Positions 1 to 64,000 of a stretch of DNA of 64,000 bases are shown here, piece by piece. The position numbers were made by a program, and so were the translations under genes. The stretch is from Pyrinomonadaceae bacterium (GTDB lineage: Bacteria > Acidobacteriota > Blastocatellia > Pyrinomonadales > Pyrinomonadaceae): NCBI GenBank assembly GCA_019694395.1, contig JAIBCC010000002.1:310330-374329 (forward strand). The letters run 5' to 3'. The notes under the pieces were generated by a model, which did not search any database, had not been told where the DNA came from, and saw nothing but the letters and a program-made list of their open reading frames with translations. The number at the start of each line of letters is the position of its first letter. Position 1 is the first letter of the stretch.

Positions 1-1144
1 CAATTTCCTGATGTTGATATTTGCTGTAATCAACTGTAAATTTTGCACCTGTAATAAATGAATCCAGATCGTTAAAACCTCCGGTAAATTTCAAATTATT
101 CCGGTGCATTTTCAAACTGCGGAGTTCTGCTGCCGGATCATTAAAATCAAGCGGAATTCCGTAACGACTTTGAAAATAGTTGTAGTCAGTGGTAAAAAAG
201 CCTTTATCCCGATAGTAGCCAAAGCCGCCAGTTCCGGTTGCGCTTCTGGTAAATGAATTTTCTACCTTGCCAAAGTTTCCTCCGGCATTGTAATCATTGG
301 TTCTTTGACCGCTGCCATTTCCCCAAAACATCCAGTTTTTCGTGCCGTATTCAACGCCACCGCTGCCAGAAAATTGATTGCTGTTACTGGCTGTAATTCC
401 CGAAACATACCCGCGTAACCCCGGATGTGCGCCTTCGTCATGTCCGCTAATTGCATTTACAACACCTCCAATTGCATTACTTCCATAAAGCAAAGTGGCA
501 GGACCTTTAACCACCTCAATTCTTTCAACCGAAAGTGTATCAACCGGCTCACCGTGATCTCCGGATTGTGAACCTAACGAACCAACTCTTACACCGTCAG
601 TGGAAACCAAAACTCTATCGCCGTCAAATCCACGCAAAACGGGGCGCGAATTACCCGGTCCAAAAGATCGTTTAGAAACTCCTGGTTGATTATCTAAAAC
701 ATCACCTAAACCAACTGCGGCTCTTTCTAAAATAACGTTTGAATCTACTGTATTGACCGATGCGATTGATTGAAAAGTTGATTGTTCATCACCCGTTGCA
801 GAAACAGTTACTTGTTCCCTGACTCCGGATAATTGCAATTGAAAATCTATAACTTCATTTCCACCTGCGGTTAAAACGACCGTTTTGGCTAAATCGGAAA
901 AGCCTTCCTGATGGCTGATAATGGTATAGCGACCGGGCGGAACATTTGCAAACTCATAATGTCCGTTATCATCAGTAACTGTTGAAAGTTTTAATTCTGA
1001 AATTCTGACTGATACTTGGTGTAAAACGGAATTATCGCTTCCAATGGTAACTTTACCACTGATTTTTCCGCCTTGTGCAAATACAGAAAATGAAAATAAA
1101 AATAAAAAACTGCAAATTGATAGTAGTTTACTTATTGTTGTCAT
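1..1144 (-). CDS. TonB-dependent receptor, ZnuD-like, 3' end outside window
   Basis: This is the N-terminal ~381 residues of an outer-membrane TonB-dependent receptor; the gene runs off the left edge. Translation from the ATG at 1144 gives a signal peptide (residues 1 to about 22, ending SVFAQ), a carboxypeptidase-regulatory-like beta-sandwich (about 25-105) and a plug domain (about 120-225). The plug carries GDRVLV, SGDHGEPVD and ERIEVVKGPATLLYGSNAIG, the classic plug signature. The pattern RPVLRGFDGDRV followed by SGDHG resembles the ZnuD group of zinc or metal receptors, but the substrate cannot be fixed from half a protein. A 12-bp direct repeat lies upstream and may control it. Confidence 0.88.
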   Translation of the reverse strand, partial: MTTISKLLSICSFLFLFSFSVFAQGGKISGKVTIGSDNSVLHQVSVRISELKLSTVTDDNGHYEFANVPPGRYTIISHQEGFSDLAKTVVLTAGGNEVIDFQLQLSGVREQVTVSATGDEQSTFQSIASVNTVDSNVILERAAVGLGDVLDNQPGVSKRSFGPGNSRPVLRGFDGDRVLVSTDGVRVGSLGSQSGDHGEPVDTLSVERIEVVKGPATLLYGSNAIGGVVNAISGHDEGAHPGLRGYVSGITASNSNQFSGSGGVEYGTKNWMFWGNGSGQRTNDYNAGGNFGKVENSFTRSATGTGGFGYYRDKGFFTTDYNYFQSRYGIPLDFNDPAAELRSLKMHRNNLKFTGGFNDLDSFITGAKFTVDYSKYQHQEI

Positions 1145-1217
1145 GTTACCCCGTGTTGAACTGTATAAAACTAAAGGGTAATACTCTCATTTTCCTATTA
1201 ATTACAATATTTTTTTT

Positions 1218-1250
1218 CAATGAATGGTAGTTTTACGCCAATGAATGGTA
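1218..1250 (-). promoter_or_regulatory. Direct repeat resembling a LytTR-type operator
   Basis: The 12-mer TACCATTCATTG (minus strand) occurs twice with a 21-bp period (1218-1229 and 1239-1250), about 75-105 bp upstream of the receptor start. The core ACCATTCAT matches the LytTR-family half-site [TA][AC][CA]GTTN[AG][TG] in 8 of 9 positions in both copies, and the spacing of two helical turns is the one such regulators use. No LytTR gene is in the window, so the regulator is inferred. Confidence 0.4.
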
Positions 1251-1252
1251 AA

Positions 1253-3214
1253 TCATTCGATAATTGAATTTAAATTTATCTCATTTTTAACAGAACTTGA
1301 GATTTTAATCGGGATACTCCAAGAAAGAGTTTTTATCATACATTCGCCCGTATTATCGTCCCGACAATAGTAAATTGAAAATTTTGTTTGTAGCTTCGTT
1401 TCGCCATTTTGAAGCGTTTGAATCGGAATCGAAAAAGGTAATTTATCCAATTTCCCTTTTGCCTTTTCTATTTTGATAATTTTTTCGTCCGCCATTACTT
1501 CAAACCGATTTGGTGCATCTTTATTTAAATGGTAACCGTTCGGTAAGGTCAGATTTAGATTTAATGAAATTGCTGAGCCTAAACCAATTTCCTGAGCATC
1601 TATTTTTAATTCCTTTAAATTTGGTGAGAAATTAGTCACTTCGATTTGTTTTGGTGAAGTTAGCCCTTCAATTTTTAGAGTTGAAACTTGTTTGGTTTGC
1701 AAATCAACAACCCGGATTGCCTGATTATTTGTATCCGCCACGAAAAGTTTTCCATTCGCAATACTTAATCCGCCTGGTTCATAAAATTGCGGCTTATCAC
1801 CATCAATTTGTCCCGATTTACCATTCCCCAGAAATGTTTTAACCGTTTGTCTTTCAGGATCAAGCTGTTTGATTTTGTGATTGTAAGTATCTGCGACTAA
1901 AAGATTTCCGTTATAGGCAAAAACTCCCAGCGGATGTTGTAGACGAACATTGTCACCAAAACCATCCTTATCCCCAAAATCAAATAAATCACCTCCCGCC
2001 AGGGTTTCGACATTTTCTTTTTGCAGATCAATTTGACGAATAATGTTTGATTCACTATCAGCGATCCAAAGTTTTTTGCCGTCCGTTGTGATCCCGGATG
2101 GTTGGGCAAAAGCGGCTTCATCAATTGAACCATCGCGGCGTGCTTCTGCTCCTGTTCCCGCATAAGGCGCAACTGTATTTGTTATAAAATCAAGTTTCCA
2201 AATCTGATGAGTGCCAGCCATAGCAATATACAGGGCACTTCCAACCTTTACCAAATCCCAGGGTGTGCTAAGCCTCGAAGTTTTGGCATCACCGCCATTC
2301 GCCCGCCAATCTGCCTGTTTTCCATCGCCCGAAAGTGTTTCAACCTGGTTAGTTTGAAGATTTACACGCCGAATTGCGTGATTTTCCGTGTCCGCCACAA
2401 AAAGATTTTCACCATCTAATGCCAAACCTTGGGGACGATTAAAAGTTGCAGTTTGAAAATTTCCGTCCTTCAAACTTGCTTCGCCGCTGCCGATTGTCTG
2501 TAAAAGTTTTCCTTGTAAATCTGTAATAACAATGCGGTTATGGTTCGAATCGGAAATAAATAAACGATTCGATTTTTCGTCGGCTAAAACTTTTCCCGGA
2601 AATGAAAGCGGAAGATTTCCAACCTTAGCTTTTTCTAAAACTAAACTCAGAGGCTTTTCGTTTAGCTCGCCCTTTTTACGGGATTCAGAAATTGATTTGG
2701 CAATTGCACCATCAATTTCGTTATAGCTTCCTTCGCCTGAAATTTGTCCAATAATATAGCCTTTGGGGTCAATTAAAACCCGAGTTGGCCACGCACGAAC
2801 AGCATAAGAATTCCAGATTTTAAAATCGGCATCATTGACTACCGGATGCTCTATTTCATAGCGCAAAATGATTTTGCGAATGTTTTCAGTTTTCGCTTCG
2901 TTATCAAATTTGGCTGAATGAACACCAATGACAACCAAATTATTTGGATATTTTGCTTCAAGTTTTTTGAGGTCAGGAATAATGTGTATGCAATTAACAC
3001 AACCGTAAGTCCAAAAATCAAGCAAAACGACTTTTCCCCGCAACGCCTGTAAAGACAGAGGCTTATCTGTATTAAGCCAACTTGTTCCCCCAACCAATTC
3101 CGGCGCACGCACTTTTGCAAAACTCATATCATCAATGCTTTGAGCAAATAAATTTATATTTCCCCAACTAATAATTCCTAATAGAACTCCAAATAAAAAA
3201 TACTTTTTTAGCAT
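1253..3214 (-). CDS. Secreted thioredoxin-NHL repeat protein
   Basis: A 653-residue exported protein. A signal peptide (residues 1-24, ending NINLFAQ) is followed by a TlpA-like thioredoxin domain (about 34-165) with the redox pair C72-V-N-C75, then a long NHL beta-propeller (about 190-545, repeats such as LFVADTENHAIRRV and LWIADSESNIIRQI) and a C-terminal beta domain (about 560-653) with a late CRDDNTGEC motif. The order thioredoxin-NHL matches the NHLRC2-type family, whose biochemical role is not settled. The ATG at 3214 was chosen over an in-frame start 75 bp upstream, because GAGG stands about 7 nt before it and the signal peptide then begins at the N-terminus. Confidence 0.85.
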   Translation of the reverse strand: MLKKYFLFGVLLGIISWGNINLFAQSIDDMSFAKVRAPELVGGTSWLNTDKPLSLQALRGKVVLLDFWTYGCVNCIHIIPDLKKLEAKYPNNLVVIGVHSAKFDNEAKTENIRKIILRYEIEHPVVNDADFKIWNSYAVRAWPTRVLIDPKGYIIGQISGEGSYNEIDGAIAKSISESRKKGELNEKPLSLVLEKAKVGNLPLSFPGKVLADEKSNRLFISDSNHNRIVITDLQGKLLQTIGSGEASLKDGNFQTATFNRPQGLALDGENLFVADTENHAIRRVNLQTNQVETLSGDGKQADWRANGGDAKTSRLSTPWDLVKVGSALYIAMAGTHQIWKLDFITNTVAPYAGTGAEARRDGSIDEAAFAQPSGITTDGKKLWIADSESNIIRQIDLQKENVETLAGGDLFDFGDKDGFGDNVRLQHPLGVFAYNGNLLVADTYNHKIKQLDPERQTVKTFLGNGKSGQIDGDKPQFYEPGGLSIANGKLFVADTNNQAIRVVDLQTKQVSTLKIEGLTSPKQIEVTNFSPNLKELKIDAQEIGLGSAISLNLNLTLPNGYHLNKDAPNRFEVMADEKIIKIEKAKGKLDKLPFSIPIQTLQNGETKLQTKFSIYYCRDDNTGECMIKTLSWSIPIKISSSVKNEINLNSIIE

Positions 3215-3442
3215 CAGTAACCTCAAAATCTCATTATTGCCAATTGAATCAAAAATCTTTTCTTCATTCAACGAAATATGCTTTTGCACTCAAAATTTAT
3301 TCCAAATGTTTTTTCTGTATTTGAATTCGCCAATACAAATAAAATGGATTTTTTATGCCAAATTTTACCGGACAGTCATCCAACCTTGACAGTTTAAAAT
3401 AAATTTGGGTATTCTTTAGGTTCGCTTTCGTTTAGGCGATTT

Positions 3443-3514
<72 letters not shown>

Positions 3515-3538
3515 TTTTTTTAAGTAAACCCGATTTGT

Positions 3539-3564
3539 CGTCATCTTCGGATGGCGATTTTTTA
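3539..3564 (+). terminator. Rho-independent terminator after tRNA-Val
   Basis: Seven-base-pair stem CGTCATC/GATGGCG closed by a TTCG tetraloop and followed by ATTTTTTATT. It ends the tRNA-Val transcript and separates it from the helicase gene. Confidence 0.85.
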
Positions 3565-3654
3565 TTGCTCAATACAAAAAATTTTGTTTTCCTTGCTTTC
3601 AAATAATTAAAACTGCTTGTATCCGCGCAAAATTCGCTTAAAAAAGAAATTATT

Positions 3655-5436
3655 ATGACATCTATTAAAGAAAACTTTGAATCATTCAACCAATTTGAAT
3701 TGAATCCCGAAATAACAAAAGCTATTAAAGAAATCGGTTATGAAATACCGTCTCCTATCCAACTAAAAACAATTCCGCATTTGCTCGAAGGAAGTGACAT
3801 TATCGGACAAGCCCAGACCGGCACCGGAAAAACCGCTGCCTTTTCGATCCCGGTTTTACAAAATATTGATGCTTCTAATCGAGATTTACAAGCAATAATT
3901 TTAACCCCAACTCGTGAATTAGCTATCCAAGTGGCTGAAGCAATTCATAGTTATGCAAAATACATTAAAAACATCAGGGTTTTACCGGTTTACGGTGGTC
4001 AATCTATTTTTCAGCAAGTGAAACATCTTAGAAACGGGGTGCAAATTATTGTTGGAACACCCGGTCGTGTAATGGATCATATCCGGCGCGAAACTATTGA
4101 ATTTTCCGACCTAAAAATGGTTGTTTTAGATGAAGCGGATGAAATGTTGAGGATGGGATTTATTGATGATGTTGAATGGATTCTTAGTCATACTCCGAAA
4201 GAAAGACAAACCGCGTTATTTTCTGCAACAATGCCAAAGGAAATCCGCCGGATCGCCGAACGTCATCTTAATAACCCCGTAAATATTGAGATTGAACACA
4301 AAACCCTAACCGTTCCGGCTATCAAACAATTTTATTCAAACGTTTCCGAGAGCCAGAAAACTGACCTACTAACCAAGATTCTTGAAGCGGAATCAACTGA
4401 AGATGAATCAATTCTTATTTTTTGCCGAACCAAACGCGGCTGTGATCTGTTAAACGAAAAACTTACCGCTCGCGGTTACACGGTAGAAGCCATGCACGGT
4501 GATATGAATCAAAACCAGCGTGAAGCCGTTCTCAAAAAATTAAAGACCGGAAAAGTTGAAATTTTGGTCGCAACTGATGTTGCCGCTCGCGGAATTGATG
4601 TTGAAAGAATCGGCATCGTCATAAATTATGATATGCCGGGAGATACGGAATCATATGTTCACCGCATCGGACGCACAGGTAGAGCCGGGCGAAAGGGGAA
4701 ATCAATTCTATTTGTTACGCCTAAACAAGTTAGGATGAAACGTGATATTGAGATTTTCACCAAACAACAAATTGAACCGCTTCGTTTGCCCTCACCAACC
4801 GATATTGTTGCCCGCCGCGTTTCCGGTTTGAAAGAAAAACTGATCTCTGCCTTAACTGAAAAAGATTTGGACTTATATTTAGCTTTAGTTGAAGATTTTG
4901 CCGAAGAAAACGGCTGCGACATTGTTGAAATCGCAGCGGCAGCGATGTTTTTGGCAGTTGGAGATAAACCTTTAGAAGTTTCAGCCGAACCGGTAATCAT
5001 TGAAAAATCGTATTACCCCGAATCAAATATGGTTAAATTATTTTTCAATGTCGGACGCAAACATCGTGTCTCGCCTGCAGATTTTGTTGGAGCAATCGCC
5101 AATGAAGCCGGGATTCCCGGCAAAGCCATCGGCGCAATTGATGTTAATGAAAGATTTACCTTAGTTGATGTGCCAAAAGAGTTTGTTTCCCAAGTTTTAA
5201 GCAAGATGAGCGATACTCAAATCCGAAGCCAATCGGCAAATATTCGCCTTGCCACAGAAAACACTGATAATTCAGAAAGAAATTCACTGAAACCCAAACA
5301 GGAACGCGACTTCAGGAATAATCGCTCTAATGCAAAAAGGAAGAAAACGCGGGTAAAATTAAAACCTAATGAAACCAATCCAAGAAAATCTAATAAAATA
5401 AAATCTAAAAAAGGCGGAAGGTATAAAACCAATTGA
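3655..5436 (+). CDS. deaD: DEAD-box ATP-dependent RNA helicase
   Basis: A 593-residue cytosolic RNA helicase of the CsdA/DeaD group, used in ribosome assembly and RNA turnover, often at low temperature. The Q motif region (FNQFELNPEITKAI), Walker A AQTGTGKT, LDEADEML, FSATMP and HRIGRTGRAG are all present in order in the first ~370 residues. A DbpA-type RNA-binding domain follows (about 455-530, VKLFFNVGRKHRVSPADFVG), then a Lys/Arg/Asn-rich tail. Length and architecture fit DeaD rather than the shorter RhlE. It stands alone between the tRNA terminator and the thrS leader. Confidence 0.93.
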   Translation: MTSIKENFESFNQFELNPEITKAIKEIGYEIPSPIQLKTIPHLLEGSDIIGQAQTGTGKTAAFSIPVLQNIDASNRDLQAIILTPTRELAIQVAEAIHSYAKYIKNIRVLPVYGGQSIFQQVKHLRNGVQIIVGTPGRVMDHIRRETIEFSDLKMVVLDEADEMLRMGFIDDVEWILSHTPKERQTALFSATMPKEIRRIAERHLNNPVNIEIEHKTLTVPAIKQFYSNVSESQKTDLLTKILEAESTEDESILIFCRTKRGCDLLNEKLTARGYTVEAMHGDMNQNQREAVLKKLKTGKVEILVATDVAARGIDVERIGIVINYDMPGDTESYVHRIGRTGRAGRKGKSILFVTPKQVRMKRDIEIFTKQQIEPLRLPSPTDIVARRVSGLKEKLISALTEKDLDLYLALVEDFAEENGCDIVEIAAAAMFLAVGDKPLEVSAEPVIIEKSYYPESNMVKLFFNVGRKHRVSPADFVGAIANEAGIPGKAIGAIDVNERFTLVDVPKEFVSQVLSKMSDTQIRSQSANIRLATENTDNSERNSLKPKQERDFRNNRSNAKRKKTRVKLKPNETNPRKSNKIKSKKGGRYKTN

Positions 5437-5507
5437 CTTGCAATAAAATCGGGCAAATGCTAATATCTAGGTTTTAATTTGGTAGGCAAACCCTATCAAT
5501 CTTTTTT

Positions 5508-5643
5508 TTGATAAGATGCTAACGAAGAACTTTGCTTTTTTAATAACTACTACCACACGCTTCTAATGGCGTGGAAATAGCGTTTGCAATTTAAGCGCAC
5601 AGCAAAGTCGCTCTTATCGAATCAAATCAAACTAAGTAGTAGT
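5508..5643 (+). promoter_or_regulatory. Structured thrS leader with candidate pseudoknot
   Basis: Complementary segments nest into a riboswitch-like fold in the 297-bp gap before thrS. P1 pairs 5510-5516 with 5612-5618 (GATAAGA/TCTTATC). P2 pairs 5529-5536 with 5601-5608 (ACTTTGCT/AGCAAAGT). Inside are a hairpin at 5556-5573 (CACGC/GCGTG) and one at 5580-5598 (GCGTTT/AAGCGC). The single strand ACTACTAC (5546-5553) is perfectly complementary to GTAGTAGT (5636-5643) outside P1, which would form a pseudoknot. No T-box signature is present. A regulatory RNA for thrS is inferred; no known class was recognised. Confidence 0.45.
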
Positions 5644-5693
5644 GAGTTAGTTGATAGTTGGCAATTGATAATTGATAAGAGCTTCCCAAAAGC

Positions 5694-5727
5694 ATTAACA
5701 ATTAACAATTAACAATTAACAATTAAC
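5694..5727 (+). repeat. Heptanucleotide tandem repeat (ATTAACA)
   Basis: Almost five head-to-tail copies of ATTAACA lie directly before the thrS start codon. Just upstream (about 5646-5680) are degenerate heptamers of the form TTGATAA. The repeat occupies the place where the thrS ribosome-binding site should be; no good Shine-Dalgarno is visible. Confidence 0.9.
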
Positions 5728-5733
5728 GAAGTT

Positions 5734-7701
5734 ATGCAAATAAAATTTGGCGAAAAAGTTCAGGATTTTTCCGAAGCGGTTTCCGTTTTGGATGCGATTA
5801 AGGCGTTTGACCGTGATGTTTTAAAGAACACCGTCGCGGCAAAAGTAAACGGCGAAGAAGTTGATTTGTCCTTGAAATTGGATGAAACCGATGAAGTTTT
5901 GTCAATTGAACCCATTCAAACCAACACCCGTGACGGTCTGGAAGTCATTCGGCATTCAACCGCCCATCTTTTGGCTGCTGCAATTCTTGATTTATTTCCC
6001 GGAACTAAACTTGGAGTCGGTCCAGCCTTGTTGGACGACCCGCGTTACGGCTTTTATTACGATGTGATTGCCCCACGCCAATTAACCGAAGCAGATTTGC
6101 CCGTCATCGAAAAAAAGATGAAGGAAATGGCTAAACGCAATTTGGTTTATCGTCGTGAAGTTATCGCCAAAGAAGAATTGGTCAAAATTTTTGAAGGGCG
6201 CGACGAGCCTTTAAAATGTGAGTTAATTGACGAAAAAGCCGATTCGACTGCAACTGCTTATTACATTGACGGAACTCCGTTCGTTGATTTTTGTTTAGGT
6301 CCGCACGTTGGTCATACCGGCAAACTTAAAGCCTTCAAATTATTGGCTTTATCCGGTGCATATTGGAAAGGCGATGCAGATAACCCGCAAATGCAGCGCA
6401 TTTACGGAACTGCTTTTGCTTCGCAGGAAGAACTTGATAATTGGGTTAAACAGCGCGAAGAAGCTGAAAAACGCGACCACCGAAAGCTCGGCAAAGAATT
6501 GGACTTATTTTCGATTTTAGACGATTACGGTCAAGGATTTATTTTTTGGCATCCGAAAGGCGGCGCAATTCGCACCGATATGGAAAATTATCTGCGCGAA
6601 GAATTACAAAAACGCGGCTACGGAATGGTTTTCACTCCGCATATTGCCAAACGTCAGCTTTGGCAGACCAGCGGTCACGAAGAAAATTACGCTGATTCCC
6701 TTTTCGAGCCGGTCGGAATGCCCGAAAAATTCGGTGAAGACATTGAGTTTCGTTTGAAACCGATGAACTGTCCCGGACACATTGGAATTTACAAAACTCA
6801 TCCGCGTTCGTATCGTGAATTGCCGTTGCGTTACGCCGAACTTGGCACTGTTTATCGGGCTGAATTGACCGGAACTTTGCACGGATTGATGCGGGTTCGC
6901 GGCTTCACCCAGGACGATGCACATATTTTCTGCCGTCCCGACCAAGTTGAAGACGAAGTAGGAAACTGCGTTGATTTTGCTTATGATGTTTTCAAAACTT
7001 TCGGTTTTGAGAAATTCAAAGTAGAACTTTCGGTTCGCGGCGGCGCAGAAAACAAAGGCTATTTGGGTTCGGATGAAAATTGGGCGGATGCGGAAAAGGC
7101 TTTGATAAACGCTTTAAATCGCCGTTCAATTCCCTACGAAAGAATCGAAGGGGAAGCGGCTTTTTACGGTCCCAAAATTGACATTAAAGTTGAAGATTCA
7201 ATTGGTAGAATGTGGCAGCTTTCGACGGTGCAATTCGATTTTAATTTGCCCGAAAGATTCCAATTAGAATATATTGGCGACGATAATCAAAAACATCGTC
7301 CGGTAATGGTTCATCGTGCCTTATTCGGTTCGGTTGAAAGATTCTTCGGGGTCTTGATCGAGCATTATGCGGGTGCCTTTCCGTTCTGGCTTGCGCCGGT
7401 GCAAGTGGCGATTTTACCAATTACTGATAGAATTAACGAATACGCCGAAAGTATTTATAAAGAGTTGAAAGATTTAGGTTTTCGGGTTGAGGCTGATTTG
7501 CGTTCAGAAAAAATCGGCGCAAAAATCCGTCAAGCCCAATTACAAAAAGTTCCATTTATGCTAATCCTTGGCGACAAGGAGTTGGAAGAAGGCAAAGTCG
7601 CGGTTCGTGAACGCCGCAAAGGCGACATCGGACAAATGACTTTGGCTGAATTTAAGGAAATTGCTCAAAAAATGAAAGATTCCAGAGCAATTGAATTTTA
7701 G
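5734..7701 (+). CDS. thrS: Threonine--tRNA ligase
   Basis: Cytosolic class II synthetase that charges tRNA-Thr. All expected parts are present in 655 residues: N-terminal TGS domain (about 1-65), the second editing domain with HSTAHLLA (about 72 onward), the catalytic core with the zinc-site motif [11 protein letters not shown] and the class II motif [16 protein letters not shown], and the C-terminal anticodon-binding domain (about 555-650, [10 protein letters not shown]). It heads the thrS-infC-rpmI-rplT cluster, a common bacterial arrangement, behind a structured leader. Confidence 0.98.
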
Positions 7702-7750
7702 ATTTTTGATTTTGGATTACTAAAACAATCGCAAATCTAAAATCGAAAAT
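7702..7750 (+). repeat. AT-rich imperfect inverted repeat, thrS-infC gap
   Basis: Left arm AGATTTTTGATTTTGGATT and right arm AAATCTAAAATCGAAAAT are largely complementary and form a hairpin ending just before the infC ribosome-binding site. Similar AT-rich hairpins fill the infC-rpmI and rpmI-rplT gaps. Confidence 0.6.
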
Positions 7751-7767
7751 TACCAAAGGAGGTATTT

Positions 7768-8361
7768 ATCGCAGTTTTTAGAGGACGAGGAAATCGCCCG
7801 CCATTTAAAAGAGAACCGTTGCACCGCACAAACGAGCGAATTCGCATACCTGCGGTGCGTGTTGTAACCGAAGACGGAGAAGCGCTTGGAGTAATGGATA
7901 CCCGTGATGCTATCCAAAAAGCCCGTGAAATGGGCTTGGATTTGGTTGAAATTGCCCCTAATGCTCAGCCGCCTGTTTGTAAAATCATTGACTATGGAAA
8001 GTTTCTTTACGAACAAAAAAAGAAACAACACGAGCAAAAGAAAAAACAGGCAAAAGTAACGGTTAAGGAATTAAAATTCCGCCCGGGAACGGATGATCAT
8101 GACTATGATTATCGCGTTAAGCGGGCAAAAGAATGGATTTTGGAAGGTGACAAAGTTCGGGCTGCCATCGCTTTTCGCGGACGTGAAATGTCGCACCGTG
8201 AATTAGGTTCAAAAATTCTCGCCAAAATGCGTGAGGATTTAGCCGATGTGGCGGATGTTGAAGTAATGCCGAAGATGGAAGGTTATCAGATGTTTATGAT
8301 TCTGATTCCCAAGAAAAGTGCCAAACCAAAATCGGAAAAATCTGCAGATAAAACTGAATAG
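7768..8361 (+). CDS. infC: Translation initiation factor IF-3, AUC start
   Basis: IF-3 binds the 30S subunit and rejects non-canonical initiation. The body carries the family core (RVVTEDGEALGVMDTRDA, GLDLVEIAPNAQPPVCKIID, YGKFLYEQKKK, KFRPGTDDHDYDYRVKRA). No ATG or GTG lies in the right place. The strong Shine-Dalgarno AAAGGAGG (7755-7762) stands 5 nt before an in-frame ATC at 7768, giving a 197-residue protein with N-terminus AVFRGRGNRPPFKREPLHRT after the initiator. Starting at the TTG at 7819 would lose 17 residues and leave the Shine-Dalgarno unused. An AUU/AUC start is the known device by which IF-3 limits its own synthesis. Confidence 0.95.
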   Translation: MAVFRGRGNRPPFKREPLHRTNERIRIPAVRVVTEDGEALGVMDTRDAIQKAREMGLDLVEIAPNAQPPVCKIIDYGKFLYEQKKKQHEQKKKQAKVTVKELKFRPGTDDHDYDYRVKRAKEWILEGDKVRAAIAFRGREMSHRELGSKILAKMREDLADVADVEVMPKMEGYQMFMILIPKKSAKPKSEKSADKTE

Positions 8362-8376
8362 AAATTAATTAAAATC

Positions 8377-8440
8377 TGACCTTTGATATTTAATCTTCAA
8401 AACGACCAAACTAAGATTAAAAATCCAAAATCACAGGTCA
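8377..8440 (+). repeat. Imperfect inverted repeat, infC-rpmI gap
   Basis: TGACCTTTGATATTTAATCTT on the left and AAGATTAAAAATCC...AGGTCA on the right can pair over most of their length. It ends a few bases before the GGAG that serves rpmI. Either a leader structure for rpmI/rplT or a member of the same AT-rich repeat family. Confidence 0.5.
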
Positions 8441-8453
8441 TAACGGAGTAATT

Positions 8454-8657
8454 ATGCCAAAATTAAAAACACATAAAGGCGCGGCAAAGCGATTTCGTTC
8501 GACTTCAAGCGGCAAATTTAAGCGTGGACATTCGCACGCACGTCATATTTTGACTAAGAAAACCCATAAACGTAAACGTAATTTGGATATTGACACGTAT
8601 GTTTCCGAGGGCGATCAAAAGCGGGTTGAAAAAATGTTGCCATACGGAAGAGATTAA
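8454..8657 (+). CDS. rpmI: Large ribosomal subunit protein bL35
   Basis: A 67-residue, very basic ribosomal protein of the 50S subunit. The sequence [31 protein letters not shown] and the ending [11 protein letters not shown] are the bL35 pattern over the usual length. GGAG stands before the ATG. It lies between infC and rplT in the standard order. Confidence 0.97.
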
Positions 8658-8673
8658 AGGAATTAAAAATTTT

Positions 8674-8732
8674 GAATTAAAAATTAAAAATTATCCGAAT
8701 TTTTTCATTTTGCATTTTTAATTTTTAATTTC
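8674..8732 (+). repeat. AT-rich hairpin built of AATTAAA heptamers, rpmI-rplT gap
   Basis: Left arm GAATTAAAAATTAAAAATT (8674-8692) and right arm ATTTTTAATTTTTAATTTC (8714-8732) are near-perfect complements separated by about 21 nt. Each arm is itself a heptamer repeat. It sits immediately before the rplT ribosome-binding site (GAGGAAGGAG). Confidence 0.8.
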
Positions 8733-8751
8733 ACGAGGAAGGAGTGAAGAA

Positions 8752-9120
8752 ATGCCAAGAGCAAAACGCGGTTTTAAGCGCAAAGACAGACGTAAAAAAA
8801 TATTAGCCCTTGCTAAAGGGTATCGTGGAACTAAATCGAAACTTTACCGTTCAGCCAAAGAATCGGTAGAAAGAGCATTAAATTTTGCCTACACCGGTAG
8901 AAAATTGAAAAAACGTGACTATCGTTCACTGTGGATTGTCCGTATCGGTGCAGCGGCTCGTTTGAACGGATTAAACTATTCACAATTTATGCACGGGTTA
9001 AAAGTTGCGGGAATTGATTTAGATAGAAAAGTTTTGGCAGATTTAGCAGCAAAACAACCAGAATCATTTGCCCATTTAGCCGGACAGGTTAAAGAAGCTA
9101 TGGCACAAAAAGCGGCTTAA
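8752..9120 (+). CDS. rplT: Large ribosomal subunit protein bL20
   Basis: A 122-residue 50S assembly protein. The basic N-terminal extension ([20 protein letters not shown]), [20 protein letters not shown] and [20 protein letters not shown] are typical of bL20. A strong GAGGAAGGAG precedes the ATG. Last gene of the thrS-infC-rpmI-rplT cluster; a terminator follows. In other bacteria bL20 represses this operon, but no such site can be demonstrated here. Confidence 0.97.
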
Positions 9121-9140
9121 ATTTCAATCAATAATTTTGG

Positions 9141-9182
9141 AAAGCAAAAGGTATTTTTTAAATTTGCCTTTTGCTTTTTTCT
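9141..9182 (+). terminator. Terminator of the thrS-rplT operon
   Basis: AAAGCAAAAGG pairs with CCTTTTGCTTT and is followed by a run of T (9175-9180 and beyond), 20 nt after the rplT stop. Confidence 0.85.
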
Positions 9183-9256
9183 TTTTGGAAGAAACCTTTT
9201 ACACATTGGTTATGACAAAAGTCTTTTTTATCAATAGCAATCGCACTCTAAAAAAA

Positions 9257-11029
9257 TCATTTGTTTACTGGTTTCACCTGGTAAAGAATAAAATCACCTA
9301 AATTCTCACCGTCATCCTTCTGATACCATTTTTCAAAATTTGCGAAATCATACCTTACTCCATTTCTAACAATAAGATAAGAGATAGGCGGTTTGTATGC
9401 CTCAAGACCGGAAAAGTTGTTAATATACTCGGAATATTTATCCACCCAAAAATCTATCTCTGACTGTTCAATTTTGCTGGAATCAATTGAAAGTTTAGGG
9501 TTTATTTTCCATCCGATTAAAACGCGACAGGCTTCATTTGGGCAATTTTGTAAATATTGGCGAAGTTGCTTAGGGGACTGGTTTTGAAAGTAGTAGTAAA
9601 GAAAAAACCGTCTTTGATTCTCCTCCGTCGAAGTATCTACACTTAAATACAAATGTTCCGCCCACAAAACTCCTTGAGGGGCAATTGTCCGCTGATTATC
9701 CCGCTGAACTACATCAACCCCTAAAACAAATTGAGATTTAGCTTGGACTTTATCAGATTTCCCTAGTTCCGCTAAACGTTGATTTACCAAATAGGACTCA
9801 TCGCGCTTTACATTATAAAAAAATCTATATTTGGCTGAAAAATAGGTTTCCAAGACTCCCCAACTACAGAAAATAATCCCCGCAACAATCCAAATTTTGA
9901 AATTAAAATTTGCCAAGTTTTCCTTAAAACATTGTCCCAAAATTAATACTAAACACAACAAACCCAAATAATTGACGAGATACATTCCATAGTGGATAGG
10001 TTGCAGAGAGTGACCTGTAACAATTTGTTGGTTAAACACCAAAATCGGCAAAATGGAAAGCGAAAGCAAAAAAATTGTTAGTTGATTTTTAAGTTCAAGC
10101 CGTTTAGTTTTGATTGCCAAAAGAATTAGCACACAATTGAACAGCCCCAACCATAAACTTGGTTGGGAGAAAATGGCTTTGCGGGTTTGTTCTAAAATTT
10201 GAGAATTATCAGTTGAAGGATTTCTATTGGAAAGCATTGAAAAATAACCCAATAGAATCAATGCGATACTTGAGAAAATAGTTATCCAAAAGCCATTCCT
10301 TCGATTTTCTTTTTGAAAAATTAAATGCAACCCTGCCAAACAAACAATCCAGGCAAACATTCCCGTCCAATGAAAGAAATACGAAAAGGTTAAAATTGCA
10401 AAACATAAAGAAACAAGGAATGCAAAAAAATATCTTGCCAAGGGGTTGACCGATTTTAGACCAAGCCAGACAAACCCAATCAAAAAGAAAATAAACGGAA
10501 ACGACACGGCAGGTGTAAAACGGCGCAAAAACGTTAAGTAGAAAAAAGTCGAACCAAATCCTAATAGTTCATTGATGATACTCGCTCCGCTGACATTTGT
10601 GCCGAACAAAAGAACAAAAAGTGTTCCAACCGTGGATAAATAAGGGTTTTCTGTTATCAACAATAGAAGCCAAAAAATCGCTAAACTTGACAAAAATGAA
10701 AAAACTACTGAGACCACCAAAAATGCAGTATCGGATGACAGACCAAGAATGCGGGCAGGAATTGCAACTACATAAGCAGCCACAAATTGAATTGTTAAAA
10801 AACTTTCACCCGTCTGAGATTGATTTGAATTTTCATAAATATTATTTTTTCGAGGGCTTCCATCAATCAACGATTGCAAATATGAGGCATATGCTGATTC
10901 ATCGTAGTCATAATAAAAAGTAGCCCCATTGAATGCATCCCCTCGTTTGATTTGAAAATAAAACTGAGGAAAAAGGCTCAAAAGAGCCATAAATATCCCT
11001 ACACCAATTCCAAGATGATTTTTTTTCAA
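9257..11029 (-). CDS. Polytopic membrane protein of unknown function
   Basis: A 590-residue integral membrane protein that I do not recognise with certainty. About 11-13 hydrophobic segments are spread from residue 7 to about 390, with a first extracytoplasmic loop containing YYDYDESAYASYL; the last ~190 residues are soluble and hydrophilic (for example FILYQVKPVNK at the end). The pattern of many membrane helices, an acidic motif in the first loop and a soluble C-terminal domain is that of GT-C type glycosyltransferases, but no decisive motif was found. Encoded alone, opposite to rplT. Confidence 0.7.
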   Translation of the reverse strand: MKKNHLGIGVGIFMALLSLFPQFYFQIKRGDAFNGATFYYDYDESAYASYLQSLIDGSPRKNNIYENSNQSQTGESFLTIQFVAAYVVAIPARILGLSSDTAFLVVSVVFSFLSSLAIFWLLLLITENPYLSTVGTLFVLLFGTNVSGASIINELLGFGSTFFYLTFLRRFTPAVSFPFIFFLIGFVWLGLKSVNPLARYFFAFLVSLCFAILTFSYFFHWTGMFAWIVCLAGLHLIFQKENRRNGFWITIFSSIALILLGYFSMLSNRNPSTDNSQILEQTRKAIFSQPSLWLGLFNCVLILLAIKTKRLELKNQLTIFLLSLSILPILVFNQQIVTGHSLQPIHYGMYLVNYLGLLCLVLILGQCFKENLANFNFKIWIVAGIIFCSWGVLETYFSAKYRFFYNVKRDESYLVNQRLAELGKSDKVQAKSQFVLGVDVVQRDNQRTIAPQGVLWAEHLYLSVDTSTEENQRRFFLYYYFQNQSPKQLRQYLQNCPNEACRVLIGWKINPKLSIDSSKIEQSEIDFWVDKYSEYINNFSGLEAYKPPISYLIVRNGVRYDFANFEKWYQKDDGENLGDFILYQVKPVNK

Positions 11030-11230
11030 GCCCTCTCCTTTATTTTTATTGATTGTTCAGTAAATTTTTTTATAGCTTCTGCAAATTTAATTTTTTTTAG
11101 CTCCAAATAATAAATGTCAGGAAACAAATGCAGAATCAGTTTTATACAATAAAAATAATTTTTCAATCTTTTGAAAAGCATTAGGATAGTGACAGAGTGA
11201 AGTTGTAAAATATGACATTCAAAAGTAAGC

Positions 11231-11270
11231 AAAAAAATGCTACCGAAGATAATATCCTCTGGTAGCATTT
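11231..11270 (-). terminator. Terminator of the first PqqD-Tat-Cys gene
   Basis: On the minus strand AAATGCTACC pairs with GGTAGCATTT (10 bp) and is followed by seven T. It lies about 30 nt after the stop codon at 11299. Confidence 0.85.
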
Positions 11271-11298
11271 CTTAAAACCCAATACAAGCAGGGATTTA

Positions 11299-11889
11299 TT
11301 ATCCACAAGTTCCTACCGCATTGTTTGAAACTCCAGCCATACAGCCCACAACTCGACATAGACAAGCACCACCGCCAGGGCTTTGAGTGTCGCAAGAATC
11401 TGTGCAGGTAGTAACATTAGTTGTTCCTAATCCAGCTATGCCACATGCAGGATCAAAGCACTGACAAGGATTCATAAAATTAACACCGCACACAGAAGAG
11501 GCAGTTGCGGCTACAGGGGTATGCAAAGAAAGAATCAAGGGCAATGCTACCAATGAAGCAATCCCAACTTTGCGGATGGCATCACGACGTGATAAACCTT
11601 TATAATCAATCTTAATTTCTTCATGATTGCTCAACAATTTTTCTTTTTTCAATTGGTCCAAAGCCAACCAAACCAATTCCTCGCTGGTTTGTTGGTTTAG
11701 TTTTTGGCTTAATTTTTGGTTAATGTCAGCAACAGAACTTTTTCCATCGCACAATTCCCAAACAACAGCGGAAGTCTCGTTTAAGCAATATGCTCTGTTA
11801 GAGTTAAAATCATACAATAAAACTTCATCAGCAGATTCTTGGACAACCAAATTATCTTTTCGGCTCAGGGGATAACTATTCAAATTCAT
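11299..11889 (-). CDS. PqqD domain - internal Tat signal - cysteine-rich tail protein (paralogue 1)
   Basis: A 196-residue protein in three parts. Residues about 10-88 form a PqqD-like domain (LLYDFNSNRAYCLNETSAVV, WELCDG, LDQLKKEKLL), the winged fold that binds leader peptides in RiPP synthesis. Residues about 98-130 look like a twin-arginine signal placed internally: LSRRDAIRKVG, a hydrophobic run, then AATA. The last ~66 residues hold ten cysteines (CQC, CLC and single ones) with Gly, Thr and Asn. The start is set by AAGGAG before ATG. A paralogue with the same order lies at 37203-37745. What the tail does is unknown; a secreted, self-chaperoned precursor or a disulfide-rich exported domain are both possible. 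Confidence 0.85.
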   Translation of the reverse strand: MNLNSYPLSRKDNLVVQESADEVLLYDFNSNRAYCLNETSAVVWELCDGKSSVADINQKLSQKLNQQTSEELVWLALDQLKKEKLLSNHEEIKIDYKGLSRRDAIRKVGIASLVALPLILSLHTPVAATASSVCGVNFMNPCQCFDPACGIAGLGTTNVTTCTDSCDTQSPGGGACLCRVVGCMAGVSNNAVGTCG

Positions 11890-11905
11890 ATCAGTGGATT
11901 CTCCT

Positions 11906-12088
11906 TCAATTTAAACCCTCATTTGGACAAAAACATCCGCAGGGATTAGTGTTTAAGACAAAACTACAAGTTAAACTACAAGTTTCAAGGTATTCTATTA
12001 TAAATAAAAGAATAAAGCAAGAAAAATAAAGACTTTTCTTTGGACGAAAGTTTGTTGTTTTGGGGGTAGAAAAAAGCGTAGTTTTCAA
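11906..12088 (-). CDS. Possible small cysteine-rich peptide upstream of PqqD-Tat-Cys gene
   Basis: A 60-codon frame starting at TTG (directly after a TAA) and ending 16 nt before the PqqD-type gene, so that its TGA overlaps the start of that gene's AAGGAG. It has one hydrophobic segment (YFSCFILLFIIEYL) and a Cys-rich end (CSLTC, CGCFCPNEGLN). No Shine-Dalgarno or ATG supports the start, so it may be a leader region and not a gene. Confidence 0.25.
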   Translation of the reverse strand: MKTTLFSTPKTTNFRPKKSLYFSCFILLFIIEYLETCSLTCSFVLNTNPCGCFCPNEGLN

Positions 12089-12184
12089 TTAAAAATCAGA
12101 TTATGGTAAAATTTCAAATGTTTAATTGAAACTAACGGCATAATAATTACATAAAAAGTAACAAGTAAGCAAGTTTATATAAAC

Positions 12185-12214
12185 AATAGCGTTCAAAATT
12201 TATTGAACGCTATT
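12185..12214. promoter_or_regulatory. Perfect 11-bp inverted repeat upstream of pheS
   Basis: AATAGCGTTCA (12185-12195) and TGAACGCTATT (12204-12214) form a perfect palindrome with an 8-nt spacer. No T run follows on either strand, so an operator or leader hairpin is more likely than a terminator. The rest of the 240-bp gap is AT-rich and unremarkable. Confidence 0.5.
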
Positions 12215-12328
12215 AAAGTTAATGTTGATTCTTAAGAGTCTTAAATCAGCAAAATATCCGGATCATTAAACAACAATTGATATAAACAAATAGATAATTT
12301 AGACTTAACTGAATTTACACTATATTTT

Positions 12329-13426
12329 ATGAGTGAGCAAAAACAACAAGTTTTAGAAATCAAAAATATTTTCGAGCAGGAATTTTCACGATTTGCTGAT
12401 GTCCGAAACACAATTAATAATTTGAGTTTGTCAGTTGCAGAAAATCTGCGACACGAGATTAGTGAATTCAAAATCAAGCATACGGGTAAAAAATCTCTGA
12501 TTGCTGAGGCAAAAAAGTTGATCGGTCGGGTTGCGCCCGAGGAACGGGGCACTTTCGGGCAATTTGTCCAATCGGTTGAAAAAGAAATTGTTACGGCAAT
12601 TGACGGGCTTGAGGAAAAACTTAAAACTTACATCAATGAAGTAAAAACTGCGAGAGAAGCAATTGATGTTACTCTGCCTGCTCGCCGTCCACGTGTCGGA
12701 CATTTACATCCTTTGACACTTTTACGACAGCGCATTGAAGATATTTTTGTTTCAATGGGTTATGCAATTGAAGACGACCGTGAAATTGAAACGGATTATT
12801 ACAATTTCGATGCTCTCAACATTCCCGAAGGTCATCCGGCGCGTGAATCTCAAGACACTTTTTACACGACAACAGGTTTGGCTTTGCGTTCACAGACTTC
12901 AACCGTTCAAATCCGCGCAATGGAACGTCGCGGCGCACCTTTGCGCGTAATTGCGCCTGGTAGAGTTTTCCGCCGAGATACGCCCGATATGACGCACGTT
13001 CCAATGTTCCACCAAATCGAAGGTTTATGTGTGGATAAAGGAATTACGATGGCGCATTTGAAAGGCACGGTTGCCGAATGGTTACGACGTTTGTTTGGAA
13101 AAGACACGAAAATTCGAATGCGTCCAAGCTACTTTCCTTTCACTGAACCAAGCGCGGAATTCGATTTTTCCTGCTTCAAATGCGATGGAACGGGAACTTT
13201 TGAAGGCGAACGCTGCCGTCCCTGCAAAGGCTCAGGCTGGATCGAGCTTGGCGGCTGTGGAATGGTGCATCCTAATGTGCTGAAAAACTGCAATGTTGAC
13301 CCCGAAATTTACTCAGGTTTCGCTTTCGGTTTCGGTCTAGAAAGAATGTGCGCCTTGATGTATGCCTTGGATGATATTCGCTATATGTTCGATAACGATG
13401 TGAGGTTTTTAGAACAGTTTAGGTAA
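12329..13426 (+). CDS. pheS: Phenylalanine--tRNA ligase alpha subunit
   Basis: Catalytic subunit of the (alpha beta)2 synthetase. 365 residues: N-terminal coiled coil (about 1-110), then the class II core with [52 protein letters not shown] and [23 protein letters not shown]...CRPCKGSGW loop inserts two CxxC pairs, as in PheS of several phyla. It starts a gene string, but the partner pheT is 2.9 kb downstream beyond three unrelated genes. Confidence 0.96.
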
Positions 13427-13436
13427 GGGGAAAATT

Positions 13437-14549
13437 ATGAAAAATATATTATTGTTTTTGAAGTTGTTGTTAACACTATCAATTTTTGTAGTCGCCCAAC
13501 CTCAAGCCATTAAAGTCCCACTTAAAATTGAGATAGGAAAACAATTACCATCTTTTCCATGGGGAGAAGCATTAACTTTTGATAAACAAAAATTAGTTAC
13601 AAAATCTCCAATGGGTGACGTTTTGAAAATAGAGCGTTCATCCAATAATAATGACATTTTTATTATTACCATTGCTAAAGATTTGGATGGTAAATCATTA
13701 AATGATGTAATGTTTGAGATTGGAGTTAATGAGAAAAAAACTTTCACTCGACGAATTTATTTTAGAAATGGAAAATCTGTATTGCGTGAATTTGAGTTAA
13801 TCTCAAGCAGAAATACAGAGAGAAAAACGGATGTTTTTCATTTCAAGTCAAACTTTTCAGCTCAGGGATTATTTTTATTTAAAGGTTGTAAAATTCCTGT
13901 TGGTTTATTTGAATTAATTCCTGATGGAGATTTTACAAATGATAAGTTAAAAGGTTCAAATCTTGGAATAGACAGAAATAATGATGGAAAATTTTATGGG
14001 AAAGGTGAATGGCTTTACTCTGATATGATAATTGATTTTTGCAGCAAGAATTATTTAATTTCACAAATCGCACAAGATGGCAGTTCACTTACTTTAAAAC
14101 AGACAAATCTTCAAAATGTAAAACTATTTCAAGAATCTCCTAAATTTAAGTTTACTTTTGTTGATAACAAAACTCTGTCCTCTGAAAACCTAAAAGGTAA
14201 ACCATATTTAATAGATTTTTGGGCAACTTGGTGTGGAATTTGTATTGCAAAAATGCCGGAAATCAAACAATTAGAAGGAACATTGCCAATTATTTATTTC
14301 AACACAGACACAATACAACGAAAACCGGATGCTCTCAAACTAATTGACAAATTAAATATTGCCGAAAACTCAGTCCTTAAAATTTCTCCAAATGCAGACA
14401 ATTTTTATAAATCCTATCAAAGGTTTTACGGAGGACTTCCGTTTTATGTTTTGATTGATGGGGAGGGAAGATTCCGTTATGGCGGAGGTGGAGGAGAAAA
14501 TTTACAAGAACTCAAGGATAAAATCTCTGAATTAAACAAGCAAGAATAA
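13437..14549 (+). CDS. Exported TlpA-like thioredoxin protein
   Basis: A 370-residue secreted or periplasmic protein. A signal peptide (residues 1 to about 20, LTLSIFVVAQPQ) precedes a ~220-residue region without a recognised domain and a C-terminal thioredoxin domain (about 235-365) with IDFWATWCGICIAKMP, where C-G-I-C is the redox pair, and the cis-Pro loop GGLPFYVLIDGEG. It begins 10 nt after pheS and 2 nt before the next gene, so it is probably in the same transcript. The substrate is unknown. Confidence 0.85.
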   Translation: MKNILLFLKLLLTLSIFVVAQPQAIKVPLKIEIGKQLPSFPWGEALTFDKQKLVTKSPMGDVLKIERSSNNNDIFIITIAKDLDGKSLNDVMFEIGVNEKKTFTRRIYFRNGKSVLREFELISSRNTERKTDVFHFKSNFSAQGLFLFKGCKIPVGLFELIPDGDFTNDKLKGSNLGIDRNNDGKFYGKGEWLYSDMIIDFCSKNYLISQIAQDGSSLTLKQTNLQNVKLFQESPKFKFTFVDNKTLSSENLKGKPYLIDFWATWCGICIAKMPEIKQLEGTLPIIYFNTDTIQRKPDALKLIDKLNIAENSVLKISPNADNFYKSYQRFYGGLPFYVLIDGEGRFRYGGGGGENLQELKDKISELNKQE

Positions 14550-14551
14550 AT

Positions 14552-14857
14552 ATGGGCTGGGCAACACCTTACATCACAAAACTCAAACTTGGCGAAACCG
14601 TCACTTTCCGTCCGCGTGGGCATTCGATGAAAGGCAAAATCGAATCTGGTCAGCTTTGCACGGTTGAACCTATCGAAGATTTTGATTCACTTGAAAAAGA
14701 AGACATTGTGTTGTGCAAAGTCAATGGCAATGAATACCTGCATTTGATCAAAGCAATTCAAGGCAAACGCTTTCAAATCGGCAACAATCGCGGACGAATC
14801 AATGGTTGGGTAACGGCAAATCAGATTTTCGGCAAATGTGTTAAAATTGAAGCATAG
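14552..14857 (+). CDS. S24-like (LexA/signal-peptidase fold) small protein
   Basis: A 101-residue protein made of a single LexA/signal-peptidase-type beta fold. RPRGHSMKGKIESGQ matches the Ser-Met catalytic motif of S24/S26 peptidases, and the later HLIKAI has the lysine where the general base is expected. There is no DNA-binding domain and no membrane anchor. Two nt after the TlpA-like gene and three before sdaA, so co-transcribed. Whether it is proteolytically active is open. Confidence 0.7.
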   Translation: MGWATPYITKLKLGETVTFRPRGHSMKGKIESGQLCTVEPIEDFDSLEKEDIVLCKVNGNEYLHLIKAIQGKRFQIGNNRGRINGWVTANQIFGKCVKIEA

Positions 14858-14860
14858 AAG

Positions 14861-16285
14861 ATGGATAGAATCGCAGAATCAATTTCAGTTTTCGATATGT
14901 TCAAAATCGGTGTCGGACCTTCAAGTTCGCACACGCTTGGACCGTGGAAAGCTGCACTTGATTTTTTGAACCGATTGGGCGAGGAATGCCTGCTTGATTC
15001 AGTCAAATCCATTAAAGTCAAACTTTACGGCTCATTAGCCAAAACCGGAAAAGGTCACGGAACTGATATTGCGGTGCAAATGGGTTTAATTGCCGCTAAT
15101 CCCGAAACAGTTCCCGTTGATTCTATATTGCCGACGCTTAACGAAATCGCCTCAAAAAAACAATTGAATCTAGCCGGAAAACGATTGATTCATTTCGACC
15201 CCGAAACTGATATTGAATTCAAAATGCTGCGTTCATTGCCTTTTCATCCAAACGGAATGACACTGATTGCCGAAACAGATTCCGCCAAACATCAGGAAAC
15301 TTATTTTTCAATCGGTGGGGGCTTTATCGTTCGTGAAGGTGAATCCTTGGGATTGCGCGAACATGTCAGACTTCCCTATCCGATTGAAACGGGAAAAGAT
15401 TTAATTGAGGCTTGCGAAGAAATAAACGGAAATGTTTCGGATGTGGTCAAAATAAATGAAAGGGCTTGGCGGAGCGACGAAGACACTTTTGAAGGTGTAA
15501 TGAAAATTTTCCGCACCATGCGTCACTGTATTTTTCGGGGTTGTCACACCGACGGATTTTTGCCTGGTGGGTTAAATGTTGCCCGTCGTGCCTTTGATTT
15601 GAACAAAAAATTACTCAACGGACGTGAATACGAAGGCTATAAAAGTTGGGTGGAAGCCATTCGCGCCGGAGGAAACAGTTTTCGTTACGTTTCCGATTGG
15701 GTAAGTTGTTTTGCGCTTGCCGTAAATGAAGAAAATGCTGCGTTTGGGCGCGTTGTGACTGCTCCGACCAATGGCGCAGCGGGAGTGATTCCCGCAGTTT
15801 TGCAATATTTCATAACTTTTTGCGATGGCGACGATGAAACAAAAATCTTTAACTTTTTGCTCACGGCTTCGGAAATTGGTAGCATTTTTAAGAAAGGCGC
15901 AACCATTTCAGCAGCAATGGGCGGATGTCAGGCTGAGATCGGCGTTTCGTCGGCAATGGCGGCTGGTGCATTAGCCGAAAGTTTAGGAGGAGATTATCGG
16001 CACGTCACTATGGCGGCGGAAATTGCGATGGAACATCATTTGGGAATGACTTGTGATCCGATTGGCGGACTCGTTCAGGTTCCCTGCATCGAACGCAACA
16101 CGATGGGCGCGATCAAAGCAATTATGGCAGCCCAGCTTGCTCTGCAAAGCAATCCCTCCGAAGCTAAAGTGCCTTTAGATGCAGTAGTTGAAACGATGTG
16201 GCAAACCGCCCTCGATATGAACTCAAAATATAAAGAAACATCCGACGGAGGATTAGCAGTCACAGTTGGACTCAGCGAATGTTAA
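14861..16285 (+). CDS. sdaA: L-serine ammonia-lyase (single chain)
   Basis: Iron-sulfur enzyme that deaminates L-serine to pyruvate in the cytosol. 474 residues, with the beta domain first ([16 protein letters not shown]) and the alpha domain after it. The [4Fe-4S]-type cysteines lie in the usual context [15 protein letters not shown] and VQVPCIERN, and [13 protein letters not shown] is the conserved glycine-rich loop. Embedded between pheS and pheT, three nt after the S24-like gene. Its position in a synthetase operon is unusual; the function call itself is secure. Confidence 0.95.
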
Positions 16286-16288
16286 AAT

Positions 16289-16365
16289 AGTGGACAGGGG
16301 AAAACGGAAAGTGGATTTTTTTTATGATTATTTCACTTTCCACTATCCATTGTCCGTTTTCCACT
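16289..16365 (+). repeat. Imperfect inverted repeat with GTGGAAA words before pheT
   Basis: AGTGGACAGGGGAAAACGG plus AAAGTGGA on the left can pair with TTTCCACTATCC...CCGTTTTCCACT on the right across a T-rich loop. It fills the sdaA-pheT gap and ends 5 nt before the pheT start. GTGGAAA-type words recur at 51238-51265 and 52915-52960. Confidence 0.6.
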
Positions 16366-16370
16366 GAATT

Positions 16371-18437
16371 ATGAACATTAGTTACAATTGGTTAAAAGAT
16401 TTAATTGAAACGGATTTAACACCACAAGAAATAGCAGAAAATTTAACAAAAATCGGTTTAGCTGTTGAAGGAATTCATCCATTTGCAAATGATTTTGTTT
16501 TTGATATAGATTTGACCTCAAATCGCGGAGATTGCCTTTCGCATTGGGGTGTAGCGCGGGAAATTTCGGCAATTGCGGATTGCGGATTGCGGATTGCGGA
16601 TTCCAATTTGGAAAGGAATTCAGCCAATCCGGATTTAGTTACAATTCAAGACGCTGACCTTTGCCATCGTTTTACTGCCCGAATTATTAAAAACGTCAAA
16701 ATCAAACCATCGCCGGAATGGTTAGTGAAGCGTTTGGAAGCCATCGGACAACGTGCCGTCAATAACGTAGCAGACATCACAAATTATGTAATGCACGAAC
16801 TTGGCAACCCAATGCACGCTTTTGATCTTAATAAGTTAGCCGAAAAAAGAATCGTAGTTCGCCGGGCTCGTGTAGGGGAAAAAATGCAGACTTTGGATGA
16901 AGTTGAACGAAGTTTTTCCGAAGATATGCTGTTAATTTGCGATTCCGAAAAACCGGTTGCAGTCGGCGGCGTGATGGGCGGATTACATTCTTCGATTTCC
17001 GATGAAACAACCGATGTTTTGCTCGAAGTCGCCTATTTCAAACGCGATTCGATTCGCCAAACTTCGCGAAAATTGGGTTTGGCAACCGAGGCGGCTTACC
17101 GTTTTGAACGCGGCGTTGATATTGAAAATCTGATTCGCGCCTCAAATCGCGCAACTGAATTAATAATTGAACTTGCCAGTGGCGTCGCAGGAGATTTTGT
17201 TGATATTTACCCAACCAAACGCGAAGAAATTTCGGTTGAATTACGCTATGAAAAAATCAAAGCACTGACCGGATTGGACGTTTCAAATGAAGAAGCCGCC
17301 AGAATTCTGACCAAATTAGGTTTCAAATCCGCAATTCGCAATCCACAACCCGCAATTTTCACTGTTCCAACTTGGCGGCACGACATTTCAATTGAGCAGG
17401 ATTTGGTCGAAGAAGTTGCGCGGCACGTCGGCTACGACAAAATCGGCGTTGAACTTCCGCCGTCAGTTGGTGCGGGCGAGTATCAACCAAACGAAGTTCG
17501 CAAGTTCCATTTGCGTCAGGCATTAGCTAATTTGGGCTTTGACGAAGCAATTTCTTATAGTTTTATTGACACCAAAAATGATGATACGTTTGAGCTTATC
17601 CCCGATTTAGTTGACGAAGAACTGGAAGAAAAATTTGTCACTTTGCAGGATTCGATCATCGAAGGCGCGGTTCGGATGCGTCCAAGTTTGCTTTCGGGAT
17701 TGCTCGATGCAGTTCGCACAAATTTCAATCATCAGCGCAAAGATGTCAAACTTTTTGAACTCGGCAAAGTTTTTGCAACGGCTTCGAACGAAATGGATTT
17801 GCCGAAAGAACAAGAACTTTTTGGACTGGTTTTGACCGGTGGAGAAACTTTTGAAGGCAAATCAATGACCGGACGCGAGCTGGATTTTTTCGATACCAAA
17901 GGTGCTTTGGAAGTAGCGATGGATGCGATAAACTTACCCTCACTACAATACAAACCCAAAGAAATTAAACATTTACGCAAAGGTCAAGCTGCTGAAATTT
18001 TATTTAACGGTAGAACAGTCGGTTCAATCGGACGAATAAATGATGAGATTTCCGCAACTTACAAATTCCGCCAACCGGTTTACGTTGCCGAAATTGATCT
18101 GCAAACGCTGTTAGCCGAAAAAGAAAATGCAGTTTTCTACAAACCTTTATCAAAATTCCCTGCCGTCACCCGCGACGTTTCATTCTTGGTCAAACGCACG
18201 ACGAGTTACACGGAAATCATTCAAACCGTTCAAGATCAGGGCTTTGATCTTTGTAAAAATGTTTCCTTTGTAGATGTTTACGAAGGAAAAGGAATGGCGG
18301 ACGATGAACGTTCAGTGACAATTCGGCTTGAATATAGGTCAGATGAAAGAACACTGATCGAAGCGGAAGTTGAAGAAATTCACCGCCAAATTTTAGCCGA
18401 AATTGAGACTAAACTAGGTGCAAAACAAAGATTTTAA
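16371..18437 (+). CDS. pheT: Phenylalanine--tRNA ligase beta subunit, short form without tRNA-binding OB domain
   Basis: Beta subunit of PheRS, carrying editing, tRNA binding and structural roles. 688 residues against about 790-800 for the usual form. NISYNWLKDLIETDL is followed at about residue 40 directly by FDIDLTSNRGDCLSHWGVAR, so the EMAPII-like OB domain that normally sits there is missing. The B3/B4 domain (VNNVADITNYVMHELGNPMH), B5 and the catalytic-like core are present, and the FDX-anticodon domain closes the chain (SKFPAVTRDVSFLV). A heptamer repeat codes for residues about 68-78. Probably translated with pheS despite the intervening genes. Confidence 0.95.
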   Translation: MNISYNWLKDLIETDLTPQEIAENLTKIGLAVEGIHPFANDFVFDIDLTSNRGDCLSHWGVAREISAIADCGLRIADSNLERNSANPDLVTIQDADLCHRFTARIIKNVKIKPSPEWLVKRLEAIGQRAVNNVADITNYVMHELGNPMHAFDLNKLAEKRIVVRRARVGEKMQTLDEVERSFSEDMLLICDSEKPVAVGGVMGGLHSSISDETTDVLLEVAYFKRDSIRQTSRKLGLATEAAYRFERGVDIENLIRASNRATELIIELASGVAGDFVDIYPTKREEISVELRYEKIKALTGLDVSNEEAARILTKLGFKSAIRNPQPAIFTVPTWRHDISIEQDLVEEVARHVGYDKIGVELPPSVGAGEYQPNEVRKFHLRQALANLGFDEAISYSFIDTKNDDTFELIPDLVDEELEEKFVTLQDSIIEGAVRMRPSLLSGLLDAVRTNFNHQRKDVKLFELGKVFATASNEMDLPKEQELFGLVLTGGETFEGKSMTGRELDFFDTKGALEVAMDAINLPSLQYKPKEIKHLRKGQAAEILFNGRTVGSIGRINDEISATYKFRQPVYVAEIDLQTLLAEKENAVFYKPLSKFPAVTRDVSFLVKRTTSYTEIIQTVQDQGFDLCKNVSFVDVYEGKGMADDERSVTIRLEYRSDERTLIEAEVEEIHRQILAEIETKLGAKQRF
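16572..16602 (+). repeat. Heptanucleotide tandem repeat (ATTGCGG) inside pheT
   Basis: 4.4 perfect copies of ATTGCGG lie in the pheT frame and encode the peptide AIADCGLRIADS. Because 7 is not a multiple of 3, each copy is read in a different frame. A related broken copy (ATTCGCAATCC) lies at about 17334-17346 in the same gene. Confidence 0.9.
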
Positions 18438-18524
18438 CTAAAAGTTTAGAAATTACTTGAAGTTTTCGGATTTTCTGAACATAATCAATTTGTTTCACAA
18501 AAAAATTTGCGTGCGGAGAAAAAA

Positions 18525-18806
18525 ATGTCTAACCTATCCGGTATGGAAAAATTTTCACATCTTGAGGACAAAATCTATCTCACAATAGAATTTGCCAAAA
18601 AGATGCGTGAAGAAAAAGAAAAACTTGAGCGCGAAACTAATTCGCTCAGACACGAGGTCAATTCACTTTTGGACGAAAAAGTTCGTTTAGAGGAAAAAAT
18701 TGAACGTTTGATGAGCGAACGTGATGCCATTCAACTAAAAATTGAAGCGATGCTTGATGCAATTACTGTTATTGAGCCGGAGGTTGCCGAAGTTCTCCAC
18801 AGATAG
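18525..18806 (+). CDS. ZapB-like coiled-coil protein
   Basis: A 93-residue protein that is almost entirely coiled coil (KKMREEKEKLERETNSLRHE and onward to about residue 75), of the size and charge pattern of ZapB-type division proteins. The ATG at 18525 was chosen because GGAG lies about 7 nt before it; a TTG 18 bp upstream lacks one. It ends 2 nt before zapA, which supports a role with the FtsZ ring. Naming by context; the sequence class is low in information. Confidence 0.65.
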   Translation: MSNLSGMEKFSHLEDKIYLTIEFAKKMREEKEKLERETNSLRHEVNSLLDEKVRLEEKIERLMSERDAIQLKIEAMLDAITVIEPEVAEVLHR

Positions 18807-18808
18807 TT

Positions 18809-19156
18809 ATGACTGGAAACCGAGTAAAAAACGAAGCTGCACAATCAATCCGAGTTGAAATTTATAATCAAACCTACAACATCCGTTCTGATGGGGATAA
18901 CGAATACATTCTCCGTCTGGCGGAATTTGTTGACGGCAAAATGCGTGAAATTTCATCGGGAACTTTAACCGTTGACTCGTTAAAAGTGGCGATTTTAGCC
19001 GCTCTACACATTGCGGATGAATATCACCAATTGAAAAAATCCTCTGAACAATCCGATGCTCAGCTTGCCTCCAGAAGCGCGGAATGCACAGAATTACTTG
19101 ATTCTCTGTTAAAACAAAAAGACCATTTTCAACACGAAGTTGAAACTGAACAATAA
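18809..19156 (+). CDS. zapA: Cell division protein ZapA
   Basis: A 115-residue FtsZ-ring associated protein. The N-terminal region shows the ZapA pattern: VEIYNQTYNIRSDGDNEYIL, then LAEFVDGKMREI and VAILAALHIADEYHQLK, followed by a coiled-coil tail. Together with the preceding coiled-coil gene it forms a small division unit downstream of pheT. A probable 6S RNA follows, as in many bacteria. Confidence 0.9.
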   Translation: MTGNRVKNEAAQSIRVEIYNQTYNIRSDGDNEYILRLAEFVDGKMREISSGTLTVDSLKVAILAALHIADEYHQLKKSSEQSDAQLASRSAECTELLDSLLKQKDHFQHEVETEQ

Positions 19157-19309
19157 TTCCATTCTTTGTTTTTATTAACTGATTTTTTACTGACAAAAAT
19201 TCCCCCAACACTTAATAATTTTCACTTCCAAAAACTCCCTTGCGTGTGCTAAGATTTATCTACGGTTAAGAAAATTTCTGCTTAGTTAGTGATTTTCAAA
19301 ATAATAATT

Positions 19310-19485
19310 GAGCCAACATTTGAATTTCCGGGAGACTAATGTTCTTTGCAGTGTAATCTTTCACAGTAAAAGATTTACCGGAGCAAAGGGCTTACTTACC
19401 CGCAAGGGTAAAAGGTCACCCACCTGTTGAGATACAGGTTCAATTCAAATTGAAAACACGGCTATCGCGGTCTTCTTAGCCATCA
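19310..19485 (+). ncRNA. ssrS: Probable 6S RNA
   Basis: The 380-bp gap after zapA holds a transcript-like segment matching 6S RNA in features and place. GGGAGAC (about 19331-19337) can pair with GTCTTCT near 19468 to close a long rod, and the 3' half contains CACCCACCTG...CAGGTTCAA, which resembles the hairpin on the 3' side of the 6S central bubble. Several internal stems (CTTACCC/GGGTAA around CCGCAA) fit a rod. Position directly after zapA is the classic ssrS location. The ends are approximate; a covariance-model search would settle the call. Confidence 0.6.
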
Positions 19486-19538
19486 ATCGTAAATGGTCAA
19501 TCCCTAAGGCGATTAACTGTTTGCGATTTTAGTTTTTT

Positions 19539-20321
19539 ATGAAGGTTTTAATGTTAGCCGATGTGGTGGCGCGTCCAGGCAGACAGGCTGTATTACAAAG
19601 AATCAACGATTTGCGGCGCAAATATCAGGCTGACATCGTTACAATGAACGCAGAAAATGTGGCTGGCGGTTTTTCCATCACACCCACAATTGCCGAAGAA
19701 CTTTTTTCCGGCGGAATTGATCTGATGACTTCGGGCAACCATATTTTCGATAAAGCCGAAGTCATTCCTTACATCGAAAAAAATCATAAACTCTTACGTC
19801 CGGCAAATTATCCACCCACAACTCCCGGCGCCGGTTTATTTATTGGGGAAATTAAAGGTTTCAAAATCGCAGTTTTGAATTTACTTGGTAGAGTTTTTAT
19901 GCCTCCAGTTGATGATCCGTTTCGGGTGGCAAATGAATGTATTCGGGTTATTCCAGAAGATGTAAAAATTCGGCTGGTGGATATGCACTGCGAAGCAACT
20001 TCTGAAAAATACGCAATGGGTTGGTTTCTTAGCGGTCGGGTTTCTGCGGTTGTCGGCTCGCACACTCACGTTCAAACAGCAGATGAAAGGATTTTAGAGG
20101 GTGGAACCGCCTACATTACCGACATTGGAATGACCGGAAGTTATTCCGGTGTAATTGGAATGAACAAAGATCACGTTATTGAACGATTTACCAAATTCCC
20201 TGCTCGTCGCGCCGAACATTCAACCAGTAATATTTGGATATGTGCAGTTTTAATTGACATAGATGAAAAAACCGGAAAAGCCAACAGTATTGAACGATTA
20301 AAAATCGAACATCACGGATAA
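19539..20321 (+). CDS. ymdB: YmdB-family metallophosphoesterase
   Basis: A 260-residue cytosolic calcineurin-type phosphodiesterase of the TIGR00282/YmdB family, which acts on 2',3'-cyclic nucleotides in the studied members. The metal-site motifs are in order: LADVVARPGR, NAENVAGGFSI, TSGNHIFDK, DMHCEATSEK and VVGSHTHVQTADERIL. It lies after the 6S RNA; in other genomes it often follows rny, which is absent here. It ends 5 bp from the convergent kinase gene with no terminator between. Confidence 0.92.
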   Translation: MKVLMLADVVARPGRQAVLQRINDLRRKYQADIVTMNAENVAGGFSITPTIAEELFSGGIDLMTSGNHIFDKAEVIPYIEKNHKLLRPANYPPTTPGAGLFIGEIKGFKIAVLNLLGRVFMPPVDDPFRVANECIRVIPEDVKIRLVDMHCEATSEKYAMGWFLSGRVSAVVGSHTHVQTADERILEGGTAYITDIGMTGSYSGVIGMNKDHVIERFTKFPARRAEHSTSNIWICAVLIDIDEKTGKANSIERLKIEHHG

Positions 20322-20326
20322 ATTTT

Positions 20327-23300
20327 TTATCTGGCGACCTTTCCAAGGGTTTCATCCAACCATTCGTTCACTACAGGAACATAAAACTCGACATTTGGAA
20401 TGTGTCCACCATCGTAGGTCACGATTTTTCTCGGCTCGCGCAACAGTTTAAAAAGCGGTTTAGCATCAGTGTTAAAAGGAAAATTCTCGTCGTAACGTCC
20501 GTTTATAAAAAACTTTTGCGTTTTGATTTGAGAAGCAAACTTGATCGGGCTTGTTTCCGGCAAACGGCTGCGGAAATCTTTTTCCAATCCAGCACTGATA
20601 AACGTTAAGGTTTTATATCGGGTTTCGATTGCGGTTAAAACAATTCCAACATTTGCTCCGTTAGAAATGCCTAAGAATCCGATCTTTTGCTTATCTATTT
20701 CCTGACGTGTTCCTAAATAATCCAAACCGATCCGCAAATCGGTAATCCAATTTACCATTTGCTTACGGAACTCAACTGATGAATTTTCAGGCGGAACATA
20801 ATTATTCGGAAAAGTTCGGTCAACATATCCTTTCAAAACTACTGCAAAAACAGCTCGTCCCGATTTAATAAAAGGAGCGGCGAACATCTCAACCGAATCC
20901 GGCAAACTACGAATTCCGCGAACTACGTCACCCGGCGGAACATAATGAATGACCTGCAATGGTTTGGCGGCATTTTTTGGCAAATAAAGATATGCAAACG
21001 CTTGCTCTCCACCTTCGCCTGAAAAAGAAATCTTTTCCCGAGTCCAATCTCCCTCGTCTTTATTTTCAATGATTTGAGCGTTTAGCGGTTTTTTATCATA
21101 TTCATAATGAGAAAGCCAACCTTTGAATTCCGTCTCATTTGGCGGATTGTAAGTCGGAGTTTCAGCCGGCGGAAGCATTTGTCCGCCTTCATCATTTTTC
21201 GATTCGGAAGGTATCAAAACACAGCGAAAACCGATTTTATTGGAGGTGTAAAAGCCTGGATATTCGCCGTAATATCCGAATAAATAAGCCAAATCATTCC
21301 ACGCACCGCCGCTGGTAACAAACCCATCAGGACTTTGGTTCAAATTCCACTCAGATACGTTCCCAGCCATGTTATAAGCACCGAAAGGACTCATTCCAAA
21401 TGGATTAGAATTAACTTCAACCGTTCCTATTCCACGAAAATTTGCTCGGTTTTCTGTAGTTTCACCTTGACGGATAAATCCCCAGGGCATGGCATTATAA
21501 CGCGGATCGGAAATTCCGTTTCGCGCAGCTTTTTCCCACTGAAAAACGGTCGGCAATCTTTTCCCGCGAAATTCTGCATAAGCCGCGGCTTCATACCAAG
21601 TTATGTCAGTTACCGGAAAATTCGCATTCCCTTCTGGGAAATTTTGATTGGTCCAATTTCGGGGAGCAGGCAATCCGGTTTTGTCTTTCAATTCCTTTAA
21701 GGCATCCTCCATCGAAATTGGTTTGCCGTCTTTGATAAAAGGAATTTTCCAAAATTCTTTTTTGACGTAACCACCCGCAACAATAAATTCTTTGAATTCA
21801 GCATTGCTTACTTCAAACTTATCAATAAAAAAATCATCCAGATTTACTTTTTTTTCGGTTGGTCGTGACCAATTTACCAGACTGTATTCGCCGCCCGGAA
21901 CAAAGACCATTTTGTCAGGAACTTTGTTCTTTTCAATTAATTTTGCTTCAATTTGCAATGGCGGTGAAGCTATAAACGAACCTCCGACTCGGGGAATAAT
22001 GCCGGATATTGTCCGCTCAAAATTTGAAAATCCATCTTTTTCAATTTCTAAGACATATTGTCCGCGGGCAATTCTTAAATCTTTGATGGGAGTTTCGCCA
22101 ATAAATTCCCTTTCAGCATAGTTGCCGGTTGCATCCTTATAGTATCTTCGAAGATAAACTTTTGCGCTGTTTGGTTCAGAGTTAACAGTTAAATTATCTG
22201 AAATTGTCGGCATTAATTTTGCCAAATTTTCCTCATTTGGAATTATCTTTTCAGCCTTAATTGCCAGGTCAAATGCCTCAAAATTTCTTTCCTGAACTGC
22301 CAAATCCTTCGCTTTTTTCAAATTTTCTTTGGCTTGAAAAAGTTGGTAATTGCTCCAAAAATAATTTCCGAAAAGCATTAAAGCCAAAAGACCGAAACCG
22401 CTTAGCAGCAAAATCAGCCAACCATTTTTCTTTTTCTTCTTCGGAAAATTAGGCTGCATTGAAATTTCTATGGTGGGATGTTCAGACAAAAATAAATTGA
22501 TTTTTTCGTTAAATTGCTTATCGTTTGAAGCCCCGGTAACGTGAACCAAAAGTTGTTCTTCAAAATCCAATTCCTGTTTTAGACGACGTAGATCTTCCAG
22601 AATTTCATTAGCATTTTGATAGCGGTTTTGGACATCTTTTTGTAAGGCTTTTTCAATTATTTTTCCTAATGCAACAGGGTTTTCAATTTTTTGCTGAGGT
22701 TCTTGATACAAAATTGAAGCAAGTTTTTCGACGGTATTTTCCCCGATAAAAGGAGTTTTTCCGATCGCCATTTCATATAAAAGAACTCCTAAACTCCACA
22801 AATCAGTTCGTCCGTCCACCTCCTGTCCACGAACCTGTTCAGGGGACATATATGAGACTGTTCCCAAAATCATCCCGGGAGTGCTGAGCAAAGTTTTGAA
22901 ACTGGATTCAGGTTCAGTCGAGTCGAAGGAAACTCGTTTTGCCAACCCGAAATCCAAAACTTTTACCTGATTATTTGCTGAAATAATGACGTTTGCGGGT
23001 TTTATATCACGGTGAACGATGCCTCTCGAATGCGCTTCGGAAAGGGCATCGGCAATCTGGATGGCAATATCTAAAGCCTCCGAATAAGTTAATTTTCTGC
23101 GTTTTAATAAAGCTGAAAGTGTTTCACCCTCAACATATTGCATAACGATAAATGAACGGCTATTTTCGTTAGCAATTTCGTGAATAGTGCAAATGTGTGG
23201 ATGCTCTAATGCTGCGGCGGCTTGGGCTTCGCGCAAGAACCTTTTATTTGAGTTTTCATCTTCAAGTGTAAGAAATTTTAATGCAACACTCCGATTTAGG

Positions 23301-23605
23301 CGTAAATCTCGAGCCAAGTAAACCTCGCCCATTCCGCCGGAACCGATTAATTTAACGATTTGAAACGAGCCGATCTTTTCATCCTTTTCAAAACCAAAAC
23401 CTTCTTCTGAACTGGCAAAACCAACTTTCGGTGAGTCAATAAAACTGTCTTTTTCATCATTTGCGGCAAGTAATTGTTCAATTTCATGGCGAAATTCAGC
23501 ATCATCACCGCAAATTTCGTCCAAATAAGCTATTCGCTCAAAAGGATTTTTCTCAAGTGCAGAATTGAATATCTTACTGATTTCTTGCCACTTTTCGGAT
23601 GTCAT
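20327..23605 (-). CDS. Ser/Thr kinase - PEGA - formylglycine-enzyme-like - alpha/beta hydrolase fusion
   Basis: A 1092-residue single-pass membrane protein with four modules. The cytosolic kinase (about 80-340) has LIGSGGMGEVYLARD, HRDIKPANVI, DFGLAK and SYMSPEQVRG, so it should be active. A membrane helix follows at about 395-418. The outer part has a PEGA repeat (about 470-540, GETPIKDLRIARGQYVLEIE), an FGE/SUMF1-like domain (about 560-800, MVFVPGGEY, NMAGNVSEWN, IGFRCV) and an alpha/beta hydrolase (about 860-1090) with GISNGA as nucleophile elbow, Asp in GRYDEN and His in DGGHIPN. The ATG at 23605 is preferred over a TTG 15 bp upstream. Targets are unknown. Confidence 0.9.
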   Translation of the reverse strand: MTSEKWQEISKIFNSALEKNPFERIAYLDEICGDDAEFRHEIEQLLAANDEKDSFIDSPKVGFASSEEGFGFEKDEKIGSFQIVKLIGSGGMGEVYLARDLRLNRSVALKFLTLEDENSNKRFLREAQAAAALEHPHICTIHEIANENSRSFIVMQYVEGETLSALLKRRKLTYSEALDIAIQIADALSEAHSRGIVHRDIKPANVIISANNQVKVLDFGLAKRVSFDSTEPESSFKTLLSTPGMILGTVSYMSPEQVRGQEVDGRTDLWSLGVLLYEMAIGKTPFIGENTVEKLASILYQEPQQKIENPVALGKIIEKALQKDVQNRYQNANEILEDLRRLKQELDFEEQLLVHVTGASNDKQFNEKINLFLSEHPTIEISMQPNFPKKKKKNGWLILLLSGFGLLALMLFGNYFWSNYQLFQAKENLKKAKDLAVQERNFEAFDLAIKAEKIIPNEENLAKLMPTISDNLTVNSEPNSAKVYLRRYYKDATGNYAEREFIGETPIKDLRIARGQYVLEIEKDGFSNFERTISGIIPRVGGSFIASPPLQIEAKLIEKNKVPDKMVFVPGGEYSLVNWSRPTEKKVNLDDFFIDKFEVSNAEFKEFIVAGGYVKKEFWKIPFIKDGKPISMEDALKELKDKTGLPAPRNWTNQNFPEGNANFPVTDITWYEAAAYAEFRGKRLPTVFQWEKAARNGISDPRYNAMPWGFIRQGETTENRANFRGIGTVEVNSNPFGMSPFGAYNMAGNVSEWNLNQSPDGFVTSGGAWNDLAYLFGYYGEYPGFYTSNKIGFRCVLIPSESKNDEGGQMLPPAETPTYNPPNETEFKGWLSHYEYDKKPLNAQIIENKDEGDWTREKISFSGEGGEQAFAYLYLPKNAAKPLQVIHYVPPGDVVRGIRSLPDSVEMFAAPFIKSGRAVFAVVLKGYVDRTFPNNYVPPENSSVEFRKQMVNWITDLRIGLDYLGTRQEIDKQKIGFLGISNGANVGIVLTAIETRYKTLTFISAGLEKDFRSRLPETSPIKFASQIKTQKFFINGRYDENFPFNTDAKPLFKLLREPRKIVTYDGGHIPNVEFYVPVVNEWLDETLGKVAR

Positions 23606-23788
23606 AAAGTTTGAAATCAAATGAGTTAGCCCACGAACTTGGTTGAAACACTAAAGAAATTATATTTGGAATTTTCTTAGCGTTTCACACATTTTTCGCG
23701 GGCGAATCCGTTTTGGTTTCAGTATAACACCAATTTATTGAATTAAATCTTTTGCGCGTTAATTTTTTTGTCTAAAAATCTTCAAAAA

Positions 23789-24667
23789 TCAGTAACCGCA
23801 ACGATAACTATAAGTATCAAAAACCTTCTTCCATTTACCGGCTACTTTTCTATAAACAAAATAGTTATTACCTTCAAAAGCATATCCAACTGTAAAAATT
23901 TCTTTTTGTCCGTCATTATTAAAATCAAAAGCATCGAGCAATATTTCGTGGTAAATACCTTCATCTAAATCCTTGATATTTCCACTCATTACGTCTTTTT
24001 CAACAATCATTTCAAAACTCTTAAAACTAAAGCTATAACTTCCGCCTTTAGTCTTTTCTGCAATAAAAAATAAAAGTCCACGGGATTTCTTGCCGGTAAT
24101 AACATAAAACGAGCCAACAAACTCGGGCACTTTGTCATTGTTGAAATCAATGGCGTTTAAGTTAATCGAATTTAACTTTTTATTTTCAATCCTGTGTTTT
24201 TTGAATTCCGCTTTAACAAGTTTTTCCACTATTTTTTTTTCTGAGAAAGTGAGCTCTCGCCTGAAATTATTTTGAGTTTTGGGAATCTTCAAATTACTTG
24301 CCAAGGCTGGAGAAGCTTGGTCGGGTTTTACTTTTGACTTTACCTTAACAATTGCCGAATAACCCGAACAATCTCCCCAATGGTTGTCCTCAACAATTAC
24401 CGTTCCATTTTTACCACCACCAAAAATTAAATTATACGGTGTTTGCATTTTATAATATTTGCTAACTAAGATCTCCCGAGTATCTTTCATAGCTACCGAG
24501 GACTCGATATGGACAAGTTTTCCTTTCTTCACAAAAGCAATCGGGTCTAACCAAGTGCCATCAAAAACTAAAGCAAATATTATCGGATCTTTTGTATTGG
24601 TTTGTTGGGAGAATAAAATATTTGAGAAAACACAAACCAATACAATAAATGAGAAGGTCTTCCTCAT
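23789..24667 (-). CDS. Secreted protein of unknown function, coupled to P5C dehydrogenase
   Basis: A 292-residue exported protein with a signal peptide at residues 1 to about 20 (RKTFSFIVLVCVFSNILFSQ). Two segments, AIDFNNDKVPEF and AFDFNNDGQKEIF, look like FG-GAP/VCBS-type calcium loops, so a small beta-propeller is possible. Its ATG overlaps the TGA of the upstream dehydrogenase gene as ATGA, which argues for translational coupling and against a longer reading frame that starts inside that gene. No function is recognised. Confidence 0.7.
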   Translation of the reverse strand: MRKTFSFIVLVCVFSNILFSQQTNTKDPIIFALVFDGTWLDPIAFVKKGKLVHIESSVAMKDTREILVSKYYKMQTPYNLIFGGGKNGTVIVEDNHWGDCSGYSAIVKVKSKVKPDQASPALASNLKIPKTQNNFRRELTFSEKKIVEKLVKAEFKKHRIENKKLNSINLNAIDFNNDKVPEFVGSFYVITGKKSRGLLFFIAEKTKGGSYSFSFKSFEMIVEKDVMSGNIKDLDEGIYHEILLDAFDFNNDGQKEIFTVGYAFEGNNYFVYRKVAGKWKKVFDTYSYRCGY

Positions 24668-26241
24668 ATTTTTTGAGCGATAGATTTTCCCTGCATAAAT
24701 TGTAAAAGATATTCGCGTCCCCCGGCTTTTGAATCGGTTCCTGACATATTGAACCCGCCAAAAGGATGAACACCAACCAATGCGCCGGTGCATTTTCGAT
24801 TCAAATAGAGGTTTCCAACGTGAAATTCGCGTCTGGCTCGTTCCAAATTTTCCTCGTTGGCTGAATAAACCGATCCGGTCAAACCGTATTCAGTATCATT
24901 TGCAACTTTTAAGGCTTCATCGTAATTTGCAACTTTAATAACTGCGAGAACCGGAGCAAAAATCTCGTTTTGTTCGATAGTATCGCCGGGTTTAACGTTT
25001 TTGATAATGGTGGGTTCAACGTAAAATCCTTTAGAATCATCCCCCTTTCCTCCTGCGACCACTTCTCCGCCTTCTTCTAATCCCTTTGCAATCATTGAAG
25101 TTGCTTTACTGAAAGATTTTTCATTAATAACGGCAGTTAAATTTGTATCGCCTTCGATAGCCTCTCCGATTTTCAATTTTTCGGTTAAAGCCGCGATCTT
25201 TTCTACCAATTCATCGTGAACTTTTTCGTCAACAATTAATCGTGAGCAGGCTGAACATTTTTGTCCCTGGAAGCCAAATGCGGCTTGCACGGTTCCGAGC
25301 GCAGCTGCATCCAAATCGGCATCTTCACAAACAACTATCGCGTCTTTTCCCCCCATTTCTGCAACGACTCGTTTCATCCAACGTTGTCCGGGCTGAGTTT
25401 TAGCGGCTTGTTCATAAATATGCAAACCAACTGCTTTTGAGCCCGTGAAAGAAATAAATCTGGTTTTTGGAGAATTTACCATTAATTCCCCAACTTTTGT
25501 GCCGCTTCCTGCTACAAAATTTACAACACCTTTTGGCAGACCGATTTCTTCCAAAACTTCCATAAATTTATAAGCAATGGTCGGAGCATCGGGCGAAGGT
25601 TTTAAAACCGTGGTGTTGCCAGTCACAACCGCGCTCATCGTCATTCCCGCCATAATTGCTAAAGGAAAATTCCACGGCGGAATGATTGCACCAACTCCGA
25701 GCGGAACATATTCAAATGAATTTCTTTCAGGTAATGGTGAAGGTGTGATCGGTTGTTCGTCTGCCCAACGCAGCATTTCGCGCCCGTAAAATTCAAGAAA
25801 ATCAATAGCCTCGGCAGTATCACCGTCTGCTTCTGCCCAGGTTTTGCCGGTCTCAAAACACATCCAGGCTGAGTAATAATGTTTGCGGTCACGGATTTTT
25901 TTCGCAGCTTTGAAAAGATATTCCGCCCGTTCCTGTGCTGGAACATAACGCCACGTTTCAAAGGCTTCGGCAGCTGCATCAATGGCTTTTCCTACTAAAT
26001 TTTCGGCATCGGCATCAGCATCTGAGAAACTTCCTACAACCTCAGTTTTTTTTGCCGGATTGATACTGATAAATTTTTCGGCAAGTTCAATTTTTTCACC
26101 GTTAATTACTATTGGATATTCTTTCCCAAGCTCATTTTGCACTTCTGCAATCGCCGCTTTCATAGCCTCAGCATTCTCGGTTTTTGAATAATCAGTAAAT
26201 GGTTCGTTCTTAAATTCGTCTAAAATCTGTTTTGTTTGCAT
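24664..26241 (-). CDS. rocA: L-glutamate gamma-semialdehyde (P5C) dehydrogenase
   Basis: Oxidises the proline-degradation intermediate P5C/glutamate semialdehyde to glutamate with NAD. 525 residues with the aldehyde dehydrogenase landmarks IIPPWNFPLAIMAGM, TGSKAVGLHIYEQA, the general base in AEMGGKDAIVV, the catalytic cysteine in FGFQGQKCSACSRLIV, and NEIFAPVLAVIKV. The N-terminal extension and the CSACSR context fit the RocA/PutA branch. A ProDH gene is not in the window, so the pathway partner lies elsewhere. Confidence 0.9.
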   Translation of the reverse strand: MQTKQILDEFKNEPFTDYSKTENAEAMKAAIAEVQNELGKEYPIVINGEKIELAEKFISINPAKKTEVVGSFSDADADAENLVGKAIDAAAEAFETWRYVPAQERAEYLFKAAKKIRDRKHYYSAWMCFETGKTWAEADGDTAEAIDFLEFYGREMLRWADEQPITPSPLPERNSFEYVPLGVGAIIPPWNFPLAIMAGMTMSAVVTGNTTVLKPSPDAPTIAYKFMEVLEEIGLPKGVVNFVAGSGTKVGELMVNSPKTRFISFTGSKAVGLHIYEQAAKTQPGQRWMKRVVAEMGGKDAIVVCEDADLDAAALGTVQAAFGFQGQKCSACSRLIVDEKVHDELVEKIAALTEKLKIGEAIEGDTNLTAVINEKSFSKATSMIAKGLEEGGEVVAGGKGDDSKGFYVEPTIIKNVKPGDTIEQNEIFAPVLAVIKVANYDEALKVANDTEYGLTGSVYSANEENLERARREFHVGNLYLNRKCTGALVGVHPFGGFNMSGTDSKAGGREYLLQFMQGKSIAQKI

Positions 26242-26313
26242 AGTTCAACCTTAAATAAAAATTACTTTCAAATAATTTCTATTTTACAATATCAGACAAA
26301 TTTTTGCTTGTTT

Positions 26314-27015
26314 TTAGTAATTAACTCCGTAGGCAAAACCAAAGGAATTATTTGCTCTGCCAAAGTTGCCAAAGTTATATCCGGCAAACAGAGTTTGTTT
26401 TTTGGTTACGGATAGACTGAATCCGCCAAAGCTATTTCCAAAACGGTTTTTACCGCTATACCAATCTGCAATAAAATTTAAACGGCTAAAAATCGGCTGT
26501 TCAACGGCAACTATTGCTCCATGTCGGGTGCCGAAATCGCTTTTTGCACCAACCATCGTGTAATAGCCTCCGGTTAACCGTAAGCCGTTTGTTTTTGGCA
26601 TAATTTTACTGGCATTGGAATAAACCATAGTGACTGGTTTTTGACCTGATTTGTCTCTGAGAGGAACATAGACCTGAGTTCCTGAAGCAACCGCAAATCC
26701 TCGTTTTTCATTTTGATAAACTTGCCATTTTGCATTTGCCTGAAACTCTTTGTAAGAAGGTTCTCCGCTTCGGTTGAAATAAAAATTTGTTCCTATTTCA
26801 ATTTTTCGGGTGAGCCCATAAACGGTTTTGTATCCGTAATTTTGAAAACCGCCGTTGCTTAACTTATCAAAATGCGCTGTAAAATCTGCTTCGAGATAAA
26901 CTTGTCTTTTGGCTACCACATCTGTTGAAGGAGCATTAAAAACAGTGGTTTGAGCCAACCCCTGAAAACTACAAATCATTAAAAACAAAAAACTAACCAA
27001 GCAAATTCGGAACAT
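26314..27015 (-). CDS. Outer-membrane beta-barrel candidate
   Basis: A 233-residue exported protein. The signal peptide covers residues 1 to about 21 (FLFLMICSFQGLAQ). The rest alternates in the manner of beta strands (GYKTVYGLTRKIEIGTNFYF, LTGGYYTMVGAKSDFGTRHG) and ends with GFAYGVNY, an aromatic C-terminal strand typical of barrel proteins. No family is recognised. Encoded just upstream of rocA on the same strand. Confidence 0.7.
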   Translation of the reverse strand: MFRICLVSFLFLMICSFQGLAQTTVFNAPSTDVVAKRQVYLEADFTAHFDKLSNGGFQNYGYKTVYGLTRKIEIGTNFYFNRSGEPSYKEFQANAKWQVYQNEKRGFAVASGTQVYVPLRDKSGQKPVTMVYSNASKIMPKTNGLRLTGGYYTMVGAKSDFGTRHGAIVAVEQPIFSRLNFIADWYSGKNRFGNSFGGFSLSVTKKQTLFAGYNFGNFGRANNSFGFAYGVNY

Positions 27016-27176
27016 AATTCTTCTTCTCCAAAAAAATAATTTTCAAATACGGAAAAACCGCAATTGTTGTTACAACTGCTGTTTGAGCAATACAATTTCT
27101 CCGCTTAGCCCTAAAAAGAATTAATCTGCGGAGATTTCCAGTTTTTTTTTAATTATATTTTTAAAGGAAAGAGAGT

Positions 27177-27401
27177 TTATCTGTTTTGATATTTTTGCAT
27201 TTCTTTCAGTTCCCATTCGTCCAGTAATTCGGGCATGATGGGTTCGTCATTGGTTTGCCAGCCAATTACAAAACGCGGTTCCTGAGTGTCGTGAGTATGT
27301 TTAACGTAGCCTAAGATCAATACCCAACCGGCAAGTAAATAAAGATTCAACTCTCTGACTGAACGAACTTCGGCGGTTATTTTCGTGTCTTCAATTTTCA
27401 T
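27177..27401 (-). CDS. Small protein of unknown function after def
   Basis: A 74-residue acidic protein (TAEVRSVRELNLYLLAGWVL, PELLDEWELKEMQ). It starts 4 nt after the deformylase stop codon with a Shine-Dalgarno GGGAG in the end of def, so it is very probably translated. No known domain is recognised. It is the last gene of the 27-31 kb string. Confidence 0.7.
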   Translation of the reverse strand: MKIEDTKITAEVRSVRELNLYLLAGWVLILGYVKHTHDTQEPRFVIGWQTNDEPIMPELLDEWELKEMQKYQNR

Positions 27402-27405
27402 TTTT

Positions 27406-27921
27406 TCACTCCCATTTACCGGTTTTTTGTAATCTTTTGATTTTTTGTTTGGCTAATTGGCGCTTTAAAGTGGTCATTCTATCCAAAAAAACTATTCCGT
27501 CGCAGTGATCGGTTTCATGTAAAACGCAACGTGCTGCCAAATCTTCAACATCCAATTCAAACTCATTTCCGTCAACATCTTGTGCTCTGACAACTGCCCG
27601 TAAACTACGCTGCACTTTTTGATATAATCCGGGAAAGGATAAACATCCTTCGTCACCATATTGTTCACCTTCAACGTGAATAATTTCAGGATTTATCAGT
27701 GCGATTTTCTCTGATTCATCTTGACCGCCTGAACAATCCATCACAAAAAGTCTATTCGAAACAGCCACTTGCGGTGCGGCAAGCCCGACTCCTTTGGCGG
27801 AATACATTGTTTCAAACATATCATCAACTAATTTTTTTAAGTTTTCGTCAAAATTCTCGACAGGTTTCCCGACAGAAAGTAAAACAGGTTCCGGGTAATG
27901 AACAATCTTCAATAAAGCCAT
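27406..27921 (-). CDS. def: Peptide deformylase
   Basis: Removes the formyl group from nascent proteins in the cytosol, using a metal ion. 171 residues with the three family motifs: GVGLAAPQV, EGCLSFPG (metal Cys) and CVLHETDHCDGIVF, where HETDH supplies the metal histidines and the catalytic Glu. It follows the putative peptide-modification genes on the same strand with a 45-bp gap and probably shares their transcript. The function is housekeeping, so the neighbourhood may be incidental. Confidence 0.95.
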   Translation of the reverse strand: MALLKIVHYPEPVLLSVGKPVENFDENLKKLVDDMFETMYSAKGVGLAAPQVAVSNRLFVMDCSGGQDESEKIALINPEIIHVEGEQYGDEGCLSFPGLYQKVQRSLRAVVRAQDVDGNEFELDVEDLAARCVLHETDHCDGIVFLDRMTTLKRQLAKQKIKRLQKTGKWE

Positions 27922-27966
27922 ACAAAAAAATAATGATTTAGATTAACACAATTTGGAGGCAGTTTT

Positions 27967-28494
27967 CTACAAAATAAAATGGCGGGTTTGATTTCCGAAG
28001 CGATACCAAAAGGCAAAACCTAATTTCTTTTGTCCATTAAAAACATTATGTTGCAAGAAACAATAAGCAAAAGATTTTCCGTAACCGAAAAATTCGTGCT
28101 TTGTTTGCTCAAATTTAGCTGTGGACTGAGCAGGTGAAGGCTTGATCTTATTTAATTGCAAATATTTACAGAATTCAATTGCATCTTCCAGATGTTTTTT
28201 TACTGTAATAGGCTGAAAAATTTGTGAAAACTCGCGGAAATATTTGCCAAAATCTTTTTCAAGTATCTTTTTTGTCAACGGCAAAAGTTTTTCAACTTCG
28301 TTCAAGCGTTTGTGTAGGAGAGAATCCGCAAAAAAGTTTAGGTCTTCGGGAATGATTGATTTAATTTGAACGATTTCAACCTCATCCAAACCGTTTTCTA
28401 TTCCAACAATTTGAGGATTTTCCCAAAACGTTTGACGCAAGGTTTCATCAGTAAAGATTCGTGCCAAAAAGTTTTGCTGTTCCAAAAGGCTCAT
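27967..28494 (-). CDS. Probable partner protein of the DUF692 oxidase (MbnC/DUF2063-like)
   Basis: A 175-residue protein in the position and with the pattern of partner proteins that accompany DUF692 oxidases. The stretch FADSLLHKRLNEVEKLLPLT, then KDFGKYFREFSQIF and EDAIEFCKYLQ, resembles the helical domain of DUF2063/HvfC and MbnC/TglI-type partners, which bind the peptide substrate. The N-terminal part (MSLLEQQNFLARIFTDE) is compatible. Its ATG overlaps the stop of the zinc-ribbon gene as ATGA, indicating coupling. Family assignment is from memory of the pattern and needs a profile search. Confidence 0.55.
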   Translation of the reverse strand: MSLLEQQNFLARIFTDETLRQTFWENPQIVGIENGLDEVEIVQIKSIIPEDLNFFADSLLHKRLNEVEKLLPLTKKILEKDFGKYFREFSQIFQPITVKKHLEDAIEFCKYLQLNKIKPSPAQSTAKFEQTKHEFFGYGKSFAYCFLQHNVFNGQKKLGFAFWYRFGNQTRHFIL

Positions 28495-28997
28495 TGAAAT
28501 TTGTTCGTTTTATTTTCCACTAAAAATAATTCAGTTGAATTTTCGGTTATGCTTGGAATTGGTTCAAAATCTTTTTCTTCCAAAAGTTTTGCCGTAATCT
28601 TAGATTCAAATTCTTTTTGCATTATCAAGTTTGAGTTCTTCTGTTTTTCCTTCAAATATTCTTGAAAGATGACATAAGCCAAACCCAAAATGCCGCAAAC
28701 AAAGAAAATAATTAAGAAAACACCAAGAAAAATTTTATCCGTTTGACCTGAAAAGATAAATTTATTGAACAAACTTATAATTATCAGAAATATTCCAACT
28801 AAACCTGCTCCAATTAAGCCACCGAAACCGATTTTTCCGATTTTTTCAAAGAACTTTGAAATTTTGGAAGGCGAAATCACATCCGAGATGGCTAATTGTT
28901 CTTGCAAATTTTCAGCAGTTTTTTCTAAATTTAACCCGCAAGCACGGCAAAACTTTTGTTCGGTTGAATTTTCCTTTCCACATTTTGGACAAAACAT
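28491..28997 (-). CDS. Zinc-ribbon membrane protein
   Basis: A 168-residue protein with an N-terminal zinc ribbon (FCPKCGKENSTEQKFCRACG, two CxxC pairs) and two adjacent membrane segments (about 56-78 and 86-110, GLIGAGLVGIFLIIISLF and IFLGVFLIIFFVCGILGLAY), then a charged tail. Such zinc-ribbon membrane proteins are common and their roles are mostly unknown. Its place between the DUF692 oxidase and the probable partner, with overlap to the latter, ties it to that system by inference. Confidence 0.75.
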   Translation of the reverse strand: MFCPKCGKENSTEQKFCRACGLNLEKTAENLQEQLAISDVISPSKISKFFEKIGKIGFGGLIGAGLVGIFLIIISLFNKFIFSGQTDKIFLGVFLIIFFVCGILGLAYVIFQEYLKEKQKNSNLIMQKEFESKITAKLLEEKDFEPIPSITENSTELFLVENKTNKFQ

Positions 28998-29030
28998 AGC
29001 TTAATTTTGGATTTCTAAAATCTCAAAAAT

Positions 29031-29903
29031 TTATACGGTTACTGATTTTGAAAAGTTTGCTTTTTCGCTTAAAGCTCGGGCTGTGTTCAATTCCTTCAAA
29101 ATCTCCGAAAAATGCGGGAAATTCCCATCTCGTTCCAAAATTGCGCCTTTTACGTCCGCACGCGAACAAACCTCCCGATAAACTTCCCAAATTTCGTTTG
29201 GCGTTTGGTAGGAATGAGAATCAATTAAATAGTTTTTAAATTGATGCCCGCCAACAAAATGAAGTTGGACAACTCGTTCTAAAGGTAATTTATCCAAAAA
29301 TTTACGCCAATCGTATTGATGATTTATTGAATTTATATAAAGATTGGTCACATCTAACAATAGCCCGCTATCAGTTTCTTCCAGTATTTTGGTTAAAAAT
29401 TCGGCTTCGTCCATTTCAGCAAACGGATAACGAAACATATAAGTTATATTTTCCAGAATTAAAGGGGTTTTGATTCGATTCTTGACGGTTGTAATATTAC
29501 GGATCAGAACTTTTAATGCCTCATTTGTAAATGGAACAGGTGAAAGATGTCCGATTTCAACTCCGCCGGATTTTGTCCAACAAATATGATCGCTAAACCA
29601 TTCCGGCTGAATCTTTTCTACCAATTCAGCAAACTTTTCAAGGTAATTCTCGTCAATTCCTTCGGCACTTCCCAACGAAAGATTTAATCCGTGCGGTGTT
29701 AATTGAAAATGTTTTTTAAGTAAGTCCAATTCCGCAAGCTTTTGCGGGGTAGCATCAAAGTAATGATCTGCAGTGATTTCCAAAAAATCAATCTCATTCC
29801 GATATAAGAAAATATCGGATTTCAGTTGCGGGCGAAAACCTAATCCTATTTTGGTTTTTGATAGTTGATTTGCGAACTCCGGTTTTTCTAATACATCCCG
29901 CAT
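29031..29903 (-). CDS. DUF692 / MNIO-family multinuclear iron oxidase
   Basis: A 290-residue TIM-barrel protein of the DUF692 (UPF0276, MbnB-like) family. Members are multinuclear non-haem iron oxidases that modify cysteine or other residues in ribosomal peptides (methanobactin, 3-thiaglutamate and related systems). Candidate metal ligands are visible: H71 (TPHGLNLSLG), D105-H106 (SDHICW), E151-N152 (LENITYMFR), D184 and N187 (LLDVTNLY), H215, H220, D228 and H230 (IDSHSY), and E257-D259 (LERDGNFP). It starts 6 nt after the Cys/Gly-tailed membrane protein gene, whose end carries its Shine-Dalgarno GGAGGA. That tail is the likeliest substrate. Confidence 0.9.
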   Translation of the reverse strand: MRDVLEKPEFANQLSKTKIGLGFRPQLKSDIFLYRNEIDFLEITADHYFDATPQKLAELDLLKKHFQLTPHGLNLSLGSAEGIDENYLEKFAELVEKIQPEWFSDHICWTKSGGVEIGHLSPVPFTNEALKVLIRNITTVKNRIKTPLILENITYMFRYPFAEMDEAEFLTKILEETDSGLLLDVTNLYINSINHQYDWRKFLDKLPLERVVQLHFVGGHQFKNYLIDSHSYQTPNEIWEVYREVCSRADVKGAILERDGNFPHFSEILKELNTARALSEKANFSKSVTV

Positions 29904-29909
29904 CCTTTT

Positions 29910-30926
29910 TTATCCTCCGCAACCGCCACCTCCACAGCCACCGCAGCCGCCACCGCCACCGCAACTACTTCCTCCGCTGCAGCTACTTCCTCCGTCACCT
30001 GAACTACAAGAAGATCCGCAGCCCGAACTGCAGCTTGTATGAGAGTAATAACCAATCCCACCATAATCATTATGAGCACGATGAAATGCTTGTTCAAATT
30101 CGCTGAAACCATTCCCGACCAGAACACTTGTGCCGTAAATTCCCATTGCCAACAACAGCGGGTCAACCGCATTTAGGGCAGGAAGGCTCTGTGAATAATA
30201 TTCTTTGGCAATTTTCGGATTAACCCGCAATTTTTCAAAAGTATTTTGCAAACCTTCGAGATATTTTTCACCTCTTTGTGACAATCTTTTTGATTTGCCT
30301 AAAAACCAAAAGATTAGAAAAGCAGCGAAAATGAAAATTATCAGGAAAATTATATTCCAATGTCCGTGAAGTAGTGCTGATACTAATTTATAACCGCCAA
30401 AGAGAGCAATCAAACCAAAAACTGAAAGACTTGAAAGCCGGATTTTATTTGAGACCTCCTCCGGCATCAAGAGATTATTCTGAGTTGCTTTTTGCTCGTA
30501 GGTTGTTGAATAGGGTTTGAGAATTTCGATCAACCCCCAGCTTTCAAAAACATCTTTGGTTTCCCTTGTTTGTTGAAACCACCTCAAAGCATTCCGTTCA
30601 ACCTGAGTAAGGGTTGTCCAATTTGGTTGGTTTTCGGTTAGAACTATATAGGATTTTTTGCCTTCATTAGTAATTTTTAAAAACCCTTTTTGGGTTAGTG
30701 AAAAAACTAAAGTTCGGGCAAATTCGTTTTCGCCGCCTCGTAAATAAGCAATTTCAAAAGGGTCGGGAGATGGCGGGATTAATGGAACAGGTTGATTGGC
30801 GGTCCAATCAAGTTTTGATTTATATAGGTAGAAGACAATTGCCGAGAAGAAAATTATAGCTCCATAAAGCACCAAAAACATTGGTCCCGGCATATTGGCT
30901 AGCGGATTATCAAACAGAAAGTTCAT
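29910..30926 (-). CDS. TIGR04222-type membrane protein with Cys/Gly-rich C-terminus
   Basis: A 338-residue membrane protein. One membrane segment lies near the N-terminus (about 13-35), followed by a soluble domain (GGENEFARTLVFSLTQKGFL, ERNALRWFQQ) and two further helices (about 167-212). The last ~45 residues are almost only Gly, Ser and Cys, with eight cysteines (SCSSGCGSSC, CGGGGGCGGCGG). This build fits the TIGR04222 family, defined by a conserved region next to a low-complexity Gly/Cys tail. Direct linkage to a DUF692 oxidase makes the tail a candidate for cysteine modification. GGAGG stands 9 nt before the ATG. Confidence 0.82.
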   Translation of the reverse strand: MNFLFDNPLANMPGPMFLVLYGAIIFFSAIVFYLYKSKLDWTANQPVPLIPPSPDPFEIAYLRGGENEFARTLVFSLTQKGFLKITNEGKKSYIVLTENQPNWTTLTQVERNALRWFQQTRETKDVFESWGLIEILKPYSTTYEQKATQNNLLMPEEVSNKIRLSSLSVFGLIALFGGYKLVSALLHGHWNIIFLIIFIFAAFLIFWFLGKSKRLSQRGEKYLEGLQNTFEKLRVNPKIAKEYYSQSLPALNAVDPLLLAMGIYGTSVLVGNGFSEFEQAFHRAHNDYGGIGYYSHTSCSSGCGSSCSSGDGGSSCSGGSSCGGGGGCGGCGGGGCGG

Positions 30927-31055
30927 CTGAAATTTCCTCCAAATAAATTCTATCCGTTATTTATTACGATTTACTACAAAATTCGGTTGCCGATGTAACA
31001 AAGATTTAACATTAAAAATAATCATTTTTATTTCTAATGTTCAATGAGTTGTTTG

Positions 31056-31565
31056 TCATCCTTCGGAAACAATCTCTTCTACTTTTTCATCTTTAAGTCT
31101 AGTTACCAAATACCAAACAACAAATAAATTCAAAATAAGTATCACTACCCGCACCCAGGTGAATTTTTCGTAAATCTCATATATTTCGAGGGGAATTAAA
31201 AGTGAAGTGGCAATCGCAGTTAAATATTCCGCCCAGCGTTTTTGCAGCCATAACCCAACACCTTCGGTCAAAAGTAATGCCGAATAGGAAAACGAGCCAA
31301 AACTAAACATCATCATTTGGTTTCGGTTAATTCCCTCAATTCTCTCTGCAATCTTTTGAACAATTGAATTTTGCGGGTCAATGCTGTGTCTGGCGATGAA
31401 ATCGGCAAAAACCTGATCCACATCCTTATTGATCAAAGTCAACAATTTAAAGGCAACTATCAGCAATAATAAACCTTTGACAAACTTAAAGATAGACAAA
31501 AAATGAATTGTCCAGCTTCTTTCTTTGGCGTTTTGATTTTTATATCTAAGATGCGGTTTGTGCAT
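31056..31565 (-). CDS. DUF2127 family membrane protein
   Basis: A 169-residue integral membrane protein with four hydrophobic segments. FKFVKGLLLLIVAFKLL at the start, then SALLLTEGVGLWLQKRWAEY and LLIPLEIYEIYEKFTWVRVV are the DUF2127 pattern. Function unknown. It is upstream of the Cys/Gly-tail operon on the same strand, separated by 129 bp, so probably transcribed separately. A membrane-protein identity is clear; nothing more can be said. Confidence 0.85.
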   Translation of the reverse strand: MHKPHLRYKNQNAKERSWTIHFLSIFKFVKGLLLLIVAFKLLTLINKDVDQVFADFIARHSIDPQNSIVQKIAERIEGINRNQMMMFSFGSFSYSALLLTEGVGLWLQKRWAEYLTAIATSLLIPLEIYEIYEKFTWVRVVILILNLFVVWYLVTRLKDEKVEEIVSEG

Positions 31566-31693
31566 AATCTTTTTTTATTTTGCTTTAAATTTTCTATTTG
31601 GACAATATTTTTTAATCTTGCTATACTGCCAATCAGGGTGAAAACCATTCAAGTTTTCATCTCTTTTCGTGGGGAAAAAATTATTTTTTGTGT

Positions 31694-31769
31694 GGGTCGT
31701 TAGCTCAGTCGGTAGAGCAGATGACTCTTAATCATCGGGTCGCAGGTTCGATCCCTGCACGACCCACCA
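31694..31769 (+). tRNA. tRNA-Lys(CTT)
   Basis: Acceptor GGGTCGT/ACGACCC, D stem GCTC/GAGC, anticodon stem GATGA/TCATC with loop CTCTTAA (anticodon CTT), T stem GCAGG/CCTGC with loop TTCGATC, discriminator A at 31766. CCA is encoded (31767-31769), unlike in tRNA-Val of this window. Confidence 0.97.
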
Positions 31770-31888
31770 CCTTTTAATAATTTTTTTCTTTTCCTTTTTA
31801 CATCCAAAATGTATCATTTATAAAGTGACGTTCTTAAAAGTCGCTCGGCTTCGTTTTTCCACAATAAATCCAACTACAGTTTCTATCA

Positions 31889-32782
31889 ATGACAACATTT
31901 CTTTTCTCTTTTGAAAGCGCAACAGGTTTGCCAGAAATTTTCGGTTATATTTCGACTTTTCTTTTTGGGACAATTGTCGGAAGTTTTTTGAATGTGGTAA
32001 TTCACCGCGTTCCCTTGGAAGAATCAATTGTTTTTCCGAATTCTGCCTGTCCAAAATGCAAAAATCCCATCAAATCATACGATAATATTCCGGTTTTCAG
32101 TTGGTTGATCTTGGGTGGAAAATGCCGTAATTGCAAAAATCCGATTTCATTCCGTTACCCTGCCGTTGAGTTATTAAACGGACTTTTATTTTTGCTAACC
32201 TATTGGGCAATTGGTTTTAATTGGTATTTACCGGTTTGTTTGATCTTCGTGGCGACTATGGTTTCGTTGATTTTTATTGATTCGGAACATATGATCCTGC
32301 CCAATGTTATTACTTACCCGCTTTTTATTTTCGCTTTGGTAGTGCGAATCGCTTTTCCGATAATCTTTCAGACTGATTTTTTCTCAGATATGGGTTATTC
32401 GCCGTTGGTTGGATTAACTCAACCTGCCTGGATGGTTTCTTTATTCGGAGCAATTCTTGGGGCATTAGTGGGTGGAGGCTCGCTCTGGTTGGTCGGCGAA
32501 ATCTGGAAACGCTTGCGCGGAGTTGATGCAATGGGCTTAGGCGATGTCAAAATGCTTTTGGGAGTCGGAGCTTTATTAGGCTGGCGGTTAACAATGCTGA
32601 CAATTTTTATCGGAGCCTTAACTGGAGCAATCGGCGGAATTATTATGATTGCTAAACAAAAAGATAAAAATATGCAGACTCAGATTCCCTTTGGAATTTT
32701 TCTTGGAATCGGCTCAATTATTTCGTTGCTTTTCGGAGAAAAAATTGTAACCTGGTATCTTCAAAACTTTATGCCGCAATAA
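31889..32782 (+). CDS. pilD: Prepilin peptidase (A24 family)
   Basis: Inner-membrane aspartic protease that cleaves and methylates type IV prepilins or type II secretion pseudopilins. 297 residues with GTIVGSFLNVVIHRVP, two CxxC pairs in the cytosolic loop (CPKCKNPIKSYDNIPVFSW and CRNCKNPISFRYP), and the two catalytic aspartates in FIDSEHMILPNV and MGLGDVKMLLGVGALLGW. Eight hydrophobic segments. No pilus genes adjoin it; its substrates are encoded elsewhere. Confidence 0.95.
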   Translation: MTTFLFSFESATGLPEIFGYISTFLFGTIVGSFLNVVIHRVPLEESIVFPNSACPKCKNPIKSYDNIPVFSWLILGGKCRNCKNPISFRYPAVELLNGLLFLLTYWAIGFNWYLPVCLIFVATMVSLIFIDSEHMILPNVITYPLFIFALVVRIAFPIIFQTDFFSDMGYSPLVGLTQPAWMVSLFGAILGALVGGGSLWLVGEIWKRLRGVDAMGLGDVKMLLGVGALLGWRLTMLTIFIGALTGAIGGIIMIAKQKDKNMQTQIPFGIFLGIGSIISLLFGEKIVTWYLQNFMPQ

Positions 32783-32884
32783 AATAGTGAGGTGTTTGAG
32801 GCTGGGTTCTTCACCTGACCTAAAATTATAAATTGGCGTTTCTTTCTTTAATTTTTACTCTTTCTAAACTTGTTAATTTTCCCT

Positions 32885-33331
32885 TTAGCCAATTTGATGT
32901 TTAATTTTGCGGATATATCTTTTTAAGGCAGATGGAGTCCATTTTGCGATTACGTGATTATGAATCTTAGTGCCGCTTGGTAAACCGACTTTGAGCAGCA
33001 TGGCGTATGCACTAAAAGCATTATAATCACGCCCAAAAGCAGTTCCCTTAAAGATACTTTCCATTTTTAACGATGTTGCAATTTCTTCTGAGTCCTTATC
33101 ACTCCATGTATCTGCTAATTTAACATGTCTTTTCATTGCTTCTTCATTGAGCCCGGCTAAGGTAAATTTTTCTTTATTTGTGCCTTTTAGTTTATCTGTA
33201 AATTTAACCTTCAACTTCTTTAAAATTTTGTTATCAATAATCCCACCACTATACCAATTGTGTTTAATCGGACTTGCATCACTGTCAAATCTTAAACTTA
33301 CGCCCTCATCAAAAACACTTATATAAATCAT
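32885..33331 (-). CDS. Protein of unknown function
   Basis: A 148-residue soluble protein, not recognised. The sequence is Lys-rich with mixed alpha/beta character (MIYISVFDEGVSLRFD, GRDYNAFSAYAMLLKVGLP, SALKRYIRKIKHQIG). The ATG at 33331 follows AAGGAG at good spacing, which supports translation. It stands alone between the prepilin peptidase and the response regulator, with no obvious partner. Confidence 0.6.
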   Translation of the reverse strand: MIYISVFDEGVSLRFDSDASPIKHNWYSGGIIDNKILKKLKVKFTDKLKGTNKEKFTLAGLNEEAMKRHVKLADTWSDKDSEEIATSLKMESIFKGTAFGRDYNAFSAYAMLLKVGLPSGTKIHNHVIAKWTPSALKRYIRKIKHQIG

Positions 33332-33462
33332 CAAATTTTCTCCTTAGTTTTGATTTCAAAAACAGTGAATCAAATTTAAGCAAAATGAGTATGATTGAAA
33401 ATCCGTGACAACACTTAAAATATCCTAAGTGTTTCCAGGTATTTTTCAATTTAACAAGTATT

Positions 33463-34116
33463 TTAGAGTTCGGATTTATGCGCAATGGCAAACTTCAAAA
33501 GTGAAAGCGAGCCTTGTAAATTAAGTTTGCGGCAAATATTTGCCCGATGAGTTTCAACCGTGCGATGACTGATAAATAATTCTTCGCCGATTTCTTTACT
33601 GGATTTATCTTCGGCAATTAATTTGAGAATTCGTTTTTCGGTTGGGGTCAATAAATGAAGACCCGGCTGCTCCCGTTCCAACTCCTCCATCCGACGGCGG
33701 CGTTGCAGCAATAAAGCAGAAAGGGCAGGACTGATAAAAGGACGACCAGCAGCAACTGTTTTAATTGCCAAAATAATATCGCTGACCGCGCCGTCTTTGA
33801 GAATATAGCCTTTTACACCCAGGTCCATCGCGGCTTGGAACAATTCTTCCTCGCTGTGCATAGTTAAAAAGATAGTTTCAACCCCGGATTTTATTCTCTG
33901 TAATTCGCGGACTACAGCAAAACCGTCTTTTTTCGGCATATCAATATCCAAAACAGCAACGTCAGGCTGAAATTCAGAAATTAATTTGAGTGCAGAATCC
34001 CCATCATCAGCCTCAGCAACGATTTTTAGTAATGAGTCGGTTTCAATCATCCTGCGTAAACCCTGACGGACAATCGGATGATCGTCTGCCATAATTATTT
34101 TGATTGTTTTTTCCAT
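33463..34116 (-). CDS. NarL/LuxR-family response regulator
   Basis: A 217-residue two-component regulator. The receiver domain (about 1-125) has the acidic pocket IMADDHP, the phospho-acceptor Asp in VAVLDIDMPKKDG, the Thr in FLTMHSEE and the Lys in YILKDGAV. The C-terminal LuxR-type helix-turn-helix has LTPTEKRILKLIAEDKSSKE and FISHRTVETHRANI. It overlaps the 3' end of the sensor kinase gene by 22 bp, so the two are a pair. Confidence 0.93.
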   Translation of the reverse strand: MEKTIKIIMADDHPIVRQGLRRMIETDSLLKIVAEADDGDSALKLISEFQPDVAVLDIDMPKKDGFAVVRELQRIKSGVETIFLTMHSEEELFQAAMDLGVKGYILKDGAVSDIILAIKTVAAGRPFISPALSALLLQRRRRMEELEREQPGLHLLTPTEKRILKLIAEDKSSKEIGEELFISHRTVETHRANICRKLNLQGSLSLLKFAIAHKSEL

Positions 34117-37070
34117 AATTCTATTTTGGTGGTAGTTCCGGTTCCAATCTTTGATTCAATAGAAATAGTTCCATTTAGCATTCGGACTCGTTCAGAAATT
34201 CCCATTAATCCAAAACCTCCTTGCGTTTTGTTTTCAGATTTTGCTTTAACGTCAAACCCTTTTCCATTATCTTCAACTTTTATTAAAACTTGAGTTTCAT
34301 TTTGCTCTATAACCATTTTGATCTGGGTGGCTTCCGCATGTTTGATGATATTACTCAAACTTTCCTGAATAATTCGGTAAATACTTATTTCCGCTTCGTT
34401 TTCAAACAAACCGTCAATATCATCAATACTTGAAATTATTCTAAGCGGAAGTTTGTCTGCAATTTTATTGAGCATGGCATTGACAGCTTTGGTCAAACCC
34501 AAACGATCAAGCAAATAGGGACGCAAGTTGTAGGCAATTTCCCGCACTTCGGAAATCGCATGGGCGGATTCATTTGTAATTTCTTCAAATTGTTCTTTCG
34601 CGCCATCTAAATCTTTTACCGAATGAACGGCAAAAATTGCGCTGTTTTTGATCATTGCTAAACTTTGACCAATTGAATCGTGTAATTCGGCGGCAATCCG
34701 ATTTCGTTCCGCTTCGTGGGCGTTAATTAAACGTCTGGAGAATTCTTCCTGTGCATCGTTTCGCCGTTTTAATTGAATAAAACGTAATCTCACCAAACCA
34801 AAAATGATCAATACAATTGTCAAAATAGTGAGCACATAAAACCACCAGGTTCGATAAAACGGGGGTTTGACAATAATTTTTAGGGTTGTTTCCTCACTCC
34901 AAATGCCGTCATTGTTTGCTTTTACTTTGAAAATATATTCACCCGGCGGGATGTAGGAATAATAAGCAGTTCGGCGTGTTCCGGCGTTGATCCAGTCATC
35001 ATTCAGGTTTTCCATTTTGTATTGAAATCTGATTTGTTCCGGACGGGACAAACTCAATCCGGTGTAGGCGATTTCGATATTTTCCTGCCCCGGATAGATT
35101 TCGATTTTTTCCTGCCATGGCGTTACTGTCCGGTCAACCATAATTTGTTCAATAACAACAGGCGGTGCAAACGCTGCATTTGATGATTTTGGATCTACAA
35201 TAACCAATCCTTTAATAGTCGGAAACCAGAATTTACCGTCCTTAGTGCGCCAACCGGCGGGCTGAATGCCTCCCGCACCCTCGCTTGATTTCATCCCGTC
35301 TGCAACACCAAAAGAAATTTGACTGACCGATTTGGTTTTTCCTTCAACAAAATCTTTTAATTCATTTCGATCAGTTTTGAAAATTCCACGGTTGCTCAAT
35401 AACCAAAAATTTCCGTCATCATCAGGTAAAAGCCGGGAAAGAAAATCATCAAATAAACCGTTGCGGCTTGTAATTGAAGTAATTTTATTGTCTTTTAAGT
35501 AATTCAAACCGCCCCCGTAGGTCGCCAACCATAAACCGCTGTCTGCATCTTCAAAAAGGTCGCGGACATAATCGTTTGAAAGACCTTGTTCGGTCGTGAA
35601 ATTAGTAAAAACACCATCTTTCCAACGACTTAGACCATTAGTGGTTCCAATCCAAATTGCCCCGTCAGAGGTTTGTTTTAACATCCGAACAGCTTCATTT
35701 ACCAAACCGTCTTTCTTTTGAAATGTTTGTTTTCCTCCATCCCCTAAAATATGCAAACCATATTCGGTTCCAATCCATATATTTCCATCCTTATCTTCTA
35801 ATAAAGCCGTGGTTTCACCTATTATTAAACCTTCTTGATTAATAATTTTGAACTTACCGTCTTTGAAGTAGGTCAAACCCGCAGGACCTGAACCAATCCA
35901 TAAACCTCCGTTTCGATCAAGACAAAGGGCTTTAACCGGGTTGGCAATTAAACCATCTTTGGTAGTATAGGTTCTAATTTTTTGTCCATCCTGCCAATGA
36001 ACCAACCCCTCTGAAGTTCCAATCCAAACTCCCCCTGTTCCATCATCTACTACAGTTCCGACATAATCATTCGGCAAACCGTTTTCGGTTGTTAAGGTTT
36101 TTAAAGCACGCCTTCTAAGACGCATCAAACCGCCGCCATTTAGACCAACCCAGTAATTATGTTCCCGGTCTTCGATCATTGTTCGGGATGAAAATTTGGT
36201 TGGATAATCTAAAATCTTTCCATCCTCAAAACGATACATCCCTGTTTTCCATAAATAACCCGCCCAAAAGGCTCCGACGGAATCTTCCATAAACCAGATT
36301 GCTTGATTAAGCGAAGACACAGGCGAACGCTGTAAACTTGGATTAGCTTTCCGATAGATAGTTTGCTGTTTTATAGAGTTTATCCAGTCGGTTGCCTGTT
36401 GCGGCTGATTAAGGAAATCCCTGAAATTAGGATTTCCGATGGGAGCTAAAGAATCTATCTTTAACTTTTCATCCGCAAAATTTACAATGTTGGGACCTAT
36501 TGCAATTTGCAGTTGATTCTCGGCATTGTGATTGATAACCCAAGTTTGTCCATTTGGTAAACCATCATCTTTGGTAAAAGTTTTGAAATGACCGTTTTCA
36601 AAACGTGAAATGCCAAAATCATTCCCAACCCAAACCGTTCCGTCCGAATCTTCACCGATTGCCCAGACAAATCCATTCACCAAACCGTCCGCTGTCGTGT
36701 AAGTTTTGCCTATTCCGTCTTTAAAGGTCATAACTTCACCAGATTGAGTTCCGATCCAAATAGTTCCGTCACGCGCTTCAAAAAGGGAAAGAATTCGATT
36801 ATTTTTCAATCCTGGCGTGTTGCCGCTGTTGTAAGTAGTAAATTTAATGCCGTCAAAACGTGCCAATCCTCCGAATGTTCCGAGCCATAAATAACCATCG
36901 CGGCTCTGAATAATGGCGTTGACCGAATTTTGCGGTAAGCCTTGTTCAGTAGTCCAGACGGTTTCCAAATATTCATCATTCGGATTTGACGCAGTTTGCC
37001 CATTCACGGCAACGACAGCCGAAAATAAAAAAATAGCGAGATAAAAAGTTATATTTGTTTGGAAAAACAA
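34095..37070 (-). CDS. Reg_prop/Y_Y_Y sensor histidine kinase
   Basis: A 991-residue membrane sensor. A signal peptide (about 1-24) leads into two seven-bladed propellers of Reg_prop repeats (about 30-600; DGYLWLGTFGGLARFDG, GTIWIGTQSGEV and many similar) and a Y_Y_Y domain (about 640-725, YIPPGEYIFKVKANNDG). After a membrane helix (about 735-757) come the HisKA_3 dimerisation domain with the phospho-His in ELHDSIGQSLAMI and an HATPase domain (NIIKHAEAT, VEDNGKGFDV, GFGLMGISERV). Start is TTG; no better one precedes the signal peptide. Such sensors often detect glycans, but the ligand is unknown here. Confidence 0.92.
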   Translation of the reverse strand: MFFQTNITFYLAIFLFSAVVAVNGQTASNPNDEYLETVWTTEQGLPQNSVNAIIQSRDGYLWLGTFGGLARFDGIKFTTYNSGNTPGLKNNRILSLFEARDGTIWIGTQSGEVMTFKDGIGKTYTTADGLVNGFVWAIGEDSDGTVWVGNDFGISRFENGHFKTFTKDDGLPNGQTWVINHNAENQLQIAIGPNIVNFADEKLKIDSLAPIGNPNFRDFLNQPQQATDWINSIKQQTIYRKANPSLQRSPVSSLNQAIWFMEDSVGAFWAGYLWKTGMYRFEDGKILDYPTKFSSRTMIEDREHNYWVGLNGGGLMRLRRRALKTLTTENGLPNDYVGTVVDDGTGGVWIGTSEGLVHWQDGQKIRTYTTKDGLIANPVKALCLDRNGGLWIGSGPAGLTYFKDGKFKIINQEGLIIGETTALLEDKDGNIWIGTEYGLHILGDGGKQTFQKKDGLVNEAVRMLKQTSDGAIWIGTTNGLSRWKDGVFTNFTTEQGLSNDYVRDLFEDADSGLWLATYGGGLNYLKDNKITSITSRNGLFDDFLSRLLPDDDGNFWLLSNRGIFKTDRNELKDFVEGKTKSVSQISFGVADGMKSSEGAGGIQPAGWRTKDGKFWFPTIKGLVIVDPKSSNAAFAPPVVIEQIMVDRTVTPWQEKIEIYPGQENIEIAYTGLSLSRPEQIRFQYKMENLNDDWINAGTRRTAYYSYIPPGEYIFKVKANNDGIWSEETTLKIIVKPPFYRTWWFYVLTILTIVLIIFGLVRLRFIQLKRRNDAQEEFSRRLINAHEAERNRIAAELHDSIGQSLAMIKNSAIFAVHSVKDLDGAKEQFEEITNESAHAISEVREIAYNLRPYLLDRLGLTKAVNAMLNKIADKLPLRIISSIDDIDGLFENEAEISIYRIIQESLSNIIKHAEATQIKMVIEQNETQVLIKVEDNGKGFDVKAKSENKTQGGFGLMGISERVRMLNGTISIESKIGTGTTTKIELWKKQSK

Positions 37071-37117
37071 AGTTCAGCTAACCGATTAGTTAAAGTCTCT
37101 GAATCTTAGAAATTATC

Positions 37118-37161
37118 AAAAAAAAGGTCAAGGAAAAATCCACTTATAAATTTCCTTGACC
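37118..37161 (-). terminator. Terminator of the second PqqD-Tat-Cys gene
   Basis: Perfect 11-bp stem GGTCAAGGAAA/TTTCCTTGACC (37126-37136 and 37151-37161) followed on the minus strand by eight T. It lies about 40 nt after the stop codon at 37203. Confidence 0.88.
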
Positions 37162-37202
37162 GAAAATGAAAGTTCCCAAGCGGAATTTTCCAAAAGAATC
37201 TT

Positions 37203-37745
37203 TTACAGACAAGAGCATGAAAATGGGGTTGCAGGATTACAACCAGGATTACCAGGTCCAACTATGTCTATTACTGCAGTAGTTGCACAGCTCGCACACA
37301 TTTGAAACATATTGAGGCAATTCTGCTCCGTTGGAACACAACCGAGAACCGTATTGGGAGGAAGTGTTCCACCACAACTTGCGGCTGCCATTGCTGAAGT
37401 CGGAGCTAGTAAAGATGAAATAATCGGAAGGGCGATGACTGAAGTTAAGCCGATTTTTTTGATAACTTCGCGCCTTTTCAATCCTGCCAATGGCGAAACA
37501 AAACTTTCTTCAAGTAAACTCTCCTTTTTCAAAAGGTCAAGCGCGAGAAAAATTACTTCATCCGTAAATTTATATTTGTTTTTGAAATCTTCAAAATCGG
37601 TTTGACCATCACAGGCGTGATAAACCAAACCCGATGTTTCATTCAAACAAAACGCTTTATTTTCGGTTAAATCAAAAATTAGAACTTCATTCTCAAGGTT
37701 CTGGACGACAAGATTTCCTGTTCTGGCTTGGGGCAAATGTTTCAT
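37203..37745 (-). CDS. PqqD domain - internal Tat signal - cysteine-rich tail protein (paralogue 2)
   Basis: A 180-residue paralogue of the protein at 11299-11889, in the same three parts. The PqqD-like domain (about 8-80) has NEVLIFDLTENKAFCLNETS, HACDG and LDLLKKESLL. The internal signal (about 87-122) has LKRREVIKKIG, a hydrophobic run with IALPIISSLL, and SAMAAA. The tail (about 123-180) holds eight cysteines but does not align with the tail of the first copy. The conserved front and divergent tail suggest that the PqqD and signal parts handle different cargo. It has its own terminator and a gene of its own. Confidence 0.85.
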   Translation of the reverse strand: MKHLPQARTGNLVVQNLENEVLIFDLTENKAFCLNETSGLVYHACDGQTDFEDFKNKYKFTDEVIFLALDLLKKESLLEESFVSPLAGLKRREVIKKIGLTSVIALPIISSLLAPTSAMAAASCGGTLPPNTVLGCVPTEQNCLNMFQMCASCATTAVIDIVGPGNPGCNPATPFSCSCL

Positions 37746-37826
37746 AATGTCAAGAAATTTAGCAAATACTAATTTTCAATAACATCCGTGAGAACACTTA
37801 ATTTCAACTACGTGGGAACACGTATT

Positions 37827-38138
37827 TTAATCAACCAATGATTGCAGTTTGGCGGCTCTTTCCATACATTTTGAGGAGCAAAAGAATTTGCCGTTTCCAA
37901 GTTTGAGTGCATTTTCAGGTGAAATCCAGGTTCCGCATTTTTCGCAGCGGACGAGTTGTGTATCTTTTAAACTTTCCTGTTTCTTTGTTTTTGTTTCGGT
38001 TGGTTTTCCGGCTTGGCGCATCATTCGGAACATCCGCCACATTTGCCAACCCATTTGCAATTGACGGCGATAACGAAGGATCATTCCCGCTGCTGCCATT
38101 ATCAAAATCACTAAAATTACTACTAACCACTCTGTCAT
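37827..38138 (-). CDS. PP0621-like membrane protein with TRASH-like zinc site
   Basis: A 103-residue protein: one N-terminal membrane helix (about 4-22), a basic linker and a C-terminal metal site CEKCGTWISPENAL...FFCSSKCMERA (C-x2-C and C-x3-C), as in the PP0621 family. Its start overlaps the stop of the TPR gene as ATGA, so the two are coupled. Function unknown. Confidence 0.75.
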   Translation of the reverse strand: MTEWLVVILVILIMAAAGMILRYRRQLQMGWQMWRMFRMMRQAGKPTETKTKKQESLKDTQLVRCEKCGTWISPENALKLGNGKFFCSSKCMERAAKLQSLVD

Positions 38139-38872
38139 TTTTTTGTCTTTGCCTGTTCAACTTTTGAGACTAAATCGGAAATTTCCTCGTTCTTGGGATT
38201 AACTTCTTTTAATTTTTGCAAATATTTTTCTGCTTCGGAAACCTTTCCGGCACCAATTTCTGCTTGAATCATATTTTGCAAAGTTTTTTCATGTTTCGGA
38301 TTAATTTGCAATGATTTTTGAAATTCCGCAATGGCTTTTTCCGGCTCGGGCGGATCAGTTAATAAATAGGTTAAACCTAAATCTGTTTGGACTTCTATTT
38401 CTTTTGGTTTTATTTCCAAAGCTTTTTGATAAAATTCGCGGGCTTTTTTGAGATTTTCGTTGTCACCTTTATTTTCGCCAATATCAAAATAGAGACTTGC
38501 CAGAACAATGATTGTGTCAAAATCTTTCGGGTTTTTCTCATAAACACGAGTCATCATCCGAGCCACATCAGGAAGCCATTTTGGATCCTGTTTCATCGTC
38601 GAATAACGGTAAAGCCCAATGGCTAAATCCTTTTGGTAATCAATATTATCGGGCTTTTCGTCTGCGTCACGGATTTTTTGCTGAATCTCTTCGTCGGTTA
38701 AGGTGTTTTCAGTGGTATTTTCCGAAGCTTTCGGCTGAAGATTTTTCAAACGGCTGACTTCGGATTGCAAACCTGTTATTTCGTTTCGATTGAGCGAATT
38801 TGCCAAAAAGAAACCGCCGGCAAAACTTATTAAAATGGCAATAATTAAAATTATTAAAGACTTCCCTTTCAT
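38135..38872 (-). CDS. Membrane-anchored TPR protein
   Basis: A 245-residue protein with one N-terminal membrane helix (about 4-25, SLIILIIAILISFAGGFFLA) and, after a short coiled coil, about four tetratricopeptide repeats (AREFYQKALEIKPKEIEVQT, AIAEFQKSLQINPKHEKTLQ, AEKYLQKLKEVNPKNEE). The layout resembles the CcmH/CycH-like TPR proteins, but no cytochrome maturation genes are near. The ATG at 38872 follows GAGG; an upstream in-frame start lacks one. Confidence 0.8.
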   Translation of the reverse strand: MKGKSLIILIIAILISFAGGFFLANSLNRNEITGLQSEVSRLKNLQPKASENTTENTLTDEEIQQKIRDADEKPDNIDYQKDLAIGLYRYSTMKQDPKWLPDVARMMTRVYEKNPKDFDTIIVLASLYFDIGENKGDNENLKKAREFYQKALEIKPKEIEVQTDLGLTYLLTDPPEPEKAIAEFQKSLQINPKHEKTLQNMIQAEIGAGKVSEAEKYLQKLKEVNPKNEEISDLVSKVEQAKTKK

Positions 38873-38924
38873 CCGCCTCAAGTTTAGCAAAACAGCAAAT
38901 GAAAAGCTAAAAGTCTTTGCAAAA

Positions 38925-38956
38925 TAAAAAAGCGTAATCAATACTGACCACGCTTT
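38925..38956 (-). terminator. Terminator of the ribbon-helix-helix gene
   Basis: On the minus strand AAAGCGT pairs with ACGCTTT and is followed by TTTTTA, about 25 nt after the stop of the gene at 38980. The outer stem has a short internal mismatch. Confidence 0.65.
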
Positions 38957-38979
38957 CCTTTAAAAATTTGTATTAAAAA

Positions 38980-39252
38980 TTAATCGTTTTTCGAACCTTC
39001 GTTTCCAACAAAAGGTAAATCTTCGGCACGGCGACGCGGCAACGGATCGGTAGCACGACGACGCGGAACAGTCGTATTATTACGACGATCAACACTTCCG
39101 GTCGGCAATCCCTTTCCGTGAACGGCTTCGACCAAAATTCTGGTAATTTCTTGAGAAAGCGTGCGATGTTCTGCTGCGGCACGGCGGCGTAGTGATTCTT
39201 TTAATTCATTCGGAACATAAGCTCCAATGAAAACTCCTTTACGATTTACCAT
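38980..39252 (-). CDS. Ribbon-helix-helix (Arc-type) DNA-binding protein
   Basis: A 90-residue protein. The N-terminal ~45 residues fit an Arc/MetJ fold: GVFIGAYVPNELKESLRRRA is strand plus helix 1, and HRTLSQEITRILVEAVH is helix 2. The C-terminal part is Arg/Pro-rich and disordered (PRRRATDPLPRRRAEDLP). A toxin gene is not adjacent, so an antitoxin role has no support here. It lies just downstream of RNase P RNA on the same strand. Confidence 0.75.
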   Translation of the reverse strand: MVNRKGVFIGAYVPNELKESLRRRAAAEHRTLSQEITRILVEAVHGKGLPTGSVDRRNNTTVPRRRATDPLPRRRAEDLPFVGNEGSKND

Positions 39253-39322
39253 TTTAATTTTTCTCCTTATTTTTTAAGAAATTATTATTGCTTTTTTTTT
39301 GAAAAAATTTGCCCTGCAAACA

Positions 39323-39690
39323 AAAACAAATCTGTAAGCCGAATTTTGTAATCCGCAAATGCGAATCGGCAATCATTCATCTAGGCTTTACGTTACCGAA
39401 AAGCTCAAGCAACCTACCCGAAAACGTCATTTATTGGGCGGACAACCCTTTTTAACGTTTCCCTATTTGGTCTTGCACCGCGAGGAGTTTACCCAGCCGC
39501 ATCTGTTACCAGACACGCTGTCAGGCTCTTACCCCAACATTTCACACATCACCCAAGGGCTGTTTTGTTTTCTGTTGCACTTGTCGTCATTCCTTGACGG
39601 AATTCCCGGACGTTATCCGGCTCGCTGTCCTACGGTGTTCGGACTTTCCTCTCTTGAAAAATTCAACAGCGACTGCCCGATTTGCTTTTA
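39323..39690 (-). ncRNA. rnpB: RNase P RNA (class A)
   Basis: Catalytic RNA of RNase P, which matures tRNA 5' ends. Read on the minus strand it starts with AAGCAAATC (P1, pairing with GATTTGTT at the 3' end), then the P4/P5 signature GAGGAAAGTCCGAACACCGT (39632-39651), a typical AACAGATGC/GGGTAAACTCC region, and the 3' consensus ACAAAATTCGGCTTACAG (39333-39350). Length about 368 nt. Open reading frames inside it are not genes. Confidence 0.95.
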
Positions 39691-39754
39691 TCACAAGGCA
39701 AAAACATACTAACAGAACTGTTTAACAATTACAATCTCAGTTTATACAGTTTTA

Positions 39755-40870
39755 TTAATTTCCAACCTCGATAGTGTCTCCAATTTGCAGAATGGGATCG
39801 GCGATTTTTCCGTCCTTGATGGATTTGAGGTCAAATTCACTTGGAATTAGCAACCCGGCTTCGTTTTTACGGCGGATCACTACTTTTCGAACATTGGTTC
39901 TTTTTAAGCCGCCTGATTCAATAATTGCTTGGGTTAAAGTGATACCGCTCGTAAAATCTTTTTTGCCGCCGGAAATTATTTCACCGCCGATATAATAAAA
40001 CTGGGGTGATTTAGCAAATTCTATTTCATCAGAAGTAAATTCTACGATGTCATTGGGGAAAATTAGAGTATCACCGGATTTCGCTTCACGCAAATCAATT
40101 GATTGAGTTTCATTACCTCTTTTGATATTGGCACGATTAGCTTTTGGCTGCACATTTGCTTCCGCTCGAACTGTAAATAGAGGCAATGCCTCACGCGGCA
40201 TAAATTTATCGCCCGAGTTTTCAACCAAACCGGTGACGGTAAATTTATGTGAATTTGCTTCACGAACTTTTACCGAGACCTGCGGATTATCATAAATTTT
40301 TATTTTTGTCTCAAGGATTTCTTCAATCTGATCAGGAGTTAAGCCTAGCACCTGCACCATTTCACCGGCTAAAGGATAATCAATGGTTCCGTCCTTCAAA
40401 ACCGTAAAATAAGTTGATTTCTTTGCCGGTGCATTTTGAATACCAATGAATAAAACATCACCCGCTCCGACCTTATAAATCTCCATTGGCGAAGCATTTG
40501 TAACATTCACTTTTTTTAGAATTTCAGCCGGTTTTGTTTCCACACCCTGACTTTTTGTTTCTCCAACCTTTTCTTCGATTTTTGTTTGCGGAGTTGGTTC
40601 CGGCAAATTTTGGGCTTTTTCGTCCTGAGTTGAAACATTTGCTGCAACTTTTACGATCTGCACTTCATTATTGGACTCAACATTTTTGGGTAAATCTGTC
40701 GGTGTAGTTTTGGTGGCTATCTCTATTTTCTTTTTGGGATTTGGTGAATACGGCGAATTTCGCTTGGGAATCACGGGAGGATTGGGTGTTTGGGCAAACA
40801 CTGCTCCCATCGCTAATATCCACACAAAAACGGCACTACAAAAAGTTTTTTTCAGCAAATTGTTCCTCAT
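39755..40870 (-). CDS. Polysaccharide export (Wza-like) protein
   Basis: A 371-residue exported protein. A signal peptide (residues 1 to about 26, ending AMGAVFAQ) and a Pro/Lys/Glu-rich linker (to about 145) lead to a Poly_export domain (GAGDVLFIGI, VLKDGTIDYPLAGEMVQVLG, VSVKVREANSHKFTVTGLVE) and an SLBB-type repeat (YYIGGEIISGGKKDF, ITLTQAIIESGGLKRT). Such proteins form or assist the outer-membrane pore for exopolysaccharide. No partner genes adjoin. The ATG at 40870 is preferred over an earlier in-frame start because the signal peptide then begins directly. Confidence 0.88.
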   Translation of the reverse strand: MRNNLLKKTFCSAVFVWILAMGAVFAQTPNPPVIPKRNSPYSPNPKKKIEIATKTTPTDLPKNVESNNEVQIVKVAANVSTQDEKAQNLPEPTPQTKIEEKVGETKSQGVETKPAEILKKVNVTNASPMEIYKVGAGDVLFIGIQNAPAKKSTYFTVLKDGTIDYPLAGEMVQVLGLTPDQIEEILETKIKIYDNPQVSVKVREANSHKFTVTGLVENSGDKFMPREALPLFTVRAEANVQPKANRANIKRGNETQSIDLREAKSGDTLIFPNDIVEFTSDEIEFAKSPQFYYIGGEIISGGKKDFTSGITLTQAIIESGGLKRTNVRKVVIRRKNEAGLLIPSEFDLKSIKDGKIADPILQIGDTIEVGN

Positions 40871-41217
40871 ATTTTTGCCAAACAATAACACCTAAGGGCA
40901 AACTTAGGGCTCAAAATTCTTGGGCAAATTCAGACTGTTTTGAATGTTTAAAGATAGAACAGTCTTAAACCTTGAGCAAGTTATTTTTTTCAATCTCAAC
41001 ACGTTTTTTCGTGTCACATTTATTATAAAAAACTAAAAGCCCTGCAATTCTAGTCTTTTAGAAAAAAATTGTTTATCAGATTATATTTTGTGTAAAAAAG
41101 TTGGTTTAGAAAGTGAAAAGTTAAAGGAGTAAAATGTGACAAACCATTAGAATTATATTTGGTTTTTTTTATATTTAGTCCAAAAAAACTAAACTTACTA
41201 CAAATAAACCAACTTTT
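40871..41217. other. AT-rich intergenic region with inverted repeats
   Basis: A 347-bp gap without a gene. It contains GACTGTT...AACAGTC (about 40929-40973), a short ACACG/CGTGT hairpin (about 41000-41016), and a perfect 14-bp inverted repeat AAAAAGTTGGTTTA (41095-41108) / TAAACCAACTTTTT (41205-41218), the right arm of which runs into the ptsP stop codon. No RNA family was recognised. Confidence 0.5.
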
Positions 41218-43023
41218 TCACTTTTTCACTTTTTCACTTTTTTTAGGCTGGGAAAGCAATTCGGGAGGAAATAGATGTTTCCATTTAGTTCCAAGGAATT
41301 GATAAACCAAATCTTCAACTTCGTTGGCAGTTCGGCATTTTTCCAAAGAGTTGGCAATTTCTTGGGCTTCCTCTAATGCAATATTTGAAATGATCTGTTG
41401 AACCCGCTCCATCGAATTAACATTCATACTCAATTCGGTTGCACCCAATCCAATCAAAATAGGTGAATAAACAGGAGAACCCGCCATTTCACCGCAAATA
41501 ATTGTCGGAGTTTCATATTTTTCCGACGCTGCAAAAACCTTTTTCAACGAACGCAAAACCGCCGGATGGAGGGTGCGAAACCATTCAGCAACTAATTCAT
41601 TATCACGGTCAACCCCCAATGTGTATTGCACCAGATCATTTGTGCCGACGCTCATAAAATCAACTTCCTGTGCAATTTCTTCGATCATCAAAACTGCCGA
41701 AGGAACTTCGATCATGGCACCGATTTTCGGATTTCCTATTTTAATTTTACGATTTTTCAGTCGTTCTTTTTCTTGTTCGACAATTTCTTTTGCTCGAAAA
41801 ATTTCCGAAACATCAGAAATCATCGGCAAAACAATATCCAAATTTCTCTCAAAAGAAGCTCGAAGCAAAGCACGAATCTGAGCCGCAAACATTTTTTCGT
41901 GGGCTAAACTAAGACGAATTGCCCGTAATCCCATTGCCGGATTGTGCTGAACGTCCGCAAAATCTTCGTTCATCTGTTCCAAACTCAGATCAAAAGTTCG
42001 GATTCTAACACCGTCCTCACCTGCATATTCGGCAATTTCACGATACGCGTCAAATTGTTGTTTTTCATTCGGAATTCCTTGAAACTGGTTAAAAAGATAT
42101 TCAGAACGGAAAAGTCCGATTCCCTTTGCCCCAAGTTTTTTAGCCTGATTGTATCCAATCCCAATATCTAAATTTGCACGAACCGTAATCGTTTTACCGT
42201 CAAGTGTTTGGAATGTTCCTTTAGATTTAGCTAGTGTGTCGGAGTTAAGCTTTTGAAAACGCTTGGCTTCGTGTTTATATTGACTTACTGTTTTTTCATC
42301 CGGATTTACCAGAACGGTTCCGTGATAACCGTCAACAATTGCCAAATCGCCATTTTTAACCCGCCGCAAGATTCCCTTTATTCCGGTAATCGCCGGAATC
42401 CGCATTTCACGCGCCAAAATAAAAGTATGCGAAGTCCAGCCGCCGCTTTCGGTAATAATTCCGCATAGATCGGTTTTAGCAAGTTCGATCAAAGTAGAAG
42501 GTTTGACCTCGCTGGCTACGATGATCGAATCTTTTTCAAGTTTATAAGGAGTTTTTTCAATGCCGCCAAGCGCAGTTAAGATTCTTTCAGTCACATCCTG
42601 TAGATCAATGTGCCGTTCCCGCAAATGCTCATCCTGAATATCTTTGTAAATCGAAATATAGCGATCCGTGACGAATTTTACTGCCCATTCTGCGTTAATT
42701 TTTTGTTCAAGAATCGTATTTTCGATCTTGGTCAAAAGTGAATTGTCTTCCAAAATCATTAAATGGGCTTCAAAAATGTTGGTTTGGGTTTGACTGATAG
42801 CTTTTGATTCGCTTTGGCTAAGTTTTTTGAGCTGCCGACGGGCAAGGCGAATTGAAGCGCGAAAACGGCGCAATTCTTTTTCAATTTGATTTTTTTTCAA
42901 ATTTACTCTGTAAAACTGGCGTTTTTTCCCATGCAGACAGACGATTTTGCCAATTGCAATTCCTCTTGAAACCGACCGCGCTTTGAGTTTTATTTCGTTT
43001 TTTTTGGTTGTCATTTTCACCAA
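41218..43023 (-). CDS. ptsP: Phosphoenolpyruvate--protein phosphotransferase (PTS enzyme I type)
   Basis: A 601-residue cytosolic phosphotransferase that takes phosphate from PEP to an HPr-like protein. In order: N-terminal HPr-binding coiled helices, the swivelling domain with the active His in GGWTSHTFILAREMRIPAI, and the PEP-binding barrel (RSEYLFNQFQG, GLRAIRLSL, ICGEMAGSP). There is no GAF domain. The residue before TSHT is Trp where Arg is usual. No HPr or EII gene is near, so a regulatory PTS is more likely than sugar uptake. GTG (43020) and ATG (43014) starts are also possible; AAGGA spacing favours TTG or GTG. The C-terminus comes from a CACTTTTT repeat. Confidence 0.88.
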   Translation of the reverse strand: MVKMTTKKNEIKLKARSVSRGIAIGKIVCLHGKKRQFYRVNLKKNQIEKELRRFRASIRLARRQLKKLSQSESKAISQTQTNIFEAHLMILEDNSLLTKIENTILEQKINAEWAVKFVTDRYISIYKDIQDEHLRERHIDLQDVTERILTALGGIEKTPYKLEKDSIIVASEVKPSTLIELAKTDLCGIITESGGWTSHTFILAREMRIPAITGIKGILRRVKNGDLAIVDGYHGTVLVNPDEKTVSQYKHEAKRFQKLNSDTLAKSKGTFQTLDGKTITVRANLDIGIGYNQAKKLGAKGIGLFRSEYLFNQFQGIPNEKQQFDAYREIAEYAGEDGVRIRTFDLSLEQMNEDFADVQHNPAMGLRAIRLSLAHEKMFAAQIRALLRASFERNLDIVLPMISDVSEIFRAKEIVEQEKERLKNRKIKIGNPKIGAMIEVPSAVLMIEEIAQEVDFMSVGTNDLVQYTLGVDRDNELVAEWFRTLHPAVLRSLKKVFAASEKYETPTIICGEMAGSPVYSPILIGLGATELSMNVNSMERVQQIISNIALEEAQEIANSLEKCRTANEVEDLVYQFLGTKWKHLFPPELLSQPKKSEKVKK

Positions 43024-43116
43024 AAATTTCCTTGAAATTTGTGGAGAGTAAATAGGGCTTTTAATTACTTTATCCTTTATTAAGCCTAAATCACAAGAAA
43101 AAATTTACGCTTTTTT

Positions 43117-44490
43117 TCAACCATTTAATTTACCTGCTTCTTCCGGCGTTAAATTTCCGGCTTCATGTATTGCACGAGATGTATCCGTGAAAAGCAAAAT
43201 GATACTTCCAACCAAGAAAAATACTATTAACCCAAGAATTGCCTGCCGAAAGGATCCGGTAGCCCCAACAATAATCGTAAAAAGTAATTGTCCCATCCAC
43301 GAGGTGCCTTTTTCACTGATTTCATACAAACCAAAAAAAGATGATTCCCGTCCAACAGGTATCATTTGGGAATAAAGGGACCGGGAGAGTGCCTGAGCAC
43401 TGCCTAATACCATTCCAATAAAGCCCCCGATAAAATAGGCTTGTGTTTTTGTTTGAAAAAAAGCATAGGCGTAAATAACAATCGTGCACCAAATTATCAA
43501 AGATAAAATAATTGTTTGTTTTGTTCCGATAAATCGGGCAATTCTTTCAAAACCCAAAGCACCAATAAAAGCTGAAATTTGTGCGATCAAAAAAATCACC
43601 AGCAGAAATGAATTATCAACGGGCAAACCTTTTGAAGTATAAATTTCATAAGACATAAAAATGGAAGATTGCAGGATTACGGTTTGGATCCCGTCATTAT
43701 AAAAAAGATAAGCCACCAAAAAAAGCATCGTGTAACGTAAGCGTCGCAGTTCTTTCAAGGTTTGCCAAAGTTCGCTAAACCCAATAGTAATTATGTGTTT
43801 TTCTTTCGGAACATCTTTTTCAGCCTGACGGGTTTTGAGCAAATAAAAACTGATTGCACCAAAAATTCCCCACCATAATGAGGCTGCCAAAAACGAAATC
43901 CTTGCCGCCAACCCGGTTGAAATGCCTAAACTATCTGCATTTTGAATGGTTAAAATGTTGATAATCAGCATTACAACCCCGCCGATGTAACCAAGCCCAT
44001 ATCCATAGCTGGAAATTTTATCCCGCTTATCTTCAGTTGTAATATCAATTAAAAACGCATTGTAAAAAACATTTGCGGCAGCAAATGCCATATTTGAGAT
44101 GATTATTAAAAGGCTGCACCATAAATATGATTCGGTTATCAAAAATAAAGCACAACCGGCAATTACTCCGATATAGCAAAAGATTGCCATCAAACGCTTT
44201 TTCAAATGAGTATAATCAGCAATTGCCCCTAAAATCGGCAAAAAGATGACCATCGAAATTGTGGAAACCGCCGTGCAAAAGGAAAATAACCCTTTTGCCG
44301 TAACATTGAAAAAATAAAGATCAAAAACAACTCCATCCTCACCCACTGCTTTTTGCGCCAAACTTAGCAAATATGGACCTACCAAAACCCCGATAACGGT
44401 GGTAAAGAAAGCAGAATTTGCCCAGTCATACATCATCCAGCCGAAAATCTCTTTTCGGTCATTTTTTGGAATAATATTTTCTTCGTTCAT
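43117..44490 (-). CDS. UMF1-family MFS transporter
   Basis: A 457-residue permease with 11-12 membrane segments. The N-terminal GWMMYDWANSAFFTTVIGVL and LPILGAIADYTHLKKRLMA are typical of the UMF1/Atg22-like branch of the major facilitator superfamily. The substrate is unknown; Atg22 exports amino acids in yeast. Its start overlaps the stop of the upstream hydrolase gene (44487-44490, ATGA), so the two are coupled. Confidence 0.85.
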   Translation of the reverse strand: MNEENIIPKNDRKEIFGWMMYDWANSAFFTTVIGVLVGPYLLSLAQKAVGEDGVVFDLYFFNVTAKGLFSFCTAVSTISMVIFLPILGAIADYTHLKKRLMAIFCYIGVIAGCALFLITESYLWCSLLIIISNMAFAAANVFYNAFLIDITTEDKRDKISSYGYGLGYIGGVVMLIINILTIQNADSLGISTGLAARISFLAASLWWGIFGAISFYLLKTRQAEKDVPKEKHIITIGFSELWQTLKELRRLRYTMLFLVAYLFYNDGIQTVILQSSIFMSYEIYTSKGLPVDNSFLLVIFLIAQISAFIGALGFERIARFIGTKQTIILSLIIWCTIVIYAYAFFQTKTQAYFIGGFIGMVLGSAQALSRSLYSQMIPVGRESSFFGLYEISEKGTSWMGQLLFTIIVGATGSFRQAILGLIVFFLVGSIILLFTDTSRAIHEAGNLTPEEAGKLNG

Positions 44491-45377
44491 TTTTTCAGCA
44501 GACTGATGATCGCAGGTGTTATATCGGATAAATCATTGATATTCTTGGCGATTTCGTGTCTTTTCCTTCCCCAGATTATAGTTGGAACTTTATTTAAAGT
44601 GTGATTACGAACTGACAAATCTTCTATGTTTCCGTGGTCACTTGTCAAGATAAAAGTTGTCGTTTCCAGATTAATATTTTGTAAAACCGTCCGAATCATT
44701 TCCGCTAAATCGGGTAAATGTCTTTTTGCCCATTCAAAATCCTGTTCGTGACCAATTTTATCCGTCAAAAAATGTTCGTATAAAGTAAAACGATTGGATT
44801 CAACTAATTTTGCCAAATTTTTTCCGGCTTCAGCCGCCGAAAGAATCGGAACATCAATTCCCCGTTCACGTAAAAATTCATTGGTAAAATCGTGAAAAAC
44901 CGCAAAGCCTCCCAGCAAATCTGGAATCATCCGAAAAGACATTTCGGCGGCTTCAACTGCACAAGTTGTTGCAGATTTCCAGCGTAAATAATGCGTTTCA
45001 AAATATTGCTTGGTATAGGCGTTGGCAAAAAGATTAGGTTCAATTTTAAGATTTTTTAGTTGTAAAAAGATTGAATTTTCCGCAATTACATCGCGCAATT
45101 TTTGATTGGGAAATCCCTGTTTGTGATGTCCGAGTATTTGCGGTGCGTTAATTCCGGTTAAAATCGTAGTTTGTCCCGAGGCACTTTGCGGACGACCTTC
45201 GACCCCCAAACAGGCATCCGTCGGAACTAAAACTCCATCGTAAATTAGGTTGGATTTTTCATTTTGAAAATGTGCAAGAGGTTCAATGTTTTCAATATTT
45301 GCCAGCGGATTATTTTCATTTCTCGTTCCAATCCCAAGTCCGTCAATGAAATATAGAATAACTTTTGGATTTTGCAT
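44487..45377 (-). CDS. Alkaline-phosphatase-superfamily hydrolase
   Basis: A 296-residue enzyme with the fold of alkaline phosphatases and cofactor-independent phosphoglycerate mutases. LYFIDGLGIGTRNENNP carries the first metal Asp, ASGQTTILTG the likely nucleophile (Ser or Thr), DKIGHEQDFEWAK the middle metal site and TSDHGNIEDL the last. It is half the length of a standard iPGM and lacks the transferase insertion, so a phosphomutase or phosphodiesterase is as likely. Coupled to the UMF1 transporter. Confidence 0.78.
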   Translation of the reverse strand: MQNPKVILYFIDGLGIGTRNENNPLANIENIEPLAHFQNEKSNLIYDGVLVPTDACLGVEGRPQSASGQTTILTGINAPQILGHHKQGFPNQKLRDVIAENSIFLQLKNLKIEPNLFANAYTKQYFETHYLRWKSATTCAVEAAEMSFRMIPDLLGGFAVFHDFTNEFLRERGIDVPILSAAEAGKNLAKLVESNRFTLYEHFLTDKIGHEQDFEWAKRHLPDLAEMIRTVLQNINLETTTFILTSDHGNIEDLSVRNHTLNKVPTIIWGRKRHEIAKNINDLSDITPAIISLLKK

Positions 45378-45436
45378 TGAAAGGATTTTATCAGAATTTT
45401 TAAGATTTTCTCGTGGAAATAAAAAGATTTTATGGG

Positions 45437-45937
45437 TTAATTTTGAATATTTTCGCGGAGTTTTCTCAGTTTAGTTTTATTCTTTTTTTTGAAATTTATC
45501 TTTTGCCAATTTTCTTTAATCAAATCATCATAATTACTTTTTTTGTCAACAATATAAAAATCTATTCCCAGATAATTATATTCACCACCATAAAAAGTAA
45601 AAATCCGATTACTTTCAATCATTCCCTTTTTGATAAGATAGTCTCTTGACTCTTTCAGTATTTGAAAAACCTTTCTTTTATTACTTCCTTTTCGATTATA
45701 TATAACAAAATGAAGAACTTTTTGTGGGTTTTCACGTAGTCTTTCAATTAAATTTTGTAACTGAATGGAACGCAATCGGCTATTATCAAATAATTCAGGA
45801 AAAACATCCTCTATAGGTTTATTTTTTTTGGTTTCGTTTTCTTGAGCGAAAGTTGAAACAACACCGGAAAATGAAATTATCAAAAGTAAAAGAATGAGAA
45901 TTTTATATTTTGGATTCAATGAGTTTATTTTTATCAT
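45437..45937 (-). CDS. Secreted protein of unknown function
   Basis: A 166-residue exported protein. Signal peptide to about residue 31 (ILLLLIISFSGVVSTFAQ). The body is basic and helical to mixed (RLRSIQLQNLIERLRENP, YYGG-like turn in FTFYGGEYNYLGIDFYIV) and ends in a Lys/Asn-rich tail. No family is recognised. The gene stands alone between the phosphatase-like gene and a repeat-bearing gap. Confidence 0.6.
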   Translation of the reverse strand: MIKINSLNPKYKILILLLLIISFSGVVSTFAQENETKKNKPIEDVFPELFDNSRLRSIQLQNLIERLRENPQKVLHFVIYNRKGSNKRKVFQILKESRDYLIKKGMIESNRIFTFYGGEYNYLGIDFYIVDKKSNYDDLIKENWQKINFKKKNKTKLRKLRENIQN

Positions 45938-46059
45938 TCGGGTAAAATTTAGTTCATATTTTTGCTATTTTGAAATAAAAGGATTTTAGCAGAATTAGAA
46001 ATTTATTCCTAAATTTCTTGACCTGAAAGCAGTCGGACAAAATAAACTGATTTTGAACT

Positions 46060-46180
46060 GATAGAACGCCGTCCATCTTGGCGGCAAACATCGTGCAAAC
46101 GATTTCATTTGTTTAATTTACTTAGGTGTTGACAATCAGTTGTTCGCGCTTTGCGCTCAATGCCAGCTAGAAGCGTGGCG
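46060..46180 (-). repeat. Hairpin-rich intergenic element sharing a motif with the thrS leader
   Basis: Read on the minus strand, AACGCCACGCTTCTAGCTGG is followed by GCGCAAAGCGC and, further on, GCCGCCAAGATGGACGGC. The first two hairpins match the order seen in the thrS leader (CACGCTTCTA, then a GCG...GCGC hairpin). The 248-bp gap otherwise shows nothing. Possibly a dispersed repeat family. Confidence 0.4.
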
Positions 46181-46185
46181 TTCCT

Positions 46186-47031
46186 TTAAAAAACTAAATT
46201 CAGCACAAATTCTTCCCAACGCTTTTGAAATTCCGTCATATTTTTTTCATCTAAAGTTTTCTGCAAAGTTTTGTAGCCTGTCGGATCAGTTTTTCGATTT
46301 TCGTAGAAATCCTTATAAAATTTTACTAAAAGTCCTTTTTGTTGCAGATAAAAAAGCAAATAACGCGATTGCGAATAATTCGTCCCACGATCTGCGGTGT
46401 AAAATTGGCGATCACTGGTCGAAAGTAAAGTCTGAAATTCCGGCACGTTTTTTTGTCGAATTGCCCTCTGTAATCCGGCTAAACGCCAGTTTGTGTAGCC
46501 GACAATGTGTCCGTCCTCTTCGCCGGATTGTTCAAACAATGAGCCTAACCCTTCGTTAAACCACGCCGGACAATCAGGAAAATTTGCTTCGACAAACGGA
46601 TGAACGATCTCGTGAACCAAAGTTCCCCCACCTGTTGCAATATTCATCACCAATGCTTTATTTGCAGAAGAATAATAGCCGTAAGGGGTGTCAGGTTCTT
46701 CACCAAAAAATTCTTTAGCGTGTTTACGGTAGGAAATTTCGTCTTTAAACAGCCAAATATTTAAAATATTTTCGGGGTCTTTAGTAAAAAAATCCTGTTT
46801 CAATTTATCAACTGCCCATTTTACGGTGTTGAGGCTGCGTCTTTTGACAACTTCTGCCGATTCGTCGCCGATCACTACAAAAGGTTTTTCCACAACTACT
46901 GTAAAACCGCGATTTTTCAGTTTTATTTTTAATTCTTCGGCGTGTTTTTGGAATTCTGCATCGCTATGTTTGGCAAAAATCTGAGTAAAACTAAATAAAA
47001 CGATTGAAATGAAAAATATTTTTTGCAGCAT
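46186..47031 (-). CDS. Gluzincin-like (DUF1570-type) secreted metallopeptidase
   Basis: A 281-residue exported protein with a signal peptide (residues 1 to about 21). GGGTLVHEIVHPFVEANFP gives the zinc-binding HExxH (H-E-I-V-H), and WFNEGLGSLFEQSG about 20 residues later provides the third ligand Glu, the gluzincin arrangement of DUF1570/peptidase MA-like proteins. The substrate is unknown. The gene ends close to a hairpin-rich gap. Confidence 0.8.
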   Translation of the reverse strand: MLQKIFFISIVLFSFTQIFAKHSDAEFQKHAEELKIKLKNRGFTVVVEKPFVVIGDESAEVVKRRSLNTVKWAVDKLKQDFFTKDPENILNIWLFKDEISYRKHAKEFFGEEPDTPYGYYSSANKALVMNIATGGGTLVHEIVHPFVEANFPDCPAWFNEGLGSLFEQSGEEDGHIVGYTNWRLAGLQRAIRQKNVPEFQTLLSTSDRQFYTADRGTNYSQSRYLLFYLQQKGLLVKFYKDFYENRKTDPTGYKTLQKTLDEKNMTEFQKRWEEFVLNLVF

Positions 47032-47123
47032 TTTGGATAAAAACCTCCGCCGTTTGAACGTTTTATTTTACAAAAATTGCAATAGTTTGATGCCGAATTA
47101 TTTTTTGTGGTTCAAAATAAATT

Positions 47124-47164
47124 AAAGCCGCCTTTCTTGAATCTCAAGTCGGACGGCTTTTTTT
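47124..47164. terminator. Bidirectional-type hairpin between two minus-strand genes
   Basis: AAAGCCG...CGGCTTT with an inner CTTGA/TCAAG stem. The T run is best on the plus strand (TTTTTTTA), weaker on the minus strand, where it would end the small secreted-protein gene 30 bp upstream. Confidence 0.6.
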
Positions 47165-47193
47165 ATGGCAGCAGTAGTTAATTTGTGTCAGGT

Positions 47194-47595
47194 TTATCTT
47201 TCCCAAACTTTCAAATCATAAACATTAAAATCATTGCTCAGATTAACAACTTTGACGGTAAAATATTCCGAGCGGCTAACTGTCATTGTTCCGTATTCAA
47301 AATCTGATCCGCCAACTCTTTTCATAATAAAATTGCCGTAATTATCATAAACATAAAAATCCAGATTGGTGTAGCCGTCCCCGGTTAATTCAATATCAAC
47401 TGTTGATCCGGCTTTCAAAAAATATTGATGGGTGCGGGATTGATAACCTTCAACCCGATATTTGGTATTGATTGCTTCAGATGAATTTTCAAACCAATTA
47501 AAGAAGCCGCCGAATGAATCGTTTGCGAATGCTGCGTTTGCCAAAGTTCCGAAAATTGCCAAAGTTAATAAAGTTTTTGTTAATAAATTTTTCAT
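47194..47595 (-). CDS. Small secreted protein with PPC-like beta domain
   Basis: A 133-residue exported protein. Signal peptide to about residue 24 (LAIFGTLANAAFAND). The rest has a small beta-sandwich look, with YFLKAGSTVDIELTGDGYTN, DFYVYDNYGN and YFTVKVVNLS, reminiscent of pre-peptidase C-terminal (PPC) domains. GGGAG stands before the ATG. Function unknown. Confidence 0.7.
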   Translation of the reverse strand: MKNLLTKTLLTLAIFGTLANAAFANDSFGGFFNWFENSSEAINTKYRVEGYQSRTHQYFLKAGSTVDIELTGDGYTNLDFYVYDNYGNFIMKRVGGSDFEYGTMTVSRSEYFTVKVVNLSNDFNVYDLKVWER

Positions 47596-47786
47596 CGTTT
47601 TTCTCTCCCTTTTTCTTTTTTTCTTTTTTCAATTTAAGGGGCTTGTTCAGCCCTTACGCCACTAAGTGCAGAAAAGCGAAAAAAGGTTACAGGCAAAAAT
47701 TATTTTTTTTAGTTTTTTTTGAAAATTATTTTTGCTGGACTGTAAAACTAAAGAAGACAGAGGTTTAGCAATTTAAGAATTTTGAA

Positions 47787-48683
47787 TTATTTTTTTCGGA
47801 TGGTGAAATTATATTCCAAATTTACATTTGCCTGAGAATTTTGGACGGTTATTTTATGCTTTGCCGAAACCAGATTATTCAAAGTTAATTTAAGATTTAT
47901 AACTTTTTTATTATCTTCGGTTTGTGAACTGGCATAAAACGGGTCTCCCAGATTGTCCAGCTTAACAGTGAAAGTTTGTTGATTTACTGATTCAGGTAAA
48001 ATCAGCTTCACATTTATTTGTTTAGAATTATCTTCGATTATTATTTCAGAATTTGTGTCAGGTTGCAGAATTATAGTTTTAATTGGAACTGGTGTCGCCG
48101 TTGCAGATTCAGTGGGTTTAGCACCGTTTCCATAATTGCCGGGAGAAGTATTTCCAGCATTATTATTTGAATTCCCACTCATTGGAAAAATATTTGAGTT
48201 TCCATTATAAGTATTTCTAGCCTGATAGGATGATTTACTTTGCAAATTTAGGATTACCAGAACCACGATTGGAACTAACAAAAACATTAAAAGCAAAGCT
48301 GTCATTGCCGAACTAACTGCCAAAGTATGTAAGGTAAAGAAATTTTTAAGCGAATCCCAAAATGTTAATTTATTTTCTTCTGCCTTTTTTTCAATTGGTT
48401 TGGACTCTTCGATAATTGTTTGCAGCGCAATTGCATTGGCAACCTTTGCCTGTCTTTCGGGTTGATTTTTGAGGCTGTTTTCAAATCGGCTGATTTCCTC
48501 CGGCTCAAGTTTCCGGCGAACATACAAATCAACCAATTCATTTTCCAGATTCAAAATGTCATAAAAGAAATTATCGTCTGCGAAAATTTTGTCCTCGATC
48601 TGTTCGATTTCAGACTCCGTCATCTCGCCGTAAAGATAGCGTTTTAATTCTTTTTCATTAATTTGTGAAGTCATGCCGGACAT
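47787..48683 (-). CDS. Anti-sigma-factor-like membrane protein
   Basis: A 298-residue protein with an N-terminal helical domain (NEKELKRYLYGEMTESEIEQ, LENELVDLYVRRKLEPEEIS) like those of anti-sigma factors, one membrane helix (about 118-145) and an extracytoplasmic Asn/Gly/Thr-rich linker plus a beta domain. No zinc HC motif is present. It follows the sigma-like gene at 48709 by 25 bp, so the pair probably forms a sigma/anti-sigma switch. The signal is unknown. Confidence 0.75.
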   Translation of the reverse strand: MSGMTSQINEKELKRYLYGEMTESEIEQIEDKIFADDNFFYDILNLENELVDLYVRRKLEPEEISRFENSLKNQPERQAKVANAIALQTIIEESKPIEKKAEENKLTFWDSLKNFFTLHTLAVSSAMTALLLMFLLVPIVVLVILNLQSKSSYQARNTYNGNSNIFPMSGNSNNNAGNTSPGNYGNGAKPTESATATPVPIKTIILQPDTNSEIIIEDNSKQINVKLILPESVNQQTFTVKLDNLGDPFYASSQTEDNKKVINLKLTLNNLVSAKHKITVQNSQANVNLEYNFTIRKK

Positions 48684-48708
48684 TTAAATCATTCTCTGTT
48701 ATTAGTGA

Positions 48709-49314
48709 CTAGATTCCAGATTTGGTTACAGTTCCAAGCCGATTGACACATTCATTGATACATTTTTCCAAACGATCGCGAATTCGGCAGGCTTTTACCT
48801 TCAAAGTTATCATTGTCAGGTTTAATTTATCCGCCAGATTTTTGCGGTGTTCTTTATTTTTCTCGCCCGTTTCCGTGTCGTAATAACCGATTATCAGCAT
48901 TCTGTCTTTATTTTCGGGAACTACTTCGGTCAAGCATTGACGCAAACAACGTAATCGCAAATCGGGATCCTTAAGGATTTCGATATTGGGTTGAACCGGA
49001 GTTTCGGGAAGTAAATCCCCGGCTGCATCCTCTTTATGCCGGCGTAAATATTCCAGCCAGACAAAACGCAGAACTTCTCCTGCGAATGCCTGCACATTGC
49101 GGACTTCTTCACCTTGATTTAATTTGAGGGCAACCCTATCAAGCGCAGTATCCGCCAATGTATCAGCTTCGGTTTCAGGACATTGTTTCCACAACAATGA
49201 TTTGACCAACTTTCGGCGCAAAGTCTCGTATTTTTCGGAGGCTTGCGTCAAATCCGGATCCAAATGGCTTAAAAGTTGTTCAAAAGCAGTCGTCGTCAAA
49301 ACAGACATCAGCAT
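48709..49314 (-). CDS. ECF-type RNA polymerase sigma factor
   Basis: A 201-residue protein with a sigma-70 region 2-like helical part (ETEADTLADTALDRVALKL, VLRFVWLEYLRRH) and a region 4-like end (HRKNLADKLNLTMITLKVKA, RIRDRLEKCINE). The match is weak at the level of conserved residues but the pairing with an anti-sigma-like membrane protein supports it. The ATG two codons later (49308) has the better spacing to GAGGG. Confidence 0.75.
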   Translation of the reverse strand: MLMSVLTTTAFEQLLSHLDPDLTQASEKYETLRRKLVKSLLWKQCPETEADTLADTALDRVALKLNQGEEVRNVQAFAGEVLRFVWLEYLRRHKEDAAGDLLPETPVQPNIEILKDPDLRLRCLRQCLTEVVPENKDRMLIIGYYDTETGEKNKEHRKNLADKLNLTMITLKVKACRIRDRLEKCINECVNRLGTVTKSGI

Positions 49315-49367
49315 TTGCCCTCGTATTCTTTGGAAGTTTTATTTTTGAATTATAGGTTATCGAACAT

Positions 49368-50078
49368 TTAAGTCAATCTAAATTCTTTCAGCGATTGTAA
49401 GGTCAAATTATCAATTGCGGTCAAAGTTACATCATCCAAAATATCTTTCAGATTTTCTGCCTGAAACATTTGCGCCAAATTCAGCACGTCAAAATGTGTG
49501 GAGAAAATGAATTCGTCAATGGCTCCGCCTTTTAGCAAAGCTTTGAGCTTAGGAATTTCATTTTCGTCCTCAACTTTGGCAAAATAAATTCCCAATTCCG
49601 TAACGGTTGAATTTAATCTTTTGAGTTCTTCGGCAATTTCGGGCTGAGATTTCTCTTCTTTCAAAATTAAAAATTTAAGTTCGGAAAAATCTTCAAAAAT
49701 ATAATCTTGAAGCGATTGCAAAACATCGGATGTTTTGACGGTCGAGGGAATTACATCTGCGTGTAGCTGTGAAAAACGCAATCTGTCGGCTACTGATTCC
49801 CCGAACGCTAAAACCCGCAAAGCATCTAATTCAAACAATTCAATTCCTTTTTTTTCCAAAGCATTAACAAAATATTCAACTGTATAAACATCCGTAAAGA
49901 CCAGCCAATCAAAATTTGATAAACTTTCAATTATTGTTGCCTCAAACTCAATTTCTTCGGTCATAATTCCGGGAAAAATAACGGTTTCAACATTTTTTTC
50001 CGCTAAATCCGAAATTGTTTTTTTATTAAAAGGATTCGCAAAAAGTGCGTAAGTTTTTTCTGCCGAAAAGTTTTGCAT
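49368..50078 (-). CDS. hemD: Uroporphyrinogen-III synthase
   Basis: Cyclises hydroxymethylbilane to uroporphyrinogen III in haem synthesis. A 236-residue, two-lobed protein. NFDWLVFTDVYTVEYFVNAL and LDALRVLAFGESVADRLR match the first lobe and hinge of HemD, and KFLILKEEKSQPEIAEEL and FIFSTHFDVLNLAQMF the second. The sequence family is poorly conserved, so confidence rests on this spread of weak motifs. No other haem genes are near. Confidence 0.75.
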   Translation of the reverse strand: MQNFSAEKTYALFANPFNKKTISDLAEKNVETVIFPGIMTEEIEFEATIIESLSNFDWLVFTDVYTVEYFVNALEKKGIELFELDALRVLAFGESVADRLRFSQLHADVIPSTVKTSDVLQSLQDYIFEDFSELKFLILKEEKSQPEIAEELKRLNSTVTELGIYFAKVEDENEIPKLKALLKGGAIDEFIFSTHFDVLNLAQMFQAENLKDILDDVTLTAIDNLTLQSLKEFRLT

Positions 50079-50238
50079 AAAGTTTTAATGATAATTGGTA
50101 AAAGCCTAAAAGTGAAAATTATGATTGTTTAATTTTTTTTGTTTAAACTATCGATTATCCGGCAACAACCTCCAAAACTTTTTCCCTATTTCACCTTTTC
50201 ACTTTTTCATTTTAAAATGATAATTTGATTGAGAAGCT

Positions 50239-51240
50239 ATGAAAGCAATGATTTTAGCCGCCGGATTCGGCACAAGGCTCTTTCCATTAACAATTGACCG
50301 CACCAAACCCGCGATTCCTTTTTTAGGCAAACCTCTGGTTGGTTATGTTGCCGAATATGTTGCCAAATTTGGTTTTAAAGATGTAGTTGTCAATCTTCAT
50401 CACCAACCCGAATCGGTCAAAGAAGCACTTGGAGACGGTGCGGAATACGGTGTTAAAATTCACTATACAGAAGAAAATCCGAAGATTTTAGGCACGGCGG
50501 GTGCGCTTGACAATGCCCGTCATTTACTCGAAGACGATACTTTTGTCATTGTCAACGGTAAATTGATAACCGATATTGATATTTCCGAAGCGGTAGAAAC
50601 CCATAAAAAATCGGGTGCAATTGCCACTATGGTTTTGAAACCGAATATCAAACGCGAGAAATTTACCGAAGTTTACGCGAAAAACGGATTTTTGACAGGA
50701 TTTGGAGATTTTGCCCATCCTTTTACTGAAGAGGAAATTAAAGACACGACCGGAAAGCTGGCAGCTCCGTTAATGTTTACAGGAATTCATATTCTCGAAC
50801 CTCAGGTTTTTGAATATATTCCGCGTCACGTTTACTCGGATATTGTGCCGACCTTTTATAATCCGGCTTTGCGAAAAGGCGAGAAAATCGCGGTTCATAT
50901 TACGGATGCAAACTGGTATGAGCTTTCAACCATTCCGCGTTATTTAGATATTTCCCTCGCGATGGGTCCCCGTGTTCAAGCAGGAAATAATTGTTTGGTT
51001 TCGGGGCGAGCTACGGTCAAGGATTCGATAATGTGGGATAATGTCACAATTGGCGATGATGCACATTTGTATCGAACTATTATTGCCGATAATGTTCGGA
51101 TCGAACCCGGCGAACATTTTGAAAATGCAGCAATAGTTCGCGCAGATATGGTCAGAAATTGCGAAGAAATTCCCGAAAAGGCTTTGAAAGGCTACATTCA
51201 AGGCGAAAATTATATTGTTCCTTTAATTGAATATATTTGA
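50239..51240 (+). CDS. murU: Sugar-phosphate nucleotidyltransferase (MurU-like)
   Basis: A 333-residue cytosolic nucleotidyltransferase. AMILAAGFGTRLFPLTIDRT is the nucleotide-binding signature and KPAIPFLGKPLV follows; a left-handed beta-helix tail (VSGRATVKDSIMWDNVTIGD, IIADNVRIEPGEHF) is at the C-terminus. The next gene is an AmgK-like kinase, so the pair fits the anomeric MurNAc/GlcNAc recycling path, in which AmgK makes the 1-phosphate and MurU the UDP-sugar. Alternative substrates such as mannose-1-phosphate cannot be excluded. Confidence 0.8.
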   Translation: MKAMILAAGFGTRLFPLTIDRTKPAIPFLGKPLVGYVAEYVAKFGFKDVVVNLHHQPESVKEALGDGAEYGVKIHYTEENPKILGTAGALDNARHLLEDDTFVIVNGKLITDIDISEAVETHKKSGAIATMVLKPNIKREKFTEVYAKNGFLTGFGDFAHPFTEEEIKDTTGKLAAPLMFTGIHILEPQVFEYIPRHVYSDIVPTFYNPALRKGEKIAVHITDANWYELSTIPRYLDISLAMGPRVQAGNNCLVSGRATVKDSIMWDNVTIGDDAHLYRTIIADNVRIEPGEHFENAAIVRADMVRNCEEIPEKALKGYIQGENYIVPLIEYI

Positions 51241-51257
51241 TTGGTGGAAAGTGGAAA

Positions 51258-52265
51258 ATGGAAAATAATTTACGCCAGAGACTTGAGGAATTTTTAGCTG
51301 AAAATAATCAGCCGCCGGTCATTTCACAACTTACCCCGGATGCTTCAACGCGGGAATATTTTCGCGTCCGTTGGTTTGAAAAACCTGCAATTGGCTGCGT
51401 TTATCCTTTCAATGATTTGTGCAAAGGACAATTTGATGCTTGTTTAGATGTGACCAATGTTTTCCTGACCGCTAATCTTCCGGTAGCCAAAATTTTTGCT
51501 TCGGATGCGGAAAAAGCCATCATCATTCACGAAGATTTCGGCGACACGATTTTGCGCGATGTTTTACTAAAATCAGACGAAACTGAACGCGAAAGACTAT
51601 TAAATGAAGCAATTACGATGATTGCTAAAATCCAAGCCGCGACCAAAACAGCATTTGAATTAAACTCTATTTCCTCAAAATTAAAATTTGACGAAGAAAA
51701 ATTATTGTGGGAACTCAACTTTTTCAAAACTCATTATTTTGAAAGTTTGATGAAAACTCCGCTTTCCGAAATTGAAAATGAGGCGATTGAAAAAGAATTT
51801 ATTGAAATTGCTTGGGAACTTGAATCACATGCCAAAGTTTTGACACATCGAGATTTTCACGCTGCCAATTTGATGCTGGAACACGGCGAAATCAAAATTA
51901 TAGACCATCAGGATGCACGTTTAGGTTCAACAACTTACGATTTGGTTTCGCTCCTTCTTGACCGCGTTACTATTTTACCAACTCCTGAATGGTTAGCCGA
52001 AAAACGGCGTTTCTTTTTAGATGAAAGAGAATCATTAGGATTGGAAACATTGGATGAGCAGGATTTTTCCAATGAATTTCGCTTGCAAACGATTCAACGC
52101 TGTCTGAAAGCAATCGGAACTTTTTCCTTCCAATCAACTTTTCGGCAAAAAACTTATTTTATTCAATATATTAAACCGATGTTTCAAATTGTGCTTCGAG
52201 CCTGTGAAAATTTGAATCGTTTTCCGAACTTGCAAAAAATTCTTGGGGCGCAAATAAATGAGTGA
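51258..52265 (+). CDS. amgK: Anomeric MurNAc/GlcNAc kinase-like phosphotransferase
   Basis: A 335-residue aminoglycoside-phosphotransferase-fold kinase. KVLTHRDFHAANLMLEHGEI is the catalytic loop (His-x-Asp) and IKIIDHQDARLGSTTYDLVS the metal-binding Asp segment. TPDASTREYFRV near the N-terminus is typical of AmgK. It follows the nucleotidyltransferase by 17 nt, as in cell-wall recycling pairs. The ATG at 51258 was chosen over the TTG at 51237, because a GGTGGAAAGTGG stretch lies before it. That stretch is a repeat word of this genome segment. Confidence 0.82.
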   Translation: MENNLRQRLEEFLAENNQPPVISQLTPDASTREYFRVRWFEKPAIGCVYPFNDLCKGQFDACLDVTNVFLTANLPVAKIFASDAEKAIIIHEDFGDTILRDVLLKSDETERERLLNEAITMIAKIQAATKTAFELNSISSKLKFDEEKLLWELNFFKTHYFESLMKTPLSEIENEAIEKEFIEIAWELESHAKVLTHRDFHAANLMLEHGEIKIIDHQDARLGSTTYDLVSLLLDRVTILPTPEWLAEKRRFFLDERESLGLETLDEQDFSNEFRLQTIQRCLKAIGTFSFQSTFRQKTYFIQYIKPMFQIVLRACENLNRFPNLQKILGAQINE

Positions 52266-52776
52266 AGAAGTTAATGCCACAACTGAGTCAGATGAAGAAT
52301 TTACCTCAAAATCGCTTGGACTTACACCAATTGATGAAAGGACTTTTAGCGAGGATTTACAAGTTGGCGACAGGTATCAGAAATTTTCCGAGGAGCTATT
52401 AAGGCTTGCACTCTTGGGATTTGCCGGAATTTCCTTTTTAATTACCAATGTTTTATTGAAAAGTCCTCCCCCAGAGTCTATTAATAAATATTTCAAAATC
52501 TTCGTTGCAATTTCACTGATTTGTTTAGGCATATCAAGTGCAGCCGCAATCCTGCATCGTTACTTTTCTACAGACAGCCTTTCCTGTCATTTAGTTCTTT
52601 TGCGCCGAGGGATTCGCAAAAACAACAAAGACAAAAAAGAATATAGAAAAGAAAAAAATAAAAGAGATTGGCTTTTTGCATTATCAGGAATTTCACTTTT
52701 TATTTCAGGGACTTTTTTGTGGTTAGGGGCTATTTTTCTTGCGTTAGCTTTTATCTTTGGAATTCTTTTTCCCTGA
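52258..52776 (+). CDS. Small membrane protein of unknown function
   Basis: A 172-residue protein with an acidic N-terminus (about 1-40), two membrane segments at about 55-72 and 82-100 and one or two near the C-terminus (about 142-172), with a Lys-rich loop between. It overlaps the end of the kinase gene by 8 bp, so it is translated with the murU-amgK pair. No family recognised. Confidence 0.7.
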   Translation: MSEEVNATTESDEEFTSKSLGLTPIDERTFSEDLQVGDRYQKFSEELLRLALLGFAGISFLITNVLLKSPPPESINKYFKIFVAISLICLGISSAAAILHRYFSTDSLSCHLVLLRRGIRKNNKDKKEYRKEKNKRDWLFALSGISLFISGTFLWLGAIFLALAFIFGILFP

Positions 52777-53483
52777 ACCAGCGATTTAGTTAGTTGACCA
52801 AGATAAAGATAACGTTTTGAGTTTCCTTTAAAGGAATTGCAATCCAACTTTTTTAGCTGTTCAGCAGGATTTGTGTTGGTCAAAGTTTAAAAATTTAGGA
52901 GATTTAAAAGAAATAAATGGAAAGTGGAAAACCAAACTAATTATTTAAAAATGGAAAATGTATTCCAAATACCTTAAATTCTCACACACTATTCACAAAA
53001 TTTCTTTCTCTGTTGTGTTGTGTGTGTGCGATAGCAGAAACACAACACAATTTCTTTCTTACAATTCTTCTTTTCTCTACCCTTCTCTCTCTCTTGTTGT
53101 GCATTTTTGCTCTATTTTGGTGAGCATATTTGCCGCAAAAACACACACCTAATAAGAAGCTAAATATTGTTAAAAAAAGAGAAAGGAGTTTTGTTTAGCA
53201 GAAAAATTAATAAATATGTGGTCCATTTTTGCCTCTTTTTGCGGAGCATTTTTGAACGACTTTGAACAAAAAAGCATTAAAAGTTGAGCAAAAATTTTAC
53301 AAATTCGCCGCAACTTTGTAAAAGCCGGACATATTTGAAAGCATTTTTGCCCCATATTTTTCCAAAATCTGAAAAAAAATCTTCAAAGAAAATATATTTT
53401 CTGGAGTTTTTAGTTTAATTCGTGTAAGGTTTCTACAAAATTACCATTACTATTCAGAAATCCCAATAATCAGGAGAAAAAAA
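52777..53483. other. Long AT-rich intergenic region
   Basis: 707 bp without a convincing gene. It contains TTGACCA...TGGTCAA (about 52797-52803 and 52873-52879) enclosing a TTTCCTTTAAAGGAA hairpin, a GTGGAAA-type repeat (about 52917-52960), a pyrimidine-rich stretch, an 11-bp inverted repeat flanked by direct repeats (53000-53061), and repeated GCATTTTTG words at about 53101, 53236, 53256 and 53340. AGGAG before 53484 is the next gene's ribosome-binding site. Confidence 0.6.
53000..53061. repeat. 11-bp inverted repeat flanked by an 11-bp direct repeat
   Basis: TTGTGTTGTGT (53013-53023) and ACACAACACAA (53040-53050) are perfect complements. AATTTCTTTCT occurs on both sides (53000 and 53050 onward). 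The layout resembles a very small mobile element with a target duplication, but it is only about 40 bp long. Confidence 0.4.
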
Positions 53484-55772
53484 ATGTGTCCCCTTTTTAG
53501 ATCAAAATCACTTTTTGTGTCTTTTGCAACCTGTTTACTACTTTTATTAATCGGTGGTCATATTATCAAAGCACAAGATGCTACACCATCTCCAACACCT
53601 GAAAATGAAGAACTGAAAAAACTAAAAGAACAAAACGAAATTCTTGCTGAACAGAAAAAAGCGGCAGAAGCTCAAAAAGCTATTGTGGAGGCTCAAAAAG
53701 CCATTTTCGATGCTAATAAAGCTGTTTCAGATGCTAATAATCCTGATTTACCCAAACCCACAGCAACTCCTCTGGAAGGTAAAACCGAACTGGAAGGAGT
53801 AAAAATCGAAACCGAAATGATCTCCTACCGGGCTTTAAATAATCTTTCGGCTAAAATCGCCGAGTTGATAAATCAACAAATCACGGCTAACAATAAAACT
53901 AAAATTGCTATTTTGAACGAAAACTGGCTAACCGGTTTAAGAGATTATTGGGGAACAAAGAATAAATTTAAATTATTGGATAGCGGTTACCAGGCTATTC
54001 TAAATGTTAAATTTCCTACTGTCCCTATCAAAAACCCTTACGCAAATCAGGAGCAAATAGGTCAATTCATTCACGGACCTGTTAAAATAATTCCCCCGCT
54101 GCCAAAACCTGAGCAAATAGCTAAATTAGAAAACACCCGTCGTAAAAATTTTTTGACAAACAGAATTAAAAAACATAATTCTTCATCCGGTAATGAAATG
54201 ATTGATTCCATGTCCAACGGCAATACGGATTTTTCAAAAATTACTAACGAAGGAAGCTCATTTGCTACCAAAGTGGCGGCTGTCAGTAGCACTTTTGGAG
54301 CAGTCGGAAGTGTGGTGGGAGCAGCAATTGATTTAATGGCTCTTGCCCGCACGGATACAAAAATTACCGGCTTCACTTTTACACCCCAGGAATCAGCACT
54401 TGTTTCCAGTGTTTATGCAAAAATAAATTCACAGAATAAATATTATCCTGTCGAATTTTCTCCGAACCTTAATTTACAAAAGCCATCGGTTATTATATCG
54501 GAAATCCAAGCGGTTTCAGACCTTAAAGACCAATCGGATAATATTTTGTCAAATATTGAGGATACAGAAAAAGCTCTAAAAGAGCTGAATAGTGCCAAGG
54601 ATGTGTTGGAATCAAGAGGAGAGGAACTTCCGAAACTTATCGAAGAAGCAGAAAAAAAACTAACGTCACTCAAGGAACCAACTAATAAAGGAGATAATTT
54701 GAATATCAAAATCAGTGAGCAGCAAGATGTTGTTGATAAATTAAACCAAGAAAAAACGGGATTACCAAAAAAACTGGCTAAAAATGCGGACAATATAGAA
54801 AAATTGGCACTAAAACTTTCCCAACTATACAGAAAAATTGAACCTGTCGCTTCTGACGGCGAGGTAGTCAACGGGTTTCTTGAAATTGCCCAAACCCTTG
54901 AAGAAATTTCGACCAAATTTTTAATCAAAAGAGTATATGCTTTAGAAGAAATTGTTGGCTTGACCAAAGGAGACAAAGCCGTTTTTAAGGTTTTAATAGA
55001 AGAAGCAGAAAAAAAACTGGGCAAACCTCTTACGGAAGTTGATAAAGACGAACTGTTGAATCCTTATGAGATGGACCGGCTGAAAATTTTTGTCAAAATT
55101 GCACAACAGATGAGAAAAAATCAAACGTTGCCCACCCAATTAGAACCCTATCTTTTCCTTTCTGATCTTGAGCAGTTAAAACTTGCATATTTAGATGACG
55201 CTTCATTTTTATTTACTAAGAGCAAAGTAGAAAAAAGCAGAGGAAACAAAATAATCAAATTAAAATCTCTGAACAAACAGTTTGATAAATACTACGAAGA
55301 TTTAACAAAATCCGATACAGCCGGGGTTAATCCCTTAACTAAACATCTGCAAACGGAAAATATAATGGATGCTTTCGGTTGTAATAAACAGAATGGAGAT
55401 TGTAGCGATGCGAGTGCTTTAGTTCTGAAAGTTGTAGATGTCGGCGGCAATAACCGGGTGAAAAAAAATTTACTGACAATGGCTATTACGGGAGCAGATA
55501 TCACTCATAGTGGCGGGGCAATTGTGGAATATAAATACTATGATTTTAACGGCAAAGTATTAATGTCAGGAATTTGCACGGGCTATGAATCTTATCAAAA
55601 AGCCGAAAAAATTAAAAATGCCAATCCAAATGGGTTTGCAATTTGCCAAGATGTATCGGCAACAAATACAAATGTAACCACCCCAAATCAAGACCCGGAA
55701 GCAGAAACAAACGATAATAAAAAAAATACACCTGCTAAAACAAAACCAGAACTAAAAAAACCGGAAAATTGA
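53484..55772 (+). CDS. Large secreted coiled-coil protein of unknown function
   Basis: A 762-residue exported protein. Signal peptide to about residue 30 (TCLLLLLIGGHIIKAQD), then a coiled coil with near-repeats (QKAIVEAQKAIFDANKAVSD, about 55-90), a Pro/Thr linker, a mixed domain (about 110-290), a long second coiled coil (about 345-470, KLTSLKEPTNKGDN region) and a C-terminal segment (about 590-720) with DAFGCNKQNGDCSD. No family is recognised. Good Shine-Dalgarno (AGGAG) and GTGTCC-type start ATG TGT CCC. It precedes the metallo-beta-lactamase gene. Confidence 0.75.
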   Translation: MCPLFRSKSLFVSFATCLLLLLIGGHIIKAQDATPSPTPENEELKKLKEQNEILAEQKKAAEAQKAIVEAQKAIFDANKAVSDANNPDLPKPTATPLEGKTELEGVKIETEMISYRALNNLSAKIAELINQQITANNKTKIAILNENWLTGLRDYWGTKNKFKLLDSGYQAILNVKFPTVPIKNPYANQEQIGQFIHGPVKIIPPLPKPEQIAKLENTRRKNFLTNRIKKHNSSSGNEMIDSMSNGNTDFSKITNEGSSFATKVAAVSSTFGAVGSVVGAAIDLMALARTDTKITGFTFTPQESALVSSVYAKINSQNKYYPVEFSPNLNLQKPSVIISEIQAVSDLKDQSDNILSNIEDTEKALKELNSAKDVLESRGEELPKLIEEAEKKLTSLKEPTNKGDNLNIKISEQQDVVDKLNQEKTGLPKKLAKNADNIEKLALKLSQLYRKIEPVASDGEVVNGFLEIAQTLEEISTKFLIKRVYALEEIVGLTKGDKAVFKVLIEEAEKKLGKPLTEVDKDELLNPYEMDRLKIFVKIAQQMRKNQTLPTQLEPYLFLSDLEQLKLAYLDDASFLFTKSKVEKSRGNKIIKLKSLNKQFDKYYEDLTKSDTAGVNPLTKHLQTENIMDAFGCNKQNGDCSDASALVLKVVDVGGNNRVKKNLLTMAITGADITHSGGAIVEYKYYDFNGKVLMSGICTGYESYQKAEKIKNANPNGFAICQDVSATNTNVTTPNQDPEAETNDNKKNTPAKTKPELKKPEN

Positions 55773-55859
55773 AATTACCGAGACAAAGTTATTTATGCAA
55801 ATAGAGCAACTATTTTAATCTATTTTGACAATATGCCCTATTTTCATTTGTCCTCAAAA

Positions 55860-56012
55860 ATGATTATGTCAAATTTAACTGTTCCAAAAAACGAATGGCA
55901 GTAAATTTATAATGCTGCCCTAAAGGCTGAAAGAGAGGCGTGGACAGATTTTGCTACAGTTTGTTTTCACGCCCGCCGATTGCTTAAAACTGCCGTAATT
56001 TGGATTTATTAA
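55860..56012 (+). pseudogene. Possible short coding relic with in-frame stop
   Basis: From ATG at 55860 a reading frame of 51 codons is interrupted only by TAA at 55902-55904. The part after the stop (IYNAALKAEREAWTDF, ATVCFHARRLLKTA) looks like protein sequence and not chance. No family is recognised and the relic could be spurious. The rest of the 55773-56318 gap holds no gene. Confidence 0.3.
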
Positions 56013-56318
56013 AACGATAATAATTTATCTACGTTTTATAATAGTTCACTCAACGAAAAACTCCAGAATCAGGATTTAATAATTTTATTGAGGTAGAATC
56101 CGGCAAAGCAAGTTTTGTTCGTAGAATCGGTAATCAAACCGTTTACAACAATCGACAAATTTCAGAACATGGGGCAGTTTTGTCAGTCTGGGAATTTTTA
56201 TTTTCTTTACTGTTTAGCACGAACCTATAAGCAGGGCAATTTCAAACAATTTGAGGGCTTAAACTTTGACGGAAATCAATTCCTCTGCGACAAAAATTAT
56301 TTTCAGGAGAACAAAAAT

Positions 56319-57710
56319 ATGACAAAAGCCGTTTATGCAGGTTATCCAACCGCATTTGTATTTGCCGAACCAAAATCGAATTCAAAGAAAATCGGTCATC
56401 TTTTGTGGGGAACCTGGATCGAGCATCAGGAAGAAGAACAGGGTGATTGGGCAAAAGTCCGAATTCGCGGATGGGATGTCAACCGGCAAAAGAAAATTGG
56501 CTGGATGCGAAAAAGCGATTTGCAGGAAAATCGGGTGCTTGAGGTTTATTTTGTTGATGTCGCACAAGGCGACGGCTGCTTGATAATTACACCCGATGAC
56601 AAATTTCATCTGATCGATGCCGGGGAAGGCAAAAATATGGCGGCTTTTATCCGTTGGAAATTTAATTTGAAACAATTTAACGGAAATATTACTTTTGAAA
56701 ATACGATTATTTCTCACTCTGATTCAGATCATTACAAAGGATTTCTCGAATTGGTCAAAGAGCCGAAAATCAAGTTCAAAAATGTCTGGCATAACGGTTT
56801 AATCGAACGTGTCGGAAAAGATTTACTTGGCGCAAGAAACGGTAATTTTTGCACCGATGTAATTACTGATGATGCCGCACTTGATCAAATTCTCAATGAT
56901 CCGGCAAAAGTTGGCGCAAAAAATTATCCGAAATTATTGCAAAAATTCCGCGCAAACGGAGCCACTATCAAAATGCTTTGCAGCGAGGACAAATTTTTAC
57001 CGGGTTACGATCAAAATAATCAAACCCTAAAAATTCATGCATTAGCTCCTGTTCCGAACAAAGATGCGGCAAATAAAAGAGTTATGCAATGGTTCGGCGA
57101 TGACGGCAAAACGAAAAACGGACATTCGGTCGTTTTAAAATTGGAATACGATCAAGTAAAAATCCTGCTTGGCGGCGATCTGAACATTCCGGCGGAAAAT
57201 CATATTTTGCAGTCTTATACCGGAATAAATCCCGAAACCGCCAATCCTGCCCAATTACAAAATCTGATCACGGAAGCCCGGAAGATCTTTCAGGTTGATG
57301 TTGCCAAGGCTTGTCATCACGGAAGCGCGGATTTTACCAATGTTTTTCTGCAATCTTTGAACTCGGCGGCAACTATTATTTCCAGCGGTGACGAAGAACC
57401 TCACGCTCATCCGCGACCTGACGCGGTGGGTGCTTTAGGAAAATTCGGACGGGGTGACAGACCATTAATTTTCAGCACGGAAATCGCCCGCTCAACCAGA
57501 GATTTAATCATTTCCGCCAACCCGACTAAGGAACAATTAGGGAGAACTGTTGCCGTTTATGGAATGATAAATTTACGAACGGATGGGAAAAAAGTAGTTC
57601 TCGCGCAAAAACTCGAACAGGCTGCCCCACGCGGCGAATGGGATTTTTATGAACTTAAACCTGATGAAAACGGAGTTTTAACCTATAAATCAAAACACGA
57701 AGCCGATTAA
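56319..57710 (+). CDS. ComEC-like metallo-beta-lactamase hydrolase with N-terminal SH3-like domain
   Basis: A 463-residue protein. The first ~75 residues look like an SH3-type domain (FAEPKSNSKKIGHLLWGTW, WAKVRIRGWDVNRQKK), then comes a metallo-beta-lactamase domain of the ComEC/Rec2 C-terminal kind: VYFVDVAQGDGCLIITPDD, HLIDAGEG, TIISHSDSDHYKGF (HxDxDH), LLGGDLN, and CHHGSADF. No signal peptide or membrane helix, so probably cytosolic. The ATG at 56319 has AGGAGA 8 nt upstream; the 204 bp of open frame before it look like non-coding sequence. Such lone enzymes often degrade nucleotides or DNA; the substrate is unknown. Confidence 0.82.
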   Translation: MTKAVYAGYPTAFVFAEPKSNSKKIGHLLWGTWIEHQEEEQGDWAKVRIRGWDVNRQKKIGWMRKSDLQENRVLEVYFVDVAQGDGCLIITPDDKFHLIDAGEGKNMAAFIRWKFNLKQFNGNITFENTIISHSDSDHYKGFLELVKEPKIKFKNVWHNGLIERVGKDLLGARNGNFCTDVITDDAALDQILNDPAKVGAKNYPKLLQKFRANGATIKMLCSEDKFLPGYDQNNQTLKIHALAPVPNKDAANKRVMQWFGDDGKTKNGHSVVLKLEYDQVKILLGGDLNIPAENHILQSYTGINPETANPAQLQNLITEARKIFQVDVAKACHHGSADFTNVFLQSLNSAATIISSGDEEPHAHPRPDAVGALGKFGRGDRPLIFSTEIARSTRDLIISANPTKEQLGRTVAVYGMINLRTDGKKVVLAQKLEQAAPRGEWDFYELKPDENGVLTYKSKHEAD

Positions 57711-57754
57711 ATTTGAGAATTGTGATTTTTGTTTAAGAAAAAATTCAAAAAGTT

Positions 57755-57796
57755 GGAGCAAATATGTTAATTTATTGAGGCAATTTGCTCCTTTTT
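57755..57796 (+). terminator. Terminator of the metallo-beta-lactamase gene
   Basis: GGAGCAAAT (57755-57763) pairs with ATTTGCTCC (57783-57791), followed by five T, 45 nt after the stop codon. The next gene starts 14 nt later, so its promoter must overlap this region or it depends on read-through. Confidence 0.82.
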
Positions 57797-57809
57797 AACT
57801 TTTAACTTT

Positions 57810-58625
57810 ATGTCAAAATTCTCATTAAATTTACTTTTCACAGTTTTATTTATTTTTTCTCTGGATTTTTCGATTTTCGGACAACGGGTCGCCATCAATC
57901 CTTTTCAAGTAAAACTTTCGCCCGTCTTAGAACAAATCAAAGCGGCAAAAGCCAATAATCCAAATCAAACAATCGAAGAATTGGTCAAAAATGCTAATGA
58001 CCTCTTGCAAACTCAAGGGTTTAATTTTGTTTTTGGTTTTGATGCAGCTACCTGCCAAAAGATCGAGCAAGCTAAGGCAAATCAGCAAGATAAATCTGTG
58101 CCGTTAAATTTGCGCGGAACTTTTATGTCGGTGACCGGAGAAAAAGCGAGTTTGATTCTGCCCGAAGCTAAGTTTGAAAAAGCCGAATGTTTGCCTTGTT
58201 TTATGCAAATTCCCGTTTTTGAAATTACGGCAAATGATTTTGTAACTTCGGTGATGAATCAAAATATCAAACTCAACTTTCCACCGAATTTCACCGTTCA
58301 CGAAGTTCAATCCGTTGATAATAAAGATTTAACCACTGTCATCAAACGTTGGAAAATTCCCTTTCGCACAACTCCGCTTTCAATTTCCTACGATGGAAAT
58401 GTTATTTATTTGGGCTTAAATGAGCCCGAATTGAATGATTTGGTTTTAATGGTTTTCAGCGAAGGAGTATTACAATTCGGCGCAAAAAAAGATTTGAACG
58501 CAGATTTGAAATTGAAAAATCTGAAAGAATTTCCCGCCGAAGAAAATAATCCAAATGTTCGATTTATCAATTTTTCGGATGGAAAAGTAAGTTTTACCAT
58601 TAAATTTTCAAGCCCTTGCTCTTAA
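57810..58625 (+). CDS. Secreted protein of unknown function
   Basis: A 271-residue exported protein with a signal peptide (residues 1 to about 25, FIFSLDFSIFGQ). The rest is mixed alpha/beta with a CxxC (ECLPCFMQIP) at about residue 130 and an earlier single Cys in DAATCQKIEQAK. A short EIT...DFVTSVMNQNI segment follows. No family is recognised. The start lacks a clear Shine-Dalgarno, and the gene lies just behind a terminator. Confidence 0.7.
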   Translation: MSKFSLNLLFTVLFIFSLDFSIFGQRVAINPFQVKLSPVLEQIKAAKANNPNQTIEELVKNANDLLQTQGFNFVFGFDAATCQKIEQAKANQQDKSVPLNLRGTFMSVTGEKASLILPEAKFEKAECLPCFMQIPVFEITANDFVTSVMNQNIKLNFPPNFTVHEVQSVDNKDLTTVIKRWKIPFRTTPLSISYDGNVIYLGLNEPELNDLVLMVFSEGVLQFGAKKDLNADLKLKNLKEFPAEENNPNVRFINFSDGKVSFTIKFSSPCS

Positions 58626-58649
58626 ACTTATAGTATGAGACAAAACTTG

Positions 58650-58728
58650 CTGAAAATGCAGAAGCCTGCACATAGTAAGGGTGCAATCGTGAACACACTT
58701 ACTACATGAGTGTTTCTGCATTTTTTCA
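58650..58728. other. Nested stem-loop between convergent genes
   Basis: TGAAAATGCAGA (58651-58662) pairs with TCTGCATTTTTTCA (58715-58728, two bulged T), and inside it CATAGTAAG pairs with CTTACTACATG around a 20-nt loop (about 58671-58707). It separates two convergent genes and could be a bidirectional terminator. It is longer and more complex than usual, so a small RNA is possible. Confidence 0.55.
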
Positions 58729-58750
58729 GACTTTTGGTGCAAAAAAAGAA

Positions 58751-59185
58751 TTACACCCTTAGGTAATCGCCCCGCCAATTTTTTATAGCCAATTTAATTT
58801 CTTTTGTTTCTTTCAATTCTCCATTCAAAACTTTTTGCACCAAATCCGGCAATTCTTCATCGGATGCAAAACGTAAAGCAATTAACTGACTTGTTCTTAA
58901 TTGCTCAACTTTTTGGGCTAAATCTTTAGACAAAACATCCTTGAACCGAAGACTTTCCTCTAATCTAATAACCCGGTCTTGTGCTTTTAAAGCCTGTAAA
59001 CGGGCTGCCACATTCATTGCCGCAAAAACCAAAGCCATTAAAACCCATTCGGCTCTGTCCCAAGTTCGCTCCTGATAAAACATCACAATTTGCCAAATCA
59101 AATTGAAAAGCAAAAGCGGAAAAATAACAAAATGAACTAACGGATACCAACGGACGTGGTTTTGATAAGTTTGTGTTTCTGCCAT
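58751..59185 (-). CDS. DUF6526-like membrane protein
   Basis: A 144-residue protein. HVRWYPLVHFVIFPLLLFNL and AEWVLMALVFAAMNVAARLQ give two membrane helices, followed by a soluble helical part (QDRVIRLEESLRFKDVLSKD, DLVQKVLNGELKETKEIKLA). The layout matches the DUF6526 family, function unknown. It begins 5 nt after the ABC exporter stop, so it probably belongs to the same transcript. Confidence 0.8.
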   Translation of the reverse strand: MAETQTYQNHVRWYPLVHFVIFPLLLFNLIWQIVMFYQERTWDRAEWVLMALVFAAMNVAARLQALKAQDRVIRLEESLRFKDVLSKDLAQKVEQLRTSQLIALRFASDEELPDLVQKVLNGELKETKEIKLAIKNWRGDYLRV

Positions 59186-59190
59186 AATTT

Positions 59191-61035
59191 TTATAGTTTT
59201 GTTGCTGAAAATTTCTCCTGTGTATTTATTTCTTCGCCGGGATTGACGAAAAGATTTTGCTCAAATTTGTATTGTTTGTCGTAAAGCTGTTTGTAGCGTC
59301 CGTTCATCGCAATCAATTCATCGTGAGTTCCACGCTCTAAAATTTCGCCGGATTCAACTACCAAAATTTGATCTGCTGAACGAATGGTTGAAAGCCTGTG
59401 GGCAATAACAAAAGTCGTGCGACCTTCGCGTAAACGATACAAACCTTCTTGAATTAAGGCTTCGGATTCACTGTCCAAACTTGATGTTGCCTCGTCCAAA
59501 ATCAAAATTCGAGGATTTGCCAAAAGAGCGCGGGCAATGGCGATTCGTTGTTTTTGTCCGCCGGAAAGCTTTACACCGCGTTCTCCGACCACTGTATCGT
59601 ATTTATCGGGAAACTTTTCGATAAATTCGTCAGCGTTGGCAATGCGGCAAACCTCTTTGATTTCTTCAAAATCAGCGTGCGGATTTGCAAATCTGATATT
59701 GCTCAGAATTGTGCCATCGAATAAAAAATTATCCTGGAGAACTACCCCGAGATGTTGACGATAATCACGTAATTTGACCGACTGTAAATCTTTACCGTCA
59801 ATCTTTACCATTCCCGAAATTGGCTGAATAAAGTTCAGAATCAAACTCAAAATCGTAGATTTTCCTGAGCCGCTGGAGCCAACCAAAGCTGTTGTAGTTC
59901 CGGCTTGGGCATGAAACGTAACACCTTTGAGAACCGGAACATCTTTTTCATATTCAAAGCGAACATTTTCAAAATCAATCGTGCCTTCAACTTTGGGTAA
60001 AGGCTGCTTTTGTGCATCCTCATCAATCTCGGTTTTCATCCCGAAAATTTCCGAAATTCTATCCAATCCTGCAAATGCTTCGGTAATTTGCGTTCCGATA
60101 TTTGCCAGATCAACAATCGGCATTACCATAAAAATCGTAAAGGCAATATACATTGTAAAATCGCCTGAAGACATTCCCTGAGTTGAATCTTTAATATTGG
60201 CGACTACTGCGCTTCCGCCAAAATAAATCATGACCACTGAAATTGCGCCGATAATTACCGAAGCAAAAGCACCGGTTGCAGAAACACCCGTTAAAGATTG
60301 GGCAATATTGCGAAAAAGTTTGTGAACATTCCTGGCAAAACTCAGATCTTCACGCTTTTCCGCCGTATAAGCTTTAACAATCCGAATTCCACCCAATCCT
60401 TCGTTCAAACGACCTATCACTTCTGCCTCAATTGCTCCGCGCTCCCGAAATAATGGACGAAGACGATTAAAGGCGTAACTCAAAACAAAACCGAAAACGG
60501 CAAGAACAGCTAAAATAATGAGAGTGATTTTCCAGTTCAAATAGAACAAAATTCCCATCGAAATCAAGGCAGATAACAATCCGCCGACAATCTGTCCCAG
60601 CCCCGTTCCGACTAAATTACGAATTCCCTCTGCATCACGCATAATGCGCGAAATCAATTGTCCCGTTTGTGTGGAATCAAAATAGGATGTCGGTAATCTT
60701 TCAATGTGCCCCTGAATTCTTTTCCGCATTTCAGTAATCGCCCTTTGTGCCGCAACTCCCAAAACTTGTGAAAGTGTAAATGAAGTAAGGGCTTGGATTA
60801 CGGTTGCAACTCCAACTGCCAGGGCAATCATTCCCAGCAATTCATATTGTTTTTGCCCGAAAACATTGTCCACTAAAAACTTGGTCGAATAAGGCAAAAC
60901 CATTCCTGCTCCGCGGCTGATCAACATCAAAACTAAACCGAGAATCAAACGCCAGCGATAACTCCAAATCAATAATCTGGCTTCTGCCCACGCCCGCGAA
61001 TAATCAATTTTCTTTTTCTTTTTTTCGTCAGCCAT
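59191..61035 (-). CDS. ABC exporter half-transporter (MsbA-like)
   Basis: A 614-residue inner-membrane exporter with fused permease and ATPase. The permease part (about 25-330) has six membrane segments; the ATPase has Walker A LVGSSGSGKSTILSL, Q-loop VVLQDNFLFDGTI, signature VKLSGGQKQRIAIARALL, Walker B ILILDEATSSLDSE and H-loop VIAHRLSTI. It functions as a homodimer. The family includes MsbA-type lipid and multidrug exporters; the substrate is unknown. The Rrf2-type regulator directly upstream (3 nt gap) suggests control with it. Confidence 0.93.
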   Translation of the reverse strand: MADEKKKKKIDYSRAWAEARLLIWSYRWRLILGLVLMLISRGAGMVLPYSTKFLVDNVFGQKQYELLGMIALAVGVATVIQALTSFTLSQVLGVAAQRAITEMRKRIQGHIERLPTSYFDSTQTGQLISRIMRDAEGIRNLVGTGLGQIVGGLLSALISMGILFYLNWKITLIILAVLAVFGFVLSYAFNRLRPLFRERGAIEAEVIGRLNEGLGGIRIVKAYTAEKREDLSFARNVHKLFRNIAQSLTGVSATGAFASVIIGAISVVMIYFGGSAVVANIKDSTQGMSSGDFTMYIAFTIFMVMPIVDLANIGTQITEAFAGLDRISEIFGMKTEIDEDAQKQPLPKVEGTIDFENVRFEYEKDVPVLKGVTFHAQAGTTTALVGSSGSGKSTILSLILNFIQPISGMVKIDGKDLQSVKLRDYRQHLGVVLQDNFLFDGTILSNIRFANPHADFEEIKEVCRIANADEFIEKFPDKYDTVVGERGVKLSGGQKQRIAIARALLANPRILILDEATSSLDSESEALIQEGLYRLREGRTTFVIAHRLSTIRSADQILVVESGEILERGTHDELIAMNGRYKQLYDKQYKFEQNLFVNPGEEINTQEKFSATKL

Positions 61036-61038
61036 TTT

Positions 61039-61506
61039 TTACCTCACACAATTTTCCTGCAATTTTTCTTTTACTCTTTCTATAACGTTTGAGAGCTTTA
61101 TTTGCTTTAATTTTTCTTTTAAACCGTCTTCTGCTTCCCGTAAAACATCCGCCAAAACGGGGCGAACGATTTTTCCAACTTCGCAATGAAAATTTTCGTC
61201 AAATTGCGGAACTTCAAAAACCGCACCTTCATCCAACGCCTCGTAAATTTCCGCTAAATTTATTTCCTCGGGCTTTTTGGTCAAACGCGCTCCGCCCCCA
61301 GTTCCCATTTTGACAGTTACTAAACCAAAACGGGTTAATAATCCGATAATTCTGCGAATAACTACGGGATTTGTGTTACAGCTTTGGGCAATTGCCTCGG
61401 AGGTCATTGGAATTTGTTCCGCGAACGAAAGCATTCCGGCGACGTGTATTGCTGTTGCTAATCTTGAATTTGCGGGCAAACACGATAATTGACACCTTTC
61501 AAACAC
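61039..61506 (-). CDS. Rrf2-family transcription regulator
   Basis: A 155-residue winged-helix regulator. ATAIHVAGMLSFAEQIPMTS, CNTNPVVIRRIIGLLTRFGL and TVKMGTGGGARLTKKPEEIN are the Rrf2 pattern. Cys residues 136-152 (ending QENCVR) are too few for the three-Cys iron-sulfur site of IscR. The GTG at 61506 is the nominal start; a TTG at 61479 inside a repeated motif is an alternative. It precedes the ABC exporter by 3 nt and a 13-bp direct repeat lies around its start. Confidence 0.82.
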   Translation of the reverse strand: MFERCQLSCLPANSRLATAIHVAGMLSFAEQIPMTSEAIAQSCNTNPVVIRRIIGLLTRFGLVTVKMGTGGGARLTKKPEEINLAEIYEALDEGAVFEVPQFDENFHCEVGKIVRPVLADVLREAEDGLKEKLKQIKLSNVIERVKEKLQENCVR

Positions 61507-61512
61507 GATAAT
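61477..61512 (-). promoter_or_regulatory. 13-bp direct repeat at the start of the Rrf2 gene
   Basis: CAAACACGATAAT occurs at 61477-61489 and 61500-61512 with a 23-bp period. It overlaps the translation start region of the Rrf2 gene, so binding of a regulator (Rrf2 itself is a candidate) would block the exporter operon. No such repeat was seen elsewhere in the window. Confidence 0.4.
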
Positions 61513-61564
61513 GCGCGGAATTTAAATTTGACTCACTCAAAAAATAATAGCCCTAAATTTGAAT

Positions 61565-63583
61565 TTATGAAACATCAATCTCAGTTACATTTGCATCAGC
61601 CTGTCTGCCAGTCCATTTATAACCAAATAGGTTTATACCTTGCGGTTCAACTGAAATGTCGCTCGTTGGAACTACATTATACATTCGTGGTGGATAAAAA
61701 GAATTGTTTTCAACCGCGATTGTTCGCCCATCAAAGAAATCTGTCTCAAATTTATCAATCGCATCAGATTCTTCTTGTCTGCGAGTTGTGTAGCCGAACT
61801 CAAAGTTTTGGAGTTTTGAGCCTTTAACACGAGTCTTAGTTTTACCGTTTGGGAGTGGTGCAGATTGGATTTTGTAACGACTCGGCGAAAATGGCGATTG
61901 ATGATTATTGGGAAACGGAAAGATTTTTGTGCCGTCTGCGAGTTCACGCCACAAAAAAAACTTCATTGCGAAATATCGGTAGATTCTCATTCGCTCGGCA
62001 TAATTTTTAACTACACCATAAACAAGGTCTTCGACATACCATCCTTTCCATTTGCGCCCGGTATTACTGGTATCTTGACCAATTTGAAATCCATCCAAAC
62101 TAATGCCAGTAGGAAAAGTTAGCTCAAGAATTGAAAATGATCCTGCCATTGGCGCAAGCTCGTTTGATTCGGCTAAAGTCACATAACTTTTGCGGTAAGA
62201 AAATCCTGAGCCAATACTCAAATTTGCAAATTTAGTAGTCGTTGCACCATTACCGCGAAGAATGGAAGTTGCAGCAACTCCTGAAAGTAAGCCTTCATTT
62301 CCAGTAAACGATGCGCCATCAAACGCAGCAACTAAGAATATATGCTTAGCTGTAAAACTTCCGGTAAATTTAATTGGATTCTTAGTTCCATCAAAATATA
62401 AAGCTGGTTTGCCGTTGATGACGTTGCTTTGCAAAACAGGTAAACTTGAAGCGCAAACCATTTTCCGGTCATTTCCCGAATAATCACCAACTTCTGTTCC
62501 GTCAACCGCATTATCTAAATTCCCCCACTTCAGCAAATTGGCACGAGGAATTAAATCTATTTTTGACCAACGCGAAGTTGGAACGACAATTGCGGCAACT
62601 ACCGTGAAGGTTAGTTCCTTATAATCACTTCCGCCTGCATTGGAAACCTCTAATCTAATTGTATGAGTTCCGAGAGATAATCCTGTTGTATTCAGACTAT
62701 ATGGACTAGCAGTTGAAATGTTAGTTCCATCTAATTTCCATTGTTTTGAGGTTGGAGAATTAGTTGAGGTATCAGTCAAAACCACTGTTCCACCTGTAAC
62801 AATCGTGTTTGGTTCAATCGTGAAATTAGCAACTGGCGGAGTAACCGGAACTGTAATCGAAACTGCTGTTGGAATATTTGACCAATTATTGGAGTAATTA
62901 GGTGTTGACGCAGTGTCAAACGCTTTGCGCCTGAAAGTCAGGGAATAAACACCGGGAACATTTGGGAAATAGGCATTACCTGAAACAAAAGAGAAACTTT
63001 TAGCAGTTGAAGAAAGTGTATTCCAAGTAGTTCCCCCGTCACTACTGACTTGTGTTTGATAACCTGCAACCGCGATGTTATCGGTTGCCGCATCTGAATC
63101 AATATCAATTCGTGAATTTGAAACTTTAGTTGCAGTTAAATTAGTAACATCGCTCGGCTTAGTGGTATCGGTAATTGCGATTTCAATATAAAGATAAGGG
63201 TTACTTGGAGTATTTCCACCAAAATAAGTGCTTGTGCTTCCATCAAAAGCATTTGAGGTTTGGAGCGTTGGGTCAGGATAACCATATTCAGGTGTGCCGC
63301 CATAACTAAGCGGAGTAATTTTGCTCGAACCCGCGTAAAACTCTAATTCTGCACAATCTAACCAAGTAGCTTCATTTCGGATAATAAGGTATTTATAAAT
63401 TGTAGAATTTGAGAAAGTAACTTCATTCCACGCATTATTAGTGATTGTGCTTGGAAACGTGCCAAGCAAGGTCAAACCGCTCGTTGGAGAGGTATTTGAA
63501 CCGTAAATTTTTACGTTTTCTAGTCGCTCAGGTGTAACCGGACGCGGATACGCCCGAACTTTTGTGCAAATTTCATCTGCCAT
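61565..63583 (-). CDS. Multidomain beta protein, probable phage tail or adhesin module
   Basis: A 672-residue protein without a signal peptide. Order of parts: an F5/8-type (discoidin-like) region at about 10-145 with WLDCAELEFYAG and STSTYFGG; an Ig/FN3-like domain (about 145-250, VTNLTATKVSNSRIDIDSDA); a PKD-like domain (about 250-335, TSTNSPTSKQWKLDGTN); a LamG-like domain (about 340-530, KPALYFDGTKNPIKFTG); and a C-terminal domain (KIQSAPLPNGKTKTR, NLFGYKWTGRQA). Lack of a signal peptide and the two-nt spacing to the upstream gene fit a phage tail or tail-fibre protein. Confidence 0.65.
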   Translation of the reverse strand: MADEICTKVRAYPRPVTPERLENVKIYGSNTSPTSGLTLLGTFPSTITNNAWNEVTFSNSTIYKYLIIRNEATWLDCAELEFYAGSSKITPLSYGGTPEYGYPDPTLQTSNAFDGSTSTYFGGNTPSNPYLYIEIAITDTTKPSDVTNLTATKVSNSRIDIDSDAATDNIAVAGYQTQVSSDGGTTWNTLSSTAKSFSFVSGNAYFPNVPGVYSLTFRRKAFDTASTPNYSNNWSNIPTAVSITVPVTPPVANFTIEPNTIVTGGTVVLTDTSTNSPTSKQWKLDGTNISTASPYSLNTTGLSLGTHTIRLEVSNAGGSDYKELTFTVVAAIVVPTSRWSKIDLIPRANLLKWGNLDNAVDGTEVGDYSGNDRKMVCASSLPVLQSNVINGKPALYFDGTKNPIKFTGSFTAKHIFLVAAFDGASFTGNEGLLSGVAATSILRGNGATTTKFANLSIGSGFSYRKSYVTLAESNELAPMAGSFSILELTFPTGISLDGFQIGQDTSNTGRKWKGWYVEDLVYGVVKNYAERMRIYRYFAMKFFLWRELADGTKIFPFPNNHQSPFSPSRYKIQSAPLPNGKTKTRVKGSKLQNFEFGYTTRRQEESDAIDKFETDFFDGRTIAVENNSFYPPRMYNVVPTSDISVEPQGINLFGYKWTGRQADANVTEIDVS

Positions 63584-63585
63584 TT

Positions 63586-64000
63586 TTATTTAAATTTAGA
63601 TAACTGCTGATTAGTTGCCATATACTCAAAGGCAAAAGCATAAAAAGATTCAACTATTTTTGAATATTTTTCTTTCAAAAATTCAAACTCTTCTAAATTT
63701 GCGGTGGTGTCTTGGCTGAAACGATTGATTTTTTCTTTATGCCGAGCCAAGAAATCAACAGACAAAAGATTGAGATCAATATTGATTTTTTCAAGGCTGA
63801 AATTGTTTGAATCAACCTCTAAAAATTTCAAGCTTTCCGATTCAACCAAATTAAATAAATCAGCATAGTTTTTAATTATTTCTTGAGTAATTGGTAAAGT
63901 TTTGGTCATTCCGGGCGATTTTTCGGAATAATCGAAATTATTGAAACCCTTTTCACTTCGCCAAACTTCGACAATTAAACTGCCTGCGCCATTATTCAAA
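63586..64000 (-). CDS. Phage- or adhesin-linked protein, 5' end outside window
   Basis: At least 138 codons run to a stop at 63586, with the start beyond the right edge. The visible part is acidic and helical (PITQEIIKNYADLFNLVESE, SLEKINIDLNLLSVDFLARH, EFEFLKEKYSKIVESFYAFA). It ends 2 nt before the multidomain protein gene, so the two are probably co-transcribed. No family is recognised. Confidence 0.55.
   Translation of the reverse strand, partial: LNNGAGSLIVEVWRSEKGFNNFDYSEKSPGMTKTLPITQEIIKNYADLFNLVESESLKFLEVDSNNFSLEKINIDLNLLSVDFLARHKEKINRFSQDTTANLEEFEFLKEKYSKIVESFYAFAFEYMATNQQLSKFK

Follow-up and report, generated by a model that had tools for sequence, protein, structure and literature searches.

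The window (the whole 64,000-nucleotide stretch of DNA that was analysed) encodes two proteins in which a PqqD-like domain, an internal twin-arginine signal and a cysteine-rich tail follow one another in a single chain (Table 1). The place and length that the first-pass annotation of this DNA had given to the 196-residue protein were confirmed, as was its count of ten cysteines in the tail. Its assignment of the first ~90 residues to the PqqD family held up in a profile search, where Pfam PF05402 matched residues 22-85 with an E-value of 1e-8, above its cut-off of 23.4 bits; the same model matched 17 of 18 relatives at E<=0.01. The equivalog model for PqqD of PQQ biosynthesis (TIGR03859) gave 26.2 bits, under its cut-off of 46. 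An AF2 model, built from both copies in the window together with sixteen relatives, placed three strands and three helices across residues 14-82 (pLDDT about 80-93), built the signal as one helix (residues 101-122) and left the tail disordered. The top solved folds in a Foldseek search were lasso-peptide B1 RREs with the leader bound (5v1u and 6jx3), RREs of sactipeptide maturases, and PqqD 3g2b, at E-values of about 0.004-0.03 for a query model that carried the long disordered tail. The N-terminus is a true RRE-type PqqD domain. Such RREs usually belong to the enzyme side of RiPP pathways, where they bind a separate leader. Cysteines at residues 35 (CLN) and 47 (CDG) of the PqqD domain are found in most members, despite the expected cytosolic location.

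Table 1. Coordinates of the features discussed in the text, with the evidence for each
Feature	Position	Strand	Evidence
PqqD-Tat-Cys precursor-like protein, 196 aa	11299..11889	-	ATG start; one of 40 family members in genome
PqqD/RRE domain, residues 22-85	11635..11826	-	Pfam PF05402, 35.8 bits; AF2 and Foldseek
Internal twin-arginine signal, residues 100-130 (SRRDAIRKVG, hydrophobic run, ATA/AxA site)	11500..11592	-	Family alignment
Predicted mature Cys-rich tail, residues 131-196, ten Cys	11302..11499	-	Cysteine count; family alignment
Second family member, 180 aa	37203..37745	-	PF05402 13.9 bits (sub-cut-off); KRREVIKKIG Tat-type signal; eight-Cys tail
MNIO-type RiPP maturase gene, bufferin maturase-like	29031-29903	-	PF05114, 295.7 bits, E 3.5e-88
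TIGR04222 membrane protein, Cys/Gly-rich C-terminus	29910-30926	-	Adjoins MNIO gene

The internal twin-arginine signal had also been noticed at first pass, and the family alignment bears it out. Residues 100-106 (SRRDAIR) match the Tat consensus S-R-R-x-h-h-K/R, and the full signal runs from SRRDAIRKVG to PVAATA. The RR pair is kept in all 64 members compared, and the position of the Tat lysine is K or R in 93 of 100 members (the RR pattern also served to place the signal). Two fixed prolines and an Ala column are conserved, and an A-x-A closes the signal, with A at -1 in 87/100 members and a small or aliphatic residue at -3 in about 90. The NCBIfam Tat model is weak on this protein (11.5 bits against a cut-off of 16.7); the features of a Tat substrate (S-R-R-x-h-h-K motif, h-region and AxA) are all present, and TatC is encoded in the genome (E 3.6e-66). 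Export of family members by Tat and cleavage after AxA are predicted on these sequence features.

A paralogous family with variable tails

The arrangement of PqqD domain, Tat-type signal and cysteine-rich tail is real, as first reported; it had been taken for a one-off, and in fact belongs to a large family. The genome from which the window derives, that of a soil bacterium of the Acidobacteriota, contains 42 PqqD-like places found by PqqD search and 40 proteins with the complete order of PqqD domain, RR signal and Cys-rich tail, as read directly from the sequences. The 40 paralogues are dispersed across many contigs, with some paired or in small arrays (for example at L053, L058, L060 and L063). 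A search for related loci with the closer alignment A3 gave 12 named loci. Per genome, relatives in the class have between one and at least 26 copies. Even sampling across the phylum found the family in 41 of 396 genomes, eight of them outside the class, and one family gene lies on a plasmid of Gemmatirosa kalamazoonensis (NZ_CP007129.1), a member of another phylum, Gemmatimonadota. The 40 paralogues and the relatives in more than 90 genomes rule out a one-off curiosity or a misassembled fusion. The same subfamily also includes PqqD-like proteins without a tail (L056:9901-10191(-), L053:6533-6721(+) and L099:755-1066(-)), which are probably remnants or free partners.

Pairwise comparison of the 40 paralogues gave mean identities of 45% for the N-domain, which retains the core LN..A..W..CDG, 54% for the signal and 23% for the tail (21% for shuffled tails). 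The tails are on average no more similar than shuffled sequence, and some pairs have tails of the same type (up to 66%). Their composition is 15% Cys, with abundant G, A, T, S, P and N and scarce charged or aromatic residues. The position of Ser132, two residues past AxA, is Ser or Thr in 86 of 100 members, a conservation that could also belong to the cleavage context. The tail of the 196-residue protein terminates in ...GTCG, and most relatives finish with a Cys followed by a few residues other than Ser.

Of 120 distinct tails, 119 have an even number of cysteines, within a range of 4 to 22; the sole odd tail, in L146, has seven. Parity had been 100/100 in the first set and became 119/120 once more genomes were included. 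As an internal control, the N-domains of the same 120 proteins have odd counts in 22 cases. In addition, a MauE-type or MauE-thioredoxin gene lies next to the family at three loci in total: a MauE-thioredoxin protein adjoins it in L088 and L150 (the genome under study encodes one elsewhere), and the Gemmatirosa plasmid (L175, 1034830-1047237) holds a kinase, the family gene with six tail cysteines, a MauE-type gene and an NTP_transf_5-like gene together. The small subunit of methylamine dehydrogenase, which is rich in disulfides, requires MauE and MauD. Because the counts are nearly always even and MauE-thioredoxin-type genes adjoin the family at these loci, we infer that every cysteine of the tail takes part in a disulfide and therefore that the tail leaves the cytosol; disulfide formation and export together are highly likely. 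A tail that binds a metal or an Fe-S cluster is disfavoured by cysteine counts that range so widely and are nearly all even.

Some tails may have a recognisable fold. A C-C-CC-C-C spacing like that of inhibitor cystine knots (ICK) was found in 23 of 100 tails and is absent from the tail at 11299-11889. One ICK-like tail was modelled at pLDDT 76, and its fold matches were mostly ICK peptides, every one with E > 2; weak Pfam matches on the tails agree with this reading. These observations are suggestive of knottin-like tails in some members.

An HprK-related kinase and other neighbours

The first-pass annotation had proposed attention to maturase genes that co-occur with the architecture, and the search for partners found that an HprK-related kinase, often with an NTP_transf_5 protein, tracks the family. 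In relatives, genes for an HprK-like P-loop protein and an NTP_transf_5 protein adjoin the family gene, usually as a single-strand operon in the order kinase, family gene, NTP_transf_5. A profile search with the kinase matches HPr kinase structures, and its P-loop SGKTT and SDEYA motifs are present; against HprK-related kinase A (TIGR04352) it reaches an E-value of 1.5e-13 and 50.5 bits, far under the cut-off of 200. Of 162 genomes from the class, 94 have the family and 96 the kinase; both occur in 89 and neither in 61, and 12 are discordant (Fisher p 2e-30, uncorrected for relatedness, as genomes of the same genus are not independent). Many of the 12 discordant genomes are fragmented, and presence or absence of the two is concordant within genera (for example, in eight of the nine genomes of g6). 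Among the matches listed, 72 genomes could be checked for distance, and in at least 58 of them the kinase lies no more than 2.5 kb from a family gene. NTP_transf_5 (PF14907) was present at 17 of 29 loci examined and is optional, since it is missing at about 40% of kinase loci. Many kinase loci also adjoin polysaccharide-type genes and tsaB (names assigned by reading the sequences).

The neighbours of the 40 family genes in the genome under study include no common enzyme or maturase; the recurrent ones are Ser/Thr kinases and response regulators, which look like abundant families. This genome has a single kinase gene (C31, E 1.5e-69), which lies upstream of tsaB and overlaps a single NTP_transf_5 gene (58 bits), and the pair adjoins none of the 40 family genes. 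Relatives such as G013 hold a family gene at the matching position upstream of tsaB, and the relative G052 has one kinase and at least 26 family members. A layout of one enzyme for many substrates is seen here, with one kinase and 40 precursors on which it would act. A functional link between the family and the kinase is likely, and the chance that the kinase acts on the tail itself is put slightly below even.

At L091:6777-11164 (C31 in the genome under study), the kinase/NTP_transf_5 pair is preceded by two sugar genes and overlaps tsaB. The sugar genes encode a cytidylyltransferase-isomerase fusion and a PfkB-like kinase and resemble ADP-heptose genes; the same genes adjoin the kinase in G052. 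It is possible that they supply a sugar donor for the modification. A further protein of 437-455 residues with an HQH cupin-like stretch adjoins the family at L147:4800-6113(-), L150:8267-9634(+) and L072:293-1645(+), and is possibly another enzyme.

Within the window, the statement made at first pass that no maturase gene is present does not hold, as shown by the MNIO gene listed in Table 1. The region around it (27967-30926, minus strand) also encodes a zinc-ribbon protein and a 175-residue protein without a known family. No link was found between this MNIO and the protein at 11299-11889, and the recurrent neighbours of family genes included no recognised MNIO or radical SAM family. A 101-residue S24/S26-peptidase-like protein, under Pfam cut-offs, is encoded after a thioredoxin-like gene at 14552-14857 on the plus strand, 2.7 kb from the 196-residue protein, with no evidence tying the two.

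Possible mechanism, alternatives and precedents

The first-pass annotation had suggested a self-chaperoned precursor. The part of this idea that stands is a precursor-like protein with an RRE at its N-terminus and a dedicated kinase that co-occurs with it; the part that does not is the cysteines as the target of a maturase, which the even counts and the MauE-thioredoxin genes oppose. We infer docking, cytosolic modification, export, cleavage and oxidation because an RRE, an HprK-like kinase and a nucleotidyltransferase all occur here as in lasso systems. The PqqD domain would be a folded leader that remains in the cytosol and docks the precursor onto the dedicated kinase and, where present, would also engage the NTP_transf_5 nucleotidyltransferase. 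The kinase, with or without NTP_transf_5, would modify a Ser or Thr of the precursor in the cytosol, the best candidate being the one two residues past AxA. The Tat signal would then carry the C-terminal part across the inner membrane, cleavage by signal peptidase after AxA would shed leader and signal, and the freed tail (about 30-140 residues) would be oxidised to a fully disulfide-bonded mini-protein, with a knottin-like pattern in some members. In the species under study, a single kinase/nucleotidyltransferase pair would serve about 40 scattered substrates with hypervariable tails.

Several observations speak against this RRE-led precursor explanation: the kinase pair in the genome under study is not beside any family gene, the kinase falls well short of the HprK_rel_A cut-off (50.5 against 200 bits), NTP_transf_5 is absent from about 40% of kinase loci, the tails lack the C-terminal Ser on which HprK-like kinases of described RiPP systems act, RREs ordinarily bind a leader on a separate peptide, one tail has seven cysteines, and genomes that share a genus do not count independently in the co-occurrence. 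The PqqD part may simply recruit the kinase, rather than bind or hand over its own tail. We give the explanation as a whole an even chance of being correct. A more specific version, in which the family is a new class of ribosomal natural product whose recognition domain is the leader, and one kinase/nucleotidyltransferase pair acting in trans phosphorylates or phospho-glycosylates dozens of rapidly diversifying, Tat-exported disulfide mini-protein precursors, is offered tentatively. The gene design under that version would be comparable to that of large secreted-peptide families in animals, which combine a conserved prepro part with a hypervariable cysteine framework.

There are several potential alternatives. 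The kinase could phosphorylate or bind the PqqD domain as a proofreading switch that delays export, as with DmsD-type Tat chaperones, leaving the tail disulfide-rich and unmodified. Such gating of export agrees with the kinase being the constant partner and with tails in which Cys and the Ser/Thr close to the point of cleavage are the only residues conserved family-wide, as a common tail modification therefore has few candidate sites. However, in known RiPP clusters the HprK-like kinases and the nucleotidyltransferases act on the core peptide (PMC8498205, PMC9266682), and the presence of NTP_transf_5 at 17/29 loci suits tailoring better; we consider gating rather unlikely. The PqqD domain could also be a vestige on otherwise ordinary secreted Cys-rich proteins, linked to the kinase only by shared operon ancestry, and the departure of the substrates from the kinase locus in the genome under study and in G052 fits this. 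Yet the N-domain is better conserved than the tail in the 40 paralogues, its core is kept, and family and kinase vary jointly within genera (the g6 genomes being an example), which makes a vestige improbable. A little less probable still is a bitopic membrane protein with an uncut signal, a cytosolic PqqD domain, a periplasmic sensor or binding tail and the kinase as signalling partner; the order of parts does give an N-in/C-out topology with a kinase as partner, but the A-x-A after a fixed proline is a standard signal peptidase I site, and hypervariable tails are ill-suited to a sensor of a single ligand. A Cys-modified RiPP made by MNIO or radical SAM chemistry, possibly by the MNIO of the window, is hardly credible despite the presence of that gene and a weak match (E 0.005) between the 196-residue protein and TIGR04117, a model for Cys-repeat targets of radical SAM enzymes. 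Maturation of this kind was rejected because it would not predict the near-universal parity, because the gene that recurs beside the family encodes a kinase, and because a Cys-rich protein of its own is encoded next to the MNIO (29910-30926).

Each component of the RRE-led precursor explanation can be compared with known systems. The known HprK-like RiPP kinases target a C-terminal Ser. The pseudomycoidin and paeninodin systems, in which a PqqD-type RRE, an HprK-like kinase and a nucleotidyltransferase (PsmN) act together on a ribosomal peptide, share the first two kinds of part with the family, and NTP_transf_5 may correspond to the third. In the family, however, the RRE lies within the precursor, and the substrate is a Cys-rich protein that bears a Tat-type signal and has no Ser at its end. 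The linkage of an HprK-like kinase to the precursor is found here; the C-terminal Ser acceptor is not, and no lasso B2 protease or C cyclase was recognised among the recurrent neighbours of the family. In lasso systems, a PqqD-like B1 protein binds the leader, HprK-like kinases phosphorylate the precursor, and the pseudomycoidin nucleotidyltransferase adds hexose onto that phosphate (PMC8498205, PMC9266682). The HPr-rel-A cassette, of unknown function, shows the same pairing of an HprK-related kinase (TIGR04352) with a PqqD-family chaperone (TIGR04353), which is free-standing there but fused to a Tat signal and tail in the family. The equivalog cut-offs of that cassette were not reached, and TIGR04353 matched just 2 of 18 family members at E<=0.01.

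Prochlorosins, in which one ProcM serves many scattered precursors, are alike in having a conserved leader, a hypervariable Cys-containing core and one enzyme for dozens of dispersed substrates; they differ in that the family's leader is an RRE followed by a Tat-type signal, its cysteines would form disulfides, and no lanthionine synthetase was seen at family loci. Proteusins and the other NHLP- and Nif11-leader precursors (PMC10858898) also place a long leader domain on a RiPP precursor, although the fold of proteusin/NHLP leaders is nitrile-hydratase-like, not PqqD/RRE. The small subunit of methylamine dehydrogenase is likewise a small exported protein with many disulfides and MauE and thioredoxin-like helpers, but it is a conserved enzyme subunit without a PqqD leader or kinase, whereas the family is hypervariable. 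MNIO/bufferin precursors have a dedicated MNIO beside them, unlike the family, near which no MNIO recurs.

As far as could be found, the parts and the chemistry have precedents and the arrangement has none. Searches of open-access papers did not show the PqqD-Tat-Cys architecture, which is weak evidence of absence. In their available portions, RRE surveys cover free RREs and enzyme-fused RREs and make no mention of RREs fused to exported precursors, of Tat or of Acidobacteria (PMC7470986, PMC12710340). These findings suggest an undescribed route to diverse secreted disulfide-bonded mini-proteins. With the RRE on the substrate side, what an RRE-type domain recognises becomes directly testable in a two- or three-gene system. 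If the tails are exported and folded as proposed, each genome of a common soil phylum could yield up to dozens of diverse mini-proteins rich in disulfides, and a kinase family of unknown role may modify them. According to an RRE survey (PMC12710340), 21% of PF05402 proteins exceed the length of a bare RRE without another annotated domain, and some of these over-length proteins may be precursors and not enzymes.
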